NCBI RefSeq assembly: GCF_003852715.1
Contig: NZ_RIAV01000002.1
Span: forward strand, 62,001-126,000
From: Ectobacillus antri
GTDB lineage: Bacteria > Bacillota > Bacilli > Bacillales > Bacillaceae_G
Direction: 5' to 3'
Length of the DNA stretch: 64,000 nucleotides
Under the pieces are notes generated by a model. It was not told the origin of the DNA, made no database searches, and saw only the letters and a list, made by a program, of their open reading frames with translations. Shown in pieces: positions 1-64,000 of the stretch. Both the position numbers and the translations under genes were made by a program. Position 1 is the first letter of the stretch, and the number at the start of each line of letters is the position of its first letter.

Positions 1-378
1 ACATATTTGGACGGGGAAGTAAGTGAAGAGATGTTTCGCGTGGATACGGTGAGTCTCGAAGATTCATTGCGCCGCTATAAAAATTGGCAATTAGTAGATC
101 GAGATGACGTGCAAATTGTACTGCAAAAGCGTGTGAACGATATATCTCCTTTACTTAAGACAAGTGGTTATTTTGGCGTTTCCAAGGAAGGTATTTTACA
201 GATCTTTAAAGGTATACCCGATGAAAAAAATGCTATTCATTCGTTTTTTCAGATTGATATGGAGAAGCTGAAGAGCTACCAAAGAGAGAAATTAGAACGT
301 GGTATTCGTGTCAAGTCGAAAAAGCAATATGAAGAAGTAATTAAAACGATGAAACCCTATTCTATGAAAAAGGACTAG
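1..378 (+). CDS. bofC: BofC, C-terminal part (cut by window edge)
   Basis: The frame is open from base 1 and encodes the last 125 residues of BofC, the forespore-made factor that in B. subtilis acts in the checkpoint controlling pro-sigma-K processing in the mother cell. Recognisable blocks are GYFGVSKEGILQIFKG and the following SFFQIDMEKL, typical of the BofC C-terminal domain. The family is about 170 residues, so the N-terminal signal or anchor segment lies upstream of the window. A TTG at 7 is internal, not a start. The position directly before ruvAB matches Bacillus synteny. The TAG stop lies inside the terminator hairpin. Confidence 0.85.
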   Translation, partial: TYLDGEVSEEMFRVDTVSLEDSLRRYKNWQLVDRDDVQIVLQKRVNDISPLLKTSGYFGVSKEGILQIFKGIPDEKNAIHSFFQIDMEKLKSYQREKLERGIRVKSKKQYEEVIKTMKPYSMKKD

Positions 379-402
379 CCAAGGCTAGTCTCATTCTTTT
401 TT
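373..402 (+). terminator. bofC terminator
   Basis: An 8-base inverted repeat GACTAGCC/GGCTAGTC overlaps the bofC stop codon. It is followed, after a short spacer, by a run of six T. It separates bofC from ruvA. Confidence 0.7.
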
Positions 403-458
403 GTACGGCTTCCTTGTGGTAAAATGGAATACATGACTAAAAAGGGAGAGAGCTTAGG

Positions 459-1076
459 TTGTTTGAATATATCACAGGTAGTGTTGAGTTTGTAGGGCCA
501 GAATATATTGTTTTGGACCATAATGGAATTGGTTATCAGTTATTAACACCTAACCCTTATATGTTCCGTAAAAGTGAACAACAAATTCGCGTATATACAT
601 ATCAATATGTAAGAGAAGATATTCTTGCACTATATGGATTTCAATCGCGAGAAGAGCGTGCGCTGTTTATGAAACTGATTAGTGTGTCTGGAATTGGACC
701 AAAGGGAGCGCTTGCTATTTTAGCAGCGGGACAAACGAAACAAGTTGTACAGGCTGTCGAGCAAGAAGACGAGAAATTTTTGGTTAAGTTCCCTGGAGTG
801 GGGAAAAAGACAGCGCGGCAAATGATTTTAGATTTAAAAGGCAAGCTGAATGATCTTGTCCCTGATGCGTTGCCTGACTTATTTTCTGCGCCGGATGCAT
901 TTGAAAAGTCTGAGCGTGTATCTGTAGAACTGGATGAAGCACTTGAGGCATTAAAGGCTCTTGGTTATGCAGAAAGAGAAATTGCTCGTGTTGTCCCTGA
1001 TCTTATCAAAGAAGCGTTATCTACCGATCAATATATCAAAAAGGCGTTGCAACTTCTATTAAACGGTAAGAGGTGA
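459..1076 (+). CDS. ruvA: Holliday junction branch migration protein RuvA
   Basis: RuvA is the tetrameric protein that grips four-way DNA junctions and loads the RuvB motor. The 205-residue length is normal. It shows the N-terminal OB-fold start ([10 protein letters not shown]), two helix-hairpin-helix motifs ([10 protein letters not shown] at about 75-84; FPGVGKKTA at 111-119) and the small C-terminal domain III that contacts RuvB. The start is TTG at 459, with a purine-rich AAAGGGAGAG ribosome site upstream. It overlaps the ruvB translation-initiation region, so ruvAB is one transcription unit for recombination and repair. Confidence 0.97.
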
Positions 1077-1081
1077 GTAGC

Positions 1082-2080
1082 ATGGATGAACGTCTTGTTT
1101 CAGGAGAGTCGATATACGAGGACGTGGATTTTGAATATTCACTCCGTCCCCAAACCCTGCGGCAGTATATCGGTCAGGAGAAAGTAAAACATAATCTTGA
1201 GATTTTTATAGAAGCAGCTAAGCTTAGGGAAGAAACGCTAGATCATGTGCTTTTGTACGGGCCACCAGGGCTTGGGAAAACGACATTAGCTTCGATTATT
1301 GCTAATGAAATGGGAGTGAATCTTCGAACTACCTCAGGTCCTGCTATAGAGCGTGCGGGGGACTTGGCAGCCGTGCTGACAGCTTTGCAGCCTGGGGATG
1401 TGCTGTTTATTGATGAAATTCATCGTTTGCCGCGGTCAGTAGAGGAAGTGTTGTATCCGGCAATGGAAGATTTTTGTTTAGATATTGTAATTGGTAAAGG
1501 GCCTACTGCTAAGTCGGTTCGATTGGATCTGCCACCTTTTACGCTTGTTGGTGCGACTACACGAGCTGGTGCACTTTCGTCACCGCTGCGAGATCGTTTT
1601 GGTGTATTGGCGCGTTTAGAATATTACGGAACTGATCAACTTTCAGATATTGTAACAAGAACAGCCGAAGTATTTGCGATTGAAATTGATCGAAATGCGG
1701 CAGTCGAAATTGCGAAACGCGCACGCGGAACGCCTCGTATCGCCAACCGCTTATTGCGGCGTGTTCGCGACTTTGCGCAGGTACGCGGAAATGGAACAAT
1801 TACAATTGATATTACACGTACAGCACTTGAATTGCTTCAGGTGGACCGTTTAGGACTCGATCATATTGATCATAAGCTCATGCTCGGGATTATTGAAAAA
1901 TTCCGAGGCGGCCCCGTCGGCCTAGAAACCGTCGCGGCGACCATCGGAGAAGAAGCCCATACAATTGAAGATGTATATGAACCGTATTTATTGCAAATAG
2001 GCTTTTTGCAACGTACACCACGCGGCCGTATTGCAACGCCGCTTGCGTATCAACATTTCGGAATAGAGGTGCCGCAATAA
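1082..2080 (+). CDS. ruvB: Holliday junction DNA helicase RuvB
   Basis: RuvB is the hexameric AAA+ ATPase that drives branch migration with RuvA. It has 332 residues. Walker A is GPPGLGKTT (about 60-68), Walker B is VLFIDEIH (107-114), the sensor-1 region is GATTRAG (about 158-164), and a winged-helix domain follows. The ATG at 1082 is preferred over the in-frame GTG at 1073 because AGGTGAG lies just upstream and family members begin MDERLV. That ribosome site overlaps the ruvA stop, which suggests translational coupling. Confidence 0.97.
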
Positions 2081-2277
2081 TGGACATGTCAAAGCTGTTT
2101 CTAACAGTAGGTATTGTCTTTATTGTCATGGGCTTATTGTGGCGTTTTATTGGTAAGATTCCAGGTGATATTTTAATTAAAAAAGGTAATGTAACCTTTT
2201 ACTTTCCAATTGTAACTTCAATTGTTCTCAGTGTTGTGATATCTCTCATTTTGTATATATTAAGCAAGTTTCGATAG
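2080..2277 (+). CDS. DUF2905 small membrane protein
   Basis: A 65-residue protein of the DUF2905 family. It has two hydrophobic segments (about 5-22 and 42-60) flanking the signature block KIPGDILIKKGNVTFYFPI. Function is unknown. The ATG shares its A with the ruvB TAA stop (TAATG), so translation is probably coupled to ruvB; a second ATG at 2086 is possible. It sits between ruvB and queA, the usual position in B. cereus-type genomes. Confidence 0.85.
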   Translation: MDMSKLFLTVGIVFIVMGLLWRFIGKIPGDILIKKGNVTFYFPIVTSIVLSVVISLILYILSKFR

Positions 2278-2333
2278 AATTAAGTTGACTAAACAGCAAT
2301 TAAATTTACATGAGAAATGAAACAGGTGAAATT

Positions 2334-4521
<2,188 letters not shown>

Positions 4522-4541
4522 ATAGATAAGGAGGTATACTC

Positions 4542-4823
4542 ATGAACGCTTTAGTGACACAAGTATTACCATTGGTTCTTATGTTTGCGGTATTTTATTT
4601 TTTGCTAATTCGTCCGCAACAAAAACGTCAAAAAGCAGTTGCTGCTATGCAAAGCGGTCTACAAAAAGGTGATCGTATTATTACAATTGGCGGCTTGCAC
4701 GGTGTAATTGATTCTGTCTCTGATACAACAGTTGTGATTAAAACAGGTGATGGCTCTCATTTAACATTTGAGCGCAACGCAGTCCGTGAAGTAACGGCGA
4801 AGAAAGAAGCGGTAACAAACTAA
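4542..4823 (+). CDS. yajC: Preprotein translocase subunit YajC
   Basis: A 93-residue accessory subunit of the Sec translocon, associated with SecDF. It has one N-terminal transmembrane helix (about 8-22) ending in the hallmark RPQQKRQK, then a small soluble domain with GDRIITIGGLHG. The ribosome site AAGGAGG is well placed. It is the last gene of the queA-tgt-yajC unit, before a perfect hairpin terminator. Confidence 0.95.
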   Translation: MNALVTQVLPLVLMFAVFYFLLIRPQQKRQKAVAAMQSGLQKGDRIITIGGLHGVIDSVSDTTVVIKTGDGSHLTFERNAVREVTAKKEAVTN

Positions 4824-4825
4824 AG

Positions 4826-4851
4826 AGACTTGGCATATGCCAAGTCTTTTT
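4826..4851 (+). terminator. Shared terminator between yajC and the convergent membrane protein gene
   Basis: A perfect 22-base palindrome (AGACTTGGCAT/ATGCCAAGTCT) is followed by a T-rich tail. It sits between convergent genes, so it can stop transcription from both sides. Confidence 0.85.
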
Positions 4852-5230
4852 AGTTTTTATTAGCAGTGTTCACACCAAAGATACCGCCGATTGTGCTCGC
4901 CGCAATAAGCCCCAGATGGTATACCATGCTTTCTTTTGAGAGGCCTTGGGAATAACCTAAATAATTAATAAGAAATACAAATAAAGAAAAGAAAATACCT
5001 GTTGCGCCCCCTGCAAGCCACCCTTTCATTTTTGCTTTCATGCCAGATACAAAGCCTGAGGCAAGCATTGAGATGATAGCAAGTATAAATATGATAACAA
5101 CGAGAGAAGAATCACTTATATTTGTGAGCTTTGCCAGCAATGCAATTCCAAAGCTCGCGATGGCAGCAAGCACAAGGACTGTACTGAGACCGAATAGAAC
5201 AGCTGTGGATAGTTTTTTCGTTCCGGACAT
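4850..5230 (-). CDS. TIGR04086 family membrane protein (YrzE-like)
   Basis: A 126-residue integral membrane protein with four hydrophobic helices (about 10-35, 41-64, 70-90 and 103-120). Its charge pattern and gene position match the TIGR04086/YrzE family. Function is unknown. AAGGAGGGGATAAA precedes the ATG. It is transcribed opposite to its neighbours and converges on yajC. Confidence 0.75.
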   Translation of the reverse strand: MSGTKKLSTAVLFGLSTVLVLAAIASFGIALLAKLTNISDSSLVVIIFILAIISMLASGFVSGMKAKMKGWLAGGATGIFFSLFVFLINYLGYSQGLSKESMVYHLGLIAASTIGGIFGVNTANKN

Positions 5231-5422
5231 TTTATCCCCTCCTTAATACAAGCATATTTCTGAAACGTACAAGTTAGACTAGAGAAGTAGAAATAAACTT
5301 TCCTGCTTGCGTATGATATATAAGTACATATGATTTGTTGTACATTCGAACTGTAAAGTGATAGTTTCATGTGAAAATGGGCATTATAGTACAGGTATAT
5401 TTGTATTTACGGAGGGATCTCG

Positions 5423-6076
5423 GTGGACTTATTAGAGATTGCTATACGTACAGTCGTATTGTATGGTGTAATTATCATTATTTTTCGCTTAATGGGCAAG
5501 CGGGAAATTGGCGAACTCAACGTTCTCGATTTAGTTGTTTTTTTAATGTTGAGTGAACTGGCAGTCGTCGCAATTGAAAAACCTGATAAGCCAATCGTGC
5601 ATCAACTTACACCAATGATTCTACTTATGGTGTTGCAAATTGTGTTAGCTTTTCTATCTCTTAAAAGCCAAAAAGCGCGCAAGATGTTAGATGGAGAACC
5701 GTCTATTTTAATTCGTGGCGGAAAAGTTGATGAAGTGCAAATGAGAAAACAGCGTTATAATTTTGATGATTTACTTATGCAACTCCGAGAAAAGGATATA
5801 GGTGATATTCGAGATGTGGAATATGCTATTTTAGAACCTTCCGGCAAATTGTCAGTATTTAGGAAGCCGCAAAAAGGCAACGTAGATACAAAAGCTGTAT
5901 TCGCGCTGCCTCTCATTATTGATGGTACAATTCAAGATGATCATTTAGAAAAAATAGGAAAAACAAACTTGTGGTTGCGCCAAAAGCTACGTGAGCTTGG
6001 TTATAAAGATATTACTCAAATTTCGTACTGTACGGTACAAAATGATGAATTTTTTGTAGATCTAAAAGACGAATAA
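5423..6076 (+). CDS. DUF421 membrane protein (YetF/YrbG-like)
   Basis: A 217-residue protein with three N-terminal membrane helices (to about residue 75) and the conserved RLMGKREIGELNVLDLVVFLMLSE region (broken here for length: RLMGKREIG, then ELNVLDLVVF). A cytoplasmic YcaP/YetF-type domain follows, with GGKVDEVQMRKQ and ALPLIIDG. The start is GTG at 5423, behind GGAGGGATC. It resembles B. subtilis YrbG, which occupies the same chromosomal position. The biochemical function is not established. Confidence 0.85.
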   Translation: MDLLEIAIRTVVLYGVIIIIFRLMGKREIGELNVLDLVVFLMLSELAVVAIEKPDKPIVHQLTPMILLMVLQIVLAFLSLKSQKARKMLDGEPSILIRGGKVDEVQMRKQRYNFDDLLMQLREKDIGDIRDVEYAILEPSGKLSVFRKPQKGNVDTKAVFALPLIIDGTIQDDHLEKIGKTNLWLRQKLRELGYKDITQISYCTVQNDEFFVDLKDE

Positions 6077-6100
6077 CACAGCCATCGTGGCTGTGTTATT
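6072..6100 (+). terminator. Shared terminator between DUF421 gene and spoVB
   Basis: A long inverted repeat with arms AATAACACAGCCA and TGGCTGTGTTATT overlaps the stop codon of the DUF421 gene and the end of the convergent spoVB. T-rich tails flank it on both strands. Confidence 0.8.
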
Positions 6101-7649
6101 TTCTCATGAGTTTATGTAGGAATGGAATACGAGCAAGCTCTTCTTTGCGGATTAATCCAAGTACAAGTAGTAAAACTATATATAAAAGTGTGATAGATGT
6201 AATAGAAAATAACGTTTGCACCCCAAGGGAAGAAAATATTGGGTGTGTCTCTGATAAGCGGCCTGCCATTCCGGCAATAAAGATGGCCGCTACCCCCAAC
6301 AGATAGTCACGAGCATAGATGGTAAACGTGATTTTCTTCAAGACGGTCGCATAATGGAGCAATGTTACCGTCACAAGACCAGCAGCAATGGCAAGTGCTA
6401 CGCCCATAATTTGAAATTCACTTCTTGAGGCGAGCAAAAAGATACCTGCAATTTTGACTGCTGATCCAACTAGGCTATTTAACATGGCTGCTTTTGCTAA
6501 GTCCAATGCCTGCAACATCGAGGTAAGAGGACCTTGAAAGTAATAAAAAATAAAACAAGGTGCTAATAGCTGTATAAACGGTGCAGCATGATCCGTTCCA
6601 TACATTAACGTCAAAATAGGAGATGCAAAGATATATAAAATTACAACCGACCACCCTCCTGATATAAACGAAAGACGAAGAGCTTGTTGTAGGCGATATT
6701 CAACGAGATGTGGTTGTTTTTTTGCAACAGCTTCACTCACAGAAGGAACAAGTGAGGTTGATAAAGCATAGGTGATAAAAGACGGTAAAAATAACAGTGG
6801 CAATGCATACCCAGTCAATTCCCCATACTGCTTGGTAGCTACTGCGGCTGTTACACCAGCAATTGCTAAGCTTTGTGTGACGGCGATGGGCTCTAAAAAA
6901 TAGGAAAGAGAACCAATGATTCGACTACCTGTTGTCGGTAAGGCGATACCCATTAGGGAATGCAATGTGTCTTTTCCTGCTTTTACAGTCGTAAAAAAGC
7001 GATGACGTACTGAAAATGTTTTTTGTTTCTGAAAGATAATCAGCATATATAAGAGTGAAACAAGTTCTCCTGCTGCGGCCGATACCATGGCGCCAGCAGC
7101 GGCATACTCAATGCCGAACGGTAGAAAAATTTTAATACAAAAGGCGATGAGTGCAATACGGACAACTTGTTCAATTACTTGTGCGTAAGCACTCGGTTTC
7201 ATATTTTGTTTTCCTTGGAAATAGCCCCGTAGCACAGATGATACAGCAATGACCGGAACGACCGGCAAGATGGCAACAAGCGGATATAATGTGCGAGAAT
7301 CTGTTAATAGCTTCTGAGATAGCATAGGTGCAGTGAACAATAACCCAATCGTAAAAATAAAACTAAGTGATAATGTAATGCTTAAAGAAACAACAAGTAT
7401 CTTTTTGACACGTGTTTTGTCGTGTAAGGCCTCGGCTTCTGCAACCAGCTTTGCAATGGCAACAGGAAGTCCCATTTGTGTGACAGTAATGGCTAAGATA
7501 AAAGTCGGTACAGCCATCATGTATAAGCCAACACCTTCTTCACCAAGAATTCTCGCCATTACAATTCGATTGATAAAGCCGAGCACCCTTGTAATTAAAC
7601 CGGCGGCTATTAAAATTAGCGTGCCACGTAAAAAGCTCTGCTTTGTCAT
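6096..7649 (-). CDS. spoVB: Stage V sporulation protein B (polysaccharide flippase family)
   Basis: A 517-residue, multi-helix membrane protein of the MOP/MurJ-like flippase superfamily. SpoVB is required for spore cortex synthesis and is thought to move a peptidoglycan precursor across the forespore outer membrane. The N-terminus TKQSFLRGTLILIAAGLITRV and the block GEEGVGLYMMAVPTF are characteristic. The ATG follows AAGGTGGGAACGAA. It is convergent with the DUF421 gene and divergent from comN, the same arrangement as in other Bacillus. Confidence 0.93.
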   Translation of the reverse strand: MTKQSFLRGTLILIAAGLITRVLGFINRIVMARILGEEGVGLYMMAVPTFILAITVTQMGLPVAIAKLVAEAEALHDKTRVKKILVVSLSITLSLSFIFTIGLLFTAPMLSQKLLTDSRTLYPLVAILPVVPVIAVSSVLRGYFQGKQNMKPSAYAQVIEQVVRIALIAFCIKIFLPFGIEYAAAGAMVSAAAGELVSLLYMLIIFQKQKTFSVRHRFFTTVKAGKDTLHSLMGIALPTTGSRIIGSLSYFLEPIAVTQSLAIAGVTAAVATKQYGELTGYALPLLFLPSFITYALSTSLVPSVSEAVAKKQPHLVEYRLQQALRLSFISGGWSVVILYIFASPILTLMYGTDHAAPFIQLLAPCFIFYYFQGPLTSMLQALDLAKAAMLNSLVGSAVKIAGIFLLASRSEFQIMGVALAIAAGLVTVTLLHYATVLKKITFTIYARDYLLGVAAIFIAGMAGRLSETHPIFSSLGVQTLFSITSITLLYIVLLLVLGLIRKEELARIPFLHKLMRK

Positions 7650-7822
7650 TTCGTTCCCACCTTCTCAAAAGCCATAGAATGATTTACAATAATCTATATG
7701 CACATACATAAGGCAAGCATGACAAGTATATGTACAAGCATTTTTTTCTAAGGTTTTTTCAAAACCTTTCAAAAATTCTCGTGCAAATATGTATAGCGCT
7801 CAAAAATGAAGGAGGATTCTGG

Positions 7823-8104
7823 ATGGGTGTGAAGGAACATCCTGTGAATGCGTATCGAGAACAGCTTCAAGTTGTGCTTGAAAGCAAGGCGGATGAGTTT
7901 AAGTTATTAGGCTATGATCAGGTAACGGCGCAAGAAATATGGGATTGCTTAATGAGTAAGAAGTGGAAGCAACCGGAAGAAATAAAATTATATCAACTAG
8001 TCAACGACGTGTTGGCGCTCTCATCAAGCGACTATATGACATATTTGACAATGGAGGCCTATAAAGCACCACTCAGGTCTTTTGAAGAATACGAGAACAA
8101 CTGA
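7823..8104 (+). CDS. comN: Post-transcriptional regulator ComN
   Basis: A 93-residue cytosolic protein matching ComN/YrzD, which in B. subtilis affects comE operon mRNA and competence and lies just upstream of secDF. Visible conserved stretch: KADEFKLLGYDQVTAQEIWDCL (residues 23-44; first part KADEFKLLGY). The frame is open upstream from 7730, but the ATG at 7823 has an excellent AAGGAGG and matches the family length. It ends 50 bases before secDF. Confidence 0.82.
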   Translation: MGVKEHPVNAYREQLQVVLESKADEFKLLGYDQVTAQEIWDCLMSKKWKQPEEIKLYQLVNDVLALSSSDYMTYLTMEAYKAPLRSFEEYENN

Positions 8105-8153
8105 TGATGTACAATTACAGCTCGTTACAAACAAAAGGAGGAAGTCTATACTC

Positions 8154-10403
8154 ATGGCAAAGCGGAGCAGCAGAATTGTCGCGTTTTTTTTAATCGTCCT
8201 AATAGTGGGCGCATTGATGGGTGCGACAACAAAGAATATCACACAAAACATTAATCTCGGACTCGATTTGCGCGGCGGCTTTGAAGTTTTATATGAAGTG
8301 AAGCCGGCTAAAGAAGGGGACAAAATTACACGTGATGTGCTTGTCAGCACGGTGCATGCCCTTGAAAATCGTGTCAACGTTCTAGGGGTTAGCGAACCAA
8401 ACATTCAAATTGAAGGAACAGACCGTATTCGCGTCCAACTAGCAGGCGTTAAAGATCAAAATAAGGCGCGGGAAGTTCTATCTACACAGGCAAAATTAAC
8501 GTTTCGTGATGTAAATGATAATTTGCTCATGGACGGTTCAGATTTAAAAGAAAATGGAGCGAAGCAAACGTTTGACGAACAAAATCGACCAAGTGTGGGA
8601 CTAACACTAAAAAGTGCAGAGAAGTTTCGCAGTGTAACTGAAAAGGTATTGGCAATGAAGCCAGAGAATTTCATGGTCATTTGGCTTGATTTTGAAGAAG
8701 GAAAAGATTCTTATAAAGCGGAAGCTGGAAAACCAAATCCCAAATATCTATCCGCAGCAAGTGTAGACCAAGTCTTTAATCAAACGGAAGTGTCGATTGT
8801 AGGTAACTTTACGCCGGAAGAAGCGAAAGATCTAGCGAAGCTGTTAAATGCTGGTGCGCTTCCAGTCGAGCTAGAAGAAATGTATTCTACATCTGTTGGG
8901 GCGAAGTTTGGGGAAACAGCGCTACAAAAAACAATCCTAGCAGGTATCATCGGTATTGCACTTATCTTCTTGTTTATGATTGTGTACTATCGACTACCTG
9001 GGATTGTCGCAGTTATTAACTTGTTGATGTATATTTATGTGACCTTACTTATCTTTGATTGGATGAACGCAGTGTTAACATTGCCGGGCATTGCGGCACT
9101 TGTACTAGGGGTTGGTATCGCTGTAGATGCGAATATCATCACGGATGAGCGCTTTAAAGATGAACTAAAAATCGGTAAATCTGTGATGGCTGCATATCGT
9201 GCGGGGAATCGCCATTCGTTTTTAACGGTACTAGATGCACACATCACAACGATGCTAGCAGCAATTGTGTTGTTTATTTTTGGAACAAGCGCCGTAAAGG
9301 GTTTTGCTACAAGTTTAATGGTCAGCTTAATCGTAGGTTTTGCGACAAACGTAGGTGGAACGAGACTGATGCTCGGACTTCTTGTAAACAGCCGTTATTT
9401 TGATAAAAAAATTGGTTATTTTGGTGTTAAAGCAAAAGATATTATTCCAATTTCAAAAGGTGTAGAACATGCGCCGACGAAGTTTGATAAGATTGACTTT
9501 GTGAAAGTGGGCAAATCGTTTTTAACGTTTTCTATTGTATTCACTGTAATAGGTATCATTGTATTGTCTATCTTTAAACTAAACCTAGGCATCGATTTCT
9601 CTAGCGGTTCTCGTATTGATGTAAAGAGCAATGCTGTAATGAATGTATCTGAGCTGAAGGCAGATTTAAAAGCTCTAGATATTGTTGCGCAAGACATCGT
9701 GTTAACAGGGACGAACAATGACAGTGCTGCTGTTCGTTTGAAAGATGTGTTAACGAAAGACGAAATTGCAAAAGTGAAGAGTGAATTGAAGGATAAATAT
9801 GGTAATGAGCCAAGTGTGAGTACTGTGTCTCCTACAATTGGAAAAGAAATAGCACGAAATGCACTTATTGCTGTACTGATTGCATCCGTAGGTATCATCC
9901 TATATGTAAGTTTACGCTTCCGTTTTACGTATGCCGTAGCTGCCGTTATTGCTTTGTTACATGATGCGTTCTTTATCATTACTGCATTTAGTGTGTTGCG
10001 TTTAGAGGTGGACTTACCATTTATTGCGGCTGTATTGACAATTGTGGGCTATTCTATTAATGACTCTATTGTTACATTTGATCGTAACCGTGAGTTGTAC
10101 AAAAAGCGCAAGATTCGCACCATACAGGATTTAGAGGAGATTGTAAACTTAAGTGTGCGTCAAACATTGGCACGCTCTGTAAACACTGTATTAACTGTAT
10201 TGTTACCTGTTATTTCCTTGTTGATTTTTGGTAGTGATTCATTACGAGGCTTTTCAATCGCTTTGTTTATCGGATTAATTGTGGGAACCTATTCTTCTGT
10301 ATTTGTCGCTTCACAAATTTGGCTGCTCTTAGAAAAGAGTCGTTTGAAGAAAGGCAAAGGAAAGAAAGAGGAAGAAGAAACAAAACCGGAATTACAAGTG
10401 TAA
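8154..10403 (+). CDS. secDF: Protein translocase SecDF (fused)
   Basis: A 749-residue natural fusion of SecD and SecF, as usual in Bacillus, with about 12 membrane helices. It uses the proton motive force to assist late steps of Sec export. The SecD half shows GLDLRGGFEVLYEV, GVSEPNIQIEG and GIAVDANIITDERF. The SecF half shows LGIDFSSGSRIDV and VGYSINDSIVTFDRNRE. The ATG at 8154 behind AAAGGAGG is preferred over an upstream in-frame start at 8082 that would overlap comN. Confidence 0.97.
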   Translation: MAKRSSRIVAFFLIVLIVGALMGATTKNITQNINLGLDLRGGFEVLYEVKPAKEGDKITRDVLVSTVHALENRVNVLGVSEPNIQIEGTDRIRVQLAGVKDQNKAREVLSTQAKLTFRDVNDNLLMDGSDLKENGAKQTFDEQNRPSVGLTLKSAEKFRSVTEKVLAMKPENFMVIWLDFEEGKDSYKAEAGKPNPKYLSAASVDQVFNQTEVSIVGNFTPEEAKDLAKLLNAGALPVELEEMYSTSVGAKFGETALQKTILAGIIGIALIFLFMIVYYRLPGIVAVINLLMYIYVTLLIFDWMNAVLTLPGIAALVLGVGIAVDANIITDERFKDELKIGKSVMAAYRAGNRHSFLTVLDAHITTMLAAIVLFIFGTSAVKGFATSLMVSLIVGFATNVGGTRLMLGLLVNSRYFDKKIGYFGVKAKDIIPISKGVEHAPTKFDKIDFVKVGKSFLTFSIVFTVIGIIVLSIFKLNLGIDFSSGSRIDVKSNAVMNVSELKADLKALDIVAQDIVLTGTNNDSAAVRLKDVLTKDEIAKVKSELKDKYGNEPSVSTVSPTIGKEIARNALIAVLIASVGIILYVSLRFRFTYAVAAVIALLHDAFFIITAFSVLRLEVDLPFIAAVLTIVGYSINDSIVTFDRNRELYKKRKIRTIQDLEEIVNLSVRQTLARSVNTVLTVLLPVISLLIFGSDSLRGFSIALFIGLIVGTYSSVFVASQIWLLLEKSRLKKGKGKKEEEETKPELQV

Positions 10404-10434
10404 AAAGGATGCTCCATAGCGGAGCATCCTTTTC
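10403..10434 (+). terminator. secDF terminator
   Basis: The inverted repeat AAGGATGCTCC/GGAGCATCCTT, with a short ATAGC loop and a following T run, starts at the secDF stop codon. Confidence 0.85.
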
Positions 10435-10514
10435 TGCTTAAAAACAAGTGTTTTTTCATAATATATAAAGAGTATTAGCGTTTAAAGCTGTTCAGAAGAG
10501 AAGGGAAGTTGAGT

Positions 10515-11411
10515 ATGGAAAACCAACAACGGTTAAAACAAGCTCAAATTGGTGCCATTGTAGGGATTGTTGGAAATGTGATTTTAGCGGCAATTAAAGC
10601 GATTGTGGGGTTTTTGGGAAATAGTACAGCTTTAATTGCTGATGCAGTTCACTCTGCTTCTGATGTTGTTGGGTCTTTAGCGGTTTTATTTGGTATTCGC
10701 GCCGCAAATCGACCGCCGGATGAAGATCATCCGTACGGGCACGGCAAAGCAGAACCTATCTCCGCTATTATTGTTGCCGTTTTACTAGCAATCGTCGGTT
10801 TTGAGATTGCTATGTCGTCTATTGAAGCATTTAAAGGAGAGGTGGAAATTCCTAAGTTTATCGCACTCTTGACGGTTATTTTTTCTATCTTTATTAAAGA
10901 GGCGATGTTTCGCTATAAATATAACTTAGGAAAACGGATCAATAGCGCTGCTATTATCGCTAATGCGTATGAACATCGTTCAGACGTATTTTCTTCTTTA
11001 GCAGCACTAGTCGGTATTGGTGCAGCTATGCTTGGTGGGCGGTTTGGTATACCGTGGCTGGTTTATGCAGACCCTGTTGCTGGATTGTTTGTATCTTTGC
11101 TTGTCATTAAAATGGCTTGGTCAATTGGAAAGGAAGCCATTCATAGCACACTAGATCATGTATTGCACGAAGAAGATATCGCTCCTATGTATCAGATTGT
11201 TTCTGGTGTGGAAGGGGTAAAAAAGGTTGACGCTTTGTATGCACGGGAACATGGGCATTATGTTATTGTAGATATTAAAGTTTCCGTTGATCCTCATATT
11301 ACTGTAGAAGAGGGACATCGTATTGGCAAACGAGTAAAAGAAGCTTTGATGACACAGGCGAACGTACAAAATGTATTTGTGCACATCAACCCATATTCAT
11401 CTGAAGAATAA
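10515..11411 (+). CDS. Cation diffusion facilitator family transporter
   Basis: A 298-residue metal:proton antiporter of the CDF family, with six predicted membrane helices and a cytosolic C-terminal metal-sensing domain. Metal-site residues are visible in helix 2 (ADAVHSASD, about 42-50) and helix 5 (EHRSDVFSS), with the HPYGHGK loop at 72-78. The substrate cannot be fixed from sequence; Mn, Zn, Fe and Co are all exported by relatives. The ATG at 10515, nine bases after AAGGG, is chosen over the TTG at 10509. It sits alone between secDF and recJ. Confidence 0.9.
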   Translation: MENQQRLKQAQIGAIVGIVGNVILAAIKAIVGFLGNSTALIADAVHSASDVVGSLAVLFGIRAANRPPDEDHPYGHGKAEPISAIIVAVLLAIVGFEIAMSSIEAFKGEVEIPKFIALLTVIFSIFIKEAMFRYKYNLGKRINSAAIIANAYEHRSDVFSSLAALVGIGAAMLGGRFGIPWLVYADPVAGLFVSLLVIKMAWSIGKEAIHSTLDHVLHEEDIAPMYQIVSGVEGVKKVDALYAREHGHYVIVDIKVSVDPHITVEEGHRIGKRVKEALMTQANVQNVFVHINPYSSEE

Positions 11412-11463
11412 TAGAAAAGTCTTGGCCAATTTAGTATAATAAATTGGTTAAGGGGTGATTTCG

Positions 11464-13803
11464 TTGTTACAAGCGAAAACGCGTTGGCGACAAAAGACTG
11501 GTAACGAGGAACTTATCGAGAACCTTTCACATTCTCTCGGTTTAACACCTTTTGTTACGGCTTTGTTGGTCCACAGAGGATTACAAACAGAAACTGCAAT
11601 CACCAATTTTTTGTATACAGAAAAGCAAGATTTTCATGATCCTTTTTTACTACAGGATATGAAAAAGGTAACAGATAGAATATACAGAGCTATTAAAGAG
11701 AAAGAACATGTTTTGATATTTGGTGATTATGATGCAGATGGTGTGAGCAGTACCACGGTTTTATATGAAGCCTTGCAAGAGCTCGGTGCACAGGTCGAGT
11801 TTTATATTCCGAATCGTTTTACAGAAGGATATGGACCAAACGAAGGTGCCTTTCGCTGGGCAAAAGAGGCAGGTTTTTCTCTTATTATCACAGTGGACAC
11901 CGGAATTTCGGCAGTAAAAGAAGCAAATTTGGCAAAAGAACTTGGAATCGATCTTATTATTACGGATCACCATGAACCGCCGCCGCACCTTCCGGACGCA
12001 TATGCCATTATCCATCCGAAGCTCGATGATTATCCATTTAAAGAGCTAGCTGGCGTGGGGGTGGCGTTTAAGGTAGCACACGCGTTGTTAGGACGTGTGC
12101 CGGAGCATTTGCTTGAAATTGCGGTTATTGGTACAATTGCGGACCTTGTGCCCCTGCACGGCGAAAATCGCTTGCTTGCAAAGCGCGGGATTGAAAAGCT
12201 ACGTCAAACGAAAAGACCAGGGCTTCTTGCACTTTTACAACTAGCAAACAGCAACCCAAAAGAAGCAAATGAAGAAACCATTGGATTTACGATTGGTCCT
12301 CGCATTAATGCAGTGGGACGCCTAGAAGACGCTGCACCGGCGGTTCATTTGCTTTTAACAAAAGATATGGAGGAAGCAAAGGCCTTAGCAGAAGAGATTG
12401 ATGTATTAAATAAGCACAGGCAAGAAATTGTCAAACAAATTGCACAGGAAGCCATACAAGAAGTAGAGGAACTGTACCCACCAGAGCAAAATAAGGTATT
12501 GGTGATTGCTCGTGAAGGGTGGAATGCCGGCGTTGTAGGTATTGTGGCGTCCAAGCTGGTAGAGCGCTTTTATCGACCAACCATTATACTGAGTATCGAT
12601 CGTGATAAAGGAATTGCTAAAGGATCGGCTCGAAGTATAGAAGGCTTTGATTTATTTGCAAATCTTTCCGATTGCCGTGATATACTCCCACATTTTGGTG
12701 GTCATCCCATGGCTGCGGGTATGACATTGCAATTAGAGGATGTTGATGAATTGCGGGTACGCCTTAATAAGTTGGCTGACATACAGTTAATGCCGGAAGA
12801 TTTACTGCCAGTTACTGCAATTGACGTAACGTGTCAGCCGCGTGATATCACGCTGTCTTCCATTGCAGAAATGTCTATGCTGGCACCATTTGGAGTGGGA
12901 AACCCCAAACCGAGATTGCTCATAGAAGACGCATCATTAGAAAGTATCAGACAAATCGGGGCAGATGGTTCGCATTTAAAGCTGACAATGAGGGATGAAG
13001 AAGTAAAGCTTGACGGTGTTGGCTTTGGATTTGGGCAGGCGGCGGAGGAAATATCGCCGATTTCAAAAGTATCAATTGTAGGAGAGGCGTCTATTAATGA
13101 ATGGAACAATGTAAGAAAGCCGCAAATTATGATTGCTGATATTGCTGTAACAGATTGGCAGCTATTTGACTGGCGCAGCATGAGAAATGTGGAAAAGCAT
13201 ATAGCTATGCTGCCAAAGAATAAAGTAAAAATTGTTTATTTTCGTCCAGAAACGCTTGAAAAGTTTTCAGTGGATGAATATAGAGATTATCTAATTCCCG
13301 CTGCTAAAGCATCGTCGCATATGGAAGGCAACTATGTCATTTTATTAGATATGCCTCCTACAACCGAGCATTTACGGCAAATGTTTATAAATGCTTTTCC
13401 CGCACGCATTTATGCGGTTTTTTATCAAGAAATGCAGCATACTTTCAGCACAATTCCAACAAGAGAACATTTTAAATGGTATTATTCTTTTCTTCGTCAA
13501 CAAGCGCCTTTTTCAATTGTAAAGCATGGTGCACAGCTGTGTGCGCATAAAGGTTGGTCAAAAGATACAGTAAATTTCATGACAATGGTGTTTTTTGAAT
13601 TAGAATTTGTTAAAATAAAAGATGGTGTGATTTTTATTGCTCATCAAACACAAAAACGAGATTTAACAGAATCGGCAACGTATCGCGAAAAAGTAAATCA
13701 ATTACAACTTGAAAAAGAATTGGTATATTCCACGTATCAACAATTAAAAATGTGGTTTCAACATATGAAAGACGGTTCTGCACATGAGGAGGCACTTAGG
13801 TAA
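11464..13803 (+). CDS. recJ: Single-stranded-DNA-specific exonuclease RecJ
   Basis: RecJ is a 5'-to-3' single-strand exonuclease used in recombination and mismatch repair. The protein is 779 residues, the long Bacillus form. The DHH phosphoesterase motif I is [11 protein letters not shown] (about 82-92), motif III is TDHHEPP, and the DHHA1 signature is [10 protein letters not shown]. An OB-fold and a Firmicute-specific C-terminal region follow. The likely start is TTG at 11464 (MLQAKTRW), six bases after AAGGGGTGA; a GTG at 11455 is the alternative. Its stop overlaps the apt start. Confidence 0.95.
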
Positions 13804-14315
13804 TGGACTTGAAACAATATATTGCGATTGTACCGGATTATCCAAAAGAAGGGATTGTATTTAAAGACATCACCCCTTTGATGAATGACGGTGCAGCTTA
13901 CAAAGCGGCAACAGACCGCATTGTAGAATTTGCCAAAGAAAAGCAAATTGACCTTGTAGTTGGACCAGAGGCACGCGGATTTATTATTGGCTGTCCGGTT
14001 TCTTACGCGCTAGGTGTAGGTTTTGCGCCTGTACGTAAAGAAGGGAAATTGCCACGCGAAGTAATTAAAGTCGACTACGGCAAAGAATATGGTAAGGACG
14101 TTTTAACCATTCACAAAGATGCAATTCGTCCGGGACAGCGCGTTTTAATTACGGATGATTTACTTGCAACTGGTGGTACAATTGAAGCAACAATCAAGCT
14201 TGTTGAAGAGCTTGGAGGCATTGTTGCTGGTATTGCATTCTTAGTTGAGTTGTCTTACTTAGATGGTCGCAAGGTAATTGGTGATTACGACGTATTAACG
14301 TTAATGACATACTAA
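13803..14315 (+). CDS. apt: Adenine phosphoribosyltransferase
   Basis: Apt makes AMP from adenine and PRPP (purine salvage). It is 170 residues, normal length. The PRPP-binding motif [12 protein letters not shown] spans 114-125, and the substrate loop [10 protein letters not shown] is at 54-63. The ATG shares its A with the recJ TAA stop, so translation is coupled. A GGAGG ribosome site lies inside the end of recJ. In Bacillus, apt and relA are neighbours; here they are separated by 449 bases carrying a repeat. Confidence 0.97.
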
Positions 14316-14323
14316 CATTTATT

Positions 14324-14350
14324 GAGTACTCGATAAGAGTGCTCTTTTTA
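14324..14350 (+). terminator. apt terminator
   Basis: Arms GAGTACTC and GAGTGCTC form an 8-base stem with one G-U pair, followed by TTTTTA. It isolates recJ-apt from relA. Confidence 0.75.
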
Positions 14351-14351
14351 T

Positions 14352-14519
14352 ATAGGCTGTGAGAAAGGGTAGTGATTATTGGCACTTGTTAATTAGAGTG
14401 AAGGGGTGAGACTTCTGTGAAACAAGCGCACAAGCGTGTAGCGCTGAGGAGACTCCCTGACCGCTCGCGGCAAGCGAACCCTGCAGCGAAAATTAACAAA
14501 GAGCGTTAACCTAGCCTAT
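14352..14519 (+). repeat. MITE-like dispersed repeat, copy A
   Basis: This non-coding element in the 449-base apt-relA gap has terminal inverted repeats ATAGGCT/AGCCTAT. Its core reads CTCCCTGACCGCTCGCGGCAAGCGAA, in parts, followed by AAATTAACAAAGAGCGTTAAC. The core and right end match copies C and D and the reverse complement of copy B. No clear target-site duplication is seen at this copy. The family resembles short repeats widely scattered in Bacillaceae genomes. The remainder of the gap holds the relA promoter. Confidence 0.6.
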
Positions 14520-14683
14520 TAGTATGAATGAAAAATTGGAAGTAGGAGAGAAGAGATGATTGTGGTTCGTGCTAAAGAGTAGCACATACCGGTAAATGAG
14601 TTTATATAGTTGTTATTGCTATTCTCTAGACGGTGTGTATAACCGGACGCACAAAAGGTTTCGGCAATACAATTTCTTTCCTT

Positions 14684-14712
14684 TTCACAATTATGCATAA
14701 TTGCGTTATAAT
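14684..14712 (+). promoter_or_regulatory. relA promoter with palindrome in spacer
   Basis: TTCACA, a 17-base spacer and TATAAT fit a sigma-A promoter about 50 bases before the relA ATG. A perfect 14-base palindrome AATTATGCATAATT (14689-14702) starts at the end of the -35 box and fills most of the spacer, so a bound protein would be expected to block RNA polymerase. Confidence 0.6.
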
Positions 14713-14764
14713 GGTGAAATACAGTTATAAGCAATAGGATTAATTATGATAAAAAGGTGATTCC

Positions 14765-16957
14765 ATGGCGAATGAACAAGTGCTTACAGCAGAACAGGTG
14801 CTGGAAAAAGCAAGAACGTACTTAACAGATAAAGACGCGGAGATTGTGAAACGTGCCTATGAATTTGCGTACGAGGCACATCGTGAACAATATAGAAAAT
14901 CAGGTGAACCATATATTATTCATCCTATTCAAGTTGCAGGTATCCTTGTTGACTTAAAAATGGATCCAGCCACAGTATCAGCAGGCTTCCTTCATGACGT
15001 TGTTGAGGACACTGATGTAACGCTGGAGGATATGGAAAAAGCATTTAATCAAGAGATTGCCATGCTGGTAGATGGCGTAACGAAGCTGGGAAAAATTAAA
15101 TATAAATCTCATGAAGAACAACAGGCAGAAAATCACCGTAAGATGTTTGTTGCGATGGCAAAAGACATTCGCGTCATTTTAATTAAGTTAGCTGACCGTT
15201 TGCATAACATGAGAACACTCAAACATTTGCCCCTTGAAAAACAACAGCGAATTGCCACGGAAACTTTGGAGATTTTTGCACCACTTGCGCATCGTCTTGG
15301 AATTAACACGATTAAATGGGAGCTTGAAGATACGTCATTACGCTATCTTAACCCCCAGCAGTATTATCGTATTGTTAACTTAATGAAGCGAAAGCGAGCG
15401 GAACGTGAAGAGTACCTAGAAACAGTAATGAAAGATATTCGTGACAAATTGGATGATGTGTCTATTCATTCAGATATGTCAGGTCGACCTAAACATATTT
15501 ATAGTATCTATCGAAAGATGGCCGTACAAAATAAGCAGTTTAATGAAATTTATGACCTTCTTGCAGTTCGTGTTGTCGTGAATAGCATAAAAGATTGCTA
15601 TGCTGTTCTTGGTATTATTCACACGTGTTGGAAACCAATGCCAGGTCGCTTCAAAGATTATATTGCAATGCCAAAAGCAAATTTGTACCAGTCTTTGCAT
15701 ACAACGGTGATTGGTCCTAAGGGCGATCCTCTTGAGGTGCAAATTCGTACGAAGGAAATGCATCGCATTGCCGAATACGGAATTGCTGCGCACTGGGCTT
15801 ATAAAGAGGGAGCTGAAGCAGCACCGGAAAATGCACCTTTAGAGAAGAAGTTGGCGTGGTTCCGTCAAATTGTAGAATGGCAAAAAGATGCTTCCAATGC
15901 GGAAGAATTTATGGAATCTTTAAAAATCGATTTGTTTTCAGATATGGTGTTTGTCTTTACGCCAAAAGGTGATGTGATTGAGCTACCGTTAGGCTCTGTT
16001 CCGATTGACTTTGCGTATCGCATTCACTCTGAAATTGGCAGTAAAACAATCGGGGCTAAAATTAACGGAAAAATGGTACCACTCGATTATAAGCTAAAGA
16101 CAGGAGATATTGTTGAAATCTTAACATCTAAGCATTCGTATGGACCGAGCCAAGATTGGGTCAAGCTTGCTCAAACTTCTCATGCCAAAAATAAAATTCG
16201 CCAATTCTTTAAAAAGCAACGTCGTGAAGAGAACATTGAAAAAGGGAAAGAGTTGATTGAAAAAGAATTGCGCAACTTAGATTATGATTTAAAAGAAGTA
16301 TTAAGCGCAGATAATTTAAAGCGTGTAGCTGATAAATTTAATTTTCCGAATGATGAGGAAATGTATGCTGCGGTAGGATATAACGGCATTACGGCAGCAC
16401 AAATTGTGACGAGGTTAACAGATAAGTTTCGTAAAAAACGAGAAGAAGAACAGCTACTAGAAGAGACGATGACCGAAGTGCGCAAGCCGATGAAAATTCG
16501 CAGGCGCGATTCGGGCATTAAGGTAAGCGGGGTTGACAACTTGTTAATTCGCGTTTCGAAATGCTGTAACCCAGTCCCTGGTGATGATATTGTCGGGTAT
16601 ATCACAAAAGGAAGAGGTGTTTCCATTCACCGTTCCGATTGTGTAAATATTCATACGGAAGAAGCAAAAGAGCGTCTGTTGGATGTAGAATGGGAAAATG
16701 ATCCACAAAAAGAATTAGAATATAATGTGGATATTGAAATTTCCGGTTATGACCGCCGTGGTTTGCTTAATGAGGTACTGCAGGCTGTGAATGAGACGAA
16801 AACCTATATATCGGCTGTTTCCGGAAGAAGTGATCGAAATAAAATGGCAACCATTCATATGTCTATTTCTATTCAAAATGTTCATCATCTGCAGAAGGTG
16901 GTAGAACGAATCAAACGTGTGCATGATATTTATGCAGTACGCCGATTAATGCATTAA
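14765..16957 (+). CDS. relA: Bifunctional (p)ppGpp synthetase/hydrolase Rel
   Basis: A 730-residue long RSH enzyme that makes and degrades (p)ppGpp in the stringent response. The HD hydrolase domain has H52 and the HD pair at 77-78 (FLHDVVEDTD). The synthetase domain includes YQSLHTTVIGP. The TGS domain, the CC-type zinc finger (KCCNPVPGDDIVGY, around 600) and the C-terminal ACT domain follow. An intact HD site argues for both activities. AAAAGGTGA precedes the ATG. dtd follows 12 bases downstream, the usual arrangement. Confidence 0.97.
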   Translation: MANEQVLTAEQVLEKARTYLTDKDAEIVKRAYEFAYEAHREQYRKSGEPYIIHPIQVAGILVDLKMDPATVSAGFLHDVVEDTDVTLEDMEKAFNQEIAMLVDGVTKLGKIKYKSHEEQQAENHRKMFVAMAKDIRVILIKLADRLHNMRTLKHLPLEKQQRIATETLEIFAPLAHRLGINTIKWELEDTSLRYLNPQQYYRIVNLMKRKRAEREEYLETVMKDIRDKLDDVSIHSDMSGRPKHIYSIYRKMAVQNKQFNEIYDLLAVRVVVNSIKDCYAVLGIIHTCWKPMPGRFKDYIAMPKANLYQSLHTTVIGPKGDPLEVQIRTKEMHRIAEYGIAAHWAYKEGAEAAPENAPLEKKLAWFRQIVEWQKDASNAEEFMESLKIDLFSDMVFVFTPKGDVIELPLGSVPIDFAYRIHSEIGSKTIGAKINGKMVPLDYKLKTGDIVEILTSKHSYGPSQDWVKLAQTSHAKNKIRQFFKKQRREENIEKGKELIEKELRNLDYDLKEVLSADNLKRVADKFNFPNDEEMYAAVGYNGITAAQIVTRLTDKFRKKREEEQLLEETMTEVRKPMKIRRRDSGIKVSGVDNLLIRVSKCCNPVPGDDIVGYITKGRGVSIHRSDCVNIHTEEAKERLLDVEWENDPQKELEYNVDIEISGYDRRGLLNEVLQAVNETKTYISAVSGRSDRNKMATIHMSISIQNVHHLQKVVERIKRVHDIYAVRRLMH

Positions 16958-16969
16958 AAGGAGATTGTA

Positions 16970-17410
16970 ATGAGAGTAGTTGTCCAACGTTCAAAAGAAG
17001 CATCTGTAACAGTAGATGGAACTATCGTAGGAAGTATTCCGTTTGGCTTAACACTTTTAGTGGGAATCACGCACGAAGATCAAGAACAAGATGCAACGTA
17101 TGTGGCAGAAAAAATTGCAAACTTACGTATTTTTGAAGACGAGAGTGGCAAGATGAATGCATCTGTTAAAGACAAAGGCGGGGCTATTTTATCTATTTCA
17201 CAATTTACCTTGTACGGAGACTGTAGAAAGGGACGGCGCCCAAACTTCATGGAAGCTGCGAGGCCGGAGCATGCTAAACCGCTGTATGATTTTTTTAATG
17301 AGGAACTTAAAAAGCAAGGTCTTCATGTGGAGACCGGCAAGTTTGGTGCCATGATGGATGTACAACTCATCAATGATGGCCCTGTGACACTCATTGTAGA
17401 AAGTAACTAA
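16970..17410 (+). CDS. dtd: D-aminoacyl-tRNA deacylase
   Basis: Dtd hydrolyses D-amino acids, and mischarged glycine, from tRNA. It has 146 residues. The active-site motif SQFTLYGD is at 77-84, and the cross-subunit Gly-cisPro motif GPVTL is near the C-terminus. A ribosome site (AAAAGGAG) follows the relA stop directly, so it is co-transcribed with relA. Confidence 0.96.
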
Positions 17411-17442
17411 AGGACGAGCAAACGCTCGTCCTTTAGTTTTTT
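17407..17442 (+). terminator. relA-dtd terminator
   Basis: A 13-base perfect stem (CTAAAGGACGAGC with GCTCGTCCTTTAG) and a four-base loop overlap the dtd stop. TTTTTT follows. Confidence 0.9.
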
Positions 17443-17512
17443 CGTATTCGTTTAGTTATACAAACGCTCCATTCTGGTAACACTATCAACAGATTGCTAC
17501 AGAATGTGAGGA

Positions 17513-17698
17513 ATGAACCTGATGAGAATGAACAACAAAATGAATTATGCAACAAACAGTGTAAACCAGCTCTTTAATGTGAGTTTTCATGATTTTTTGG
17601 CAAAAGAAAGCGATATGACGTATATGGAGTTGGCATCTGAGTTTGGGATTTCTCTGCATGATGTAAAAAAGCTAAAGAAACATATGGACCGGTCTTGA
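17513..17698 (+). CDS. Small protein with helix-turn-helix-like C-terminus
   Basis: A 61-residue ORF in front of hisS. The second half (TYMELASEFGISLHDVKKLKKHM) has the spacing of a helix-turn-helix, with ELASEFGIS as the turn region. Short conserved proteins of this kind are found at this position in other Bacillus (YrzK-like), but I cannot assign a function. The start is uncertain: ATGs at 17513, 17522, 17528 and 17540 are all in frame, and GTGAGG lies close to the first. Its TGA stop overlaps the -35 box of the hisS T-box promoter. Confidence 0.6.
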   Translation: MNLMRMNNKMNYATNSVNQLFNVSFHDFLAKESDMTYMELASEFGISLHDVKKLKKHMDRS

Positions 17699-17723
17699 CA
17701 AGCAACGTGAAGAAACGTATATT
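17695..17723 (+). promoter_or_regulatory. hisS-aspS promoter
   Basis: TTGACA, a 17-base spacer and TATATT lie just upstream of the T-box leader. The -35 hexamer overlaps the stop codon of the preceding small ORF. Confidence 0.7.
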
Positions 17724-17729
17724 AGTAAA

Positions 17730-17998
17730 CAAATTCATATTTCTAACAAAATATTGAACTGATGATGGAGCACAGTACACAAGAAGCACATGAAAAGAGA
17801 AGAAACGCCTTGGGCTGAAAGCGTTTCTGCATGATGACTTGTCGAATGAACACTCCGGAGGTTTCTCTCTGAACATGAGTAGGAGAAGAACGCGTTCAGG
17901 CGTTACTGAAAAAGTGGAAGCGTAATGCTTCAATTAGGGTGGCACCACGGGTATTAAACTCTCGTCCCTACTGTTACAGTAGGAACGGGAGTTTTTTG
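17730..17998 (+). promoter_or_regulatory. T-box riboswitch, histidine (hisS-aspS leader)
   Basis: The conserved T-box AGGGTGGCACCACGG is at 17936-17950. A terminator hairpin with arms TCCCTACTG and CAGTAGGA, then GGGAGTTTTTT, follows to 17996. In the Stem I 3' side the sequence GAACACTCCGG places a CAC histidine codon at 17851-17853 in the specifier position, agreeing with the downstream hisS. Uncharged tRNA-His should favour read-through into hisS-aspS. Confidence 0.9.
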
Positions 17999-18030
17999 TG
18001 TATAGAGAAAAGAGAGTAGGTATACTTGAG

Positions 18031-18185
18031 TATCTAGCTTTATCTAGAATCGTCTACGCTTTTCTTATCTAGCTATGGCGTCTAGTTCCTCCGGGCGGAG
18101 AACCTCTTTTCAAAAAGGCAAAAAGCGCCTTTATGGGTAGAGAACCTCAGCCCTATGGAGCTGAACGAGCCATCTACGCTTTTCT
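18031..18185 (+). repeat. 'TCTAGCT' dispersed repeat, one short and one long unit in tandem
   Basis: A short unit (18031-18065) and a longer unit (18066-18185) both begin TATCTAGCT and both end with nearly the same 15 bases (CGTCTACGCTTTTCT or CATCTACGCTTTTCT). The long unit contains a hairpin, AGGCAAAAAGCGCCT, and GGAGCTGAACGAGCC near its end. A third relative lies at 44256-44320. Similar elements are common in Bacillaceae intergenic DNA. Here it lies inside the hisS 5' untranslated region, between the T-box terminator and the hisS ribosome site. Confidence 0.6.
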
Positions 18186-18205
18186 AAATAAAAGGAGGAA
18201 GGTTT

Positions 18206-19477
18206 ATGTTGATTCAAATTCCAAGGGGAACGCAGGATATACGTCCCGGCACGGTTGAGCTGTGGCAGTATATTGAGGAGCAGGCGCGTGATATTTGTCG
18301 CCGCTATAATTATAAAGAAATTCGCACACCAATTTTTGAGCATACTGATTTATTTTTACGAGGGGTCGGTGATACAACAGATATTGTTCAAAAAGAGATG
18401 TACACTTTCACTGATCGCGGTGAACGTAGTCTAACGCTTCGTCCGGAAGGAACAGCAGCTGTTGTACGCTCCTATGTTGAGAATAAAATGTATGGCGATG
18501 CGACCCAACCAACGAAGTTATTTTATATTGGACCAATGTTCCGATATGAAAGGCCGCAATCCGGTCGCTTCCGTCAATTCGTTCAATTTGGTATTGAAGC
18601 GCTTGGCAGCAATGATCCAGCTATCGATGCAGAAGTAATGGCACTGGCAATGGATTTTTATAAAGGTCTTGGATTGAAGGATGTAAAGCTAGTATTAAAC
18701 AGTCTTGGAGATAAAGAGAGTCGTCAAGCGCACCGTGAAGCGCTCGTAAGTCACTTTGCACCACGCATCGATGAGTTTTGTAGCGATTGTCAATCACGTT
18801 TACATAAAAACCCGCTTCGTATTTTGGATTGTAAGAAAGACCGTAATCATGAATTGATGGGTACAGCACCATCTATTACAGCGTATCTCAATGAAAGCTC
18901 ACAGGCTTACTACGAGAAAGTACAAGAGCTGCTGACAATGATGGATATTCCGTTTGAAAAGGACCCGAATCTTGTACGAGGCTTGGATTACTACCAACAC
19001 ACTGTATTTGAAATCATGAGCGAGGCAGAGGGATTTGGTGCAATCACAACGCTAAGCGGCGGCGGCCGTTATAATGGTCTTGTTGAAGAAATTGGAGGAC
19101 CTGAAACACCGGGGATTGGCTTTGCTATGAGTATTGAGCGTTTACTAATGGCGCTTGAAGCAGAGAAAGTTACGTTGCCGGTTTCCTTTGAGATGGACTG
19201 CTTCGTTGTAGCTTTAGGTGAAAGAGCGAAGGATGCAGCGACAAAGCTTGTACATGATTTGCGCAAGGCTGGCTTGAATGCGGAGAAAGATTATCTAGAT
19301 CGCAAGATTAAAGCCCAATTTAAAGCAGCAGATCGCTCAGAAGCAAAATATGTAGCGGTATTAGGAGAGAACGAGCTAGAGCAAGGCGTTATTAATGTAA
19401 AAGATATGAGTACAGGTGACCAAACAGAGGTTGCCTTAGATACATTCGTTACTTATATAGCAGAGAAAGTACAATAA
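18206..19477 (+). CDS. hisS: Histidyl-tRNA synthetase
   Basis: A class II synthetase of 423 residues that charges tRNA-His. It has the N-terminal RGTQDI motif ([12 protein letters not shown]), motif 2 around [14 protein letters not shown], the histidine-specific signature [13 protein letters not shown] near 259, [11 protein letters not shown], and a C-terminal anticodon-binding domain. AAAGGAGG lies upstream of the ATG at 18206. It forms an operon with aspS (13 bases apart) under the histidine T-box. Confidence 0.97.
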
Positions 19478-19490
19478 GGGGGAAGAGAAC

Positions 19491-21263
19491 ATGGCTGAGA
19501 GAACGCATTATTGTGGGGAAGTAACATTGCAAGAAGCAGGAAGTACAGTACAGCTAAAGGGCTGGGTGCAAAAGCGCCGCGATCTAGGTGGACTTATCTT
19601 TATTGATTTGCGCGATCGTACAGGGATTGTGCAGGTTGTATTTACACCTGAAACATCAGCAGAAGCATTAAAGCTTGCTGAAGGAATTCGTAATGAATAT
19701 GTGTTGCATGTAAAAGGTACAGTTGTTGAACGTGCAGAAGGACAAATCAACAAAAACTTGGCAACTGGGTACATTGAAGTACAAGCTACAGACGTTCGTA
19801 TTTTAAATACGGCAAAAACGCCACCTTTTACAATTGCAGATAAAACAGATGTATCTGAAGATGTGCGCTTAAAATATCGCTATTTAGATTTGCGTCGTCC
19901 GGTGATGTTGGAGACGTTTAAACTTCGTCATAAAGTAACGAAAGCAATGCGTGATTTCTTGGACGGAGAACAGTTTATTGAAGTAGAAACACCGATTTTA
20001 ACAAAAAGTACACCGGAAGGAGCTCGTGACTACTTAGTGCCAAGCCGTGTACATTCAGGTGAGTTTTACGCATTGCCGCAATCACCGCAAATTTTTAAGC
20101 AACTGTTAATGGTTGGCGGCTTCGAGCGTTACTATCAAGTAGCTCGTTGTTTCCGTGACGAAGACTTGCGTGCGGATCGCCAGCCGGAATTTACACAAAT
20201 CGATATTGAAACATCCTTCTTAACGCAAGAAGAAATTATTGAAATGATGGAAAGAATGATGAGCGGTGTTATGCGTGATGCGAAAGGTGTAGAAGTGATC
20301 CTGCCGTTCCCGCGCATGACATATGATGAGGCTATGAGCCGTTATGGTTCTGACAAGCCGGATACGCGCTTTGGAATGGAACTGACAAATTTATCTGAGT
20401 TTGCGGTGGACTGTGGCTTTAAGGTATTCACAAGTGCGGTAGAAGCAGGTGGCCAAGTAAAAGCAATCAACGCCAAAGGTGCTGCTGATAGGTATTCCCG
20501 TAAAGACATTGATGCGTTAACTGAGTTTGTGAAAATTTATGGTGCCAAAGGTCTTGCTTGGTTGAAAGTAGAGGCTGATGGACTGAAAGGTCCAATTGCG
20601 AAGTTTTTTGGTGAAGAAGACAGTGCAACAATCATTCGCTTGTTAGAAGCAGAAGTTGGAGACTTACTTCTATTCGTAGCTGATAAGAAAAGTGTAGTAG
20701 CGGATAGCTTAGGGGCACTTCGTTTAAAACTGGGTAAAGAGCTGGGTCTTATTGATGAAAGCAAGTACAACTTCTTATGGGTGACAGATTGGCCGCTTCT
20801 TGAGTACGATGAAGAACAAGGTCGTTATTTCGCGGCGCATCATCCATTTACGATGCCGTTCCGTGAAGACTTGCCGCTTCTAGATACAGATCCAAGTCAA
20901 GTGCGCGCACAAGCATATGACCTTGTATTAAATGGTTATGAATTAGGCGGTGGTTCTTTACGTATTTATGAGCGAGATGTACAAGAAAAAATGTTCCGTG
21001 TACTTGGTTTCTCACAAGAAGAAGCACAAGAACAGTTTGGCTTCTTGTTAGAAGCATTTGACTACGGTACACCGCCGCATGGCGGAATCGCGCTTGGTTT
21101 AGATCGCCTCGTCATGCTGCTTGCGGGTCGCACAAACCTTCGTGATACAATTGCATTCCCGAAAACAGCGAGTGCAAGTTGCTTGTTGACGGATGCACCA
21201 GGTGAAGTCGCTACGGCACAACTGGATGAATTGCATTTACAGTTGAAAGTTACAAAAGAATAA
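19491..21263 (+). CDS. aspS: Aspartyl-tRNA synthetase
   Basis: A bacterial-type class II synthetase of 590 residues. It has an N-terminal OB-fold anticodon domain ([20 protein letters not shown], split [10 protein letters not shown] and IFIDLRDR), motif 2 [15 protein letters not shown], the bacterial GAD insertion domain in the middle, and motif 3 [12 protein letters not shown]. It is the second gene of the hisS-aspS operon and would share the T-box control. Confidence 0.97.
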
Positions 21264-21275
21264 ATGTAAGTAACG

Positions 21276-21310
21276 ACCATATGGACATACTATGTTCATA
21301 TGGTTTTTCT
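21276..21310 (+). terminator. hisS-aspS terminator
   Basis: Arms ACCATATGGACATA and TATGTTCATATGGT pair with one G-U. TTTTTC follows. Confidence 0.85.
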
Positions 21311-21394
21311 TTAAAATATAATTTTTTCTATACAAATAGTAGGAAAAGAAGGTAGAATACAAATTGGACTAATTTGCAGTAGGAGAGTGAAAGC

Positions 21395-22162
21395 ATGCTA
21401 CATCAATTTTCACGTAATGAGTTAGCCTTCGGTAAGGAAGGTCTTGAAATATTGAAAAATAGTACAGTCGGTGTACTTGGCATTGGCGGTGTTGGTTCTT
21501 TCTCCGCAGAGTCGTTGGCGCGCTCTGGTGTAGGAAGACTGGTGCTTGTTGATAAAGATGTGGTAGATATTACTAACATAAATCGTCAGGTACATGCACT
21601 TATGTCGACGGTTGGGCAATCTAAAGTTGAACTTATGAAACAACGCATTCTTGATATTAATCCAGATTGTGAAGTCATTGCACTTCAAATGTTTTATACA
21701 GAAGAAACATATGAGCAATTCTTTTCTTATGGTCTTGATTTTGTTATTGATGCATCGGATACCATCTCTTACAAAATTCATTTGATTAAGGAATGCTTGC
21801 ACCGTAAAATCCCAATTATTTCGAGTATGGGTGCTGCGAATAAAATGGATCCAACCCGCTTTAAAATTGCAGACATTTCTAAAACACACACTGATCCAAT
21901 TGCAAAAGTTGTGCGTACACGGCTTCGTAAAGAAGGGATTAAAAAAGGTGTTAAGGTTGTGTTCTCAGACGAAAGTCCAATTGTAATTCGTGAGGAAATT
22001 CGCAAAGAAATTGTACCAGATGAAAATGCAAAGATTCGCAAAGCAAAGCTTCCGCCTTCCTCCAATGCTTTCGTTCCATCTGTTGCTGGACTCATTATGA
22101 CAAGCTATGTTGTCCGTCAACTACTGAAGAATATAAAAGTGAATCGAGTAGGGCAGGATTGA
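21395..22162 (+). CDS. tcdA: tRNA threonylcarbamoyladenosine dehydratase
   Basis: A 255-residue E1-like ATP-dependent enzyme that converts t6A37 in tRNA to its cyclic form. The nucleotide-binding glycine motif VLGIGGVGSFSAESLARSG starts near residue 27. Adenylation-domain residues appear in DKDVVDITNINRQ and VIDASDTISYK. It corresponds to YrvM and occupies the same place, between aspS and rarA. The ribosome site is AGTAGGAGAG. Confidence 0.93.
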   Translation: MLHQFSRNELAFGKEGLEILKNSTVGVLGIGGVGSFSAESLARSGVGRLVLVDKDVVDITNINRQVHALMSTVGQSKVELMKQRILDINPDCEVIALQMFYTEETYEQFFSYGLDFVIDASDTISYKIHLIKECLHRKIPIISSMGAANKMDPTRFKIADISKTHTDPIAKVVRTRLRKEGIKKGVKVVFSDESPIVIREEIRKEIVPDENAKIRKAKLPPSSNAFVPSVAGLIMTSYVVRQLLKNIKVNRVGQD

Positions 22163-22194
22163 TAAAAAACCTTCCGATCGGAAGGTTTTTTATC
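22161..22194 (+). terminator. tcdA terminator
   Basis: A perfect 34-base palindrome (core ACCTTCCGATCGGAAGGT with A and T arms) overlaps the tcdA stop. The 150 bases beyond it, to the convergent gene, hold nothing I can assign. Confidence 0.9.
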
Positions 22195-22342
22195 ATATAT
22201 ACGTGTAACTAACATAACAGCCGTGGAAAAGTAAAAACGACTTACTTTATGCACCTAGTAGGATCAGGCACGAGGCGCTCTTAGGTCTGATTACAACTGC
22301 ACATTGCTCATTCTTCTTTCTCACCTAGAAAATATCTTTTAC

Positions 22343-22975
22343 TCACTGTGAAATAATCTCTAAGTTCCCGTTTTTATCCATTTTGAAGATTGGTGCAATT
22401 CGCTCTTCCATTTCATCAAATAACACCATTTTACGAGCGCGATCCATAATTCGAACGAGATTTTGATAGTCTTCTTGAATTGTTCCTTGTTCACTTTGCA
22501 ACTGTTCTAGCTTTCTTTGTAGATTCTGTTGTTTTTTTCGCAAAGCTTCATTTTCACAGCGAAGTACATCGTTTTCTGTTTGCAGTCTAATAATATCTTT
22601 TGTATCTGGCTGAAATTGCTGCAAAAAGTGGATTACATCCTGCATACAAAGAGAAGAGACATGTGGTTCTTCTGAAAATTCAGCTTCAATGGCTTCTGCT
22701 CTTAAATGAGGTGTAATAAGCTTCTTTTGCGGCTGCTGTAGCTGTGCTCGTTTTGCCTCCTTACGCTGTTTTTTGGCAAGCTGCACTGCTTCTTCATAAC
22801 GGCTACGTACCTCGGCATTCCAACGGAAACCACAAGCAGCTGATGTTCGATTTAGTATATCTCCTACTTCATCAAATGCTTTTATTTGTGTACTGCCGCT
22901 TCGAATATGCCGCAATACTGTTTCTGCAAGAAGTAAATCATTTTCCGGGGTCCAGGCATCCTGACGCACTTTCAT
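22343..22975 (-). CDS. RsfA-family prespore-type transcriptional regulator
   Basis: A 210-residue protein. It has an N-terminal SANT/Myb-like DNA-binding domain ([20 protein letters not shown] ... [16 protein letters not shown]) and a long coiled coil (about 115-180), the layout of RsfA, which fine-tunes sigma-F genes in the forespore. The start at 22975 (MKVRQDAW) has GGGAGG six bases upstream; an in-frame start at 23023 would add 16 residues not expected in the family. Several paralogues exist in Bacillus, so no gene symbol is given. Confidence 0.85.
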
Positions 22976-23029
22976 AGCAAGCCTCCCAATGGTTTTTTGC
23001 TTATTGTCTCCCATGTGCATCATTTTATA

Positions 23030-24298
23030 CTATTTTTTTGAGTTTTGCAGATTGTGATAAACAGCTGCGAGGGCCTGCTCGAATTTCCCGGTTTGTTTTG
23101 GTGTATAGTACTCTTTATTTTTAATTTGATCCGGTAAATATTGCTGCTTTACCCAGCCATTTTCATAATCATGCGGATATAAGTAGCCGATACCGCGCCC
23201 CAATGCTTGTGCCCCTTTATAATGTGCATCCTTTAAATGTTTTGGCACGTCACCTGTACGCATTGTACGTAAATCATGAAGTGCTGCATCAATGGCTTGA
23301 TAAGCCGAGTTAGATTTAGGTGAGAGACAAAGCTCTATAACCGCATTGGCAAGTGGAATACGTGCTTCAGGAAATCCGACGCGCTCTGCTGCTTCAATTG
23401 CGGCAAGGGTGCGAGGGCCAGCCTGCGGGCTTGCAAGACCAATATCTTCATAGGCGATCACAAGAAGCCGTCTTGCAATGCTAGTTAAATCACCAGCTTC
23501 AATGAGGCGTGCCAAGTAATGAATAGCGGCGTTTACATCACTGCCGCGAATACTTTTTTGAAAAGCGGATAATACATCATAATGAGAGTCGCCGTCTTTG
23601 TCATGGACAAAGCTCTTTTTTTGCAAGCATTCTTCAGCAATCTCAAGTGTAATGGTTCTAACGCCATCTACAGGTAACGTAGATAATACCGCGAGCTCAA
23701 GCGCATTATAAGCAGAACGGAGATCGCCGCCTGATGCTCTTGCAAAATGTTGTAGCGCGTCTTTAGTCACTTCTGCTTCAAAAGAAGCCAGTCCCTTTTC
23801 GTGAGTGCTAAGAGCCCGGGTCAGGCCAATTAAAATATCTGCTTCTGTTAATGCATGTAACTCAAAAATTTGGCAGCGACTCCGAATCGCGGAGTTGATA
23901 GAATGAAAAGGATTACTTGTCGTAGCGCCGATCATTGTAAGTAATCCGCTTTCTAAATGCGGAAGTAAAAAATCCTGTTTGCCCTTATCAAGGCGATGTA
24001 CTTCGTCTAAAATTAAAATAAGATGACGCGACATCTTTGCCTCTTCAACTACAATCTCCATATCCTTCTTGTTATGTGTAACAGCGTTTAAAAGCCGAAA
24101 CGGCGTGCCGGTACTGCCGGCAATAGCACGGGCAATAGAGGTTTTTCCCGTGCCCGGCGGCCCATATAAAATCATAGATTGCAGGTGCTTAGCCTCCACC
24201 ATACGGCGGAGAAGCTTGCCTTCTCCAACGAGGTGAGACTGACCAATTATTTCTTCAATTGTTGTTGGTCTCATGCGATGTGCAAGTGGTTGTTTCAT
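23030..24298 (-). CDS. rarA: Replication-associated recombination protein RarA (MgsA)
   Basis: A 422-residue AAA+ ATPase related to clamp loaders and RuvB, acting at stalled replication forks. Walker A is YGPPGTGKTS (about 45-54), Walker B is ILDEVHRL (about 95-102) and the sensor is IGATTSNP. The C-terminal tetramerisation and MgsA domains are complete. AGGAGAG precedes the ATG. It is convergent with tcdA and divergent from cymR. Confidence 0.95.
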   Translation of the reverse strand: MKQPLAHRMRPTTIEEIIGQSHLVGEGKLLRRMVEAKHLQSMILYGPPGTGKTSIARAIAGSTGTPFRLLNAVTHNKKDMEIVVEEAKMSRHLILILDEVHRLDKGKQDFLLPHLESGLLTMIGATTSNPFHSINSAIRSRCQIFELHALTEADILIGLTRALSTHEKGLASFEAEVTKDALQHFARASGGDLRSAYNALELAVLSTLPVDGVRTITLEIAEECLQKKSFVHDKDGDSHYDVLSAFQKSIRGSDVNAAIHYLARLIEAGDLTSIARRLLVIAYEDIGLASPQAGPRTLAAIEAAERVGFPEARIPLANAVIELCLSPKSNSAYQAIDAALHDLRTMRTGDVPKHLKDAHYKGAQALGRGIGYLYPHDYENGWVKQQYLPDQIKNKEYYTPKQTGKFEQALAAVYHNLQNSKK

Positions 24299-24357
24299 AC
24301 AATCTCTCCTGTGTGTGTTGTGTGTTTATCGTATCATGTTCTCGTTTCAAGATGAAA

Positions 24358-24386
24358 TTTCTTCACATGTGAATTTATGATATAAT
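24358..24386 (+). promoter_or_regulatory. Probable cymR promoter
   Basis: A good -10 TATAAT at 24381-24386 lies 17 bases after a weak -35 (TTTCTT). A perfect 12-base palindrome TTCACATGTGAA (24362-24373) overlaps the -35. A small inverted repeat CTTAC/GTAAG follows the likely transcription start. Confidence 0.5.
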
Positions 24387-24427
24387 CTTATAGGCTTACT
24401 TAGGTAAGAATGAAAAGAGGTGCTTGG

Positions 24428-24844
24428 ATGAAAATTTCAACAAAAGGCCGCTACGGCTTAACAATTATGATTGATTTGGCAAAGAAGTATGGGGAAGGTC
24501 CCATTTCATTAAAATCTATAGCACAGGCACATGAATTGTCTGAGCATTACTTAGAGCAATTGATTTCACCACTGCGAAACGCACGTCTTGTGAAAAGTAC
24601 ACGCGGCGCCTATGGCGGATATGTACTGGCTGATCCGCCTTCCAATATTACAGCTGGAGATGTAATTCGTGTATTAGAAGGACCAATCAGTGTAGTTGAG
24701 GGGATTGAAGAAGAACGTCCTGCACAAAGACAGCTTTGGACGCGTATTCGCGATGCGGTACAAGAAGTACTAGATAGCACGACACTTGAAGACTTAGTGA
24801 AGTATGATGAAGAGCACGGACATGGATATATGTTTTATATTTAA
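24428..24844 (+). CDS. cymR: Cysteine metabolism repressor CymR (Rrf2 family)
   Basis: A 138-residue Rrf2-type winged-helix regulator. CymR with CysK represses sulfur-acquisition genes, including the yrrT-mccAB operon that is also in this window. The N-terminus MKISTKGRYGLTIMIDLAKK, the HTH ISLKSIAQAHELSEHYLEQL (19 residues, 32-51) and RGAYGGYVLADPPSNITAGD match CymR closely. Unlike IscR or NsrR, it lacks a cysteine cluster. The ATG at 24428 follows AAAAGAGGTG; an ATG at 24410 is less likely. Confidence 0.93.
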   Translation: MKISTKGRYGLTIMIDLAKKYGEGPISLKSIAQAHELSEHYLEQLISPLRNARLVKSTRGAYGGYVLADPPSNITAGDVIRVLEGPISVVEGIEEERPAQRQLWTRIRDAVQEVLDSTTLEDLVKYDEEHGHGYMFYI

Positions 24845-24860
24845 GAAAGGAGCTGTATGA

Positions 24861-26003
24861 ATGGAGCGTATATATTTAGACCATGCAGCTACATCTCCTA
24901 CGCACCCACAGGTTGTGGAACATATGATTCCGTACATGATGGAGATGTTCGGTAATCCTTCGAGTATCCACTTTTACGGCAGACAAGCGCGACATGCGGT
25001 TGATGAAGCAAGACGGGCTTGTGCAAGCAGTATTGGTGCGACGCCCAATGAAATTATTTTCACAAGCGGTGGTACAGAGGCCGATAATTTAGCACTATTA
25101 GGTGTTGCTCGTGCGAACAAAGCGCGAGGCAACCATATTATTACAACAGCAATTGAACACCATGCTATTTTAAATACATGTAAAATGCTTGAACATGAGG
25201 GGTTTGAGATAACGTATTTGCCGGTTGATGAAACTGGACGTGTGAATGTGCAAGACGTACAAGAGGCATTGACAGAAAAAACGATTTTAGTCTCAATTAT
25301 GTATGGTAATAATGAAGTAGGTACAGTACAGCCAATAGAAGAAATTGGTGCGTTGCTTCGGGAACATAGAGCATATTTTCATACGGATGCTGTACAAGCA
25401 TATGGTATAGTGGAGATTGATGTAAAGAAGTTAGGAATTGATCTACTGTCCGTTTCTTCTCATAAAATTAACGGTCCTAAAGGTGTAGGCTTTTTGTATG
25501 CAGCTAAACATGTCGCATTTGCTCCTCTATTAATTGGAGGCGAGCAAGAGCGTAAGAGAAGAGCAGGCACAGAAAATGTGCCTGGTATTGTTGGATTTCA
25601 TCAAGCGATTTTGCTTGCAGAAGCAGCACGTGAGCAAAAAAATCAACAATACCGATTATTTAAGGATATAATGATATCTGTCTTCGTAAATGAAGGCATA
25701 GAATTTGAGGTCAACGGAGGAGAAAACAGCTTGTCACACGTATTCAATGTGAGCTTTACAGGCATGCATATTGAGTCGTTTCTTGTAAATATGGATTTAG
25801 CGGGAATTGCTGTATCGAGCGGTTCAGCCTGTACAGCTGGTTCCATTGATCCATCACATGTTCTTGTGGCGATGTTTGGAAAATCCTCTGATAAAATACG
25901 TTCATCCGTACGATTTAGCTTTGGTCTTGGCAATACAAAAGAGCAGGTCGAAAAAGCAGCGTACGAAACTGTGAAAATCGTGAAGCGATTAGCACAAAAT
26001 TAA
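24861..26003 (+). CDS. Cysteine desulfurase (IscS/NifS-like, YrvO)
   Basis: A 380-residue PLP enzyme that removes sulfur from cysteine. The PLP lysine is K202 (SSHKINGPKG), the cofactor-binding His is in EHHAI (100-104), and the catalytic cysteine is C324 in SSGSACTAGS. It is followed by mnmA with an 18-base gap. In B. subtilis YrvO supplies sulfur to MnmA for 2-thiouridine, which is the likely role here. It is co-oriented with cymR, as in other Bacillus. Confidence 0.94.
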   Translation: MERIYLDHAATSPTHPQVVEHMIPYMMEMFGNPSSIHFYGRQARHAVDEARRACASSIGATPNEIIFTSGGTEADNLALLGVARANKARGNHIITTAIEHHAILNTCKMLEHEGFEITYLPVDETGRVNVQDVQEALTEKTILVSIMYGNNEVGTVQPIEEIGALLREHRAYFHTDAVQAYGIVEIDVKKLGIDLLSVSSHKINGPKGVGFLYAAKHVAFAPLLIGGEQERKRRAGTENVPGIVGFHQAILLAEAAREQKNQQYRLFKDIMISVFVNEGIEFEVNGGENSLSHVFNVSFTGMHIESFLVNMDLAGIAVSSGSACTAGSIDPSHVLVAMFGKSSDKIRSSVRFSFGLGNTKEQVEKAAYETVKIVKRLAQN

Positions 26004-26006
26004 TAA

Positions 26007-27134
<1,128 letters not shown>

Positions 27135-27138
27135 TTTA

Positions 27139-27174
27139 GAAACCTCGGACTTTTCATGAGCCGAGGTTTCTTTT
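27139..27174 (+). terminator. mnmA terminator
   Basis: A ten-base perfect stem, GAAACCTCGG/CCGAGGTTTC, is followed by TTTT. Confidence 0.8.
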
Positions 27175-27210
27175 ATGATGAATATAGAGTCTAATGAAGA
27201 GGTGATAAGT

Positions 27211-27861
27211 ATGGCAAAGCTAGAACAAGGCATTGCGATGATGCAGGAAGGAAAATGGGAGCAAGCGGCCCAGCTATTAACAGAAGCGATTCAAGAAGAG
27301 CCGAACAATCCGCTCGGTTATGTGAATTTTGCAAATTTGTTGGATGTTCTTGGAGAAGCAGAACGGGCAGTAACCTTTTATAAAAAAGCACTGGAGATAG
27401 ATGATACGTTAGCAACAGCGTATTACGGCTTAGGCACGATTTGTTATGAACAGGAGCAGTTCGAAGATGCCAAGGTGATGTTTGAAAAGGCCATGAAGTG
27501 TGGTTTACAATCTGGAGATGTTTATTTTATGCTCGGATTTACTTATGTAGAGCTCGGTAAGGATTTAATGGCACTGCCGCATTTGCAAAGAGCGATGGAG
27601 TTGAATGATAGCGATGCGGAGGCTGCATTTCAGTATGGGCTTTGTTTAGCGCGTTTAGAGCATGTGAAAGAAGCAAAAGCGGTGTTTGAAAAGGTACTGG
27701 AATTAGATCCGACACATACAGATGCACTATATAATCTTGGTGTTGCATACGCATTTGAAGAAAACAATGAAAAAGCGCTGGAATTCTTTAAACAGGCTGT
27801 TAAGTTGCAACCGGATCATTTTCTTGCGGGCAACGGTATTCGCTTGCTTGAGCAGGACTAA
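27211..27861 (+). CDS. TPR-repeat protein (YrrB-like)
   Basis: A 216-residue protein built almost entirely of about six tetratricopeptide repeats (for example LGYVNFANLLDVLGEAERAV, ATAYYGLGTICYEQEQFEDA, DALYNLGVAYAFEENNEKAL). It matches YrrB, a scaffold of unknown partner found between mnmA and recD2 in Bacillus. No signal peptide. The ATG at 27211 is chosen because AAGAGGTGATAAGT precedes it; an upstream ATG at 27175 lies too close to the mnmA terminator. Confidence 0.85.
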   Translation: MAKLEQGIAMMQEGKWEQAAQLLTEAIQEEPNNPLGYVNFANLLDVLGEAERAVTFYKKALEIDDTLATAYYGLGTICYEQEQFEDAKVMFEKAMKCGLQSGDVYFMLGFTYVELGKDLMALPHLQRAMELNDSDAEAAFQYGLCLARLEHVKEAKAVFEKVLELDPTHTDALYNLGVAYAFEENNEKALEFFKQAVKLQPDHFLAGNGIRLLEQD

Positions 27862-27880
27862 CCGCAAAGGGGCGTGAAGT

Positions 27881-30190
27881 ATGCAGGACACAATGGATTT
27901 GTTTAAAGAGGAACACAAATACATAAAAGGCCAAGTCCTTCATACGATTTTTCATAACGAAGACAATTTGTATTCTGTTGTGCGCATGAAGGTGCTAGAA
28001 ACGAACGAAGTATTCGAAGAAAAAGAAGTTCTGATTACTGGCTATTTTCCGCGCATGCATGAGGAAGAAATATTCACACTAAACGGTGTATTTAAAGACC
28101 ATCATCGTTATGGCATGCAGTATCATGTAGAAATGTTTAAAAAAGAACTTCCGCAAACAAAGAATGGAATTGTCCAGTATTTATCTAGTGATTTATTTAA
28201 AGGCATCGGTAAAAAAACGGCTGAACGCATTGTAGAAAAACTCGGCTCACAAGCAATTTCTAAAATCTTGGACGATGCATCAGTGTTAGACGGCATTGTG
28301 AAGAAGGATAAAGCACAGGAGCTTTATCAAACAATTCTTGAGCATCAAGGGCTTGAAAAAGTAATGAGTTTTTTGGGCGGTTATGGTTTTGGCACCAAAC
28401 TAACAATTAAAATTTATCAGAAGTATAAAGAGCAAACATTAGAAATCATCCGCAGCAATCCATATCAGCTGATTGAAGATGTTGAAGGTATTGGCTTTGG
28501 ACGTGCTGATGAAATTGGAAAAGCCTTTGGGATATCAGGTAACCATCCCGATCGAATTCGAGCGGGGTGCTTATTTACTTTAGAAAATGTATCCTTGCAG
28601 GAAGGACATGTATACATTACAAAAGAGCAACTAATCAGACGAACAATAGAACTGCTAAATCATCATGAACATACTGTTTCAGAGGCTGATATTACGCAAT
28701 GTTTGGAACTTTTACAAGGAGAAGACAAACTCATTATTGAGCAAGATAGGGCATATCTATCATCGCTATATTATGCAGAGCAAGGACTTGTTACTTCGTT
28801 ATTTCGGCTAATGGGAAAGGGAGAACTAGAATCTTTTTCGGAAGCTGATTTTCTTATGACGCTCGGCTCGATTGAAGACAAGCTTGGTGTGCAGTATGCA
28901 TCGCGACAAAGGGAAGGGGTACAAACAGCGCTTACGCATCCTGTGATGATTTTAACGGGTGGACCGGGTACAGGCAAAACAACAGTAATTAACGGTATCG
29001 TTGAAATGTACGCCGCGATGAATGGTTTGTCTTTAGATGCAAAAGATTATAACGAAAAAAATCCGTTTCCTATTTTGCTTACAGCTCCGACAGGTCGCGC
29101 GGCAAAGCGCATGAGTGAAGCGACAGGATTGCCTGCAGGTACAATTCATCGCTTGCTTGGATGGACGCCGGAAGGATCTTTTCAGCGTAATGAGCATGAA
29201 CCAGTAGCTGGAAAGCTGCTTATCATTGATGAATTTTCCATGGTGGATATATGGCTTGCAAATCAGTTGTTTAAATCATTGCCTTCTGATATGCAGGTTA
29301 TTATTGTTGGGGATGAAGATCAATTGCCTTCTGTAGGACCTGGTCAAGTGCTAAAGGATTTGCTAGCAGCGGAAATTATTCCAACGGTACGACTCACGGA
29401 GATATACAGACAAGCGGAAGGGTCATCCGTGATTCAGCTTGCTCATACCATTAAAGGTGGGAAAGTACCGGAAGATATTGCTGTGCAAAAAAGCGATCGT
29501 TCTTTTATTATGTGCAGTGGCGGCCAAATTGTTGATGTGGTTAAGAAAGTATGTGAGAATGCACAAACAAAAGGATTTACAGCAAAAGACATACAAGTGC
29601 TCGCGCCGATGTATCGTGGTCCGGCAGGTATTAATATGCTGAATCAGGCACTTCAGGAAGTGTTTAATCCAGCTCGTGAGAAAAGACGAGAAATTATCTT
29701 TGGTGAGGTAGTATATCGTGTTGGGGATAAAGTACTCCAACTTGTCAATCAGCCGGAAAGTCAAGTATTTAACGGCGATATCGGTGAAATCGTATCTATC
29801 TTTTATGCAAAAGAAAATGTAGAGCAACAGGATATGCTTGTCGTGTCCTTTGACGGTATTGAGGTAACGTATACGAAGTCGGATTTTAACCAAATTACAC
29901 ATGCGTATTGCTGCTCCATCCATAAGTCACAAGGAAGTGAGTTTCCAATCGTTATTTTGCCGGTTGTAAAAAGCTATTACCGTATGTTACGTCGCAACCT
30001 TCTTTATACAGCAATTACTCGCAGTAAGAAATTTTTAATTTTATGCGGTGAACCGGATGCTTTTCAATCTGGCATTAATCGAATGGATGATGCGGTGCGG
30101 CAAACGACGCTATGCGAGAGGTTAAAAGAACGGACTGTGTTGAAGGAAGAAGATGACGTGGAAGAACTTTCTCCTTATGATTTTTTATAA
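27881..30190 (+). CDS. recD2: ATP-dependent DNA helicase RecD2
   Basis: A 769-residue SF1B 5'-to-3' helicase of the RecD2/TraA type (YrrC). It works without RecBC and affects replication forks and mismatch repair. The long N-terminal region with helix-hairpin-helix elements (YLSSDLFKGIGKKTAERIVE; LIEDVEGIGFGRADEIG) precedes Walker A TGGPGTGKTT (about 359-368), motif II LIIDEFSMVD, and the C-terminal motifs IHKSQGSEFPIVILP and YTAITRSKK. AAAGGGGCG precedes the ATG. Confidence 0.96.
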   Translation: MQDTMDLFKEEHKYIKGQVLHTIFHNEDNLYSVVRMKVLETNEVFEEKEVLITGYFPRMHEEEIFTLNGVFKDHHRYGMQYHVEMFKKELPQTKNGIVQYLSSDLFKGIGKKTAERIVEKLGSQAISKILDDASVLDGIVKKDKAQELYQTILEHQGLEKVMSFLGGYGFGTKLTIKIYQKYKEQTLEIIRSNPYQLIEDVEGIGFGRADEIGKAFGISGNHPDRIRAGCLFTLENVSLQEGHVYITKEQLIRRTIELLNHHEHTVSEADITQCLELLQGEDKLIIEQDRAYLSSLYYAEQGLVTSLFRLMGKGELESFSEADFLMTLGSIEDKLGVQYASRQREGVQTALTHPVMILTGGPGTGKTTVINGIVEMYAAMNGLSLDAKDYNEKNPFPILLTAPTGRAAKRMSEATGLPAGTIHRLLGWTPEGSFQRNEHEPVAGKLLIIDEFSMVDIWLANQLFKSLPSDMQVIIVGDEDQLPSVGPGQVLKDLLAAEIIPTVRLTEIYRQAEGSSVIQLAHTIKGGKVPEDIAVQKSDRSFIMCSGGQIVDVVKKVCENAQTKGFTAKDIQVLAPMYRGPAGINMLNQALQEVFNPAREKRREIIFGEVVYRVGDKVLQLVNQPESQVFNGDIGEIVSIFYAKENVEQQDMLVVSFDGIEVTYTKSDFNQITHAYCCSIHKSQGSEFPIVILPVVKSYYRMLRRNLLYTAITRSKKFLILCGEPDAFQSGINRMDDAVRQTTLCERLKERTVLKEEDDVEELSPYDFL

Positions 30191-30234
30191 AATAGCATAA
30201 GTTATAAAAGGACAGTGAAGAAATTTCTTAGTCC

Positions 30235-30492
30235 TTGTTTAAACTCTTTCAGTTTAGACGATACTGGCGTAATAGAAAAAGGTACGGGAGTGATTACGCC
30301 TTGTTAATATGTCCAAACTGTAAAGGAAAGGATATCGGTAAAATTGGCGTGAACCAATTTTATTGCTGGACTTGTTATATTGAGCTGTCTGTGACAAAGG
30401 GGAAAATTTTTACACATCAAGTTGAAGAGGATGGTTCATTAAGTTCGCTTGATGATTTGTTTGATGATGATGAAAGAACAATCAGCATGTAA
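30235..30492 (+). CDS. Small protein with a CxxC...CxxC zinc-ribbon-like core
   Basis: An 85-residue protein. CPNC (27-30) and CWTC (45-48) form a probable zinc ribbon between a basic N-terminus (RRYWRNRKRYG) and an acidic tail (DDLFDDDER). Conserved small proteins of this type follow recD2 in related bacilli; the function is unknown. The only available start is TTG at 30235, and the nearest ribosome-site-like sequence (AAGGACAGTGAAG) is about 18 bases away, so either translation is weak or the true start is unclear. Confidence 0.65.
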   Translation: MFKLFQFRRYWRNRKRYGSDYALLICPNCKGKDIGKIGVNQFYCWTCYIELSVTKGKIFTHQVEEDGSLSSLDDLFDDDERTISM

Positions 30493-30504
30493 GGAGTGAC
30501 ACGC

Positions 30505-30633
30505 ATGAACATGAAATCTTCACTGTTGGCATTTAGTTTAGGTGCCGCGGCTTATCATTACGCACGCAAAAATAATATGCTTTCTTATAAAAGCATGAAA
30601 AAAGCGAAGAAAATGATGAAATCCTATTTGTAA
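30505..30633 (+). CDS. YrzQ/DUF3918-family small protein
   Basis: A 42-residue ORF. It has a short hydrophobic N-terminal segment (SSLLAFSLGAAAYHYA) and a very basic tail (KSMKKAKKMMKS). It matches the layout of the YrzQ/DUF3918 family found upstream of the AI-2E family gene in Bacillus. AAGGAG lies eight bases upstream of the ATG. Function unknown. Ends in a strong terminator. Confidence 0.75.
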   Translation: MNMKSSLLAFSLGAAAYHYARKNNMLSYKSMKKAKKMMKSYL

Positions 30634-30664
30634 AAAACAGTACGGTTTACCGTACTGTTTTTTA
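30632..30664 (+). terminator. Terminator after the YrzQ-like gene
   Basis: The stem AAAACAGTACGG/CCGTACTGTTTT with a TTTA loop continues into a T run. Confidence 0.9.
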
Positions 30665-30670
30665 TTGTAT

Positions 30671-30847
30671 TGGCTCTGTTAAAGTTCTTTGTTAATGTCG
30701 GTTACGGGTGTTCTCTTTTCGTGGGCAGTCATGGAGCCTCCTCGGTGCTAGACACCTGCGAGGTCTCCCTTTAACTCACTTTTCTCGCAGGCGTCTCACC
30801 TCTAATGAACAACGATCAATTATCAACCTCTTACTTTAACACAGACC
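30671..30847 (-). repeat. MITE-like dispersed repeat, copy B (inverted orientation)
   Basis: A 177-base element with terminal inverted repeats ending in GTTAAAG and CTTTAAC (TGGCTCTGTTAAAG at the left; CTTTAACACAGACC at the right). It is flanked on both sides by the direct repeat TTGTAT (30665-30670 and 30848-30853), a likely target-site duplication. Its reverse complement carries the core shared with copies A, C and D. This is the longest copy, with internal arms around GGAGCCTCCTCGG. No ORF encodes a transposase. Confidence 0.7.
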
Positions 30848-30914
30848 TTGTATGTAATGAATTTGCATAAAGAGCCCATATGTTTCTCAAACTAGAGAAA
30901 CGGAGGGATGTGCG

Positions 30915-31976
30915 GTGAAAAATATTAAGCTGATTTGGATTTACCGTTTGGCCCTGCTTTTGCTGTTATTTTTATGCTTGCTTGTATTTTGGAAGCTAAG
31001 GCCAATGTGGCTTCCTATTTTACAATTAATGAAATTGGTGATGGTTCCGTTTTTAACAGCTTATTTTATCGCTTACTTATTGCATCCACTTGTGGAGAAG
31101 CTTCATAAGAGAGGAATGCCGCGGGTTCTTGCTATTGTACTCATATACCTTTTGTTTTTTGGAGGGGTAGGCTATGGAATATATAAAGGTGTTCCGGCAG
31201 CGATCTCTCAATTAAAGGACATGAACCGCAATTTCCCGCAATTTATCGATATGTATGAAAGCTGGACAAAACAAGTAGAAACAAGAACAGCTAATTTTCC
31301 AGAATTTGTTACAGATAAGCTAAGAGAGGCGTTTCTTGGAGTTGAAGCTAAGCTTCAATCTTTTTTGGATCGGATGATGAGTACAGCACAGGGAATATTA
31401 GATTCTCTGTTAATTATTGTACTTATTCCATTCATCGTATTCTACTTGCTTAAAGACTACGATCGCATGTATCACTTTTTTTGGCGGTGTGTACCGGGGA
31501 AGTGGTGTGTAGAGGGAAAGAAGCTTGTAGATGACATTGATAAATCATTGGGAAACTATATTCGTGGTCAGCTATTTGTATGTGCTGTATTGGCTGGAGT
31601 TGCTGCATTTGCATTTTGGATTATTGGATTAAAATATCCCTTGTTACTTGGAATTTTGATAGGTGTTACAGATATTATTCCGTACTTTGGTCCTATTTTA
31701 GGAGCGATTCCAACTCTTATTGTTGCCGCCACCGTATCGGTGAACATGGTAATTAAAGCCGGGGTGGCGCTTGCTATTTTGCAGTTCTTAGAAAGTAATA
31801 TATTATCGCCATATATCGTGGGCAAATCGCTTCGGATGCATCCTGTTGTGATTATGTTTGCTTTATTAGTAGGCGGTGAGATTGCCGGCCTGCCTGGCTT
31901 GCTGCTTGCGGTGCCGGTACTTGCGGTATTACGCACTATTATTATTCATTCTAAAACCCTGCTGGCAAGGCGTTGA
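30915..31976 (+). CDS. yrrI: AI-2E/PerM family permease-like protein (YrrI)
   Basis: A 353-residue membrane protein of the AI-2E family (formerly UPF0118). Pairs of helices at the N-terminus (about 8-70) and in the C-terminal half (about 210-345) flank a soluble middle. Family blocks include VPFLTAYFIAYLLHPLVEKL, LIPFIVFYLLKDYDRM and ITDIIPYFGP-like TDIIPYFGPILGAIP. The substrate is unknown. The start is GTG at 30915 behind GGAGGG. It precedes alaS, as in B. subtilis; its stop overlaps the alaS promoter -35. Confidence 0.9.
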   Translation: MKNIKLIWIYRLALLLLLFLCLLVFWKLRPMWLPILQLMKLVMVPFLTAYFIAYLLHPLVEKLHKRGMPRVLAIVLIYLLFFGGVGYGIYKGVPAAISQLKDMNRNFPQFIDMYESWTKQVETRTANFPEFVTDKLREAFLGVEAKLQSFLDRMMSTAQGILDSLLIIVLIPFIVFYLLKDYDRMYHFFWRCVPGKWCVEGKKLVDDIDKSLGNYIRGQLFVCAVLAGVAAFAFWIIGLKYPLLLGILIGVTDIIPYFGPILGAIPTLIVAATVSVNMVIKAGVALAILQFLESNILSPYIVGKSLRMHPVVIMFALLVGGEIAGLPGLLLAVPVLAVLRTIIIHSKTLLARR

Positions 31977-32002
31977 CAACGCTATAAATTGTAGGCTATA
32001 AT
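31973..32002 (+). promoter_or_regulatory. alaS promoter
   Basis: TTGACA, an 18-base spacer and TATAAT. The -35 hexamer contains the TGA stop of the upstream membrane protein gene. Confidence 0.8.
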
Positions 32003-32007
32003 TCGCT

Positions 32008-32238
32008 TGAATACATAAATCTATGACGGATCGAGTACGTCACAGCCCATTTTCCAGAGAGAGGTCCCTTAGGCTGAAAGGACTTTCAGATGAAGAGTGA
32101 CGGAACGCTAATCCTGAGAGCAGCTAACACCTGCCGTCTTGCCACGTTACGGCAACTTGAGGTGATGGACTCCGGTCCATAATCAGGGTGGTAACGCGAG
32201 TATACTCTCGTCCCTGCTATGGGGGCGGGAGTTTTTTA
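32008..32238 (+). promoter_or_regulatory. T-box riboswitch, alanine (alaS leader)
   Basis: The T-box AGGGTGGTAACGCG is at 32185-32198. It is followed by a terminator hairpin (CTCGTCCCTGC/GGGGGCGGGAG, then TTTTTT). The specifier region reads GGAACGCTAATCC, giving the Ala codon GCT at 32107-32109. It should raise alaS expression when tRNA-Ala is uncharged. Confidence 0.9.
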
Positions 32239-32266
32239 TTTGTTAAAAAATAAGGAGGAAGTATAC

Positions 32267-34906
32267 ATGAAGAAGTTAAAAGCAGCAGAAATTCGTCAAA
32301 TGTTTTTAGATTTTTTTCAAGAAAAAGGACATGCTGTAGAGCCGAGCGCGTCTCTTATTCCACATGAAGATCCGTCTCTACTATGGATTAACAGCGGCGT
32401 GGCAACATTGAAAAAGTACTTTGACGGTCGTGTAATTCCAGCAAATCCGCGCATCACAAATGCGCAAAAATCCATTCGTACAAATGACATTGAAAACGTT
32501 GGAAAAACAGCACGTCATCATACATTCTTTGAAATGATGGGAAACTTCTCGATTGGTGATTATTTTAAAGAAGAGGCTATTACATGGGCTTGGGAATTTT
32601 TAACAAGTGAAAAATGGATTGGTTTTGATAAAGAAAAGCTTTCTGTTACGATTCATCCGGAAGATGACGAAGCATTCCAAATTTGGAATGAAAAAATTGG
32701 TGTACCAAAAGAGCGCATCGTTCGTTTAGAAGAAAATTTCTGGGATATCGGCGAAGGTCCAAGTGGTCCAAATACCGAGATTTTCTATGATCGTGGTGAA
32801 GCCTATGGTAACGATCCGTCTGATCCAGAGTTATATCCAGGTGGTGAAAACGAGCGTTATCTTGAAGTATGGAACTTAGTATTCTCCCAATTCAATCATA
32901 ATCCAGACGGTACATATACGCCGCTTCCAAAGAAAAACATTGATACAGGAATGGGTCTTGAGCGTATGGCTTCGGTTGTGCAAGATGTACCAACAAACTT
33001 TGATACAGATTTGTTTATGCCAATCATTGGTGCGACAGAATCAATTTCTGGTGAGAAGTACCGCGATGGCGATGTAGATAAAGACACAGCATTTAAAGTA
33101 ATTGCTGACCATATTCGTACGGTAACGTTTGCGGTTGGAGACGGAGCGCTACCTTCTAATGAAGGTCGTGGTTATGTACTGCGTCGTTTATTGCGCCGTG
33201 CAGTACGATATGCAAAGAAATTAAATATGAATCGTCCTTTCATGTATGAGCTAGTACCGGTTGTTGGAGAGATTATGCAAGACTTCTATCCGGAAGTGAA
33301 AGAAAAGACGGAATTCATTCAGCGCGTTGTTAAAAATGAGGAGGAGCGCTTCCACGAAACACTTCACGAAGGAGAAGCAATTTTGGCGCAAGTCATTGAA
33401 AAGGCAAAAGCAACAGGTAGTACAGTTCTTTCCGGTGCAGATGCGTTCCGCTTGTATGACACATACGGCTTCCCTATTGAGTTAACGGATGAGTATGCGG
33501 AAGAAGCGGGTATGACAGTAGATCACAGTGGCTTTGAAGCAGAGATGGAACAGCAGCGCGAGCGCGCAAGAGCAGCTCGTCAAGATGTAGATTCCATGCA
33601 AGTACAAGGCGGTATTCTCGGTGAAATTAAAGTGGAGAGCCAATTCGTAGGATATAATGAATTGCAGGCAACAAGCACAGTTGTAGCATTGCTACAAAAC
33701 GGCGAGTACGCACAAGTTGTAAATGCGGGTGAAGAGGCACAACTCATTTTGGATGTCACACCGTTTTATGCAGAGAGCGGCGGTCAAATTGCAGACGAAG
33801 GTCAATTAATTGCTGAGGGTGTTAAGGTTGCAGTGAAGGACGTACAAAAAGCGCCAAACGGGCAAAACCTGCACAAAGTGGTTGTACTAGAAGGTACATT
33901 ACAAGAAGGTGCAACACTAACAGCTGTGGTTGATGCTCCAAATCGTGCAAGCGTAATTAAGAACCATACAGCAACTCATATCTTACATCAGGCGTTAAAA
34001 GATGTACTAGGTACACATGTTAATCAAGCAGGTTCCCTTGTAACATCTGAGCGCTTACGCTTTGACTTCTCTCACTTTGGTCAAGTGACAGCAGAAGAGC
34101 TTGAGAAAATTGAACGTATTGTAAATGAAAAGATTTGGGACAGTATCCCGGTTGCTATTTCTCAAAAGCCAATTGAAGAAGCCAAAGCGATGGGCGCAAT
34201 GGCGTTGTTTGGTGAAAAATACGGAGATGTCGTTCGCGTTGTACAAGTTGGAGGCTACAGCTTAGAGCTTTGCGGTGGCTGTCATGTTGATAATACATCG
34301 TCTATTGGCATCTTTAAAATTGTATCTGAATCAGGTATTGGCGCAGGTACGCGTCGTATTGAGGCAGTAACAGGCAAGGCTGCTTATGAAATGATGAACA
34401 GTCAAGTTTCGCTACTGAAAGAAACAGCAAGCAAGTTGAAAACGAACACGAAAGATATTTTAACAAGAGTAGACGGCTTGTTTGCGGAAGTAAAACAACT
34501 GCAAAAAGAAAACGAGTCTTTGGCAGCGAAGCTAAGCAACATTGAAGCAGGTAACTTAACAGATCAAGTACAAGTAGTTGATGGCGTAAGTGTTCTTGCA
34601 AGCAGGGTGAACGTCGCGGACGTAAATAACTTGCGTACGATGATGGACGATTTGAAAAATAAAATCGGTTCCGGCGTTATTTTACTTGCGGCTGTTAACG
34701 AAGGAAAAGTAAACTTGCTTGCGGGTGTTACAAAGGATCTTACGGGCAAATTCCATGCAGGGAACCTTGTAAAAGGCGCAGCTTCTATTTGCGGCGGCGG
34801 CGGTGGTGGTCGTCCGGACATGGCACAAGCGGGCGGAAAAGACCCTAATAAAGTAGATGAAGCGATTTCATATGCAACCGAGTATGTTAAATCTGTTTTA
34901 AATTAA
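32267..34906 (+). CDS. alaS: Alanyl-tRNA synthetase
   Basis: An 879-residue class II synthetase with editing. It has the aminoacylation domain at the N-terminus ([31 protein letters not shown]), the editing-site HxxxH in [12 protein letters not shown], the second metal-binding part CGGCHVDNT, and a C-terminal DHHA1 region with [15 protein letters not shown]. The ATG at 32267 follows AAGGAGG; the longer frame from 32219 begins inside the terminator hairpin and is not used. Regulated by the alanine T-box. Confidence 0.97.
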
Positions 34907-34925
34907 GACTAGTTTGGTGTACAAT

Positions 34926-34949
34926 GATAGGGAGAGAAATCTCCCTATC
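34926..34949 (+). promoter_or_regulatory. Hairpin with GAAA tetraloop in the ireB 5' region
   Basis: A perfect ten-base stem GATAGGGAGA/TCTCCCTATC closes a GAAA tetraloop, directly after a possible -10 TACAAT (34920-34925). No T run follows, so it looks like a 5' mRNA structure or weak pause signal rather than a strong terminator. Confidence 0.45.
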
Positions 34950-34973
34950 CCTATTTAAAGCGAGGTGCTTACT

Positions 34974-35240
34974 ATGGACCAGTTCGATAAAACGATGAAG
35001 TTTACGTTTCAAGAAGAAAAGCAAAGTGTCCAAGTGAATGAAGTATTATTTACGGTGTATGATGCACTTCAAGAAAAAGGTTATAATCCCATCAATCAAA
35101 TTGTGGGTTATTTATTGAGCGGCGACCCTGCGTACATACCTCGTCATAAAGACGCACGTAACAATATCCGTAAGCTTGAACGTGATGAACTAATTGAAGA
35201 ATTGGTAAAGTCGTATTTAAAGCATCATCGTGAGGACTAA
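34974..35240 (+). CDS. ireB: IreB family regulatory phosphoprotein
   Basis: An 88-residue cytosolic protein of the IreB/YrzL (UPF0297) family. In Enterococcus, IreB is a target of the Ser/Thr kinase IreK and influences cephalosporin resistance. Signature blocks: DKTMKFTF near the start, [20 protein letters not shown], and [18 protein letters not shown]. The ATG at 34974 behind GAGGTG is preferred over a GTG at 34965. It leads the conserved ireB-ruvX-yrzB cluster. Confidence 0.92.
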
Positions 35241-35242
35241 GC

Positions 35243-35659
35243 ATGCGCATACTTGGTTTAGATGTCGGCACGAAAACGGTCGGCGTTGCGGTTAGTGATG
35301 AAATGGGCTGGACGGCTCAAGGTATTGAAACGATTAAAATCAATCAAGAGCGTAATGAATTTGGATTTAATCGTATTGCGGAGTTAGTAAAACAGTACAA
35401 TGTGGATAAGATAGTGGTAGGGTTGCCGAAAAATATGAACGGCACAATCGGTCCTCGCGGCGAAGCTTGCCAAAAGTTCGCTGAGGATCTGCGCGCATTA
35501 TTCGGTCTTGAAGTCATCATGTGGGACGAGCGTCTGTCTACTATGGCAGCAGAGAGATTCTTAATTTCTGCAGATGTAAGCCGGAAAAAGCGCAAACAAG
35601 TAATTGATAAAATGGCAGCGGTTGTCATTTTACAAGGTTACTTAGACAGCAAACAATAG
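35243..35659 (+). CDS. ruvX: RuvX/YqgF family Holliday-junction-resolvase-like RNase
   Basis: A 138-residue protein of the RNase H fold. The acidic motif [16 protein letters not shown] is at 3-18, and [12 protein letters not shown] (about 94-105) carries the second acidic site. The family is implicated in rRNA 5'-end processing as well as junction resolution. It starts two bases after the ireB stop. Equivalent to YrrK. Confidence 0.93.
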
Positions 35660-35671
35660 GAGTGAAGAACA

Positions 35672-35974
35672 ATGACAGACAAGCACGATATCGTGGATGA
35701 GAATCAAATTACAATTGTAGATGAAAATGGCAACGAGCATTTATGTGACATCATTACAACATTTGAATCCGATCGCTTCGGTAACAAAATGTATGTCGTG
35801 TATTCGCCAATCGGTGAATATGACGAAGATGGTGATCCAATTTACGATGCTGCTATCGTAGAGCCGGATGAGGATGATGAAGAAGGCGGAAGATTGGCTC
35901 CAATTGAAAACGAAGAAGAGTGGGAAATGGTGCAAGAACTATTTAACACACTAATGGATGAAGAAGAGCTATAA
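35672..35974 (+). CDS. yrzB: DUF1292 protein (YrzB)
   Basis: A 100-residue, strongly acidic protein of the DUF1292 family. The pattern ITIVDENGNEHLCDIITTFE, then YVVYSPIGEYDEDGDPIY and a final EEWEMVQELFNTLMDEEE, is typical. Function unknown. Always found downstream of ireB-ruvX. AGGAGTGAAG precedes the ATG. Confidence 0.92.
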   Translation: MTDKHDIVDENQITIVDENGNEHLCDIITTFESDRFGNKMYVVYSPIGEYDEDGDPIYDAAIVEPDEDDEEGGRLAPIENEEEWEMVQELFNTLMDEEEL

Positions 35975-35980
35975 GAGAGA

Positions 35981-36007
35981 CGGACTGTTACAACAGTCCG
36001 TTTTTTT
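35981..36007 (+). terminator. ireB-ruvX-yrzB terminator
   Basis: CGGACTGTTACAACAGTCCG forms a stem closed by a small loop, followed by seven T. Confidence 0.9.
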
Positions 36008-36176
36008 ATATGTTATGAAAATACACGGTCTACAATCTAATACTGCTTGAAGTAGGGTTTTCTCGGCTAAAATGGTATAAAAGATAGCTTTATCATTCTT
36101 TGGTGTAGAATAATATCGAAAACGGTCGATTGGTTGTAGTATAATAAGACCAATGAAAAGGAGGGCATGGTATTTG

Positions 36177-37253
36177 ATGAGTTGGAACGAGCAAGCAAAA
36201 AAGAAAAAGCGAAGAAGAATTGTTGCCATAATTATTGTGTTGCTTATTGCAATCGCAATCGGTGGCTATGGATACATTGCATCTGCCCTAAAGCCGGTGG
36301 CTGATACTGCGGAGAAAAAAGAAATTGAAATTCCATCGGGCACTTCAACAGCGGGAATTGGTAAATTGCTTCAGAAAAACGGAATTATTAAAAATGGTAC
36401 CGTGTTTCAATATTATGTAAAAGCAAATTTCCAAAACGGTTTAAAGGCAGGAAATTATTTATTGAGTCCCTCCATGAGCGTAAAAGAGATTGCGACGATT
36501 ATTACAAGCGGAAGCGTATATAATCCTGCGCGATATAAAATAACCATTCCAGAAGGCTCACAGCTAAAGGATATTGTTAAAATCATTGCCAATGAATTTA
36601 AGCTTAAGGAAGAGGAGGTACTGAGACAGTTAAATGATGGGAATTTTCTGGCGGAACTACAAAAAAACTATCCACAGCTTATAACCGATAAGCTACAAAA
36701 CCCAGCTATCACGTATAAATTAGAAGGATATTTGTACCCGGCAACATATTCGTACTATAAAAAAGAAAATACGCTACAAGAAATTGTGGCACCGATGCTT
36801 GAAAAAACAAATCAATACGTAACGGCAAACAAGCCTGCAATTGAGAAGTTAGGCTTTGATGTGCATCAGTTTCTAACAATGAGCTCGCTAATTGAAGAGG
36901 AAGCAACAGCAATGACGGATCGCCGCAAAATCGCAAGTGTTTTTTATAATCGCTTAAAGGCAAACATGCCTTTGCAAACTGATCCAACAGTGTTATATGC
37001 GCTTGGCAAACATAAGGATCGTGTTTTGTACAGTGATTTGAAGATAGCGTCACCTTATAACACATACGTCGTAACAGGATTACCGGTAGGTCCTATTGCG
37101 AATGCCGGAGAGCCTTCTATGAAAGCCGCTCTTGATCCAGAACAAACAGATTATTATTATTTCTTGGCAGCTTTAAATGGAGAGGTGTTTTTCGCAAAAA
37201 CATTAGCGGAGCACAATGCATTAAAAGAAAAACACATTACGTCACAGCGTTGA
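36177..37253 (+). CDS. mltG: Endolytic transglycosylase MltG
   Basis: A 358-residue membrane-anchored peptidoglycan-cleaving enzyme thought to release nascent glycan strands. It has a basic N-terminus, one membrane helix (about 15-37), a LysM-like segment, and the YceG catalytic domain. The catalytic glutamate is expected in MSSLIEEEA (about 238-246), and LQTDPTVLYALG and NTYVVTGLPVGPIANAG are conserved. GGAGGG precedes; ATG 36177 or TTG 36174 could start. Matches YrrL. Confidence 0.92.
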   Translation: MSWNEQAKKKKRRRIVAIIIVLLIAIAIGGYGYIASALKPVADTAEKKEIEIPSGTSTAGIGKLLQKNGIIKNGTVFQYYVKANFQNGLKAGNYLLSPSMSVKEIATIITSGSVYNPARYKITIPEGSQLKDIVKIIANEFKLKEEEVLRQLNDGNFLAELQKNYPQLITDKLQNPAITYKLEGYLYPATYSYYKKENTLQEIVAPMLEKTNQYVTANKPAIEKLGFDVHQFLTMSSLIEEEATAMTDRRKIASVFYNRLKANMPLQTDPTVLYALGKHKDRVLYSDLKIASPYNTYVVTGLPVGPIANAGEPSMKAALDPEQTDYYYFLAALNGEVFFAKTLAEHNALKEKHITSQR

Positions 37254-37258
37254 TACAA

Positions 37259-37290
37259 AGAGATGCGCAATAAAAAGTTCGCATCTCTCA
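37259..37290 (+). terminator. mltG hairpin terminator (weak tail)
   Basis: AGAGATGCG/CGCATCTCT forms a nine-base stem. The tail CATTTATA is not a clean T run, so efficiency may be modest. Confidence 0.55.
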
Positions 37291-37336
37291 TTTATATATG
37301 GTAAAATATATCGGGTTAAAAACTAGGATATAATCT

Positions 37337-37394
37337 TTGCATATCGTACATTTGCCTGTATAATTCAGATTGCCCGGAGTAATTGCCGGGCTTC
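37337..37394 (+). promoter_or_regulatory. Promoter and 5' hairpin of the trmR operon
   Basis: TTGCAT, a 16-base spacer and TATAAT (37359-37364) predict a start near 37371. Exactly there a six-base GC-rich stem GCCCGG/CCGGGC (37372-37391) forms, followed by TTCTTTA. It could protect the 5' end of the mRNA or act as a weak early terminator. Confidence 0.5.
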
Positions 37395-37439
37395 TTTATA
37401 GTGTGCAAACGTAATGCTTGATGAAAGGAACTTCTTCAT

Positions 37440-38081
37440 ATGGACAAAGTACAAGAATATCTGCTTTCGCTAGTCAAGCAGGACGACGCGTTGCTTCAAG
37501 AAATAGAACAATTTGCAGCAGAGCACGGCGTTCCTATTATGGACAAGTTGGGCATGGAATTTATGTTGCAGTTGCTTCGACTGATTCAGCCCAAAGCGAT
37601 TTTAGAGATTGGCGCGGCGATTGGTTATTCAGCCATTTGTATGGTAAAGGCAACGGATGCGCGCGTAGTTACGATTGAGCGCGACGAAGAACGGTACAAT
37701 AAAGCTGTATTTTATATAGAAAAAGCGAATTTAACAAATTCTATATCCCTTTTGTTTGGTGACGCACTGGAAACAGGGGAACAAGTGCAAGCATACGGCA
37801 AGTTCGATGTTATTTTTATAGATGCTGCAAAAGGTCAATATCAGCGCTTTTTTGAAATGTATGAGCCGCTTCTTGCAGATGACGGTGTTATTCTGACTGA
37901 TAATGTGTTGTTTCGCGGTCTTGTAGCAGAAGAAACTATTGAAAACAAACGGATGCGAAGTTTAGTGAAAAAGATAAAGAGCTATAATGAATGGTTAATG
38001 GCTCACCCTGGGTATCACACGACGATTTTTCCCATTGGCGATGGTGTAGCTGTAAGTAAAAAAAGAGGTGAACACAAATGA
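37440..38081 (+). CDS. trmR: tRNA 5-hydroxyuridine methyltransferase TrmR
   Basis: A 213-residue class I SAM-dependent O-methyltransferase matching YrrM/TrmR. It methylates 5-hydroxyuridine-34 to 5-methoxyuridine in B. subtilis tRNAs. SAM motif I is LEIGAAIGYSAICM (about 55-68), followed by VTIERDEERY and the metal-linked block VIFIDAAKGQYQRFF. Its stop overlaps the next gene's start region, and the next two genes make the hydroxyuridine substrate, so the operon covers the full mo5U pathway. Confidence 0.9.
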   Translation: MDKVQEYLLSLVKQDDALLQEIEQFAAEHGVPIMDKLGMEFMLQLLRLIQPKAILEIGAAIGYSAICMVKATDARVVTIERDEERYNKAVFYIEKANLTNSISLLFGDALETGEQVQAYGKFDVIFIDAAKGQYQRFFEMYEPLLADDGVILTDNVLFRGLVAEETIENKRMRSLVKKIKSYNEWLMAHPGYHTTIFPIGDGVAVSKKRGEHK

Positions 38082-39007
38082 AAAAACCTGAACTATTGGT
38101 AACACCAACTAAGGTGGAAGATATAGAAGCATTAGCAAAAGCGGGTGCAGATGCAATTATTATTGGTGAACAACAATTTGGACTTCGTTTGGCAGGCGAA
38201 TTTTCGCGTGAAGACGTGAAGCGTGCTGTAGAAGTAGCGCATGCAAACAATGTCAAAGTATATGTTGCGATGAACGCATTATTTCATAACGAGAAAGTAG
38301 AAGCGTTAACAGAGTACGCCGCATTTGTAAAAGAAGCGGGTGCAGATGCAATTGTATTTGGTGATCCTGCTGTGTTGATGGCTGCGCGTGAAGTGGCACC
38401 TGATATGAAATTGCACTGGAATACAGAAACAACAGCAACAAATTGGTTTACTTGTAATTATTGGGGCCGTAAAGGCGCAAAGCGTGCTGTGTTGGCGCGT
38501 GAGTTAAGCTTTGATGCTATTCTTGAAATTAAAGAGCACGCAGAAGTTGAAATTGAAGTACAAGTGCACGGTATGACATGCATGTTCCAGTCCAAGCGAT
38601 CTTTAATTGGGAACTATTTTGAATACCAAGGTCGCGAAATGGAAATTGAAAAGAAAAAACTTGAAAAAAATATGTTCTTGTATGACAAAGAGCGAAATAA
38701 CAAATATCCTGTATTTGAAGATGTGAATGGTACGCATATTATGAGTCCAAATGATATTTGTATCATTGACGAATTAGAAGAACTTATTGATGCAGGCGTG
38801 GATTCTTTTAAAATTGACGGTGTGTTAAAAAGCGCTTCTTATATTATTGATGTTACTCAAAAATACAGACAAGCAATCGATTTATGTGTAGAAGATCGTG
38901 ACGCTTACTATGATGTAAAAGATCGTTTATATAAAGAAATTGAAGAGCTACAACCGGTGAACAGACCGCTGGATACAGGCTTTTTCTATAAGGAAACAGT
39001 ATATTAA
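38078..39007 (+). CDS. trhP1: U32-family tRNA hydroxylation protein TrhP1 (YrrN)
   Basis: A 309-residue peptidase-U32-type protein. In B. subtilis, YrrN and YrrO (TrhP1, TrhP2) are required for prephenate-dependent formation of 5-hydroxyuridine-34 in tRNA. The TIM-barrel part shows AGADAIIIGEQQFGLRLAG and HWNTETTATNWF. Only one cysteine (HGMTCMFQS) remains where TrhP2 has a cluster, so this copy may lack an iron-sulfur site. The ATG overlaps the trmR stop (ATGA). Confidence 0.9.
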   Translation: MKKPELLVTPTKVEDIEALAKAGADAIIIGEQQFGLRLAGEFSREDVKRAVEVAHANNVKVYVAMNALFHNEKVEALTEYAAFVKEAGADAIVFGDPAVLMAAREVAPDMKLHWNTETTATNWFTCNYWGRKGAKRAVLARELSFDAILEIKEHAEVEIEVQVHGMTCMFQSKRSLIGNYFEYQGREMEIEKKKLEKNMFLYDKERNNKYPVFEDVNGTHIMSPNDICIIDELEELIDAGVDSFKIDGVLKSASYIIDVTQKYRQAIDLCVEDRDAYYDVKDRLYKEIEELQPVNRPLDTGFFYKETVY

Positions 39008-39019
39008 GGAGGCGATAGC

Positions 39020-40300
39020 ATGACAGTTGTACGAGAGATATCAAAAGTTGTAGACGGCAAACGTGTTATTGTGAAAAAGCCGGAATTGTTGGCGCCTGCT
39101 GGCAATCTAGAAAAGTTAAAAATTGCTGTTCTCTACGGTGCAGATGCAGTGTTTATTGGGGGCCAAGAGTTTGGTCTGCGTTCTAATGCTGATAATTTCA
39201 CCCTAGAGGAAATGGCAGAAGGTGTTGCATTTGCGAAGCAATACGGCGCAAAAATATATGTAACAACGAACATTTTTGCACATAATGAAAATATGGACGG
39301 CTTGCGCGAGTACTTGCAAGGTATTGAACGTGCTGGTGTAACTGGTATTATTGTTGCAGATCCGCTTATTATTGAAACATGTCGAGAAGCTGCACCTTCT
39401 ATTGAAATTCACTTGAGCACCCAGCAATCCTTATCCAACTGGAAAGCGGCACAATACTGGAAAGAAGAAGGTTTGCATCGCCTTGTATTAGCACGAGAAA
39501 CAAGCTATGAAGAAATTAAAGAAATTAAAGAAAAAGTAGATGTTGAAATTGAAGCCTTCATTCATGGTGCGATGTGCATTGCGTATTCTGGTAGATGTAC
39601 ATTAAGTAACCATATGACAGCACGAGATAGTAACCGTGGCGGGTGTTGTCAATCTTGCCGCTGGGACTATGATTTAATTCAAACATTGTCACAAGATAAA
39701 AATGCGCCCGAAATAGCGCTGTTTGCTGAAGGTGATGCACCGTTTGCAATGAGCCCGAAGGATTTAACACTTGTAGAGTCTATTCCGAAAATGATTGAAA
39801 TTGGCGTGGATAGTTTGAAGATTGAAGGGCGCATGAAATCCATTCACTACGTTGCAACAGTGGTAAGTGTATACCGTAAGGTTATCGATGCATACTGTGC
39901 AGATCCTGACAACTTTGTATTTAAGCAAGAGTGGATTGCCGAGCTTGATAAGTGCGCAAACCGCGATACAGCATCAGCATTCTTTGAAGGTGTACCGGGC
40001 TTTGAAGAGCAAATGTACGGCAAGCACAGCAAAAAGACAACATATGATTTTGTAGGTTTGGTACTGGCTTACGACGAAGAAACAGGCATTGCAACAATTC
40101 AGCAACGTAATCACTTCAAACCTGGACAAGAAGTAGAGTTTTTCGGACCGGATATGGATAACTTTACACAAACAGTAGGAACAATTTGGAATGAAGAAGG
40201 AACAGAGCTAGATGCAGCAAGACACCCGCTTGAAATTGTAAAGATAAAAGTAGCGAGTCCTGTACGTCCTTATGACATGATGAGAAAAAGATTTCAATAA
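39020..40300 (+). CDS. trhP2: U32-family tRNA hydroxylation protein TrhP2 (YrrO)
   Basis: A 426-residue U32 protein, longer than TrhP1 by a C-terminal beta domain. It has the U32 signature region IEAFIHGAMCIAYSGRC and a cysteine cluster (CIAYSGRC, then GGCCQSCRWDY) suited to bind an iron-sulfur cluster. It lies in tandem with trhP1, an old duplication (shared ADAVFIGGQEFGLRSNA versus ADAIIIGEQQFGLRLAG). AAGGAGG precedes the ATG. Confidence 0.92.
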   Translation: MTVVREISKVVDGKRVIVKKPELLAPAGNLEKLKIAVLYGADAVFIGGQEFGLRSNADNFTLEEMAEGVAFAKQYGAKIYVTTNIFAHNENMDGLREYLQGIERAGVTGIIVADPLIIETCREAAPSIEIHLSTQQSLSNWKAAQYWKEEGLHRLVLARETSYEEIKEIKEKVDVEIEAFIHGAMCIAYSGRCTLSNHMTARDSNRGGCCQSCRWDYDLIQTLSQDKNAPEIALFAEGDAPFAMSPKDLTLVESIPKMIEIGVDSLKIEGRMKSIHYVATVVSVYRKVIDAYCADPDNFVFKQEWIAELDKCANRDTASAFFEGVPGFEEQMYGKHSKKTTYDFVGLVLAYDEETGIATIQQRNHFKPGQEVEFFGPDMDNFTQTVGTIWNEEGTELDAARHPLEIVKIKVASPVRPYDMMRKRFQ

Positions 40301-40318
40301 GAAAGAGTGGTACGATTA

Positions 40319-40957
40319 ATGGGGAAGAAAAAACCGGTTGTAATTGGGATCGCGGGAGGTTCTGGTTCGGGAAAAACGAGTGTGACAAAAGCCATTTTTG
40401 ATCAATTCAAAGGCCACTCCATTTTAATGCTGGAGCAGGATTATTATTATAAAGATCAAAGTAACTTGCCGTTTGAAGAAAGATTAAAAACCAACTATGA
40501 TCATCCGTTAGCGTTTGATAATGATTTATTAATTGAACATATTAAACAGTTGTTGCAATATAAACCAATTGAAAAGCCTGTATATGATTATAAAATTCAT
40601 ACTCGTTCTGCTGAAGTAATTCCTGTAGAACCGAAGGATGTTATTATTCTAGAAGGCATTCTTGTACTTGAGGATAAACGTCTGCGTGATTTAATGGACA
40701 TTAAATTGTTTGTTGATACAGATGCGGATATTCGCATTTTGCGTCGGATGCAACGTGATATTGAAGAGCGTGGTCGCACTATGGACTCCGTTATTGAACA
40801 GTATGTGAATGTTGTACGTCCTATGCATAATCAATTTATTGAACCATCCAAGAAATATGCGGATATTATTATCCCAGAAGGTGGCCAAAATCATGTTGCC
40901 ATCGATTTAATGGTAACAAAAATTGGGACAATCCTTGAACAAATTACAGTTTTGTAA
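40319..40957 (+). CDS. udk: Uridine kinase
   Basis: Phosphorylates uridine and cytidine (pyrimidine salvage). It is 212 residues. The P-loop is [12 protein letters not shown] (about 10-21), and substrate residues lie in [18 protein letters not shown] and [12 protein letters not shown]. The ATG at 40319 is chosen because homologues begin MGK before the P-loop strand; a GTG at 40307 is in frame but sits in the ribosome-site region. Its end contains the likely greA promoter. Confidence 0.95.
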
Positions 40958-40963
40958 TAGTAT
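40935..40963 (+). promoter_or_regulatory. Probable greA promoter inside the end of udk
   Basis: TTGAAC, a 17-base spacer and TAGTAT predict transcription starting near 40970, exactly where the greA leader structure begins. Confidence 0.5.
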
Positions 40964-40967
40964 AGAA

Positions 40968-41104
40968 AAAGACGTCCATTAGAAGGGATTTCATTCCCGT
41001 ATAGCGAATAAAATGGAGCATACAAGCCTCACCCGGAAACGGGTGAGGATGTCTTTATATGGAACAACTCCTCCGTGCGAGGAATCGGCATACATAAAAG
41101 GAGT
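40968..41104 (+). ncRNA. Structured greA leader RNA (candidate regulatory element)
   Basis: An outer stem AAAGACGT (40968-40975) with ATGTCTTT (41049-41056) closes a junction. The junction holds a weak GGGA/TCCC stem and a strong nine-base stem CCTCACCCG/CGGGTGAGG capped by a GAAA tetraloop (41027-41048). Downstream, CTCC at 41068-41071 can pair either with GAGG of a local hairpin (TCCTC-CGTGC-GAGGA, 41069-41083) or with the greA Shine-Dalgarno GGAG (41100-41103). It matches no riboswitch class I recognise. Confidence 0.45.
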
Positions 41105-41111
41105 GGAAAAC

Positions 41112-41588
41112 ATGGCAATGGAAAAAACGTATCCAATGACACAAGCAGGAAAAGAAAAACTAGAACAGGAACTAGAATATTTAAAGACGGTAAGACGTAA
41201 AGAGGTTGTTGAGCGCATTAAAATTGCACGTAGCTTTGGCGATCTTTCTGAGAACTCTGAGTATGATGCAGCAAAAGATGAGCAAGCATTCGTTGAGGGT
41301 CGTGTAACACAAATTGAAAACATGATTCGCAATGCGGTTATTATTGAAGAAAATGCAGAAACATCTTCTGTTGTAACACTTGGTAAATCAGTGACTTTTG
41401 TAGAGTTACCTGATGGAGAAGAAGAAACATATACAATTGTGGGAAGTGCGGAAGCAGATCCGTTTGAAGGTAAAATTTCCAATGATTCTCCAATTGCAAG
41501 AAGTGTTCTTGGTAAACAAATAGGTGATGAAGTAATAGTACAAACACCGGGCGGAGATATGAAAGTAAAAATTGTTTCTGTAAAATAA
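41112..41588 (+). CDS. greA: Transcription elongation factor GreA
   Basis: A 158-residue factor that rescues backtracked RNA polymerase by stimulating transcript cleavage. The N-terminal coiled coil carries the acidic tip ([18 protein letters not shown]), and the C-terminal FKBP-like domain ends with [13 protein letters not shown]. The ATG at 41112 follows AAAAGGAG; an upstream in-frame ATG at 41013 would translate the structured leader and is rejected. Confidence 0.96.
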
Positions 41589-41600
41589 AAGTATGAAATA

Positions 41601-41640
41601 TAAAACACCTCGTCAACACTGTTGACGAGGTGTTTTATAT
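41601..41640 (+). terminator. greA terminator containing the pbpI ribosome binding site
   Basis: A perfect 18-base stem (TAAAACACCTCGTCAACA with TGTTGACGAGGTGTTTTA) leaves a single unpaired base between the arms. The right arm contains GAGGTG, the only plausible Shine-Dalgarno for the pbpI ATG at 41639, and the tail TTTTATAT doubles as the spacer. Confidence 0.8.
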
Positions 41641-43378
41641 GCAAAAAAAACGTATATATATATTTCTTATTTGTATAGCAGGCGGAATGATGCTTTTGCT
41701 AGCGAGGCTGGTGCAAATTCAGTTATTTGAAACGGAATCATTTTCTAAGCGGAATATAAATTTGTTAGAAGAAAGTGTTATGCAACGTGTACATGCTGTA
41801 TCTATACATGATGGTAGAGGCAGTTTTGTGGACCGAACAGGTAAACATCTAGTGGACGATGTGCATGGCAGTGTGGTGTTATTTCCTTTTCTAAAGTATG
41901 TAGATTGGCCAGTAGAGCAATTGGCACATATTTTAGATATTTCCCCTCAACACATTATGCTACAACTTACACAGAAGCCGGTTATATTAAAGCAGAATGG
42001 AAAAGTGTTGCAGTTATCTGCAAAGCAAGTAGAGGATATAAATCATCTTAAAGTACCGGGGGTAGTTGCTGTTTACGCCAAAACCGGTGGAGCAGTAACT
42101 GCAGACCATCTCATCGGTATTACAGGACAAAATGACACGCAGGTCCGGGCACGATATGGAAATAAAATACAGGAAGGGGTTATATCGCCGCATACTCCTA
42201 TTGGTATATCTGGGCTGCAGCGTGCCTTTGATGAATTTTTAGTAACAAGCGGAGAGTCAAAGTTATTGTATCATGTGGATCGAACAGGTGAGCCGATGTT
42301 TGGAAAAACAGTGAAGTATAGTAGTACGGCAAATCCCTTTTATCCGCTTGTCATTCGTACAACCTTAGATAAAGAATTACAACAACTAGCTGAGAAAGTA
42401 GTAGATGACTCTGGAATGAAAAAAGGTGGTCTTGTTCTATTGGATGTGCAAAGCGGTGAAATTTTGGCAATGGTAAGCAAACCGAGTCTTGCTACATATT
42501 CTCAGCACGCATATACCAGAGGAGCTAAAAATCAAATGCTTTCTGCTCATATTCCGGGTTCTGTTTTTAAAACTGTAGTAGCTGCTGCTGCAATTGATAA
42601 AAGAAAAACAAGCGGTGCGTTTAATTGTGACCAGGATTTATATGGAGAAGGTCCGCCAGAACACGAAATGGGGATGTTAACATTTAAAGAGAGTTTTGCA
42701 CAGAGCTGTAACTATACGTTTGCAAAGATTGCTTCTGAACTAATCAAAGAGGACGAAGATGTTCTAGAGAGATATGCGAAGATGCTAGGATTGTCTCAAA
42801 CTGTGGGATGGAAGGGAAATGTCTTTCATTTTACCGAATTTAAGCAATTTCCTGAGGAAGAAGCGAGGCAAATTTGGAAGGAGCAATCAGACAAACATAT
42901 TAATAAGGCAATTGCACAGACTGCGATTGGTCAAAAAAATGTTCGGGTTTCTCCGCTTGCAGTCGCTAATATGATGGCAACAATTGCACGCGGGGGACAG
43001 ACCATTGAGGTAACCGCCGTTAAAGAAATTCAGTATAAAAATGGCGCTGTTATGCATGCATTTCCTGTACATGAAGTACAGTCGCAATTGAGTCAACGTG
43101 TTATGGAACAATTACAGCAGCTTCTGCGAAGTGTTGTTACTTCCTCAAAAGGAACGGGTAAACGATACCAAAGTCTTCCTGTCACAGTCGCAGGTAAGAG
43201 TGGCACTGCAGAAACGGGGAATGATGATTATGTAAATCGTTGGTTTGCAGGTTATTTTCCTTACGAAGCACCTCGATATGCGCTGGTGAGCGTAGAACTG
43301 TATACGAACGAAGTTGACAATTTAGCAGGGAAAGTATTTGCAGATTATGTAGAAGCAATCGCTAACAAGGGTATGTAA
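41639..43378 (+). CDS. pbpI: Penicillin-binding protein, class B transpeptidase (PbpI-like)
   Basis: A 579-residue class B PBP. It has an N-terminal membrane anchor (about 5-25), a pedestal domain, and a transpeptidase domain with all three motifs: S308-V-F-K, S356-C-N and K520-S-G-T. Position and length match YrrR/PbpI, a sigma-F-dependent sporulation PBP in B. subtilis. The start is ATG at 41639; the upstream GTG at 41630 lies in the terminator arm. It is followed by yrrS, as in B. subtilis. Confidence 0.9.
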   Translation: MQKKRIYIFLICIAGGMMLLLARLVQIQLFETESFSKRNINLLEESVMQRVHAVSIHDGRGSFVDRTGKHLVDDVHGSVVLFPFLKYVDWPVEQLAHILDISPQHIMLQLTQKPVILKQNGKVLQLSAKQVEDINHLKVPGVVAVYAKTGGAVTADHLIGITGQNDTQVRARYGNKIQEGVISPHTPIGISGLQRAFDEFLVTSGESKLLYHVDRTGEPMFGKTVKYSSTANPFYPLVIRTTLDKELQQLAEKVVDDSGMKKGGLVLLDVQSGEILAMVSKPSLATYSQHAYTRGAKNQMLSAHIPGSVFKTVVAAAAIDKRKTSGAFNCDQDLYGEGPPEHEMGMLTFKESFAQSCNYTFAKIASELIKEDEDVLERYAKMLGLSQTVGWKGNVFHFTEFKQFPEEEARQIWKEQSDKHINKAIAQTAIGQKNVRVSPLAVANMMATIARGGQTIEVTAVKEIQYKNGAVMHAFPVHEVQSQLSQRVMEQLQQLLRSVVTSSKGTGKRYQSLPVTVAGKSGTAETGNDDYVNRWFAGYFPYEAPRYALVSVELYTNEVDNLAGKVFADYVEAIANKGM

Positions 43379-43478
43379 CAAATGTTTTTGTTTTATAACA
43401 ATCGACAAAATTTTATTCAACCTCTTTCAAAATAGTGCTACAATGAACGTTGAATGATTGTTGATGGAGGTTGTAAAC

Positions 43479-44087
43479 ATGCCGCAGTTAGAAGACAATT
43501 CAAGATTGCAAACAAAAAGACAAAAACGCCGAAAAGCATGGTTTTTAAACATATTTATCGGAATTGTGTTGCTTGCAGCTGTTACAGTTGCATATCAAAT
43601 CTTTTTTGCCGCACCGGTGGCAAAAGAACAAGCATCGAAAAAAGAGGTAACAAAGAAGGAAGAGTCAAAGAAAGAACAAGCACCGAAAAAAGAGGGTTCT
43701 TCTAAATCTAAGCCAAAAGAAACAGTAACTGAAAATCCGGCACCTGTCGTAGAAGATCAGAAGGTACAAGTTCCTGAGTCTCAAAGTCCTGGTGTTGCAG
43801 AAGCATATACAAATCCTTCTTGGAAGCCAATTGGTACTGTACAAAGTGAGCCCCATGTTACCAAATTTGATTCTTCTTCTCAAGACTGGAAAGAGATGAC
43901 CCAGGCCATTTCTTATGCGCTTGATATTCCTGCAGATACATTAACTATTTTGTTCCTTGGCAATAATGGTCCAAATAAAGCGATTGGAACGGTGCAGGCA
44001 AAGGATACAAAAGAAAGATTCAAAGTATATATTGAATGGGTAGAAGGACAAGGTTGGCAACCGACACTGGTTCATAAATTAATGTAA
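43479..44087 (+). CDS. yrrS: YrrS/DUF1510 membrane-anchored protein
   Basis: A 202-residue protein. It has a short basic cytosolic end, one membrane helix (about 26-45), an extracellular low-complexity linker rich in Lys, Glu, Ser and Pro (about 50-100), and a globular DUF1510 domain (SWKPIGTVQSEPHVTKFD ... VYIEWVEGQGWQPTLVHKL). It is the partner of PbpI in Bacillus and has been linked to division proteins. GGAGG precedes the ATG at 43479. A possible -10 TACAAT is at 43440-43445. Confidence 0.85.
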   Translation: MPQLEDNSRLQTKRQKRRKAWFLNIFIGIVLLAAVTVAYQIFFAAPVAKEQASKKEVTKKEESKKEQAPKKEGSSKSKPKETVTENPAPVVEDQKVQVPESQSPGVAEAYTNPSWKPIGTVQSEPHVTKFDSSSQDWKEMTQAISYALDIPADTLTILFLGNNGPNKAIGTVQAKDTKERFKVYIEWVEGQGWQPTLVHKLM

Positions 44088-44117
44088 GACGAGCATATTA
44101 ACTTGCTCGTCTTTTTT
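44086..44117 (+). terminator. yrrS terminator
   Basis: AAGACGAGCA with TGCTCGTCTT forms a ten-base stem, followed by TTTTTA. Confidence 0.9.
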
Positions 44118-44124
44118 ATGTAAT

Positions 44125-44255
44125 GGCTGTGTTAAAGCCTGATACTCAGTTAATTAGAGTAGAGGGATTGAGACGCCTATGGAAACAGCGAATGTCCCTG
44201 ACCGCCCGTAGAAAGCCATCCCTATAATGGAAATTCACAACGAACTTGTATAAAC
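44125..44255 (+). repeat. MITE-like dispersed repeat, copy C
   Basis: Begins GGCTGTGTTAAAGCCT, identical over its first bases to copy D. It carries the core TCCCTGACCGCCCGTAGAAAGC and the right part GGAAATTCACAACGAACTTG. The right terminus is degenerate and abuts the second repeat family at 44256. No target-site duplication is visible. Together with that repeat it fills most of the yrrS-yrrT gap of about 330 bases. Confidence 0.6.
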
Positions 44256-44320
44256 TGTCTAGCTCCTTGGTTCAGAGAACTTCTGTTCTTTGGGACTAAA
44301 CGAGCTGTTTCAGCTTTTCT
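44256..44320 (+). repeat. 'TCTAGCT' dispersed repeat, short copy
   Basis: Begins TGTCTAGCTCC and ends ACGAGCTGTTTCAGCTTTTCT, matching both ends of the long unit upstream of hisS. AGAGAAC/GTTCTTT can form an internal stem. Confidence 0.5.
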
Positions 44321-44351
44321 CATTTGGAAAAGAATTCATAGTATGGATAAG

Positions 44352-44380
44352 TTGACTTTTGAAGCAAATCAGCATATTAT
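44352..44380 (+). promoter_or_regulatory. Probable yrrT operon promoter
   Basis: TTGACT, a 17-base spacer and TATTAT lie 38 bases upstream of the yrrT ATG. In B. subtilis this operon is repressed by CymR. I see no site here that I would call a CymR box with confidence, and no S-box. Confidence 0.55.
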
Positions 44381-44417
44381 ACTGATAAATCCGATAAGAA
44401 AAAGGGGAATTAGCATA

Positions 44418-45056
44418 ATGGGAACAGAGTTTAATCAACTATTTGATGAATGGGCACATACTTATGATTCTTTCGTTGCGGGAGAAGACGATGAATATAA
44501 AGAAGTATTTTCTAATTATGAAGCAATTTTAAATGATGTTGTCGCAAAATCTACAGGCACAGTATTAGAATTTGGTGTCGGCACTGGAAACTTAACAAAT
44601 AAATTATTAGAGGCAGGCCATCGTGTGTACGGTATTGAGCCATCTAAAGAAATGCGTGCAATCGCCAAACAAAAGCTACCGAAGCATGTTTCTGTAAGCG
44701 AAGGTGATTTTTTAGACTTTCATGTACCTGAACAGGTCGATACAATTGTAAGTACGTATGCGTTTCACCATCTAGTGGATGAAGAGAAGAATACAGCTGT
44801 AGAGAAGTATGGGCAAATGCTTCGAAAAGGTGGTAAAATAGTATTCGCCGATACGATATTCATAAATCAAGAAGCATTTGACAAGACTGTTGAAGAAGCA
44901 ATTGCGAAGGGATATCATAATTTGGCAAAAGATTTGCAATCGGAATACTATACACGTATCCCGATTATGGAAGCTATCTTTACAAATAATGGCTTTACAG
45001 TCAACTTTACACGTTATAATCATTTTGTTTGGGTGATGGAGGCTGTAAAGAACTAA
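44418..45056 (+). CDS. yrrT: Class I SAM-dependent methyltransferase YrrT
   Basis: A 212-residue methyltransferase; motif I is [11 protein letters not shown] (50-60). Its substrate is unproven. In Bacillus it leads the operon converting S-adenosylhomocysteine-derived homocysteine to cysteine. The ATG at 44418 follows AAAAGGGG; the longer frame from 44343 would begin inside the promoter. The mtnN ribosome site follows directly. Confidence 0.88.
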
Positions 45057-45073
45057 GAAAGAGGGATTACGTT

Positions 45074-45766
45074 TTGAAAATTGCAGTCATTGGAGCAATG
45101 GAAGAAGAAGTACGCATTTTACGTGAGCAGCTAGAAGGTGCTCGTACAGAGACTGTAGCTGGATGCGAGTTCACATTGGGACAGCTTGCAGAACATGAAG
45201 TGGTATTGCTTAAGTCTGGAATTGGTAAAGTAAATGCCGCAATGTCTACAACAATTTTGCTTGAGCGTTATCAACCTGAAAAAATTATTAATACAGGCTC
45301 AGCAGGCGGATTTCATCATGCGTTGAATGTAGGAGATGTTGTAATTTCTACAGAAGTACGTCATCACGATGTAGATGTGACTGCCTTTAATTACGAATAC
45401 GGACAAGTTCCAGGTATGCCAGCAGCCTTTAAAGCAGATGAAGAGCTTGTAGCACTTGCAGAGCGCTGCATGAAGATGAGCGGTGTGCAGGCTGTAAAAG
45501 GAACAATCGCAACGGGTGACTCCTTTATGAATGATCCGGCGCGCGTAGATTATATTCGCGGCAAGTTTGCTGATTTATATGCTGTTGAAATGGAAGCGGC
45601 AGCTGTAGCACAAGTGTGTCATCAATATGAAGTACCGTTTGTCATTGTCCGTGCACTGTCCGATATTGCTGGAAAAGAATCACATGTTTCCTTTGATCAG
45701 TTTCTAGATCAAGCAGCACGCCATTCTACGGCATTTATTGTGAACATGCTGAACGAATTGAAGTAA
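45074..45766 (+). CDS. mtnN: 5'-methylthioadenosine/S-adenosylhomocysteine nucleosidase
   Basis: MtnN cleaves MTA and SAH to adenine plus the thioribose compounds. It is 230 residues. It starts [13 protein letters not shown] (initiator TTG at 45074, behind AAAGAGGGA). Active-site residues are in [19 protein letters not shown] and VRALSDIAG. It feeds methionine-cycle by-products into the mccAB transsulfuration genes downstream. Confidence 0.95.
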
Positions 45767-45774
45767 GAGTGAGA

Positions 45775-45817
45775 GAAGCAACTGTCACATGAAAAGGTCT
45801 GGCAGTTGCTTCTTTAC
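45775..45817 (+). terminator. Hairpin between mtnN and mccA
   Basis: GAAGCAACTG pairs with CAGTTGCTTC across an 18-base loop, followed by TTTAC. The weak tail and position inside the operon suggest partial termination or mRNA processing rather than a full stop. Confidence 0.5.
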
Positions 45818-45853
45818 GGGAAGAGGAATTCCTTCATAATGGAGGTTGAATAG

Positions 45854-46777
45854 ATGAAGGTGTATAAAAACGTGCATGAGTTAATTGGTAATACACCGCT
45901 TGTTGAGATTACAAGTTTTCCGCTCCCAAAGGATGTGCGGTTATTTGCAAAGCTTGAGTTTTTTAATCCCGGCGGTAGTGTAAAAGATCGACTTGGTAAG
46001 CACTTGATTGAAGATGCTTTAGCAAAAGGTCTTATTGCGCCAGGTGGCACAATCATTGAGCCAACGGCTGGTAATACAGGAATTGGTTTAGCGCTTGCGG
46101 CGCAACAATATGGATTGCGCGTGCTTGTATGCGTACCGGAAAAGTTTAGTGTGGAAAAGCAGGACTTAATGCGTGCATTAGGTGCAACTGTCGTTAATAC
46201 GCCAACAGAGCAGGGGATGACAGGTGCAATCGCAAAAGCGAGGGAATTGTTACAGGAAATTCCGAACTCATATTGTCCGCAACAATTTGCGAATGACGCA
46301 AATCCAATCACGTATTATCATACGTTAGGACCTGAATTGTGGCGAGATTTAGACGGTAAAATAGACATCTTTGTTGCAGGCGCAGGTACAGGTGGTACAT
46401 TTATGGGAACTGCTCAATATTTAAAAGAGAAAAATGTCAATGTAAAAACAGTGATTGTCGAGCCTGAGGGGTCCATCTTGAACGGCGGAGAGCCTGGCTC
46501 GCATGCAACAGAGGGAATTGGTATGGAATTCTTGCCGCCTTTTATGGATCAATCATATTTTAATAGCATTCATACTGTATTAGACAAAGATGCATTTCGT
46601 CGTGTAAAGGAGCTAGCACAGCAAGAAGGATTGTTGGTGGGAAGTTCTTCCGGGGCTGCATTACATGCCAGTTTACAAGAAGCAGAACAGGCAAAGCCGG
46701 GTACACATATTGTGACTATTTTCCCGGACAGTAGCGAACGTTATTTAAGTAAACGAATATATAAGGGGTGGGAATAA
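45854..46777 (+). CDS. mccA: Cystathionine beta-synthase (O-acetylserine-dependent) MccA
   Basis: A 307-residue PLP enzyme of the cysteine synthase fold. The PLP lysine is K44 (GGSVKDRLG), the asparagine loop is EPTAGNTGIGLA, and the phosphate-binding loop is AGAGTGGT. Co-location with mtnN and mccB indicates the reverse transsulfuration enzyme MccA (YrhA), which joins O-acetylserine and homocysteine, rather than the biosynthetic CysK. GGAGG precedes the ATG. Confidence 0.92.
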   Translation: MKVYKNVHELIGNTPLVEITSFPLPKDVRLFAKLEFFNPGGSVKDRLGKHLIEDALAKGLIAPGGTIIEPTAGNTGIGLALAAQQYGLRVLVCVPEKFSVEKQDLMRALGATVVNTPTEQGMTGAIAKARELLQEIPNSYCPQQFANDANPITYYHTLGPELWRDLDGKIDIFVAGAGTGGTFMGTAQYLKEKNVNVKTVIVEPEGSILNGGEPGSHATEGIGMEFLPPFMDQSYFNSIHTVLDKDAFRRVKELAQQEGLLVGSSSGAALHASLQEAEQAKPGTHIVTIFPDSSERYLSKRIYKGWE

Positions 46778-47910
46778 TGAAGGCAAAAACAAAATTAATT
46801 CATGGTATTCATATAGGAGACCCTTTGACGGGTGCGGTAACAGTACCTATTTACCAAACGAGTACGTATAAACAAGAAGCGATTGGAAAACATAAAGGTT
46901 ATGAATATTCTCGTACTGGTAATCCAACTCGTAATGCACTAGAAGACATGATGGCAGTCATTGAAAACGGTCATGCTGGTTTTGCATTCGGTTCTGGGAT
47001 GGCAGCAATTACGGCAGTAATGATGCTATTTTCAAGCGGTGATCATGTTGTTTTAACAGATGATGTATATGGCGGCACATATCGTGTGATGTCTAAAGTA
47101 TTAAATCGTTTTGGTATCGAGCATACTTTTGTTGACACAACAAACTTGGCTGAAGTAGAAGCTGCCATTCGTCCGAACACAAAAGCGATTTATATTGAGA
47201 CGCCGACAAATCCATTGCTAAAAGTCACTGATATTGGTGAAGTGTCTGCACTTGCTAAGGCACACAATTTACTAACAATTGTAGATAATACATTTATGAC
47301 ACCATATTGGCAAACACCAATTTCTTTAGGAGCGGACATCGTTCTTCATAGCGCCACAAAATACCTGGGGGGTCATAGTGACGTTGTAGCGGGTGTTGTT
47401 GTAGTAAATTCCGAGGAATTGGCACAAGACCTTCATTTTGTTCAAAACTCTACAGGTGGCGTTTTGGGGCCGCAAGATAGCTGGTTGTTGCTTCGCGGTT
47501 TGAAAACACTGGGTGTACGTATGCAAGAGCATGAAGCAAACGCACATGCGATTGTAAAATTCTTGCAAAATCATCCGAAAGTAACAAAGGTATACTATCC
47601 TGGTATAGAAAATCATCCCAATCATGATGTAGCTAAAAAACAAGCAGAAGGATTTGGGGCTATCGTTTCTTTTGATGTAGACAGCGAAGAAACATTAACA
47701 AATCTTATGGAACGTCTGCAGTACTTTACGTTGGCAGAGAGTCTTGGAGCAGTAGAAAGCTTAATTTCTGTTCCTTCTAAAATGACACATGCGTCTATTC
47801 CGGCAGACCGTCGTGCCGAACTTGGCATCACGGATACATTAATTCGAATCTCAATTGGAATTGAAGACGGAGAAGATTTAATTGAAGATTTGACGCAGGC
47901 ATTGTCATAA
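46777..47910 (+). CDS. mccB: Cystathionine gamma-lyase/homocysteine lyase MccB
   Basis: A 377-residue Cys/Met-metabolism PLP enzyme that splits cystathionine to cysteine. The PLP lysine is K195 in HSATKYLGGHSD, and YEYSRTGNPTR and SLGAVESLISVPSKMTH are family blocks. The ATG shares its A with the mccA TAA stop; a GTG at 46768 is less likely. It completes the SAH-to-cysteine route with yrrT, mtnN and mccA. Confidence 0.94.
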   Translation: MKAKTKLIHGIHIGDPLTGAVTVPIYQTSTYKQEAIGKHKGYEYSRTGNPTRNALEDMMAVIENGHAGFAFGSGMAAITAVMMLFSSGDHVVLTDDVYGGTYRVMSKVLNRFGIEHTFVDTTNLAEVEAAIRPNTKAIYIETPTNPLLKVTDIGEVSALAKAHNLLTIVDNTFMTPYWQTPISLGADIVLHSATKYLGGHSDVVAGVVVVNSEELAQDLHFVQNSTGGVLGPQDSWLLLRGLKTLGVRMQEHEANAHAIVKFLQNHPKVTKVYYPGIENHPNHDVAKKQAEGFGAIVSFDVDSEETLTNLMERLQYFTLAESLGAVESLISVPSKMTHASIPADRRAELGITDTLIRISIGIEDGEDLIEDLTQALS

Positions 47911-47914
47911 GCAG

Positions 47915-47944
47915 AAAAGACACCTTAAATGGTGTCTTTTTTTT
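47915..47944 (+). terminator. Shared mccB terminator
   Basis: AAAAGACACC/GGTGTCTTTT forms a ten-base stem with loop TTAAAT and a T run of eight or more. The stop codon of the convergent small gene lies in the loop, so one structure serves both genes. Confidence 0.9.
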
Positions 47945-48137
47945 GCTTTTGTAATCTTTTATATCCTTTAATGATAACTATGCTTCCAATAGTCTCTAAA
48001 AATACAATCGATAAATAGGGAGCAAGTATATAGTAAATAGCAGTGCCGATAGCCACAGCAACGATGAAAAATGTTTTTAGTTTGGAGGAATGAATTACAT
48101 ACATTCTAAATTTCTGTTTGCTATGGTTGTACATCAT
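47925..48137 (-). CDS. Hypothetical small membrane protein
   Basis: A 70-residue protein with two closely spaced hydrophobic segments (FFIVAVAIGTAIYYILA and LSIVFLETIGSIVII) and basic ends. I do not recognise a family. The start at 48137 follows GGGGAGGAAAAA, a strong ribosome site, and two ATGs are adjacent. It is inserted, in opposite orientation, between mccB and yrhC, which are neighbours in B. subtilis. Confidence 0.6.
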   Translation of the reverse strand: MMYNHSKQKFRMYVIHSSKLKTFFIVAVAIGTAIYYILAPYLSIVFLETIGSIVIIKGYKRLQKQKKDTI

Positions 48138-48277
48138 TTTTTCCTCCCCTCTATGCATTATATGTTGTCCTAATATTTCTATGAAAACAGTTGGTTATAT
48201 TGGTTGAATTTACTTGATTAAAAGGATAGTAGAGTATGTTACAGTAGAGATAGAAGAACAAGCATTCTTTTGATAAT

Positions 48278-48391
48278 GGCTGTGTTAAAGCCTAATGTTG
48301 CTAATTGGCACTTGTTCATGGAGTCTCCCTGACCCCCTGCGGAAAGCGAATTCCCCTAACGGAAATCAACAACGAACTTTAGCAAAGTCTG
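48278..48391 (+). repeat. MITE-like dispersed repeat, copy D
   Basis: A 114-base element, the shortest copy. It begins GGCTGTGTTAAAG and ends with a degenerate inverted copy, CTTTAGCAAAGTCTG. It is flanked on both sides by GATAAT (48272-48277 and 48392-48397), a likely 6-base target-site duplication. The core is CTCCCTGACCCCCTGCGG, then GGAAATCAACAACGAAC. It lies in the 375-base gap before yrhC; the remainder of that gap shows no further assignable feature. Confidence 0.7.
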
Positions 48392-48512
48392 GATAATAGA
48401 GAAGAAATGACCGAGTCAGACCATAAATATGAAGTAAGTTATCTCGGTATCTTGCTTCTTGACTGTTTACATGTGTGGAAAACAATATGAACCGATATAG
48501 GTGGTGTTAGGA

Positions 48513-48746
48513 ATGAAACAATTGCGTCAAAAAATAGATGACTATACCCGTTTTGCTCAGGTTTTGTTAGCGCTAAGTACCATTTTGATGACAGGCTTAC
48601 TTATTCCAAATGGTGATAAGGAAGCATTGCAGCTGTATGTGATGATGGGAGCTATTATCCTGTTTTTATTAGTTGCATTTGGCTTGTTTTATCAAGTAAA
48701 AAAACTGCGTGAGCAATTGGATGAAGTAGAAGAAACGCTCCGTTAA
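48513..48746 (+). CDS. yrhC: YrhC-family small membrane protein
   Basis: A 77-residue protein with two membrane helices (about 13-33 and 42-63), a basic loop, and an amphipathic acidic C-terminal helix. The segment DYTRFAQVLLALSTILMTGL fits YrhC. In B. subtilis it is the last gene of the yrrT-mtnN-mccA-mccB operon; here a reversed small gene and a repeat element separate it from mccB. The ATG follows AGGTGGTG. Function unknown. Confidence 0.75.
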   Translation: MKQLRQKIDDYTRFAQVLLALSTILMTGLLIPNGDKEALQLYVMMGAIILFLLVAFGLFYQVKKLREQLDEVEETLR

Positions 48747-48810
48747 TAAGGCTAACGAAGCGTTTCCTCCCCCGTATATATGTAAGAACACTACTTGTTA
48801 TATGGCAAAA

Positions 48811-49761
48811 TTAATGAAATAAGAAGTTACCGGAATCGCTCTTGATCTTAATGACAGGTCCATTTTCCCCTGCGCTTGCACGTAGGCGATGGGGAGTTTG
48901 TTCTTGGTATTGAAGAGAAGAACCTTGTACATTGTAGGTACCGGATTTACTTGTAACACGAAATTGAACGGCAGGAACATTGGTGGCTGCAATTTCTGTA
49001 TCACCGCTTTCGCTATAGATACTAATCGGGTTAGTTAACTCTCGCTGCTTAAACAGAGTATCTCCAGATTTTGTTTGGATTACGGTACTGCCTTTGATTT
49101 CACGAAGTTTGATATCTCCTGATATAGATGAGATATGAATGTTCTCATTCTGAATAAAGTCAGCAATTATATCGCCTGATTTTGTATCAAGTTTTGTGTG
49201 TGTAACAAGTGCTGACGTTAAAGCGAGATCTCCTTGTTTAGTTTGAAGGTTGATTGTTTCCCCTGAAATATTTTTTATACGAACAGCACCTGTATTTGTT
49301 ACCGCAACGAGTTTTTTTGTCTGTAAGCTGTCGCCGTGTATGCCACCGCTATTCGTTTTGAGGGTAAGGGTCTCATAGATTTTTTGTGGGATTTGCAATT
49401 CGACTTGGACATTGTTTATGTGAAAACCAATGGCCCATTTCTTTTTTTCTTTAATATTTATCTGCAATTTATCACCAGATGGCAACATGTGAATAGCGAA
49501 GCGATCTTTGTGTGTATCGGAAATCTTCCCCGTTAAAGTGGCGACAATTTGCTGCTGGTTGCTTGTAGGAGTAATATGAATATCCGCTGAATCAGTATGT
49601 ACTTCTATTTGTGTAACCTGATTTGCATTTACGCTTTTGGTGGTTTCAACGGAATGGGTGTTTGTGGACATTGTTGCAATTTCTTCAAAGAAGAGAAAAT
49701 ATACAATCCACCCTATAATACCAAAGAAAGCTAATGTAGTCATAACCCGTATAATCCTCAA
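48811..49761 (-). CDS. DUF4097 beta-strand-repeat protein, membrane anchored
   Basis: A 316-residue protein. It has one N-terminal membrane helix (about 8-25) and an extracellular right-handed beta-repeat domain of the DUF4097 type, with recurrent TKSGD, SGDI, SESGDTEI and DSGNF turns. Such proteins are common in Firmicutes, often beside envelope-stress regulators, with no proven function. No such regulator is adjacent here. Codon use looks like the neighbours. Confidence 0.8.
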   Translation of the reverse strand: MRIIRVMTTLAFFGIIGWIVYFLFFEEIATMSTNTHSVETTKSVNANQVTQIEVHTDSADIHITPTSNQQQIVATLTGKISDTHKDRFAIHMLPSGDKLQINIKEKKKWAIGFHINNVQVELQIPQKIYETLTLKTNSGGIHGDSLQTKKLVAVTNTGAVRIKNISGETINLQTKQGDLALTSALVTHTKLDTKSGDIIADFIQNENIHISSISGDIKLREIKGSTVIQTKSGDTLFKQRELTNPISIYSESGDTEIAATNVPAVQFRVTSKSGTYNVQGSSLQYQEQTPHRLRASAGENGPVIKIKSDSGNFLFH

Positions 49762-50060
49762 TATAAATCCTCACTTTCGTTCTTTATAATGAATGCTATG
49801 TTATAAAGAGAGATAAAATAATAGCATACTTAAATTTTATAACACATGTTATATATTCGTATAGTACTAATGGGAATATTGAATATATCATACATTTTTT
49901 GTATAATTAAAGGGTGGAATCGTGTAAAAATTAAGAAAATGATTCTGGATAAAATCTATGAATATATTTGCTCCTTCTGTATAGGTAAATAAAGCACATA
50001 TAGGATATGATTTAGAAATAACAAAGTAGGTTTTATCTTAAAATAAGAAAGGAATTCTTC
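49762..50060. other. AT-rich divergent intergenic region with a short palindrome
   Basis: About 300 bases lie between divergent genes. The only structured element I see is TATAACA-CA-TGTTATA (49838-49853), a possible operator or promoter-associated palindrome. No small ORF or RNA structure with support was found. Confidence 0.4.
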
Positions 50061-51245
50061 ATGAACAGCATACAGCAAGCAATACGCACCATTGTAAAAA
50101 AAATGAAGAATGAAGATGTACAAGTGAGATTACAAGCCATAATGGCTATACAAAGACTCGATCTTGCTATTGTAAACACGTCCATTTTACGGCGTGTTAT
50201 AAAAGAAGCCGCATCCTCATTTCCCAAATCGGTTGCAAAATGGGATGATCCTTGTGCACAATTATTGCAGTTCGTTTGTCAGTATGAAGATGAAGCTTTA
50301 TTGCCTTTGCTTACAAGATACTACCCAAGGTTCAGTTCCGCAGGTCAAGACTTAGTCATGCTATATGCTTGCCGCCTAGGACCCAAAAAAGCGAAAAGCA
50401 GCATGCTTTATATGCTACAAATGTATATTCCAACACAGCAGGTCCGCTTGCCTGTTTCTGAACTTATGATGCAACCGTCTTGGTTATCTGAATTAGTTCC
50501 AATGTGTATATCTTATATAGATGATCCTTATTATAGTTTTGCTTTTCATCAATTACTTGAAGCAGCATTAGAAATAGGTGCTTTTTCTATTCAACAACAT
50601 GAAGTACGTTATCAGATATATGAAAAGTATAAGAAACTTCTCTACAGTATTATGGAGTACAATGAGGCCTATTCTGAGGTGTTTGTATATCACGCATGGC
50701 GTGCAAGTTATTTGGCTGTTCGAACCGAATTATGTTTGTATATTCGTATGATGGGACATTGTACAAGGGAAGAAGTAGAAGCATTGCTCATGGAAACATT
50801 AAATTTGAAGGATCCTGTCATTCGCACATATGGTGTGTGCACCCTTATTCATTTAGGGATAGCTGTGGAGCAAGAGTGCTTGTTTTCTTGTGCAACCAAT
50901 ATAGAATCAGCTTATTTATTGTACACAGAGTTACACCGAAAGAACAAAGCATATCTGTATCCAATAGGGAATAAAATGGAACATTTAGTAAAAAGCTTTT
51001 TGTTTTACTACTTATTAGAACATGAAGAATGTGGAATGGTACCAAGTGACATAGAAGTTATGAGTGCAATGAAGCAGGAACAGTACACTAATGTAAAAGT
51101 CCGCTATCGTTTCGCTCATACAGATTGGCTACAAAAAGGATGGCTCATAGCTGAGATTATATTATTAAAAACTGAGCCAATTGAAGTATATACCGATTTT
51201 ACATGTTTTGCTATAGAGGGTGAAACAAGTACAGGAGCGTTTTGA
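50061..51245 (+). CDS. Hypothetical helical-repeat protein
   Basis: A 394-residue soluble protein without signal peptide or membrane helix. Its N-terminal half resembles HEAT-like helical repeats (EDVQVRLQAIMAIQRLD, then a stretch of paired amphipathic helices). The later segment KDPVIRTYGVCTLIHLGIA reads like another repeat. The last 60 residues are predicted more beta-like. I recognise no family or catalytic motif. AAAGGAATTCTTC precedes the ATG. The next gene, a lipoprotein, follows 41 bases downstream in the same direction. Confidence 0.65.
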   Translation: MNSIQQAIRTIVKKMKNEDVQVRLQAIMAIQRLDLAIVNTSILRRVIKEAASSFPKSVAKWDDPCAQLLQFVCQYEDEALLPLLTRYYPRFSSAGQDLVMLYACRLGPKKAKSSMLYMLQMYIPTQQVRLPVSELMMQPSWLSELVPMCISYIDDPYYSFAFHQLLEAALEIGAFSIQQHEVRYQIYEKYKKLLYSIMEYNEAYSEVFVYHAWRASYLAVRTELCLYIRMMGHCTREEVEALLMETLNLKDPVIRTYGVCTLIHLGIAVEQECLFSCATNIESAYLLYTELHRKNKAYLYPIGNKMEHLVKSFLFYYLLEHEECGMVPSDIEVMSAMKQEQYTNVKVRYRFAHTDWLQKGWLIAEIILLKTEPIEVYTDFTCFAIEGETSTGAF

Positions 51246-51286
51246 AGTCTTTCTATAGAACATATATTTAAGATGGAGGCAGCGCT

Positions 51287-51739
51287 ATGAAAACAAAACG
51301 CGTCATGTATGGTGTTTTAATTGCTGCAATGACCTTGGGTGCATGCAGTGAAGAAAATCAACCAGAATATGTGCAACAACCGTATACACCAATTGAGCCA
51401 GCACCACCAGTACAGGAACCTACACCAATTGAGCCAGCACCACCAGTACAGGAACCTACACCAATTGAGCCAGCGCCAATAACAGAAACTGAGCCAGTAC
51501 CTGAATTGCAGGAAGAAGAAGGTATCTCCGATTCATATGAAGCGTGTGGTTATTATGAGATAGAAGAAGATTTTGAGGTGTGTGAAGACGAATCCTCTCC
51601 ATATTACAGTTATGTACATCACAATGGTTTGTTCTTTACGTCTTTAGCAGCAGCTTCTATGTACCGGACTAAATATGGTACAAGTGGTGGAACAGCACAA
51701 AAAGGATTTGGAACCGGTTCGCCAGGTTATGGAGGATAA
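51287..51739 (+). CDS. Proline/glutamate-repeat lipoprotein
   Basis: A 150-residue predicted lipoprotein. It has a signal peptide ending in the lipobox LGAC (Cys 20), a low-complexity stalk of repeated TPIEPAPPVQEP units (about 34-64), an acidic middle with paired cysteines (EACGYYEIEEDFEVCED), and a Gly-rich tail (GTGSPGYGG). The stalk would hold the C-terminal part away from the membrane. Function unknown. AGGAGG-like GATGGAGGC precedes the ATG. Confidence 0.75.
   Translation: MKTKRVMYGVLIAAMTLGACSEENQPEYVQQPYTPIEPAPPVQEPTPIEPAPPVQEPTPIEPAPITETEPVPELQEEEGISDSYEACGYYEIEEDFEVCEDESSPYYSYVHHNGLFFTSLAAASMYRTKYGTSGGTAQKGFGTGSPGYGG
51385..51477 (+). repeat. In-frame 36-base tandem repeat inside the lipoprotein gene
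   Basis: Two identical 36-base units (51385-51420 and 51421-51456) and a partial third encode 12-residue TPIEPAPPVQEP repeats. Identity at the DNA level points to recent slippage or duplication, so unit number may vary among strains. Confidence 0.9.
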
Positions 51740-51751
51740 GGCGAGGAGGTG

Positions 51752-52348
51752 TTAACCCTCGCTTTGTCGCAATATCCCGTAAAAGAACATATTTAAGAAG
51801 TCTTCAACTAAGGTTTCTATAGGAGAAGGCATTTTTTGAATGGTATCCAATTGGGTAAAGACCTGTGAGATCATATTAAGATAAAATAATAAGGTTTCAT
51901 CACGTACAGAGGGACGAATAAGCTGCTTATCACGTCCTTCTGCAATGAGTTGAAATAAAAGTGGCATGGATTGCTCTTGCTGTTTTTTTAACATTTTTTC
52001 GCGAAATATATCGTCCATCTGCATGAGTTCGTTGAAAGTATGTAAGTCAATTACATGTGCGCTTTGTTTTTTTAATAAAATAATTTGCTTTAACTTCTCT
52101 TCAAAGGAGAGGCTCCCTGTAATGACTTCTTTAAATTGTTGTAATTGATGATCAACGACGCGTTCTGTTGCAACCTGTAACAATTTTTCTTTGCTTCCAT
52201 AATAATTATAAATAGTTACTTGAGATACGCCGGCTTGCTTTGCAATGTCGGCTATTTTAATGTCTGCAAGCGGCAGTGGAAGCATGGCGGCTGCTACGTT
52301 TTCAATGCGTTCCATTTTTTGCTGTGTTCGTTTTGTAAAACCGTCCAA
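51752..52348 (-). CDS. TetR-family transcriptional regulator
   Basis: A 198-residue repressor. It has an N-terminal HTH (IKIADIAKQAGVSQVTIYNYYGSKEKLL) and a helical ligand-binding C-terminal domain. It is divergent from an ABC exporter with which it shares duplicated operator-like repeats, so it probably represses the exporter and itself. The TTG at 52348 has GGGAGGTGA at good spacing; the GTG at 52357 overlaps that site. Confidence 0.88.
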   Translation of the reverse strand: MDGFTKRTQQKMERIENVAAAMLPLPLADIKIADIAKQAGVSQVTIYNYYGSKEKLLQVATERVVDHQLQQFKEVITGSLSFEEKLKQIILLKKQSAHVIDLHTFNELMQMDDIFREKMLKKQQEQSMPLLFQLIAEGRDKQLIRPSVRDETLLFYLNMISQVFTQLDTIQKMPSPIETLVEDFLNMFFYGILRQSEG

Positions 52349-52377
52349 TCCGGTCACCTCCCTTTTTATTGTACCAT

Positions 52378-52477
52378 GTTTTGAAATATTTTATAACATT
52401 CATTTCAAAACCTATTTACATGTAAGATGAAAAGGAGTATATTAGTTTTGAAATAAGTTTTTATTTTTATTTCAAAA
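52378..52477. promoter_or_regulatory. Two inverted repeats, probable TetR operators
   Basis: The half-site TTTTGAAAT/ATTTCAAAA occurs four times as two inverted pairs: 52378-52387 with 52402-52411, and 52446-52454 with 52469-52477. The first pair lies next to the regulator start; the second ends 14 bases before the ABC ATPase ATG. Confidence 0.7.
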
Positions 52478-52491
52478 ATGGGGGTGAAGAC

Positions 52492-53373
52492 ATGATTGTT
52501 TTAGAACAGGTAACGCGGAGCTTTTCAAATGGAAGAGGCATATTTGATGTGTCTTTGCAAGTGAGAAAAGGCGAAGTATTTGGTTTTATAGGTCCGAATG
52601 GGGCGGGGAAATCTACAACCATAAGACATCTCATGGGATTTATGAAAGCTGATTCGGGTAAAGCTACGATTTGCGGGCTTGATTGTTGGAATGATGCTAC
52701 AACTGTGAAACGGAGTGTAGGATATTTACCAGGTGAAATTGCATTTATAGAAGGGATGACCGGTACCTCATTTTTAATGATGATGGACGGCATGAGAGCT
52801 ATAGGTGATACGCGGCGTAAGTCAGAATTAATTGAGCGATTTGAATTTAATCCAGATACACCTATACGTAAAATGTCAAAGGGTATGAAGCAAAAAGTAG
52901 GAATCGTCGCTGCATTTATGCATGACCCGCAGGTTTATATTTTAGATGAACCGACTTCAGGTTTGGATCCGTTGATGCAACAAAGGTTTGTAGAATTAGT
53001 TTTAGAAGAGAAGCAACGTGGTAAAACAATCTTTATGTCTTCACATATGTTCCGCGAGATGGAAAAAACCTGCGACCGTGCAGCCATGATTAAGGATGGT
53101 CGTATCGTTATAGAAAATGATATGAAAACATTTCAGAGAGAAAAGAAGCAACGGTTTCATGTGACCTTACGAACCGAAGAAGATATAAAACGCTTATTAA
53201 GCTATCCGCAGGTAAAGAAATTAACTGATGCTACATGTGAAGTTTGTGTAGGTCATGATATAAAAAGCATGATTGATATGCTTCATGGTCTGGATATTGT
53301 TTCATTTCATGGTGTGGAGGAGAACTTAGAAGAGTTATTTTTACACTACTATAAAAGAGGTGAAAGCGTATGA
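52492..53373 (+). CDS. ABC transporter ATP-binding protein
   Basis: A 293-residue ATPase of the drug/antibiotic-export (BcrA-like) type. Walker A is GPNGAGKST (34-42), the signature is MSKGMKQKVG, Walker B is VYILDEPTSGLDP, and the switch histidine is in MSSHMFREM. A C-terminal extension of about 70 residues follows the nucleotide domain. It overlaps the permease gene by four bases (ATGA). The substrate is unknown; the TetR control suggests a toxic compound. Confidence 0.9.
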   Translation: MIVLEQVTRSFSNGRGIFDVSLQVRKGEVFGFIGPNGAGKSTTIRHLMGFMKADSGKATICGLDCWNDATTVKRSVGYLPGEIAFIEGMTGTSFLMMMDGMRAIGDTRRKSELIERFEFNPDTPIRKMSKGMKQKVGIVAAFMHDPQVYILDEPTSGLDPLMQQRFVELVLEEKQRGKTIFMSSHMFREMEKTCDRAAMIKDGRIVIENDMKTFQREKKQRFHVTLRTEEDIKRLLSYPQVKKLTDATCEVCVGHDIKSMIDMLHGLDIVSFHGVEENLEELFLHYYKRGESV

Positions 53374-54176
53374 TGACTTTATATACAACAATGCTTACAA
53401 AATATAGCAAGGGTTTTCTAGGATATGCGCTTGGATCCTCTCTATTTTTGCTGTTCATCACGTTGTTGTTTCCAAACATACAAGAAGCCTTAAAAGCCAA
53501 AGCGGATATTATGAATACAATGCCTGAAGGAATGCTAGCTGCGTTCGGTCTTGAAAAGGGGCAGTTTATTTCAACTTTATTAGATTTATTGTCTGTTCAA
53601 TATTACAGCATGTTATTTTTAATTTTACTTTCTATTTTTACAATAACTACAGCCTCTAAATTACTTGCACGTTTAGTGGAGCAGGGCAGTATGGCGTATA
53701 TACTGGCTATGCCGATTAGTAGAGGCAAGGTAGCTGTTGCTATGATTCTTGTATATTTGAGCGGTCTATTTTTTATCATCGCAAGCAATTTTCTAATTAG
53801 CTTAGTGGGAGCTATGATTATTCAGTATGACTTGGATGTTATTCTTTTTTTTCAGCTTCATATGTTAGGCTTTTTATTGTTTTTTGCAATTGGTGGATAT
53901 AGTTTTCTATGCTCAGCTTTGTTTACGGAGGAACGTCGCGTGCTCAGTGTTGCCGGTGGTTTCACCTTTTTGTTTTATGTGCTTCATATGATAGGGGGCA
54001 TTAATAAAACGTATGAGGTGGCAAAATCGTTTTCTCTTTTTTCCTTGTACGAACCATCCACAATTTTAAAGGGGGACACAAATACGCTCGTAGCCGTACT
54101 GATTTTATTGCTTGTAGGTATGCTTGGATATGTAGCTTCTGTATATGTGTTTCAGCGAAAAGACCTGCTGCTGTAA
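53370..54176 (+). CDS. ABC-2-type transporter permease
   Basis: A 268-residue membrane protein with six predicted helices, plus an extracytoplasmic segment after helix 1 (IQEALKAKADIMNTMPEGML). It is the membrane partner of the upstream ATPase. The overlap of start and stop codons indicates coupled translation. It ends at a hairpin terminator. Confidence 0.87.
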   Translation: MMTLYTTMLTKYSKGFLGYALGSSLFLLFITLLFPNIQEALKAKADIMNTMPEGMLAAFGLEKGQFISTLLDLLSVQYYSMLFLILLSIFTITTASKLLARLVEQGSMAYILAMPISRGKVAVAMILVYLSGLFFIIASNFLISLVGAMIIQYDLDVILFFQLHMLGFLLFFAIGGYSFLCSALFTEERRVLSVAGGFTFLFYVLHMIGGINKTYEVAKSFSLFSLYEPSTILKGDTNTLVAVLILLLVGMLGYVASVYVFQRKDLLL

Positions 54177-54180
54177 TGTG

Positions 54181-54210
54181 AAAGGATGCTTAATTTGGCA
54201 TCCTTTTTAT
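54181..54210 (+). terminator. ABC exporter terminator
   Basis: AAAGGATGC/GCATCCTTT stem with loop TTAATTTG and a T-rich tail. Confidence 0.8.
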
Positions 54211-54218
54211 TTATATGA

Positions 54219-54536
54219 AATAATGAAATAACATTTCCTTTATTCACTTTTTTAAGCGCTGGCTTGGTTAATGTGTTTGTTCCATCCGGCGGGGGACAGT
54301 GGGCTGTGCAGGCTCCTATTATGATTCCAGCTGGCGCAGAGCTCGGTGTGCCTGCTGCAAAAACAGCGATGGCAATTGCTTGGGGTGATGCCTGGACAAA
54401 TCTCATCCAACCGTTTTGGGCGCTTCCTGCATTAGCAATCGCAGGCTTGGGTGCGAGAGATATTATGGGCTTTTGTGTTATTAACTTGTTATATTCCGGT
54501 GTGATTATAGGTCTTTGCTTCTTGTTTTTATAATAA
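54219..54536 (+). pseudogene. Remnant of short-chain fatty acid transporter (AtoE), C-terminal end only
   Basis: The frame encodes about 105 residues ending at a TAA at 54531-54533 or nearby. From FPLFTFLSAGL onward it reads as the C-terminus of AtoE/TIGR00366 transporters, with VNVFVPSGGGQWAVQAP, AIAWGDAWTNLIQPFWALP and a last membrane helix. Full-length proteins are about 440 residues, so roughly three quarters are missing. A stop (TGA at 54216) and the ABC terminator lie just upstream. There is no good start; TTG 54264 is the first candidate. Best read as a deletion remnant. Confidence 0.8.
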
Positions 54537-54591
54537 TAATTCTGTATGTTTGAAATAGTTAAGTAAAACAAGGGCAGGAGTTGAAAACAAG

Positions 54592-55758
54592 ATGAGCGCG
54601 GTAATGAATCGTGTTACAAAAGAACAATTGGTCGCATGGCGAAGATACTTACATATGAATCCGGAGTTATCCTTTCAAGAAGAGAATACATCGCAGTTTG
54701 TATATGAAACACTACAATCTTTTCCGCATGTAGAAGTAACGCGTCCTACTAAGTATAGTGTAATGGGCAGACTAATTGGTGCCAAATCAGGACCTGTATT
54801 GGCAATTCGAGCTGATATGGATGCTTTGGCAATTCAAGAGGAAAATGATTTTGCGTTTGTTTCACAAAAGCCAGGCGTGATGCATGCTTGCGGGCATGAT
54901 GGACATACAGCTATGTTACTTGGAGCAGCGCAAGAGCTTGCGTACAGACGAGATGAACTTCAAGGAGAAGTTCGATTTTTGTTTCAGCACGCAGAAGAAG
55001 AATTCCCGGGCGGCGCGCAGGAGATGGTAGACAATGGTGTTATGGATGGCGTGGATTATGTGATAGGGGCGCATCTTTGGTCTCCCATCGAGGTGGGCAA
55101 AATTGGTATCGTATACGGCAAAATGATGGCATCTCCTGATGCATTTACGATTACGGTGTCTGGTAAGGGAGGACATGCAGGTATACCACACGAAACGGTA
55201 GACTGCTTAGCAATTGGTACGCAAATTGTATCCAATTTACAACATATTGTCTCACGCAATACCAACCCATTTGAGCCCCTTGTTGTATCTGTTACGCAAT
55301 TTCATGCCGGTACAGCCCACAACGTAATACCAGATCATGCGACAATTGGTGGCACTGTCCGTACGATGAAACAAGAGCTGAGAGAAGAAACTGCAAAGCG
55401 TATTGAGCAAATTGTGAAAGGAATTACAGAAGCGCATGGTGCTTCCTATTCGTTTGATTTTATATACGGTTATCGACCTGTTGTAAATGCCGACGAGGTG
55501 ACAAAACAGATTGAACAAACAGCAATAAAGTTATTTGGAAAAGAAGCTATTGTTTATCCAGAGCCTACAATGGGAGGAGAAGATTTTTCGGCATATTTAC
55601 AAAAAGCGCCCGGCTGTTTTTTCTTCATCGGAGCGCGTAACGAGACGAAGGGAATTGTATATCCGCATCATCATCCACGCTTTACCATTGATGAGGATTC
55701 GTTACTTATGGGAACATCTTTATTTGTGCAAGCTGCATTTGACCTGTTGCAAAAATAA
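54592..55758 (+). CDS. M20-family metallopeptidase (amidohydrolase)
   Basis: A 388-residue M20D amidohydrolase of the N-acyl-amino-acid or aminoacylase type. Metal ligands are expected in HACGHDGHT (98-106), HAEEEFPGGAQ (about 138) and the C-terminal GGEDFS. The dimerisation domain sits in the middle (SGKGGHAGIPHETVD). The substrate cannot be told from sequence; relatives remove acetyl or longer acyl groups from amino acids. AGGGCAGGAG precedes the ATG. No terminator is seen before the following T-box promoter. Confidence 0.9.
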   Translation: MSAVMNRVTKEQLVAWRRYLHMNPELSFQEENTSQFVYETLQSFPHVEVTRPTKYSVMGRLIGAKSGPVLAIRADMDALAIQEENDFAFVSQKPGVMHACGHDGHTAMLLGAAQELAYRRDELQGEVRFLFQHAEEEFPGGAQEMVDNGVMDGVDYVIGAHLWSPIEVGKIGIVYGKMMASPDAFTITVSGKGGHAGIPHETVDCLAIGTQIVSNLQHIVSRNTNPFEPLVVSVTQFHAGTAHNVIPDHATIGGTVRTMKQELREETAKRIEQIVKGITEAHGASYSFDFIYGYRPVVNADEVTKQIEQTAIKLFGKEAIVYPEPTMGGEDFSAYLQKAPGCFFFIGARNETKGIVYPHHHPRFTIDEDSLLMGTSLFVQAAFDLLQK

Positions 55759-55767
55759 CAAATCTTG

Positions 55768-55797
55768 TTGACAGATTACTAGAGAACATTTTATAAT
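55768..55797 (+). promoter_or_regulatory. Promoter of the first T-box leader
   Basis: TTGACA, an 18-base spacer and TATAAT: a strong sigma-A promoter ten bases after the amidohydrolase stop. Confidence 0.8.
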
Positions 55798-55803
55798 GAG
55801 TCC

Positions 55804-56078
55804 CATACTTAAAAAACCTTAATATTTATAAAAGCGATGAAGGGAACATAAGTAGGATTTGCCTCCCTATTCTAGAGAGCTGATGGTTGGTGAAAATCAG
55901 TATATAGGCAAATGTGAATTTCAGTCCCAGAGCATCTTTTTCGTAGTGAAGATACCTCATGAAGGAAAAGCCGGTCATATGATCGTTAACAAAGCAAAGA
56001 GGCGGAGTTTTTCCGCAATTAGGGTGGTACCGCTTATATCCATAAGTCCCTGTTGATACATCAGCAGGGACTTTTTGT
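55804..56078 (+). promoter_or_regulatory. T-box riboswitch 1, phenylalanine specifier
   Basis: Stem I shows the conserved TAGAGAGCTGATGG and TTGGTGAAAATCAG elements. The specifier region GTGAATTTCAGTCCC offers TTT or TTC, both Phe, at 55919-55922. The T-box AGGGTGGTACCGC is at 56021-56033. The terminator stem AGTCCCTGTTGAT/ATCAGCAGGGACT, then TTTTT, is at 56045-56077. No gene follows directly; a second T-box begins 210 bases later. Confidence 0.85.
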
Positions 56079-56257
56079 TTTTAATTTTATATTGTATGTG
56101 ATGAAGGGAATGTATAAGTGCAACAACTTTTTCAACATAACAGTGACAAAAGGACGACAGTGCAAGGATAGCTTGCTCTATGTATAGGGTCTCACAGGGT
56201 ATTAGGTACTGACCATAATAATACAATGCTTGTTCTTTCGCTCATTTAAAAGGGATG

Positions 56258-56285
56258 TTGATTTTTTCGTTTGCACGTATATAGT
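56258..56285 (+). promoter_or_regulatory. Possible separate promoter for the second T-box leader
   Basis: TTGATT, a 16-base spacer and TATAGT lie directly upstream of T-box 2. If active, the second leader can be transcribed independently of the first. Confidence 0.45.
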
Positions 56286-56291
56286 AGTGTG

Positions 56292-56519
56292 TATGATTTC
56301 GTTTGCAGAGAGCCGGTGGAGGGTGCGAACCGGTACAAATGTACACATGAATTTCGCTCCTGGAGCATCTTTTTCGTAGTGAAGCTATTTCATGAAGGGA
56401 AAGACGGTCATGTTGATCGTTAACAAAGAAGAGCGACGGATAATAAAGTGTCCGTAATCAGGGTGGTACCGCGGTTTTATCGTCCCTGCCGATATAATTC
56501 GGCAGGGACGATTTTTTTG
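56292..56519 (+). promoter_or_regulatory. T-box riboswitch 2, phenylalanine specifier
   Basis: Stem I contains GCAGAGAGCCGGTGGAGGGTG. The specifier region ATGAATTTCGCTCC again offers TTT or TTC (Phe) at 56352-56355. The T-box AGGGTGGTACCGCGG is at 56460-56474. A strong terminator ATCGTCCCTGCCGA/TCGGCAGGGACGAT-type stem with seven T follows (56479-56518). A block of about 35 bases around CATCTTTTTCGTAGTGAAG is nearly the same in both leaders. Confidence 0.88.
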
Positions 56520-56586
56520 TTTATGTACAAAGAAAGGCGTGTAGTTTCCGCTTTTTTATAAAAACTGTAGTAAAGGAGAAAACAGC

Positions 56587-57924
56587 ATGAACACAAATCA
56601 AACAGAGTTGCAAAAAAAGCTATTGCCAAGACATATTCGTTTTATGGCACTTGGAGGAGCAATCGGAACAGGGATCTTTAAAGGAACCTCCGAAACAGTG
56701 TCTATTGCTGGGCCAGCTGTAGTATTGTCCTATATATTTGCAGGTTTGCTCCTACTTGTTGTGATGACTGCCATTGCAGAAATGGCAATAGCCTATCCAG
56801 GTACAAATATGAAAGGTTTTATTCATAAGGCTTTTGGAACGCGTGTATCATTTGTTATCGGTTGGTTGTATTGTTTTATGTGGCTTGTTGTTTGTATTAT
56901 TGAGGTTATTGCAGCAGGAAGTTTTTTGCAATATTGGTTTCCATCAATACCGCTATGGACATTAAGTGTGCTATGTGCATCAGGAATTGTCGCAATTAAT
57001 TTCTTAAGTGTTAAGCATTACGGAGAATTCGAATTTTGGTTTGCAGGTATTAAAATCACGATGATTGTGTTGTTTATTCTATTAGGAGCAGGTATTTTAT
57101 TTGATATCATCCCAAGTAACCAAGTTGACTACTTACAAAATTATACGAATGAAGAGTTTTTTCCTAAAGGCTTTAGCGGGGTTGTATCTGCTTTACTCGT
57201 TGTCATCTTTTCTTATGGCGGTTCAGAATTAATCGGTCTTACTTTAAATGAAACAAAAGATGCAGAGAAAGTGTTGCCTAAGGTGGTAAGAGGTGTCATT
57301 GTTAGGATTGTATTATTTTACACGCTACCAATTCTTATTATTTGTGGACTGATTCCGTGGAACCAGCTTAGCGGAGATAGTAGCCCGTTTGTACAAGTAT
57401 TATCAACGGTAGGTTTCTCCTCGGCTGCTCATATCATGAACTTTGTATTAATTACCGCGGTTCTCTCAGCAGCAAATTCTGGCTTATATGGATGTACACG
57501 AATGTTACATTCCTTAGCAATGGAAGGAGAAGCACCTAAGTGGTTTGCTTACGTATCAAAGAAGGGAATTCCTTTATATGGATTAATATGTAGTGCCATT
57601 GTCCTAATTGGCGGCTCTTTTATTGCTTATTTGTCACCAGAACGCATTTTTGGTTATCTTATGGCAATTCCCGGATTTACCGTTTCAATTGTATGGATTA
57701 GCATTTGTTTGGCTCAAGTAAAATTGCGTAAAACGTATGAAAAGCAACCCTCCTTTAAGGTATGGGGATTTCCTTACATCTCTTTATTTACAGCACTTGT
57801 GTTAACTGTTATATGTGTGATTTTTATGCTAAACCCTCAAAATAGAATTAGCATGGGTGTGTGTTTAGGTGTGCTATGCCTATTAATAATTGTTTCCGTA
57901 CTAACCAAACAGAGGTCAAAATAA
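56587..57924 (+). CDS. Amino acid permease, probably phenylalanine/aromatic
   Basis: A 445-residue APC-superfamily (AAT-type) permease with 12 predicted helices. The helix-1 substrate motif is ALGGAIGTGIFKGTS, and conserved blocks are FSYGGSELIGLTLNETKDAEKVLPK and SAANSGLYGCTRMLHSLA (each spread over helix 6 or 8). Sequence alone does not fix the substrate, but both upstream T-boxes read Phe codons, so import of phenylalanine or aromatic amino acids is inferred. GTAAAGGAG precedes the ATG. Confidence 0.88.
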   Translation: MNTNQTELQKKLLPRHIRFMALGGAIGTGIFKGTSETVSIAGPAVVLSYIFAGLLLLVVMTAIAEMAIAYPGTNMKGFIHKAFGTRVSFVIGWLYCFMWLVVCIIEVIAAGSFLQYWFPSIPLWTLSVLCASGIVAINFLSVKHYGEFEFWFAGIKITMIVLFILLGAGILFDIIPSNQVDYLQNYTNEEFFPKGFSGVVSALLVVIFSYGGSELIGLTLNETKDAEKVLPKVVRGVIVRIVLFYTLPILIICGLIPWNQLSGDSSPFVQVLSTVGFSSAAHIMNFVLITAVLSAANSGLYGCTRMLHSLAMEGEAPKWFAYVSKKGIPLYGLICSAIVLIGGSFIAYLSPERIFGYLMAIPGFTVSIVWISICLAQVKLRKTYEKQPSFKVWGFPYISLFTALVLTVICVIFMLNPQNRISMGVCLGVLCLLIIVSVLTKQRSK

Positions 57925-57935
57925 ATTACATGTAG

Positions 57936-57963
57936 AAGCCCGCTTGTTATAGGCGGGCTTTTG
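57936..57963 (+). terminator. Permease terminator
   Basis: AAGCCCGC/GCGGGCTT stem, loop TTGTTATAG, then TTTTG. Confidence 0.85.
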
Positions 57964-58086
57964 TGTGGTGAATTAAGTAATAAATTTTCTTAATTTTCAA
58001 AAAGCATATTAATTTTTCATTTTGTCAGTGTAATACTTATATAAAAATTAAAAACAACGTATTTTTATAAAAAGGGGAATGTACAT

Positions 58087-59253
58087 ATGAAAAAGATGAG
58101 TTTAGTAATATTGTCTACAACTTTAGCTGTCAGTATAGGACTAGCAGCATGTAGTGGAAATGAAACAGCTTCTGTCAAAAAGGCGTCAACAAATACACCT
58201 AAGCAGATTTTAAATGTAACAGAAAACGCAGAAATTCCTTCAATGGATTCTACTCTGGCAACAGATGCAGTTTCCTTTAGGGTAATGAATAATGTGTTGG
58301 AAGGATTATATCGTTTAGATCAAAATAATAAACCGCAACCGGCAATTGCGAAGTCTGTGAACATTAGTGAAGATAAGAAAACATATACATTCAAGCTTCG
58401 AGAAACAAAGTGGTCGAATGGAGATCCGCTTACTGCGCATGATTTTGTTTATGCATGGAAGCGCGCAGTAGATCCAAGTGTTGCGGCAGAATATGCTTAT
58501 ATTTTGTTTGATGTTAAAAATGCGGAAGAAGTAAATAATAAAAAATTGCCTGTTGATCAATTAGGCGTAAAGGCATTAGATGACTATACGTTCCAAGTAG
58601 AGCTAAAAAATCCTGTTCCTTATTTCCTGGATGTTATTACGTCACCAACGTTTTACCCTCTTAATCAAAAGTTTGTAACACAACAAGGACAGAGGCATGG
58701 TACATTTGAAAACCAGATGATGGGTGCCATAATGGATGCTTGGGTACGTGAACTATACAAACACTCAGATTACTATAAGAAAGCAGAACCAACAATTATC
58801 ATTAATGACTTGTCAGGTTTTGAAATTGCAAAAAACGATAAACCTGTAAAATTTGATGAAGATGCAAAGACATCCAAAGATTTGGGAACTTTTAAAATAG
58901 GTGACAAAGTGGATGTAGGTGGACACATCATTACTCTAAGTAATGCAGTCTATGATGATAGTAAAAAAGAAGAATACGAGGTAACAGTAGCGAAAGTATT
59001 GAAGGTAGACTTCGTGTATCAAAATTCAACGAAAGAAGAACAGTTTATTGATGGTCACCAGTTTGAGATCTATGATGCTGATGGTACGAAGCAAGAAGTA
59101 ACATCTATCGATTTCTTTGGAGAAAATGTACAACCAGGGAAAAATGTATCTGGTTCAGTTCATTTTGGTGTAACTGGTAAAGGGCCTTATGAGATATTTT
59201 TCGCTGATATGGCAACAGACACAAAAGCAAAATGGATAATTGACATTAAATAA
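58087..59253 (+). CDS. Chimeric lipoprotein: OppA N-terminal lobe fused to a DUF4352 domain
   Basis: A 388-residue intact ORF. Residues 1-22 are a lipoprotein signal (lipobox LAAC, Cys 22). Residues about 40-207 match the N-terminal part of oligopeptide-binding OppA (LRETKWSNGDPLTAHDFVYAWKRAVDP, as two blocks; TSPTFYPLNQKFVTQQGQ). After about residue 207 OppA similarity stops. About 55 unassigned residues then lead to a telokin-like DUF4352 domain (about 265-385; FKIGDKVDVGG, FEIYDADGTKQ). The missing OppA C-terminus lies 1.4 kb downstream. The product cannot bind peptides as a normal OppA; it may be a surface-anchored DUF4352 protein or a non-functional fusion. Confidence 0.8.
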   Translation: MKKMSLVILSTTLAVSIGLAACSGNETASVKKASTNTPKQILNVTENAEIPSMDSTLATDAVSFRVMNNVLEGLYRLDQNNKPQPAIAKSVNISEDKKTYTFKLRETKWSNGDPLTAHDFVYAWKRAVDPSVAAEYAYILFDVKNAEEVNNKKLPVDQLGVKALDDYTFQVELKNPVPYFLDVITSPTFYPLNQKFVTQQGQRHGTFENQMMGAIMDAWVRELYKHSDYYKKAEPTIIINDLSGFEIAKNDKPVKFDEDAKTSKDLGTFKIGDKVDVGGHIITLSNAVYDDSKKEEYEVTVAKVLKVDFVYQNSTKEEQFIDGHQFEIYDADGTKQEVTSIDFFGENVQPGKNVSGSVHFGVTGKGPYEIFFADMATDTKAKWIIDIK

Positions 59254-59269
59254 AAGAGAGATACACAGT

Positions 59270-59301
59270 AAGAGTGGTAGCAGATGCTACCACTCTTTTT
59301 T
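59270..59301 (+). terminator. Terminator after the chimeric gene
   Basis: AAGAGTGGTAGCA/TGCTACCACTCTT stem of 13 bases, two-base loop, then TTTTT. Confidence 0.9.
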
Positions 59302-59478
59302 ATGTGAAGTGTATTTTCACAGTTTGAGAGGAAAACTTTAACCCTATGTTGAATTGTTAATGTAATAAAGTGGTATTTTTTAAAAAGTATTAGTCTCCAA
59401 TGGTTTGATGTGCTAATGGGGTGAATGGGTGTATTTTAGTTTAGACGCCTCAACTTTTCGAATGTAGGGAAAAAGTGA

Positions 59479-60114
59479 ATGAAAAAACAGGTGATAAAGG
59501 GTATAATGTTGATTTTGATCTGCAGTGTTAGCACAAGTTGTATATCAGCTGGAGCAGAAAAAAACGAGAGTAAGGATAACGTAGTAAAACAAAAGGGTGT
59601 TGAATGTAAAGAAGGAACAGTCAATAAAAATGAAGGTGGAGTAATAAGTTTTGAGGAATATAGGAAGCTTTTTGAACAACTTAATGATTCGATTAAAGTA
59701 GATGGATACACACTAAAAGCAAGTAGTCTGGGACCGGATGTTACTGCAATTGATAAGGATTTAAGTTTTGGAAAACGTGAATGGATAACAATTGATGGAA
59801 AGATGAATAACACAGAGCCAGAAAGCACGCAGGAAATGCTCTTTTTTGAGAACGCACGTGGTACAAGTCAAATTACAATTACTGTTGGTTATACGGATAA
59901 TTATATAGCTGAAGATTTGTTGATATATCCAACAAACAGAGGTTACGATGAGTTGAATAGGGAGTTGGCAGATAAGACTGATTCAATTGTGGTAGCTTAT
60001 AAGAACATATTAATCTCGGTGCAACATGTTGCGACTGAAAAAGCAGATATGGTAGCTACGCAATCCGCATTGCGAGAAGTCATAAAAAATTTAAAAAAAG
60101 CCCCTAATAACTAA
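59479..60114 (+). CDS. Putative lipoprotein, unknown function
   Basis: A 211-residue secreted protein with an N-terminal signal (KKQVIKGIMLILICSVSTSC). Cys 21 could be lipidated, although Ser at -3 is not the usual lipobox residue. The rest is a mixed alpha/beta domain (about 60-205) with no motif I recognise. AGGGAAAAAGTGA precedes the ATG. It lies, with the DUF4352 part, between the two halves of the broken oppA, so it seems to belong to the inserted segment. Confidence 0.65.
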   Translation: MKKQVIKGIMLILICSVSTSCISAGAEKNESKDNVVKQKGVECKEGTVNKNEGGVISFEEYRKLFEQLNDSIKVDGYTLKASSLGPDVTAIDKDLSFGKREWITIDGKMNNTEPESTQEMLFFENARGTSQITITVGYTDNYIAEDLLIYPTNRGYDELNRELADKTDSIVVAYKNILISVQHVATEKADMVATQSALREVIKNLKKAPNN

Positions 60115-60136
60115 AAAAACCTTTTACTAAATCTAG

Positions 60137-60727
60137 GAAAAAAGTATATTTAAAGATTTTCGTGCCACTGCAGGTACATATAACAAGATAAACATGGCAG
60201 AAGGCAAAAAGTTATGGGAAGAAGCGAAAAAAGAAACGGGAGTAGATAAGGTCACAATTCAGCTGTTGAATTATGATAATGAAGATGCAAAGAAGATTGG
60301 AGAATACTTAAAAGAGCAATTGGAAAAGAACCTAAACGGTCTGACCATTACAATTTCTCAGCAACTATTTGCACAAAAACTTGATCAGGAAAAGAAGATG
60401 GATTATGAGATGTCCTTATCCAGTTGGGGCTACGATTATCCAGATTCTATGACGTTTTTAGATATGTTTGTAACGGACGGTGCATTTAATCAAACTGGAT
60501 ACACCAATCCTACGTATGACCAATTAATTCTGGATGCCAAAGGGAAACTACTGTATGACTTGCCCGCGCGCTGGGAAGCTTTAAAGAAAGCAGAGAAAAT
60601 CTTGCTTGAGGATGCGGCAATTGTACCAATCTATCAAAAAGGAGCTTCATATCTTCTTCGCTCTAATGTAAAAGGATTTTATTACGCATCAGCTCTTGAT
60701 ACGTATAAATACGTATACATTGATTAA
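60137..60727 (+). pseudogene. OppA C-terminal fragment
   Basis: The frame is open from 60137. From KDFRATAGTYNK (about 60152) it follows the last 190 residues or so of oligopeptide-binding OppA: KVTIQLLNYDNEDAKKIGEYL, MSLSSWGYDYPDSMTFLDMF, then VPIYQKGASYLLRSNVKGFY. A normal OppA is about 540 residues. Here the N-terminal 207 residues are in the upstream chimera, and roughly 140 middle residues are missing. There is no signal peptide; an internal ATG at 60194 is the only start. Broken gene. Confidence 0.82.
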
Positions 60728-60736
60728 GTTAATGTT

Positions 60737-60769
60737 AAAAGAACAGCCATATAGGAGGCTGTTCTTTTT
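60737..60769 (+). terminator. Terminator after the OppA fragment
   Basis: AAAAGAACAGCC/GGCTGTTCTTTT stem with an eight-base loop and T run. Confidence 0.9.
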
Positions 60770-60880
60770 GAATTTAGTTTCATTAAAAAGAACTTTTAAT
60801 AAGTTAGGTTAAGAGGTTTTTACATAAGCAATCTATTAAAAGTTTCTTTCGCATATATATAAGGGGAGAGGAGGCGAATG

Positions 60881-62167
60881 ATGTATTTGCATGGAACGAG
60901 CAAAATCAATGGACGGGGATATTTGGAGATAGGCGGTGTGGAAGCAGAGGAAATTGCTATGCGATATGGTACACCTGTTTTGGTGTATGACGAAGAGCTA
61001 ATTCGTATGCAATGTCGTAAGTATAAGGAGGCTTTTTCCAAGAGCGGTTTTTCGTATAAGGTTTCATATGCAAGTAAGGCTTTTCTTTGTAAGCAACTAG
61101 TGAAGCTCATTGAAGAAGAAGGACTTGCATTGGATGTTGTATCAGGAGGAGAATTATATACCGCACTGCAAGCCGATTTTCCTGCTGAGCGTATCCATTT
61201 CCATGGTAATAATAAAACAGTTCAAGAAATACAGATGGGGTTAGAAGCGCATATTGGCTGCTTTGTGGTCGACAATTTTTGGGAACTAGAGTTGTTGCAT
61301 ACATTAGCTGAACAGCGCCGACAAAAAGTTGATATTTTATTGCGTATCACACCTGGAATAGAAGCAAGTACACATGCATATATAACGACAGGACAGGACG
61401 ATTCTAAGTTCGGGTTTAGTGTAAAGAACGGGCAAGCTCTGCAAGCAGCTCGTATTGCTGTAAATCAGCCTTTTTACAATTTAATTGGTGTTCATTGCCA
61501 TATAGGCTCGCAAATTTTTGAAACAGTAGGATTTGTAAAAGCAGTAGAGGTAATGACATTCTTTTTTAAACGTGTACAGGAAGAAGGTCATCGCATGCAT
61601 GTGCTAAATTTAGGCGGAGGATTCGGTATCCGCTATAACGAAGATGATGGACCTTTGCCAATAAAAGAATACATCGACGCAATGATAAAAGAAGTTGAAA
61701 AAGCTTTTCACACGGAAAAGGATTTGCCCGCTATTTGGATTGAGCCGGGGCGCAGTATTGTAGGAGAAGCGGGTACAACACTTTATACAATTGGTGCCAT
61801 CAAAGAAATTCCGGGTGTTCGCAAATATATTTCGGTGGATGGAGGCATAAGTGACAATATTCGGCCGGCACTATACAAAGCGCGGCATGAAGCGATGATT
61901 GCCAATCGAAATGATGAGCAAAAGGAATTGGTTTCCGTTGCAGGTAAGTGCTGTGAATCTGGAGATATGCTAGTTTGGGATATCTTGCTTCCTAAAGTAA
62001 GAAGTGGTGATATTTTAGCAGTTTCATGTACAGGTGCTTACACTTATGCGATGTCGAATAACTATAATAAGATGCCGCGGCCAGCAGTTGTGTTTATCAG
62101 CGGTGGTAAAGTGAAGCAAGTGATTAGAAGAGAGACATACGAGGATTTATTACGAAATGAACTGTAA
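60881..62167 (+). CDS. lysA: Diaminopimelate decarboxylase
   Basis: A 428-residue PLP fold-III enzyme, the last step of lysine synthesis. The PLP lysine is K66 (YASKAFLC). The glycine loop is LNLGGGFGIRY, and the cysteine active-site block is GKCCESGDMLVWD. The start MYLHGTS at 60881 is preferred over the adjacent ATG at 60878, because GGAGG is then seven bases away and homologues start at this residue. I see no lysine riboswitch upstream. A monocistronic unit. Confidence 0.95.
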   Translation: MYLHGTSKINGRGYLEIGGVEAEEIAMRYGTPVLVYDEELIRMQCRKYKEAFSKSGFSYKVSYASKAFLCKQLVKLIEEEGLALDVVSGGELYTALQADFPAERIHFHGNNKTVQEIQMGLEAHIGCFVVDNFWELELLHTLAEQRRQKVDILLRITPGIEASTHAYITTGQDDSKFGFSVKNGQALQAARIAVNQPFYNLIGVHCHIGSQIFETVGFVKAVEVMTFFFKRVQEEGHRMHVLNLGGGFGIRYNEDDGPLPIKEYIDAMIKEVEKAFHTEKDLPAIWIEPGRSIVGEAGTTLYTIGAIKEIPGVRKYISVDGGISDNIRPALYKARHEAMIANRNDEQKELVSVAGKCCESGDMLVWDILLPKVRSGDILAVSCTGAYTYAMSNNYNKMPRPAVVFISGGKVKQVIRRETYEDLLRNEL

Positions 62168-62176
62168 GTAAATGAA

Positions 62177-62206
62177 AACCTTACGCAAATGCGTAAGGCT
62201 TTTTAT
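62177..62206 (+). terminator. Shared terminator of lysA and the convergent regulator
   Basis: CCTTACGC AAAT GCGTAAGG stem (62179-62198) followed by CTTTTTA, with A-rich sequence on the other side. Confidence 0.85.
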
Positions 62207-62223
62207 ATGAGATACGATTTCTC

Positions 62224-63447
62224 TTAATCCAAAGTACTTGCAGATTTACCAAATTGCTTATATAGGGAAACCAAGGTTTCAGATGCAAATTTGTAGTAAT
62301 AAGAATCAGGTAAACTTTTAATGTTTGTATAAGCCTGTTCTGCTTCTTGGATAGACTTTTCCTTTTCACCAAGACGGGCATAGCAAAGAGCCTTATAGAC
62401 ACCTGAAGTATAAATCATGGCACGATCAAGCGGATGAAAAAGCTGCTTTGGAATGTTCACTTGATTCAGCATTTTTAGAGCTTCAGTGTATTGCTGCAAG
62501 CCAAATAAGGCTTTGCCTTTTTCTAAATAGTAAAGTTCACTTAGTTCAGTGGTGTATTGACGGTATGCTTCTACATGATGCAGGGATTTTTTGTAATCTT
62601 TGCAAAAGGAATTATAATAGAATGCCTGCATCATTTCAATTAAAGCCAACGAAAAATTACTTTCTGTAAATGTTGCATATTGTTGAGCCTTTTTTATAAA
62701 TTCTTGGTACTCTTCTATGTTGCCTTGTAAAACAGCTTGATAGGCAACAATACGATAAAATTCATCTGCCTTATAATAGGTATGCTTTTCTTTGGAGAGT
62801 GTAATAGCGCGAAGTAAGATATCTTTTCCTTCTTGATAATGACCTAGTGCAAGCATTGAAATTGCTTCGTCATACAATAGTTTTAATTCAAAAAGGATAT
62901 CGTTTTCAATTTGTTTTTCTGCGTAATAACCTCTAACATCATTAATGAGTTGAAGATGCTCAGTAAATTTATTTTGCTTAAATAATTGTATTTTAAAGGC
63001 GAGTTGAGCTTGGGCACTTTCGCGATACAATGAATGTCTCTCATAGATAGAAATAGCTTTATTTAATGCTTCTTTTGCTTCAGGTTGCTCTTGGTGCATG
63101 CAAGCAATGGCAAATTGCTCAAGTAATCTTGCTGTATTTACCGTAGCAGGTAACTTCTCACTCATAAAGGGCTTTAATTCATGGTATACAGCCATATATT
63201 TTTTTTCATTTAAAGCCCGCTCTGTTTTACGTACTAGAGAGATAAAATCGTCTCTATCACTTTCAAGAAAGTAGCCAGGTTCACAGCCAAGCTTTTCTGC
63301 GATATAGTTCAATGTTTTCATAGAAGGCAGTGCTCGTCCGTTCTCTATCTGACTCATCATACTTTTAGTCAATTCATCTCCCGCCAATTGAGATTGCGTG
63401 AGCCCTTTTTGTCTTCTCAGTGTTCGAATTCTGTTTCCGATATCCAT
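62224..63447 (-). CDS. HTH-TPR transcriptional regulator (RRNPP-like)
   Basis: A 407-residue protein. An XRE-type HTH occupies residues 1-60 (LRRQKGLTQSQLAG, MSQIENGRALPS), then about 330 residues form tetratricopeptide-like helices. This is the build of peptide-pheromone-sensing RRNPP regulators (PlcR, Rgg, PrgX-like). No short pheromone precursor gene is visible next to it. The ATG at 63447 is nine bases after AAAGGG; an ATG at 63456 overlaps that site. A promoter (TTGAGA, 16 bases, TATACT on the minus strand, 63480-63507) is present. It is divergent from an MFS transporter. Confidence 0.82.
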   Translation of the reverse strand: MDIGNRIRTLRRQKGLTQSQLAGDELTKSMMSQIENGRALPSMKTLNYIAEKLGCEPGYFLESDRDDFISLVRKTERALNEKKYMAVYHELKPFMSEKLPATVNTARLLEQFAIACMHQEQPEAKEALNKAISIYERHSLYRESAQAQLAFKIQLFKQNKFTEHLQLINDVRGYYAEKQIENDILFELKLLYDEAISMLALGHYQEGKDILLRAITLSKEKHTYYKADEFYRIVAYQAVLQGNIEEYQEFIKKAQQYATFTESNFSLALIEMMQAFYYNSFCKDYKKSLHHVEAYRQYTTELSELYYLEKGKALFGLQQYTEALKMLNQVNIPKQLFHPLDRAMIYTSGVYKALCYARLGEKEKSIQEAEQAYTNIKSLPDSYYYKFASETLVSLYKQFGKSASTLD

Positions 63448-63515
63448 ATCGTACATCCCTTTCCTGTGCCTCTCCTTATAGTATACAGAAAGATTGGTTC
63501 ATCTCAACCTATAAA

Positions 63516-63591
63516 AAGTTTAATTAAATTTAACTTAAAGGTAGACGTTTCTGAAAAATCAGAATAAAATAAGTTTAATTAAATTTAACTT
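63516..63591. promoter_or_regulatory. Twin 21-base operator-like repeats with a CodY-box-like site between
   Basis: The same 21-base sequence, starting AAGTTTAATT and ending TTTAACTT, occurs at 63516-63536 and 63571-63591 with no mismatch. Each has imperfect dyad symmetry, with AAGTT at one end and AACTT at the other. Between them, TTCTGA-AAAA-TCAGAA (63549-63564) is a 6-4-6 inverted repeat. The overlapping 15 bases from 63545 match the CodY consensus at 12 positions. Confidence 0.65.
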
Positions 63592-63615
63592 TTAGCGAGG
63601 GGAGACGAATAATAC

Positions 63616-64000
63616 ATGTATGCTACGGAAGAAATGAAAGTAATACAGGCTACAAGGAACATCATGTTGTTTGTGATTGGCAAGTTTTCGTCATTATTAG
63701 GAGCAAGCATTTATAATTTTGCAATCGGTTTGTATGTATTAAAATTGACGGGCTCAGGTATGAACTTTGCTATAACCATTGTATGTGGGATGGTACCACG
63801 TATTCTTCTTGGCCCTTTTGTAGGAGCCTTAGCAGATCGTATAAACAGAAAAAAGCTGGTTATTGGTGCTGATATATGCAGTGCTATTATTATGTTTTCC
63901 GTTGGTGTTTTTTCACTCATTCACCCCGTTTCTTTACCTGTTATTTACGGGTCATGTGTTCTTTTGGCAGTGTGTGCTACATGCTTCTCTATTGCCTTTA
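63616..64000 (+). CDS. MFS transporter, N-terminal part (cut by window edge)
   Basis: The open frame encodes 128 residues up to the window end. It has membrane helices at about 18-42, 50-72, 80-103 and onward. The MFS loop 2-3 motif reads GALADRINRKKLVIGADI, and the start of the helix-1 region is FSSLLGASIYNFAIGLYVL. It resembles DHA3-type drug or siderophore exporters. GAGGGGAG is 11 bases upstream of the ATG. Probably controlled by the divergent HTH-TPR regulator through the twin repeats. Confidence 0.85.
   Translation, partial: MYATEEMKVIQATRNIMLFVIGKFSSLLGASIYNFAIGLYVLKLTGSGMNFAITIVCGMVPRILLGPFVGALADRINRKKLVIGADICSAIIMFSVGVFSLIHPVSLPVIYGSCVLLAVCATCFSIAF

Follow-up and report, generated by a model that had tools for sequence, protein, structure and literature searches.

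Two T-box leaders stand in series ahead of an amino acid permease gene of Ectobacillus antri, and the second of them carries a 169-nt repeat of mobile type within its specifier loop. Can a riboswitch take up such an element in the loop that senses its ligand and still function as a sensor? In T-box riboswitches, the anticodon of an uncharged tRNA pairs with the specifier codon of the leader, and the NCCA end of the tRNA pairs with UGGN, holding the antiterminator. How interesting the insertion is hinges on whether the second leader functions. We consider it probable that the two leaders form a tandem tRNA-Phe gate on an aromatic importer, in which the second leader would still be a sensor and the repeat an extra arm.

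The analysed stretch of DNA, the window, comprises 64,000 nt of the E. antri genome (G000), and all positions given here refer to it unless a contig is named. Our searches covered four genomes of the genus (G000, G001, G002 and G003), where G003 represents a sister species and G002 appears to be Ectobacillus panaciterrae DSM 19096. From the promoter to the permease gene, the locus contains the following features:

55768..55797, plus strand: sigma-A type promoter TTGACA-18-TATAAT, matching the consensus at 12 of 12 positions
55828..56054, plus strand: T-box leader 1, contiguous, with Stem I, Stem II, Stem III and antiterminator (RF00230, 146.2 bits)
55920..55922, plus strand: specifier UUC (Phe) of leader 1 in the context GAA-U-UUC-A (alignment of 36 leaders; GAATTTC at 55916)
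56044..56080, plus strand: intrinsic terminator 1, a hairpin with a T-run (terminator prediction)
56100..56110, plus strand: 5' strand of leader 2 Stem I, with the K-turn strand GATGA and the lower-helix strand AGGGAA (alignment and fold)
56111..56112, plus strand: left target-site copy, TG here and TT in G003, where TA is expected, hence decayed
56113..56281, plus strand: MITE-like repeat of 169 nt with imperfect terminal inverted repeats, predicted to form a single long hairpin
56282..56283, plus strand: right target-site copy TA, the A of which doubles as the first base of the S-turn AGUA
56283..56372, plus strand: remaining Stem I of leader 2, with the S-turn AGTA (56283-56286), AGAGA (56307-56311) and the specifier strand (56349-56366)
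56353..56355, plus strand: specifier UUC (Phe) of leader 2 in the context GAA-U-UUC-G (alignment of 36 leaders; GAATTTC at 56349)
56373..56478, plus strand: Stem II, Stem III and antiterminator of leader 2, with the T-box sequence at 56460 (RF00230)
56479..56520, plus strand: intrinsic terminator 2, a 14-pair stem with a T-run (terminator prediction)
56587..57924, plus strand: APC-superfamily amino acid permease of 445 aa, predicted aromatic importer (PF00324, E 2.4e-99)

Both leaders, on the plus strand ahead of the APC-type permease gene, are covariance matches to the Rfam T-box family RF00230 (gathering score 93). Leader 1 matches at 55828-56054 with 146.2 bits (E 9.6e-33) and leader 2 at 56267-56490 with 115.1 bits (E 9.6e-25); both matches span model positions 1-219, and that of leader 2 has a misplaced 5' end. 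The T-box sequence AGGGTGGTACCGC occurs at 56021 in leader 1 and at 56460 in leader 2, and each leader contains an antiterminator of the UGGN type with a UGGU bulge and a competing intrinsic terminator, formed by a hairpin and a T-run (56044-56073 in leader 1, 56479-56512 in leader 2). These results bear out the earlier note, which had described two T-box leaders in series before the permease, each with a box and a terminator of its own. Its description of both leaders as complete held for leader 1, where the full-length RF00230 alignment contains the K-turn, the S-turn and the specifier of Stem I on one unbroken strand pair. It did not hold in the ordinary sense for leader 2, because the 5' strand of its Stem I is split by the mobile-type repeat at 56113-56281. 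In the promoter region (55759-55800), one of 42 positions differs in G003. The TGACA and TATAAT of the promoter are also present in G002, where the first base lies beyond the aligned stretch.

The codon presented by each leader was read from an alignment of 36 leaders, namely 32 from 19 orthologous loci with Rfam T-boxes, the two of the window and two of G003. All of them contain GAA, one variable base, the codon and then a purine. The variable base is U in 30 leaders, A in four and C in two, and the codon is UUC (Phe) in 28 of the 36 and UAC (Tyr) in the other eight, which are the second leaders of L011, L012, L014, L016, L020 and L074 and both leaders of L019. Because the base before the codon varies among the leaders, the codon in the window is UUC and not UUU. 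The UUU register was rejected, as a preceding base of U, A or C would mix Phe, Ile and Leu among the orthologues. The earlier note had read GAATTTC, and thereby Phe, in both specifier strands (55916 and 56349) and had named a covariance model as the means of confirming it; indeed, the Rfam match together with the alignment of 36 leaders places UUC in both. The six loci with UUC in the first and UAC in the second leader, and thus with tandem T-boxes of unlike specifiers, come from six genomes: two of Gottfriedia acidiceleris, one of Gottfriedia luciferensis and three of Bacillus sp.

Checks of the register elsewhere gave GCU in the alaS leader of the window and UAC in the leader before the presumed prephenate dehydrogenase gene of G003, both as expected. 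Rfam finds four T-boxes in the window in all, the two permease leaders and two others, which we take to precede hisS-aspS and alaS. The hisS-aspS leader is an exception, since its specifier strand, GAAUGAACACUCC, yields no His codon in the GAA-N-codon register, and this counts against a universal register rule. This T-box is located at 17753-17972, and its specifier strand may read in a different frame. The E. antri genome contains three tRNA-Phe genes with the anticodon GAA. The discriminator is A in the two of the three that were read, in agreement with the UGGU that both T-box bulges carry. As expected of a T-box, the specifier matches a tRNA of the host and the amino acid is plausible for the gene. 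According to the part of PMC7778990 considered here, Phe T-boxes use UUC in 0.99 of cases.

The permease belongs to the AA_permease family (PF00324, E 2.4e-99). Among the best 25 of 27 matching NCBIfam models, no substrate-specific model reached its cut-off, and the PheP and AroP equivalogs scored 296.5 and 291.5 bits, below their cut-offs of 851 and 848. By sequence, the nearest protein of solved structure is a lysine-specific permease (9eyd, E 2.1e-67), and this match does not decide the substrate. From 170 related permease loci, 80 were kept, and the 21 of these with at least 75% identity were taken as close orthologues. At the Rfam gathering threshold, two T-boxes were found upstream in 13 of the 21, one in six and none in two (L005 and L006). 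The other 59 of the 80 loci contained no T-box motif within 1.5 kb by a strict pattern, and for one of these, L023, the Rfam scan was also without a T-box. A paralogous locus in the same genome (G000:C13:10500-14500, L146) encodes a 51% identical permease behind two UAC (Tyr) T-boxes, and the 53% identical permease of G002 likewise follows tandem UAC leaders. The presence of UUC and UAC leaders before related permeases suggests that the permease is an importer of aromatic amino acids. The earlier proposal of a phenylalanine or aromatic importer thus gained support in its aromatic part, from the UAC leaders at the orthologues and at the 51% identical paralogue, but not from any substrate model at cut-off.

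How would such a pair of leaders control the importer? Transcription from the promoter at 55768 would have to clear two serial T-box attenuators to reach the permease gene. When tRNA-Phe is uncharged, its anticodon GAA would pair with the specifier UUC in each leader, its elbow would stack on the tip of Stem I, and its free NCCA end would pair with UGGU and hold the antiterminator. When tRNA-Phe is charged, either terminator could stop transcription, so that the pair would act as a two-step (AND-type) gate on the putative aromatic importer.

In leader 2, the 169-nt repeat interrupts the 5' strand of Stem I at a point within the specifier loop that faces the codon. The strand GATGAAGGGAA at 56100-56110 is a direct repeat of the strand in leader 1, and the S-turn AGTA (56283-56286) is parted from it by the repeat. 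Rfam sets the 5' end of leader 2 at 56267. We rejected this end, since a leader starting there would have no K-turn strand, and the strand found 167 nt further upstream agrees with leader 1 and with the leaders of G003 and G002. The fit at 56267 is forced, with five GAUGA K-turn positions deleted and two of the four lower-helix pairs non-standard. In the alignment, the insertion block is present in the window and in G003 and is missing from G002, where GGAATACAGTAG runs unbroken; it was seen in two of the four genus genomes searched (E. antri and G003). By parsimony, the insertion is placed after the split from E. panaciterrae and before the split of the two sister species.

Sequences matching the two ends of the block occur elsewhere in the E. 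antri genome, and one of these belongs to a full copy of 182 nt. This copy as query gave at least 37 matches in G000 and at least 15 in G003, partial ones included, one short match in G002 and none in G001; 40 candidates were scored per genome, so that the counts for the repeat family are lower bounds. Two other copies as queries found only short end matches in G002. Searching by pattern for the ends of the repeat yielded scattered hits, which we set aside. The MITE-like family, with a length of about 185 nt and TA duplication, is present in numbers in G000 and G003 only and is nearly absent from G001 and G002. Among 17 copies read, 15 begin with TATATAAGT and 14 end with ACTTATATA; the left end of the L184 copy, at a contig end, lies outside this reading. 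The 16 copies with a whole row measure 181-187 nt, and some of them are orthologous pairs of the two species.

The copy at G000:C8:45885 has TA on both sides, and G003 contains an empty site there with a single TA, which indicates, from this one copy, that the family duplicates TA on insertion. A second G000 copy looked for in G003 is common to both genomes. By the TA rule, the copy in leader 2 extends from 56113 to 56281 between TG, a decayed TA, and TA. The inserted repeat is thus MITE-like: it is short, it has terminal inverted repeats and dispersed copies, and another copy shows the target-site duplication. The insert alone folds better than shuffled sequences (z -2.29), with 3 of 200 shuffles as good. 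Around 20 other copies (of 52 matches in G000 and G003), with up to 1.5 kb on each side, no Rfam match was found at the gathering threshold, so the copies sampled show no tendency to land in structured leaders.

In the history that we propose, a TA-inserting MITE-like repeat would have entered leader 2 in the common lineage of E. antri and its sister species, landing in the specifier loop on its 5' strand, and the target TA would have supplied the A that still completes the S-turn. Once transcribed, the repeat could form a self-contained hairpin, an extra helical arm at the specifier loop of leader 2. Such a hairpin would bring the two halves of the Stem I strand together, and leader 2 would stay a tRNA-Phe sensor. 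We lean towards this reading, by which a transposable element came to lie in a ligand-sensing loop without destroying the riboswitch and leader 2 became a tRNA-Phe sensor with a MITE-derived third helix.

The lower and upper Stem I helices of leader 2 can still form across the repeat in the predicted fold. When folded without constraints, the insert-bearing Stem I domain has a minimum-energy structure in which GGGA pairs with UCCU as the lower helix (56106-56109 with 56358-56361; pair probabilities of 0.59 to 0.66), the insert forms a hairpin that closes at 56111-56283, and 56287-56294 pairs with 56341-56348 as the upper helix. Once the insert is taken out and a single TA left in place, the same lower and upper helices are predicted. 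At the place below the lower helix that the T-box model leaves open as a K-turn, both permease leaders of the window are predicted to pair GAUG with CAUC. The arrangement expected for G003, which also bears the insert, is 1.0 kcal/mol less stable than the minimum, and imposing just the lower helix on the insert-free leader of G002 costs 3.0 kcal/mol, so that folding constitutes weak evidence.

Could the insertion instead have crippled leader 2? The tRNA-Phe would then no longer dock, and leader 2 would terminate transcription at a fixed rate, leaving one responsive T-box, leader 1, followed by a constitutive damper. The predicted fold is compatible with such a loss, as the insert opposite the codon makes a junction where the anticodon must dock, and for G003 a structure other than the expected one has the lowest energy. 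Moreover, the Rfam score of leader 2 ranks third among the four T-boxes of the window, and its 5' strand was missed. We regard a crippled leader 2 as unlikely, though it is the most serious of the alternatives, in view of the divergence between the window and G003.

In this comparison, the insert was taken as 56112-56284, the four-fold sites of the permease gene and of the M20 gene served as the reference, and significance was assessed by the Fisher test. Leader 2 changed at 4 of 194 positions downstream of the insert (56285-56478) and at none of 15 in its 5' strand (56097-56111), whereas the insert changed at 11 of 116 positions and lost a further 57 nt in G003. Leader 1 changed at 15 of 223 positions, terminator 2 at 2 of 42, and the four-fold sites at 29 of 198 in the permease gene and 12 of 179 in the M20 gene. 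The divergence of leader 2 was lower than that of the insert (p 0.005), of leader 1 (p 0.032) and of the four-fold sites (permease p 5e-6; M20 p 0.039; pooled p 1e-4). The insert, with 11/116 against 41/377, did not differ from the pooled four-fold sites (p 0.73), nor did leader 1 (p 0.11). Leader 2 as a whole thus appears to be under constraint, and the insert does not. Furthermore, the specifier, S-turn, K-turn strand, AGAGA and T-box sequences of leader 2 are identical in the two species. Both the identity of these elements and the lower divergence than that of leader 1 (4/194 versus 15/223) argue against a crippled leader 2.

The Stem I part of leader 2 alone changed at 3 of 102 positions, which gave p 0.057 against the insert, p 0.0013 against the four-fold sites of the permease gene, p 0.27 against those of the M20 gene and p 0.011 against both pooled. 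For Stem I alone, constraint is therefore suggestive only, and selection on leader 2 might act mainly on the antiterminator side; the unclear selection on Stem I, with p 0.27 against the M20 four-fold sites, is also what a crippled sensor could leave behind. In our judgement, leader 2 most likely still works.

Two further explanations assign a function to the insert itself. The repeat might have been co-opted, with its hairpin arm tuning leader 2 by contact or delay, for instance by slower assembly of Stem I or by touching the bound tRNA. The insert persisted through a speciation, and a review considers, in the part seen here, that the unexplained insertions found in every T-box domain may make new tRNA contacts (PMC7583486). 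However, the insert could not be told apart from the four-fold sites in its divergence and is 57 nt shorter in G003, and this looks like drift, which makes co-option improbable in our view. It is more improbable still that the insert carries a promoter from which leader 2 would also be transcribed without its 5' strand, acting as an independent terminator: two promoter-like sites with 9 of 12 matches lie at the right end of the insert (56258-56285 and 56270-56297), but the region holds six promoter-like sites including the real one against a shuffle mean of 2.6 (sd 1.4), so that some 9-of-12 sites are expected by chance, and transcripts starting there would be without the K-turn strand.

A tRNA-Phe sensor with a mobile-type repeat in its loop can be compared with several known systems. 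The locus resembles the transcriptional T-box of RF00230 in Stems I-III, the antiterminator with AGGGTGGTACCGC, the terminator and the UUC specifier, and departs from it in the 169-nt mobile-type repeat in the specifier-loop 5' strand of leader 2. Tandem T-boxes have been described before the trpE operon in Bacillus methanolicus and other Bacillales (PMC4342826). As far as the portion of that paper considered here goes, they are likewise two T-boxes in series in one transcription unit. The present pair, in contrast, precedes a transporter gene and not a biosynthetic operon, it reads Phe and not Trp, and some of its orthologues mix Phe and Tyr. In the Bacillus cereus group, a Phe T-box was reported before an NSS-family transporter (Wels et al., 2008; PMC2494555), and the same work proposed that T-box specificity had switched there from Tyr to Phe. 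In the sections consulted, that case is similar in placing a Phe T-box on an amino acid transporter, whereas here the transporter is of the APC type and the leaders are in tandem. T-box regulons are treated in PMC3766115, in the part considered here, and a survey of contiguous riboswitches does not mention Phe or phenylalanine in its main text, to the extent covered here (PMC12452182). The tandem Phe T-box pair is thus a known type of arrangement, and the novelty is the repeat within the sensing loop.

Bacterial MITEs are similarly short, with terminal inverted repeats and many copies, according to the consulted part of a review (PMC10969869), which also mentions potential T-box motifs in BOX elements; unlike those MITEs, the repeat described here sits in the sensing domain of a complete T-box. 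Among the titles and the beginnings of abstracts searched, we found no transposable element inside the sensing domain of a T-box or another riboswitch, although such a case may still exist in print. Insertions in every T-box domain, as well as tandem T-boxes, are listed among the open questions of the field in the part of PMC7583486 considered here. If leader 2 indeed remained a tRNA-Phe sensor, the locus would provide a concrete origin for one unexplained T-box insertion, and the non-coding strand of the specifier loop would be permissive to insertion. As the source of the insertion can be named, its arrival placed in a lineage and an insert-free orthologue is at hand, the effect of the insertion is directly testable. 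The UUC and UAC leaders of the orthologous permeases also offer a natural series for studying how tandem signals combine and which substrate the transporter takes.

Further T-boxes and the neighbouring genes gave several side observations. Tandem UAC T-boxes are also present at G000:C10 (L145) and at G003:C1:3099164-3099634 (L151), the latter before what is presumably a DAHP synthase/chorismate mutase gene. A third UAC T-box of G003 stands before a gene that we take to encode prephenate dehydrogenase. The M20 gene was found in the flanks of none of the 21 orthologous loci (flanks of up to 6 kb, shorter at contig ends), although it adjoins the permease gene in G003, and the gene neighbourhood gave no lead. 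In the window, an OppA-type substrate-binding gene is apparently split across 58087-60727: its N-terminal part continues without a change of frame as a DUF4352 domain (58087-59253) and is followed by a 211-aa ORF without a Pfam match (59479-60114) and then by the OppA-type C-terminal part (60194-60727).
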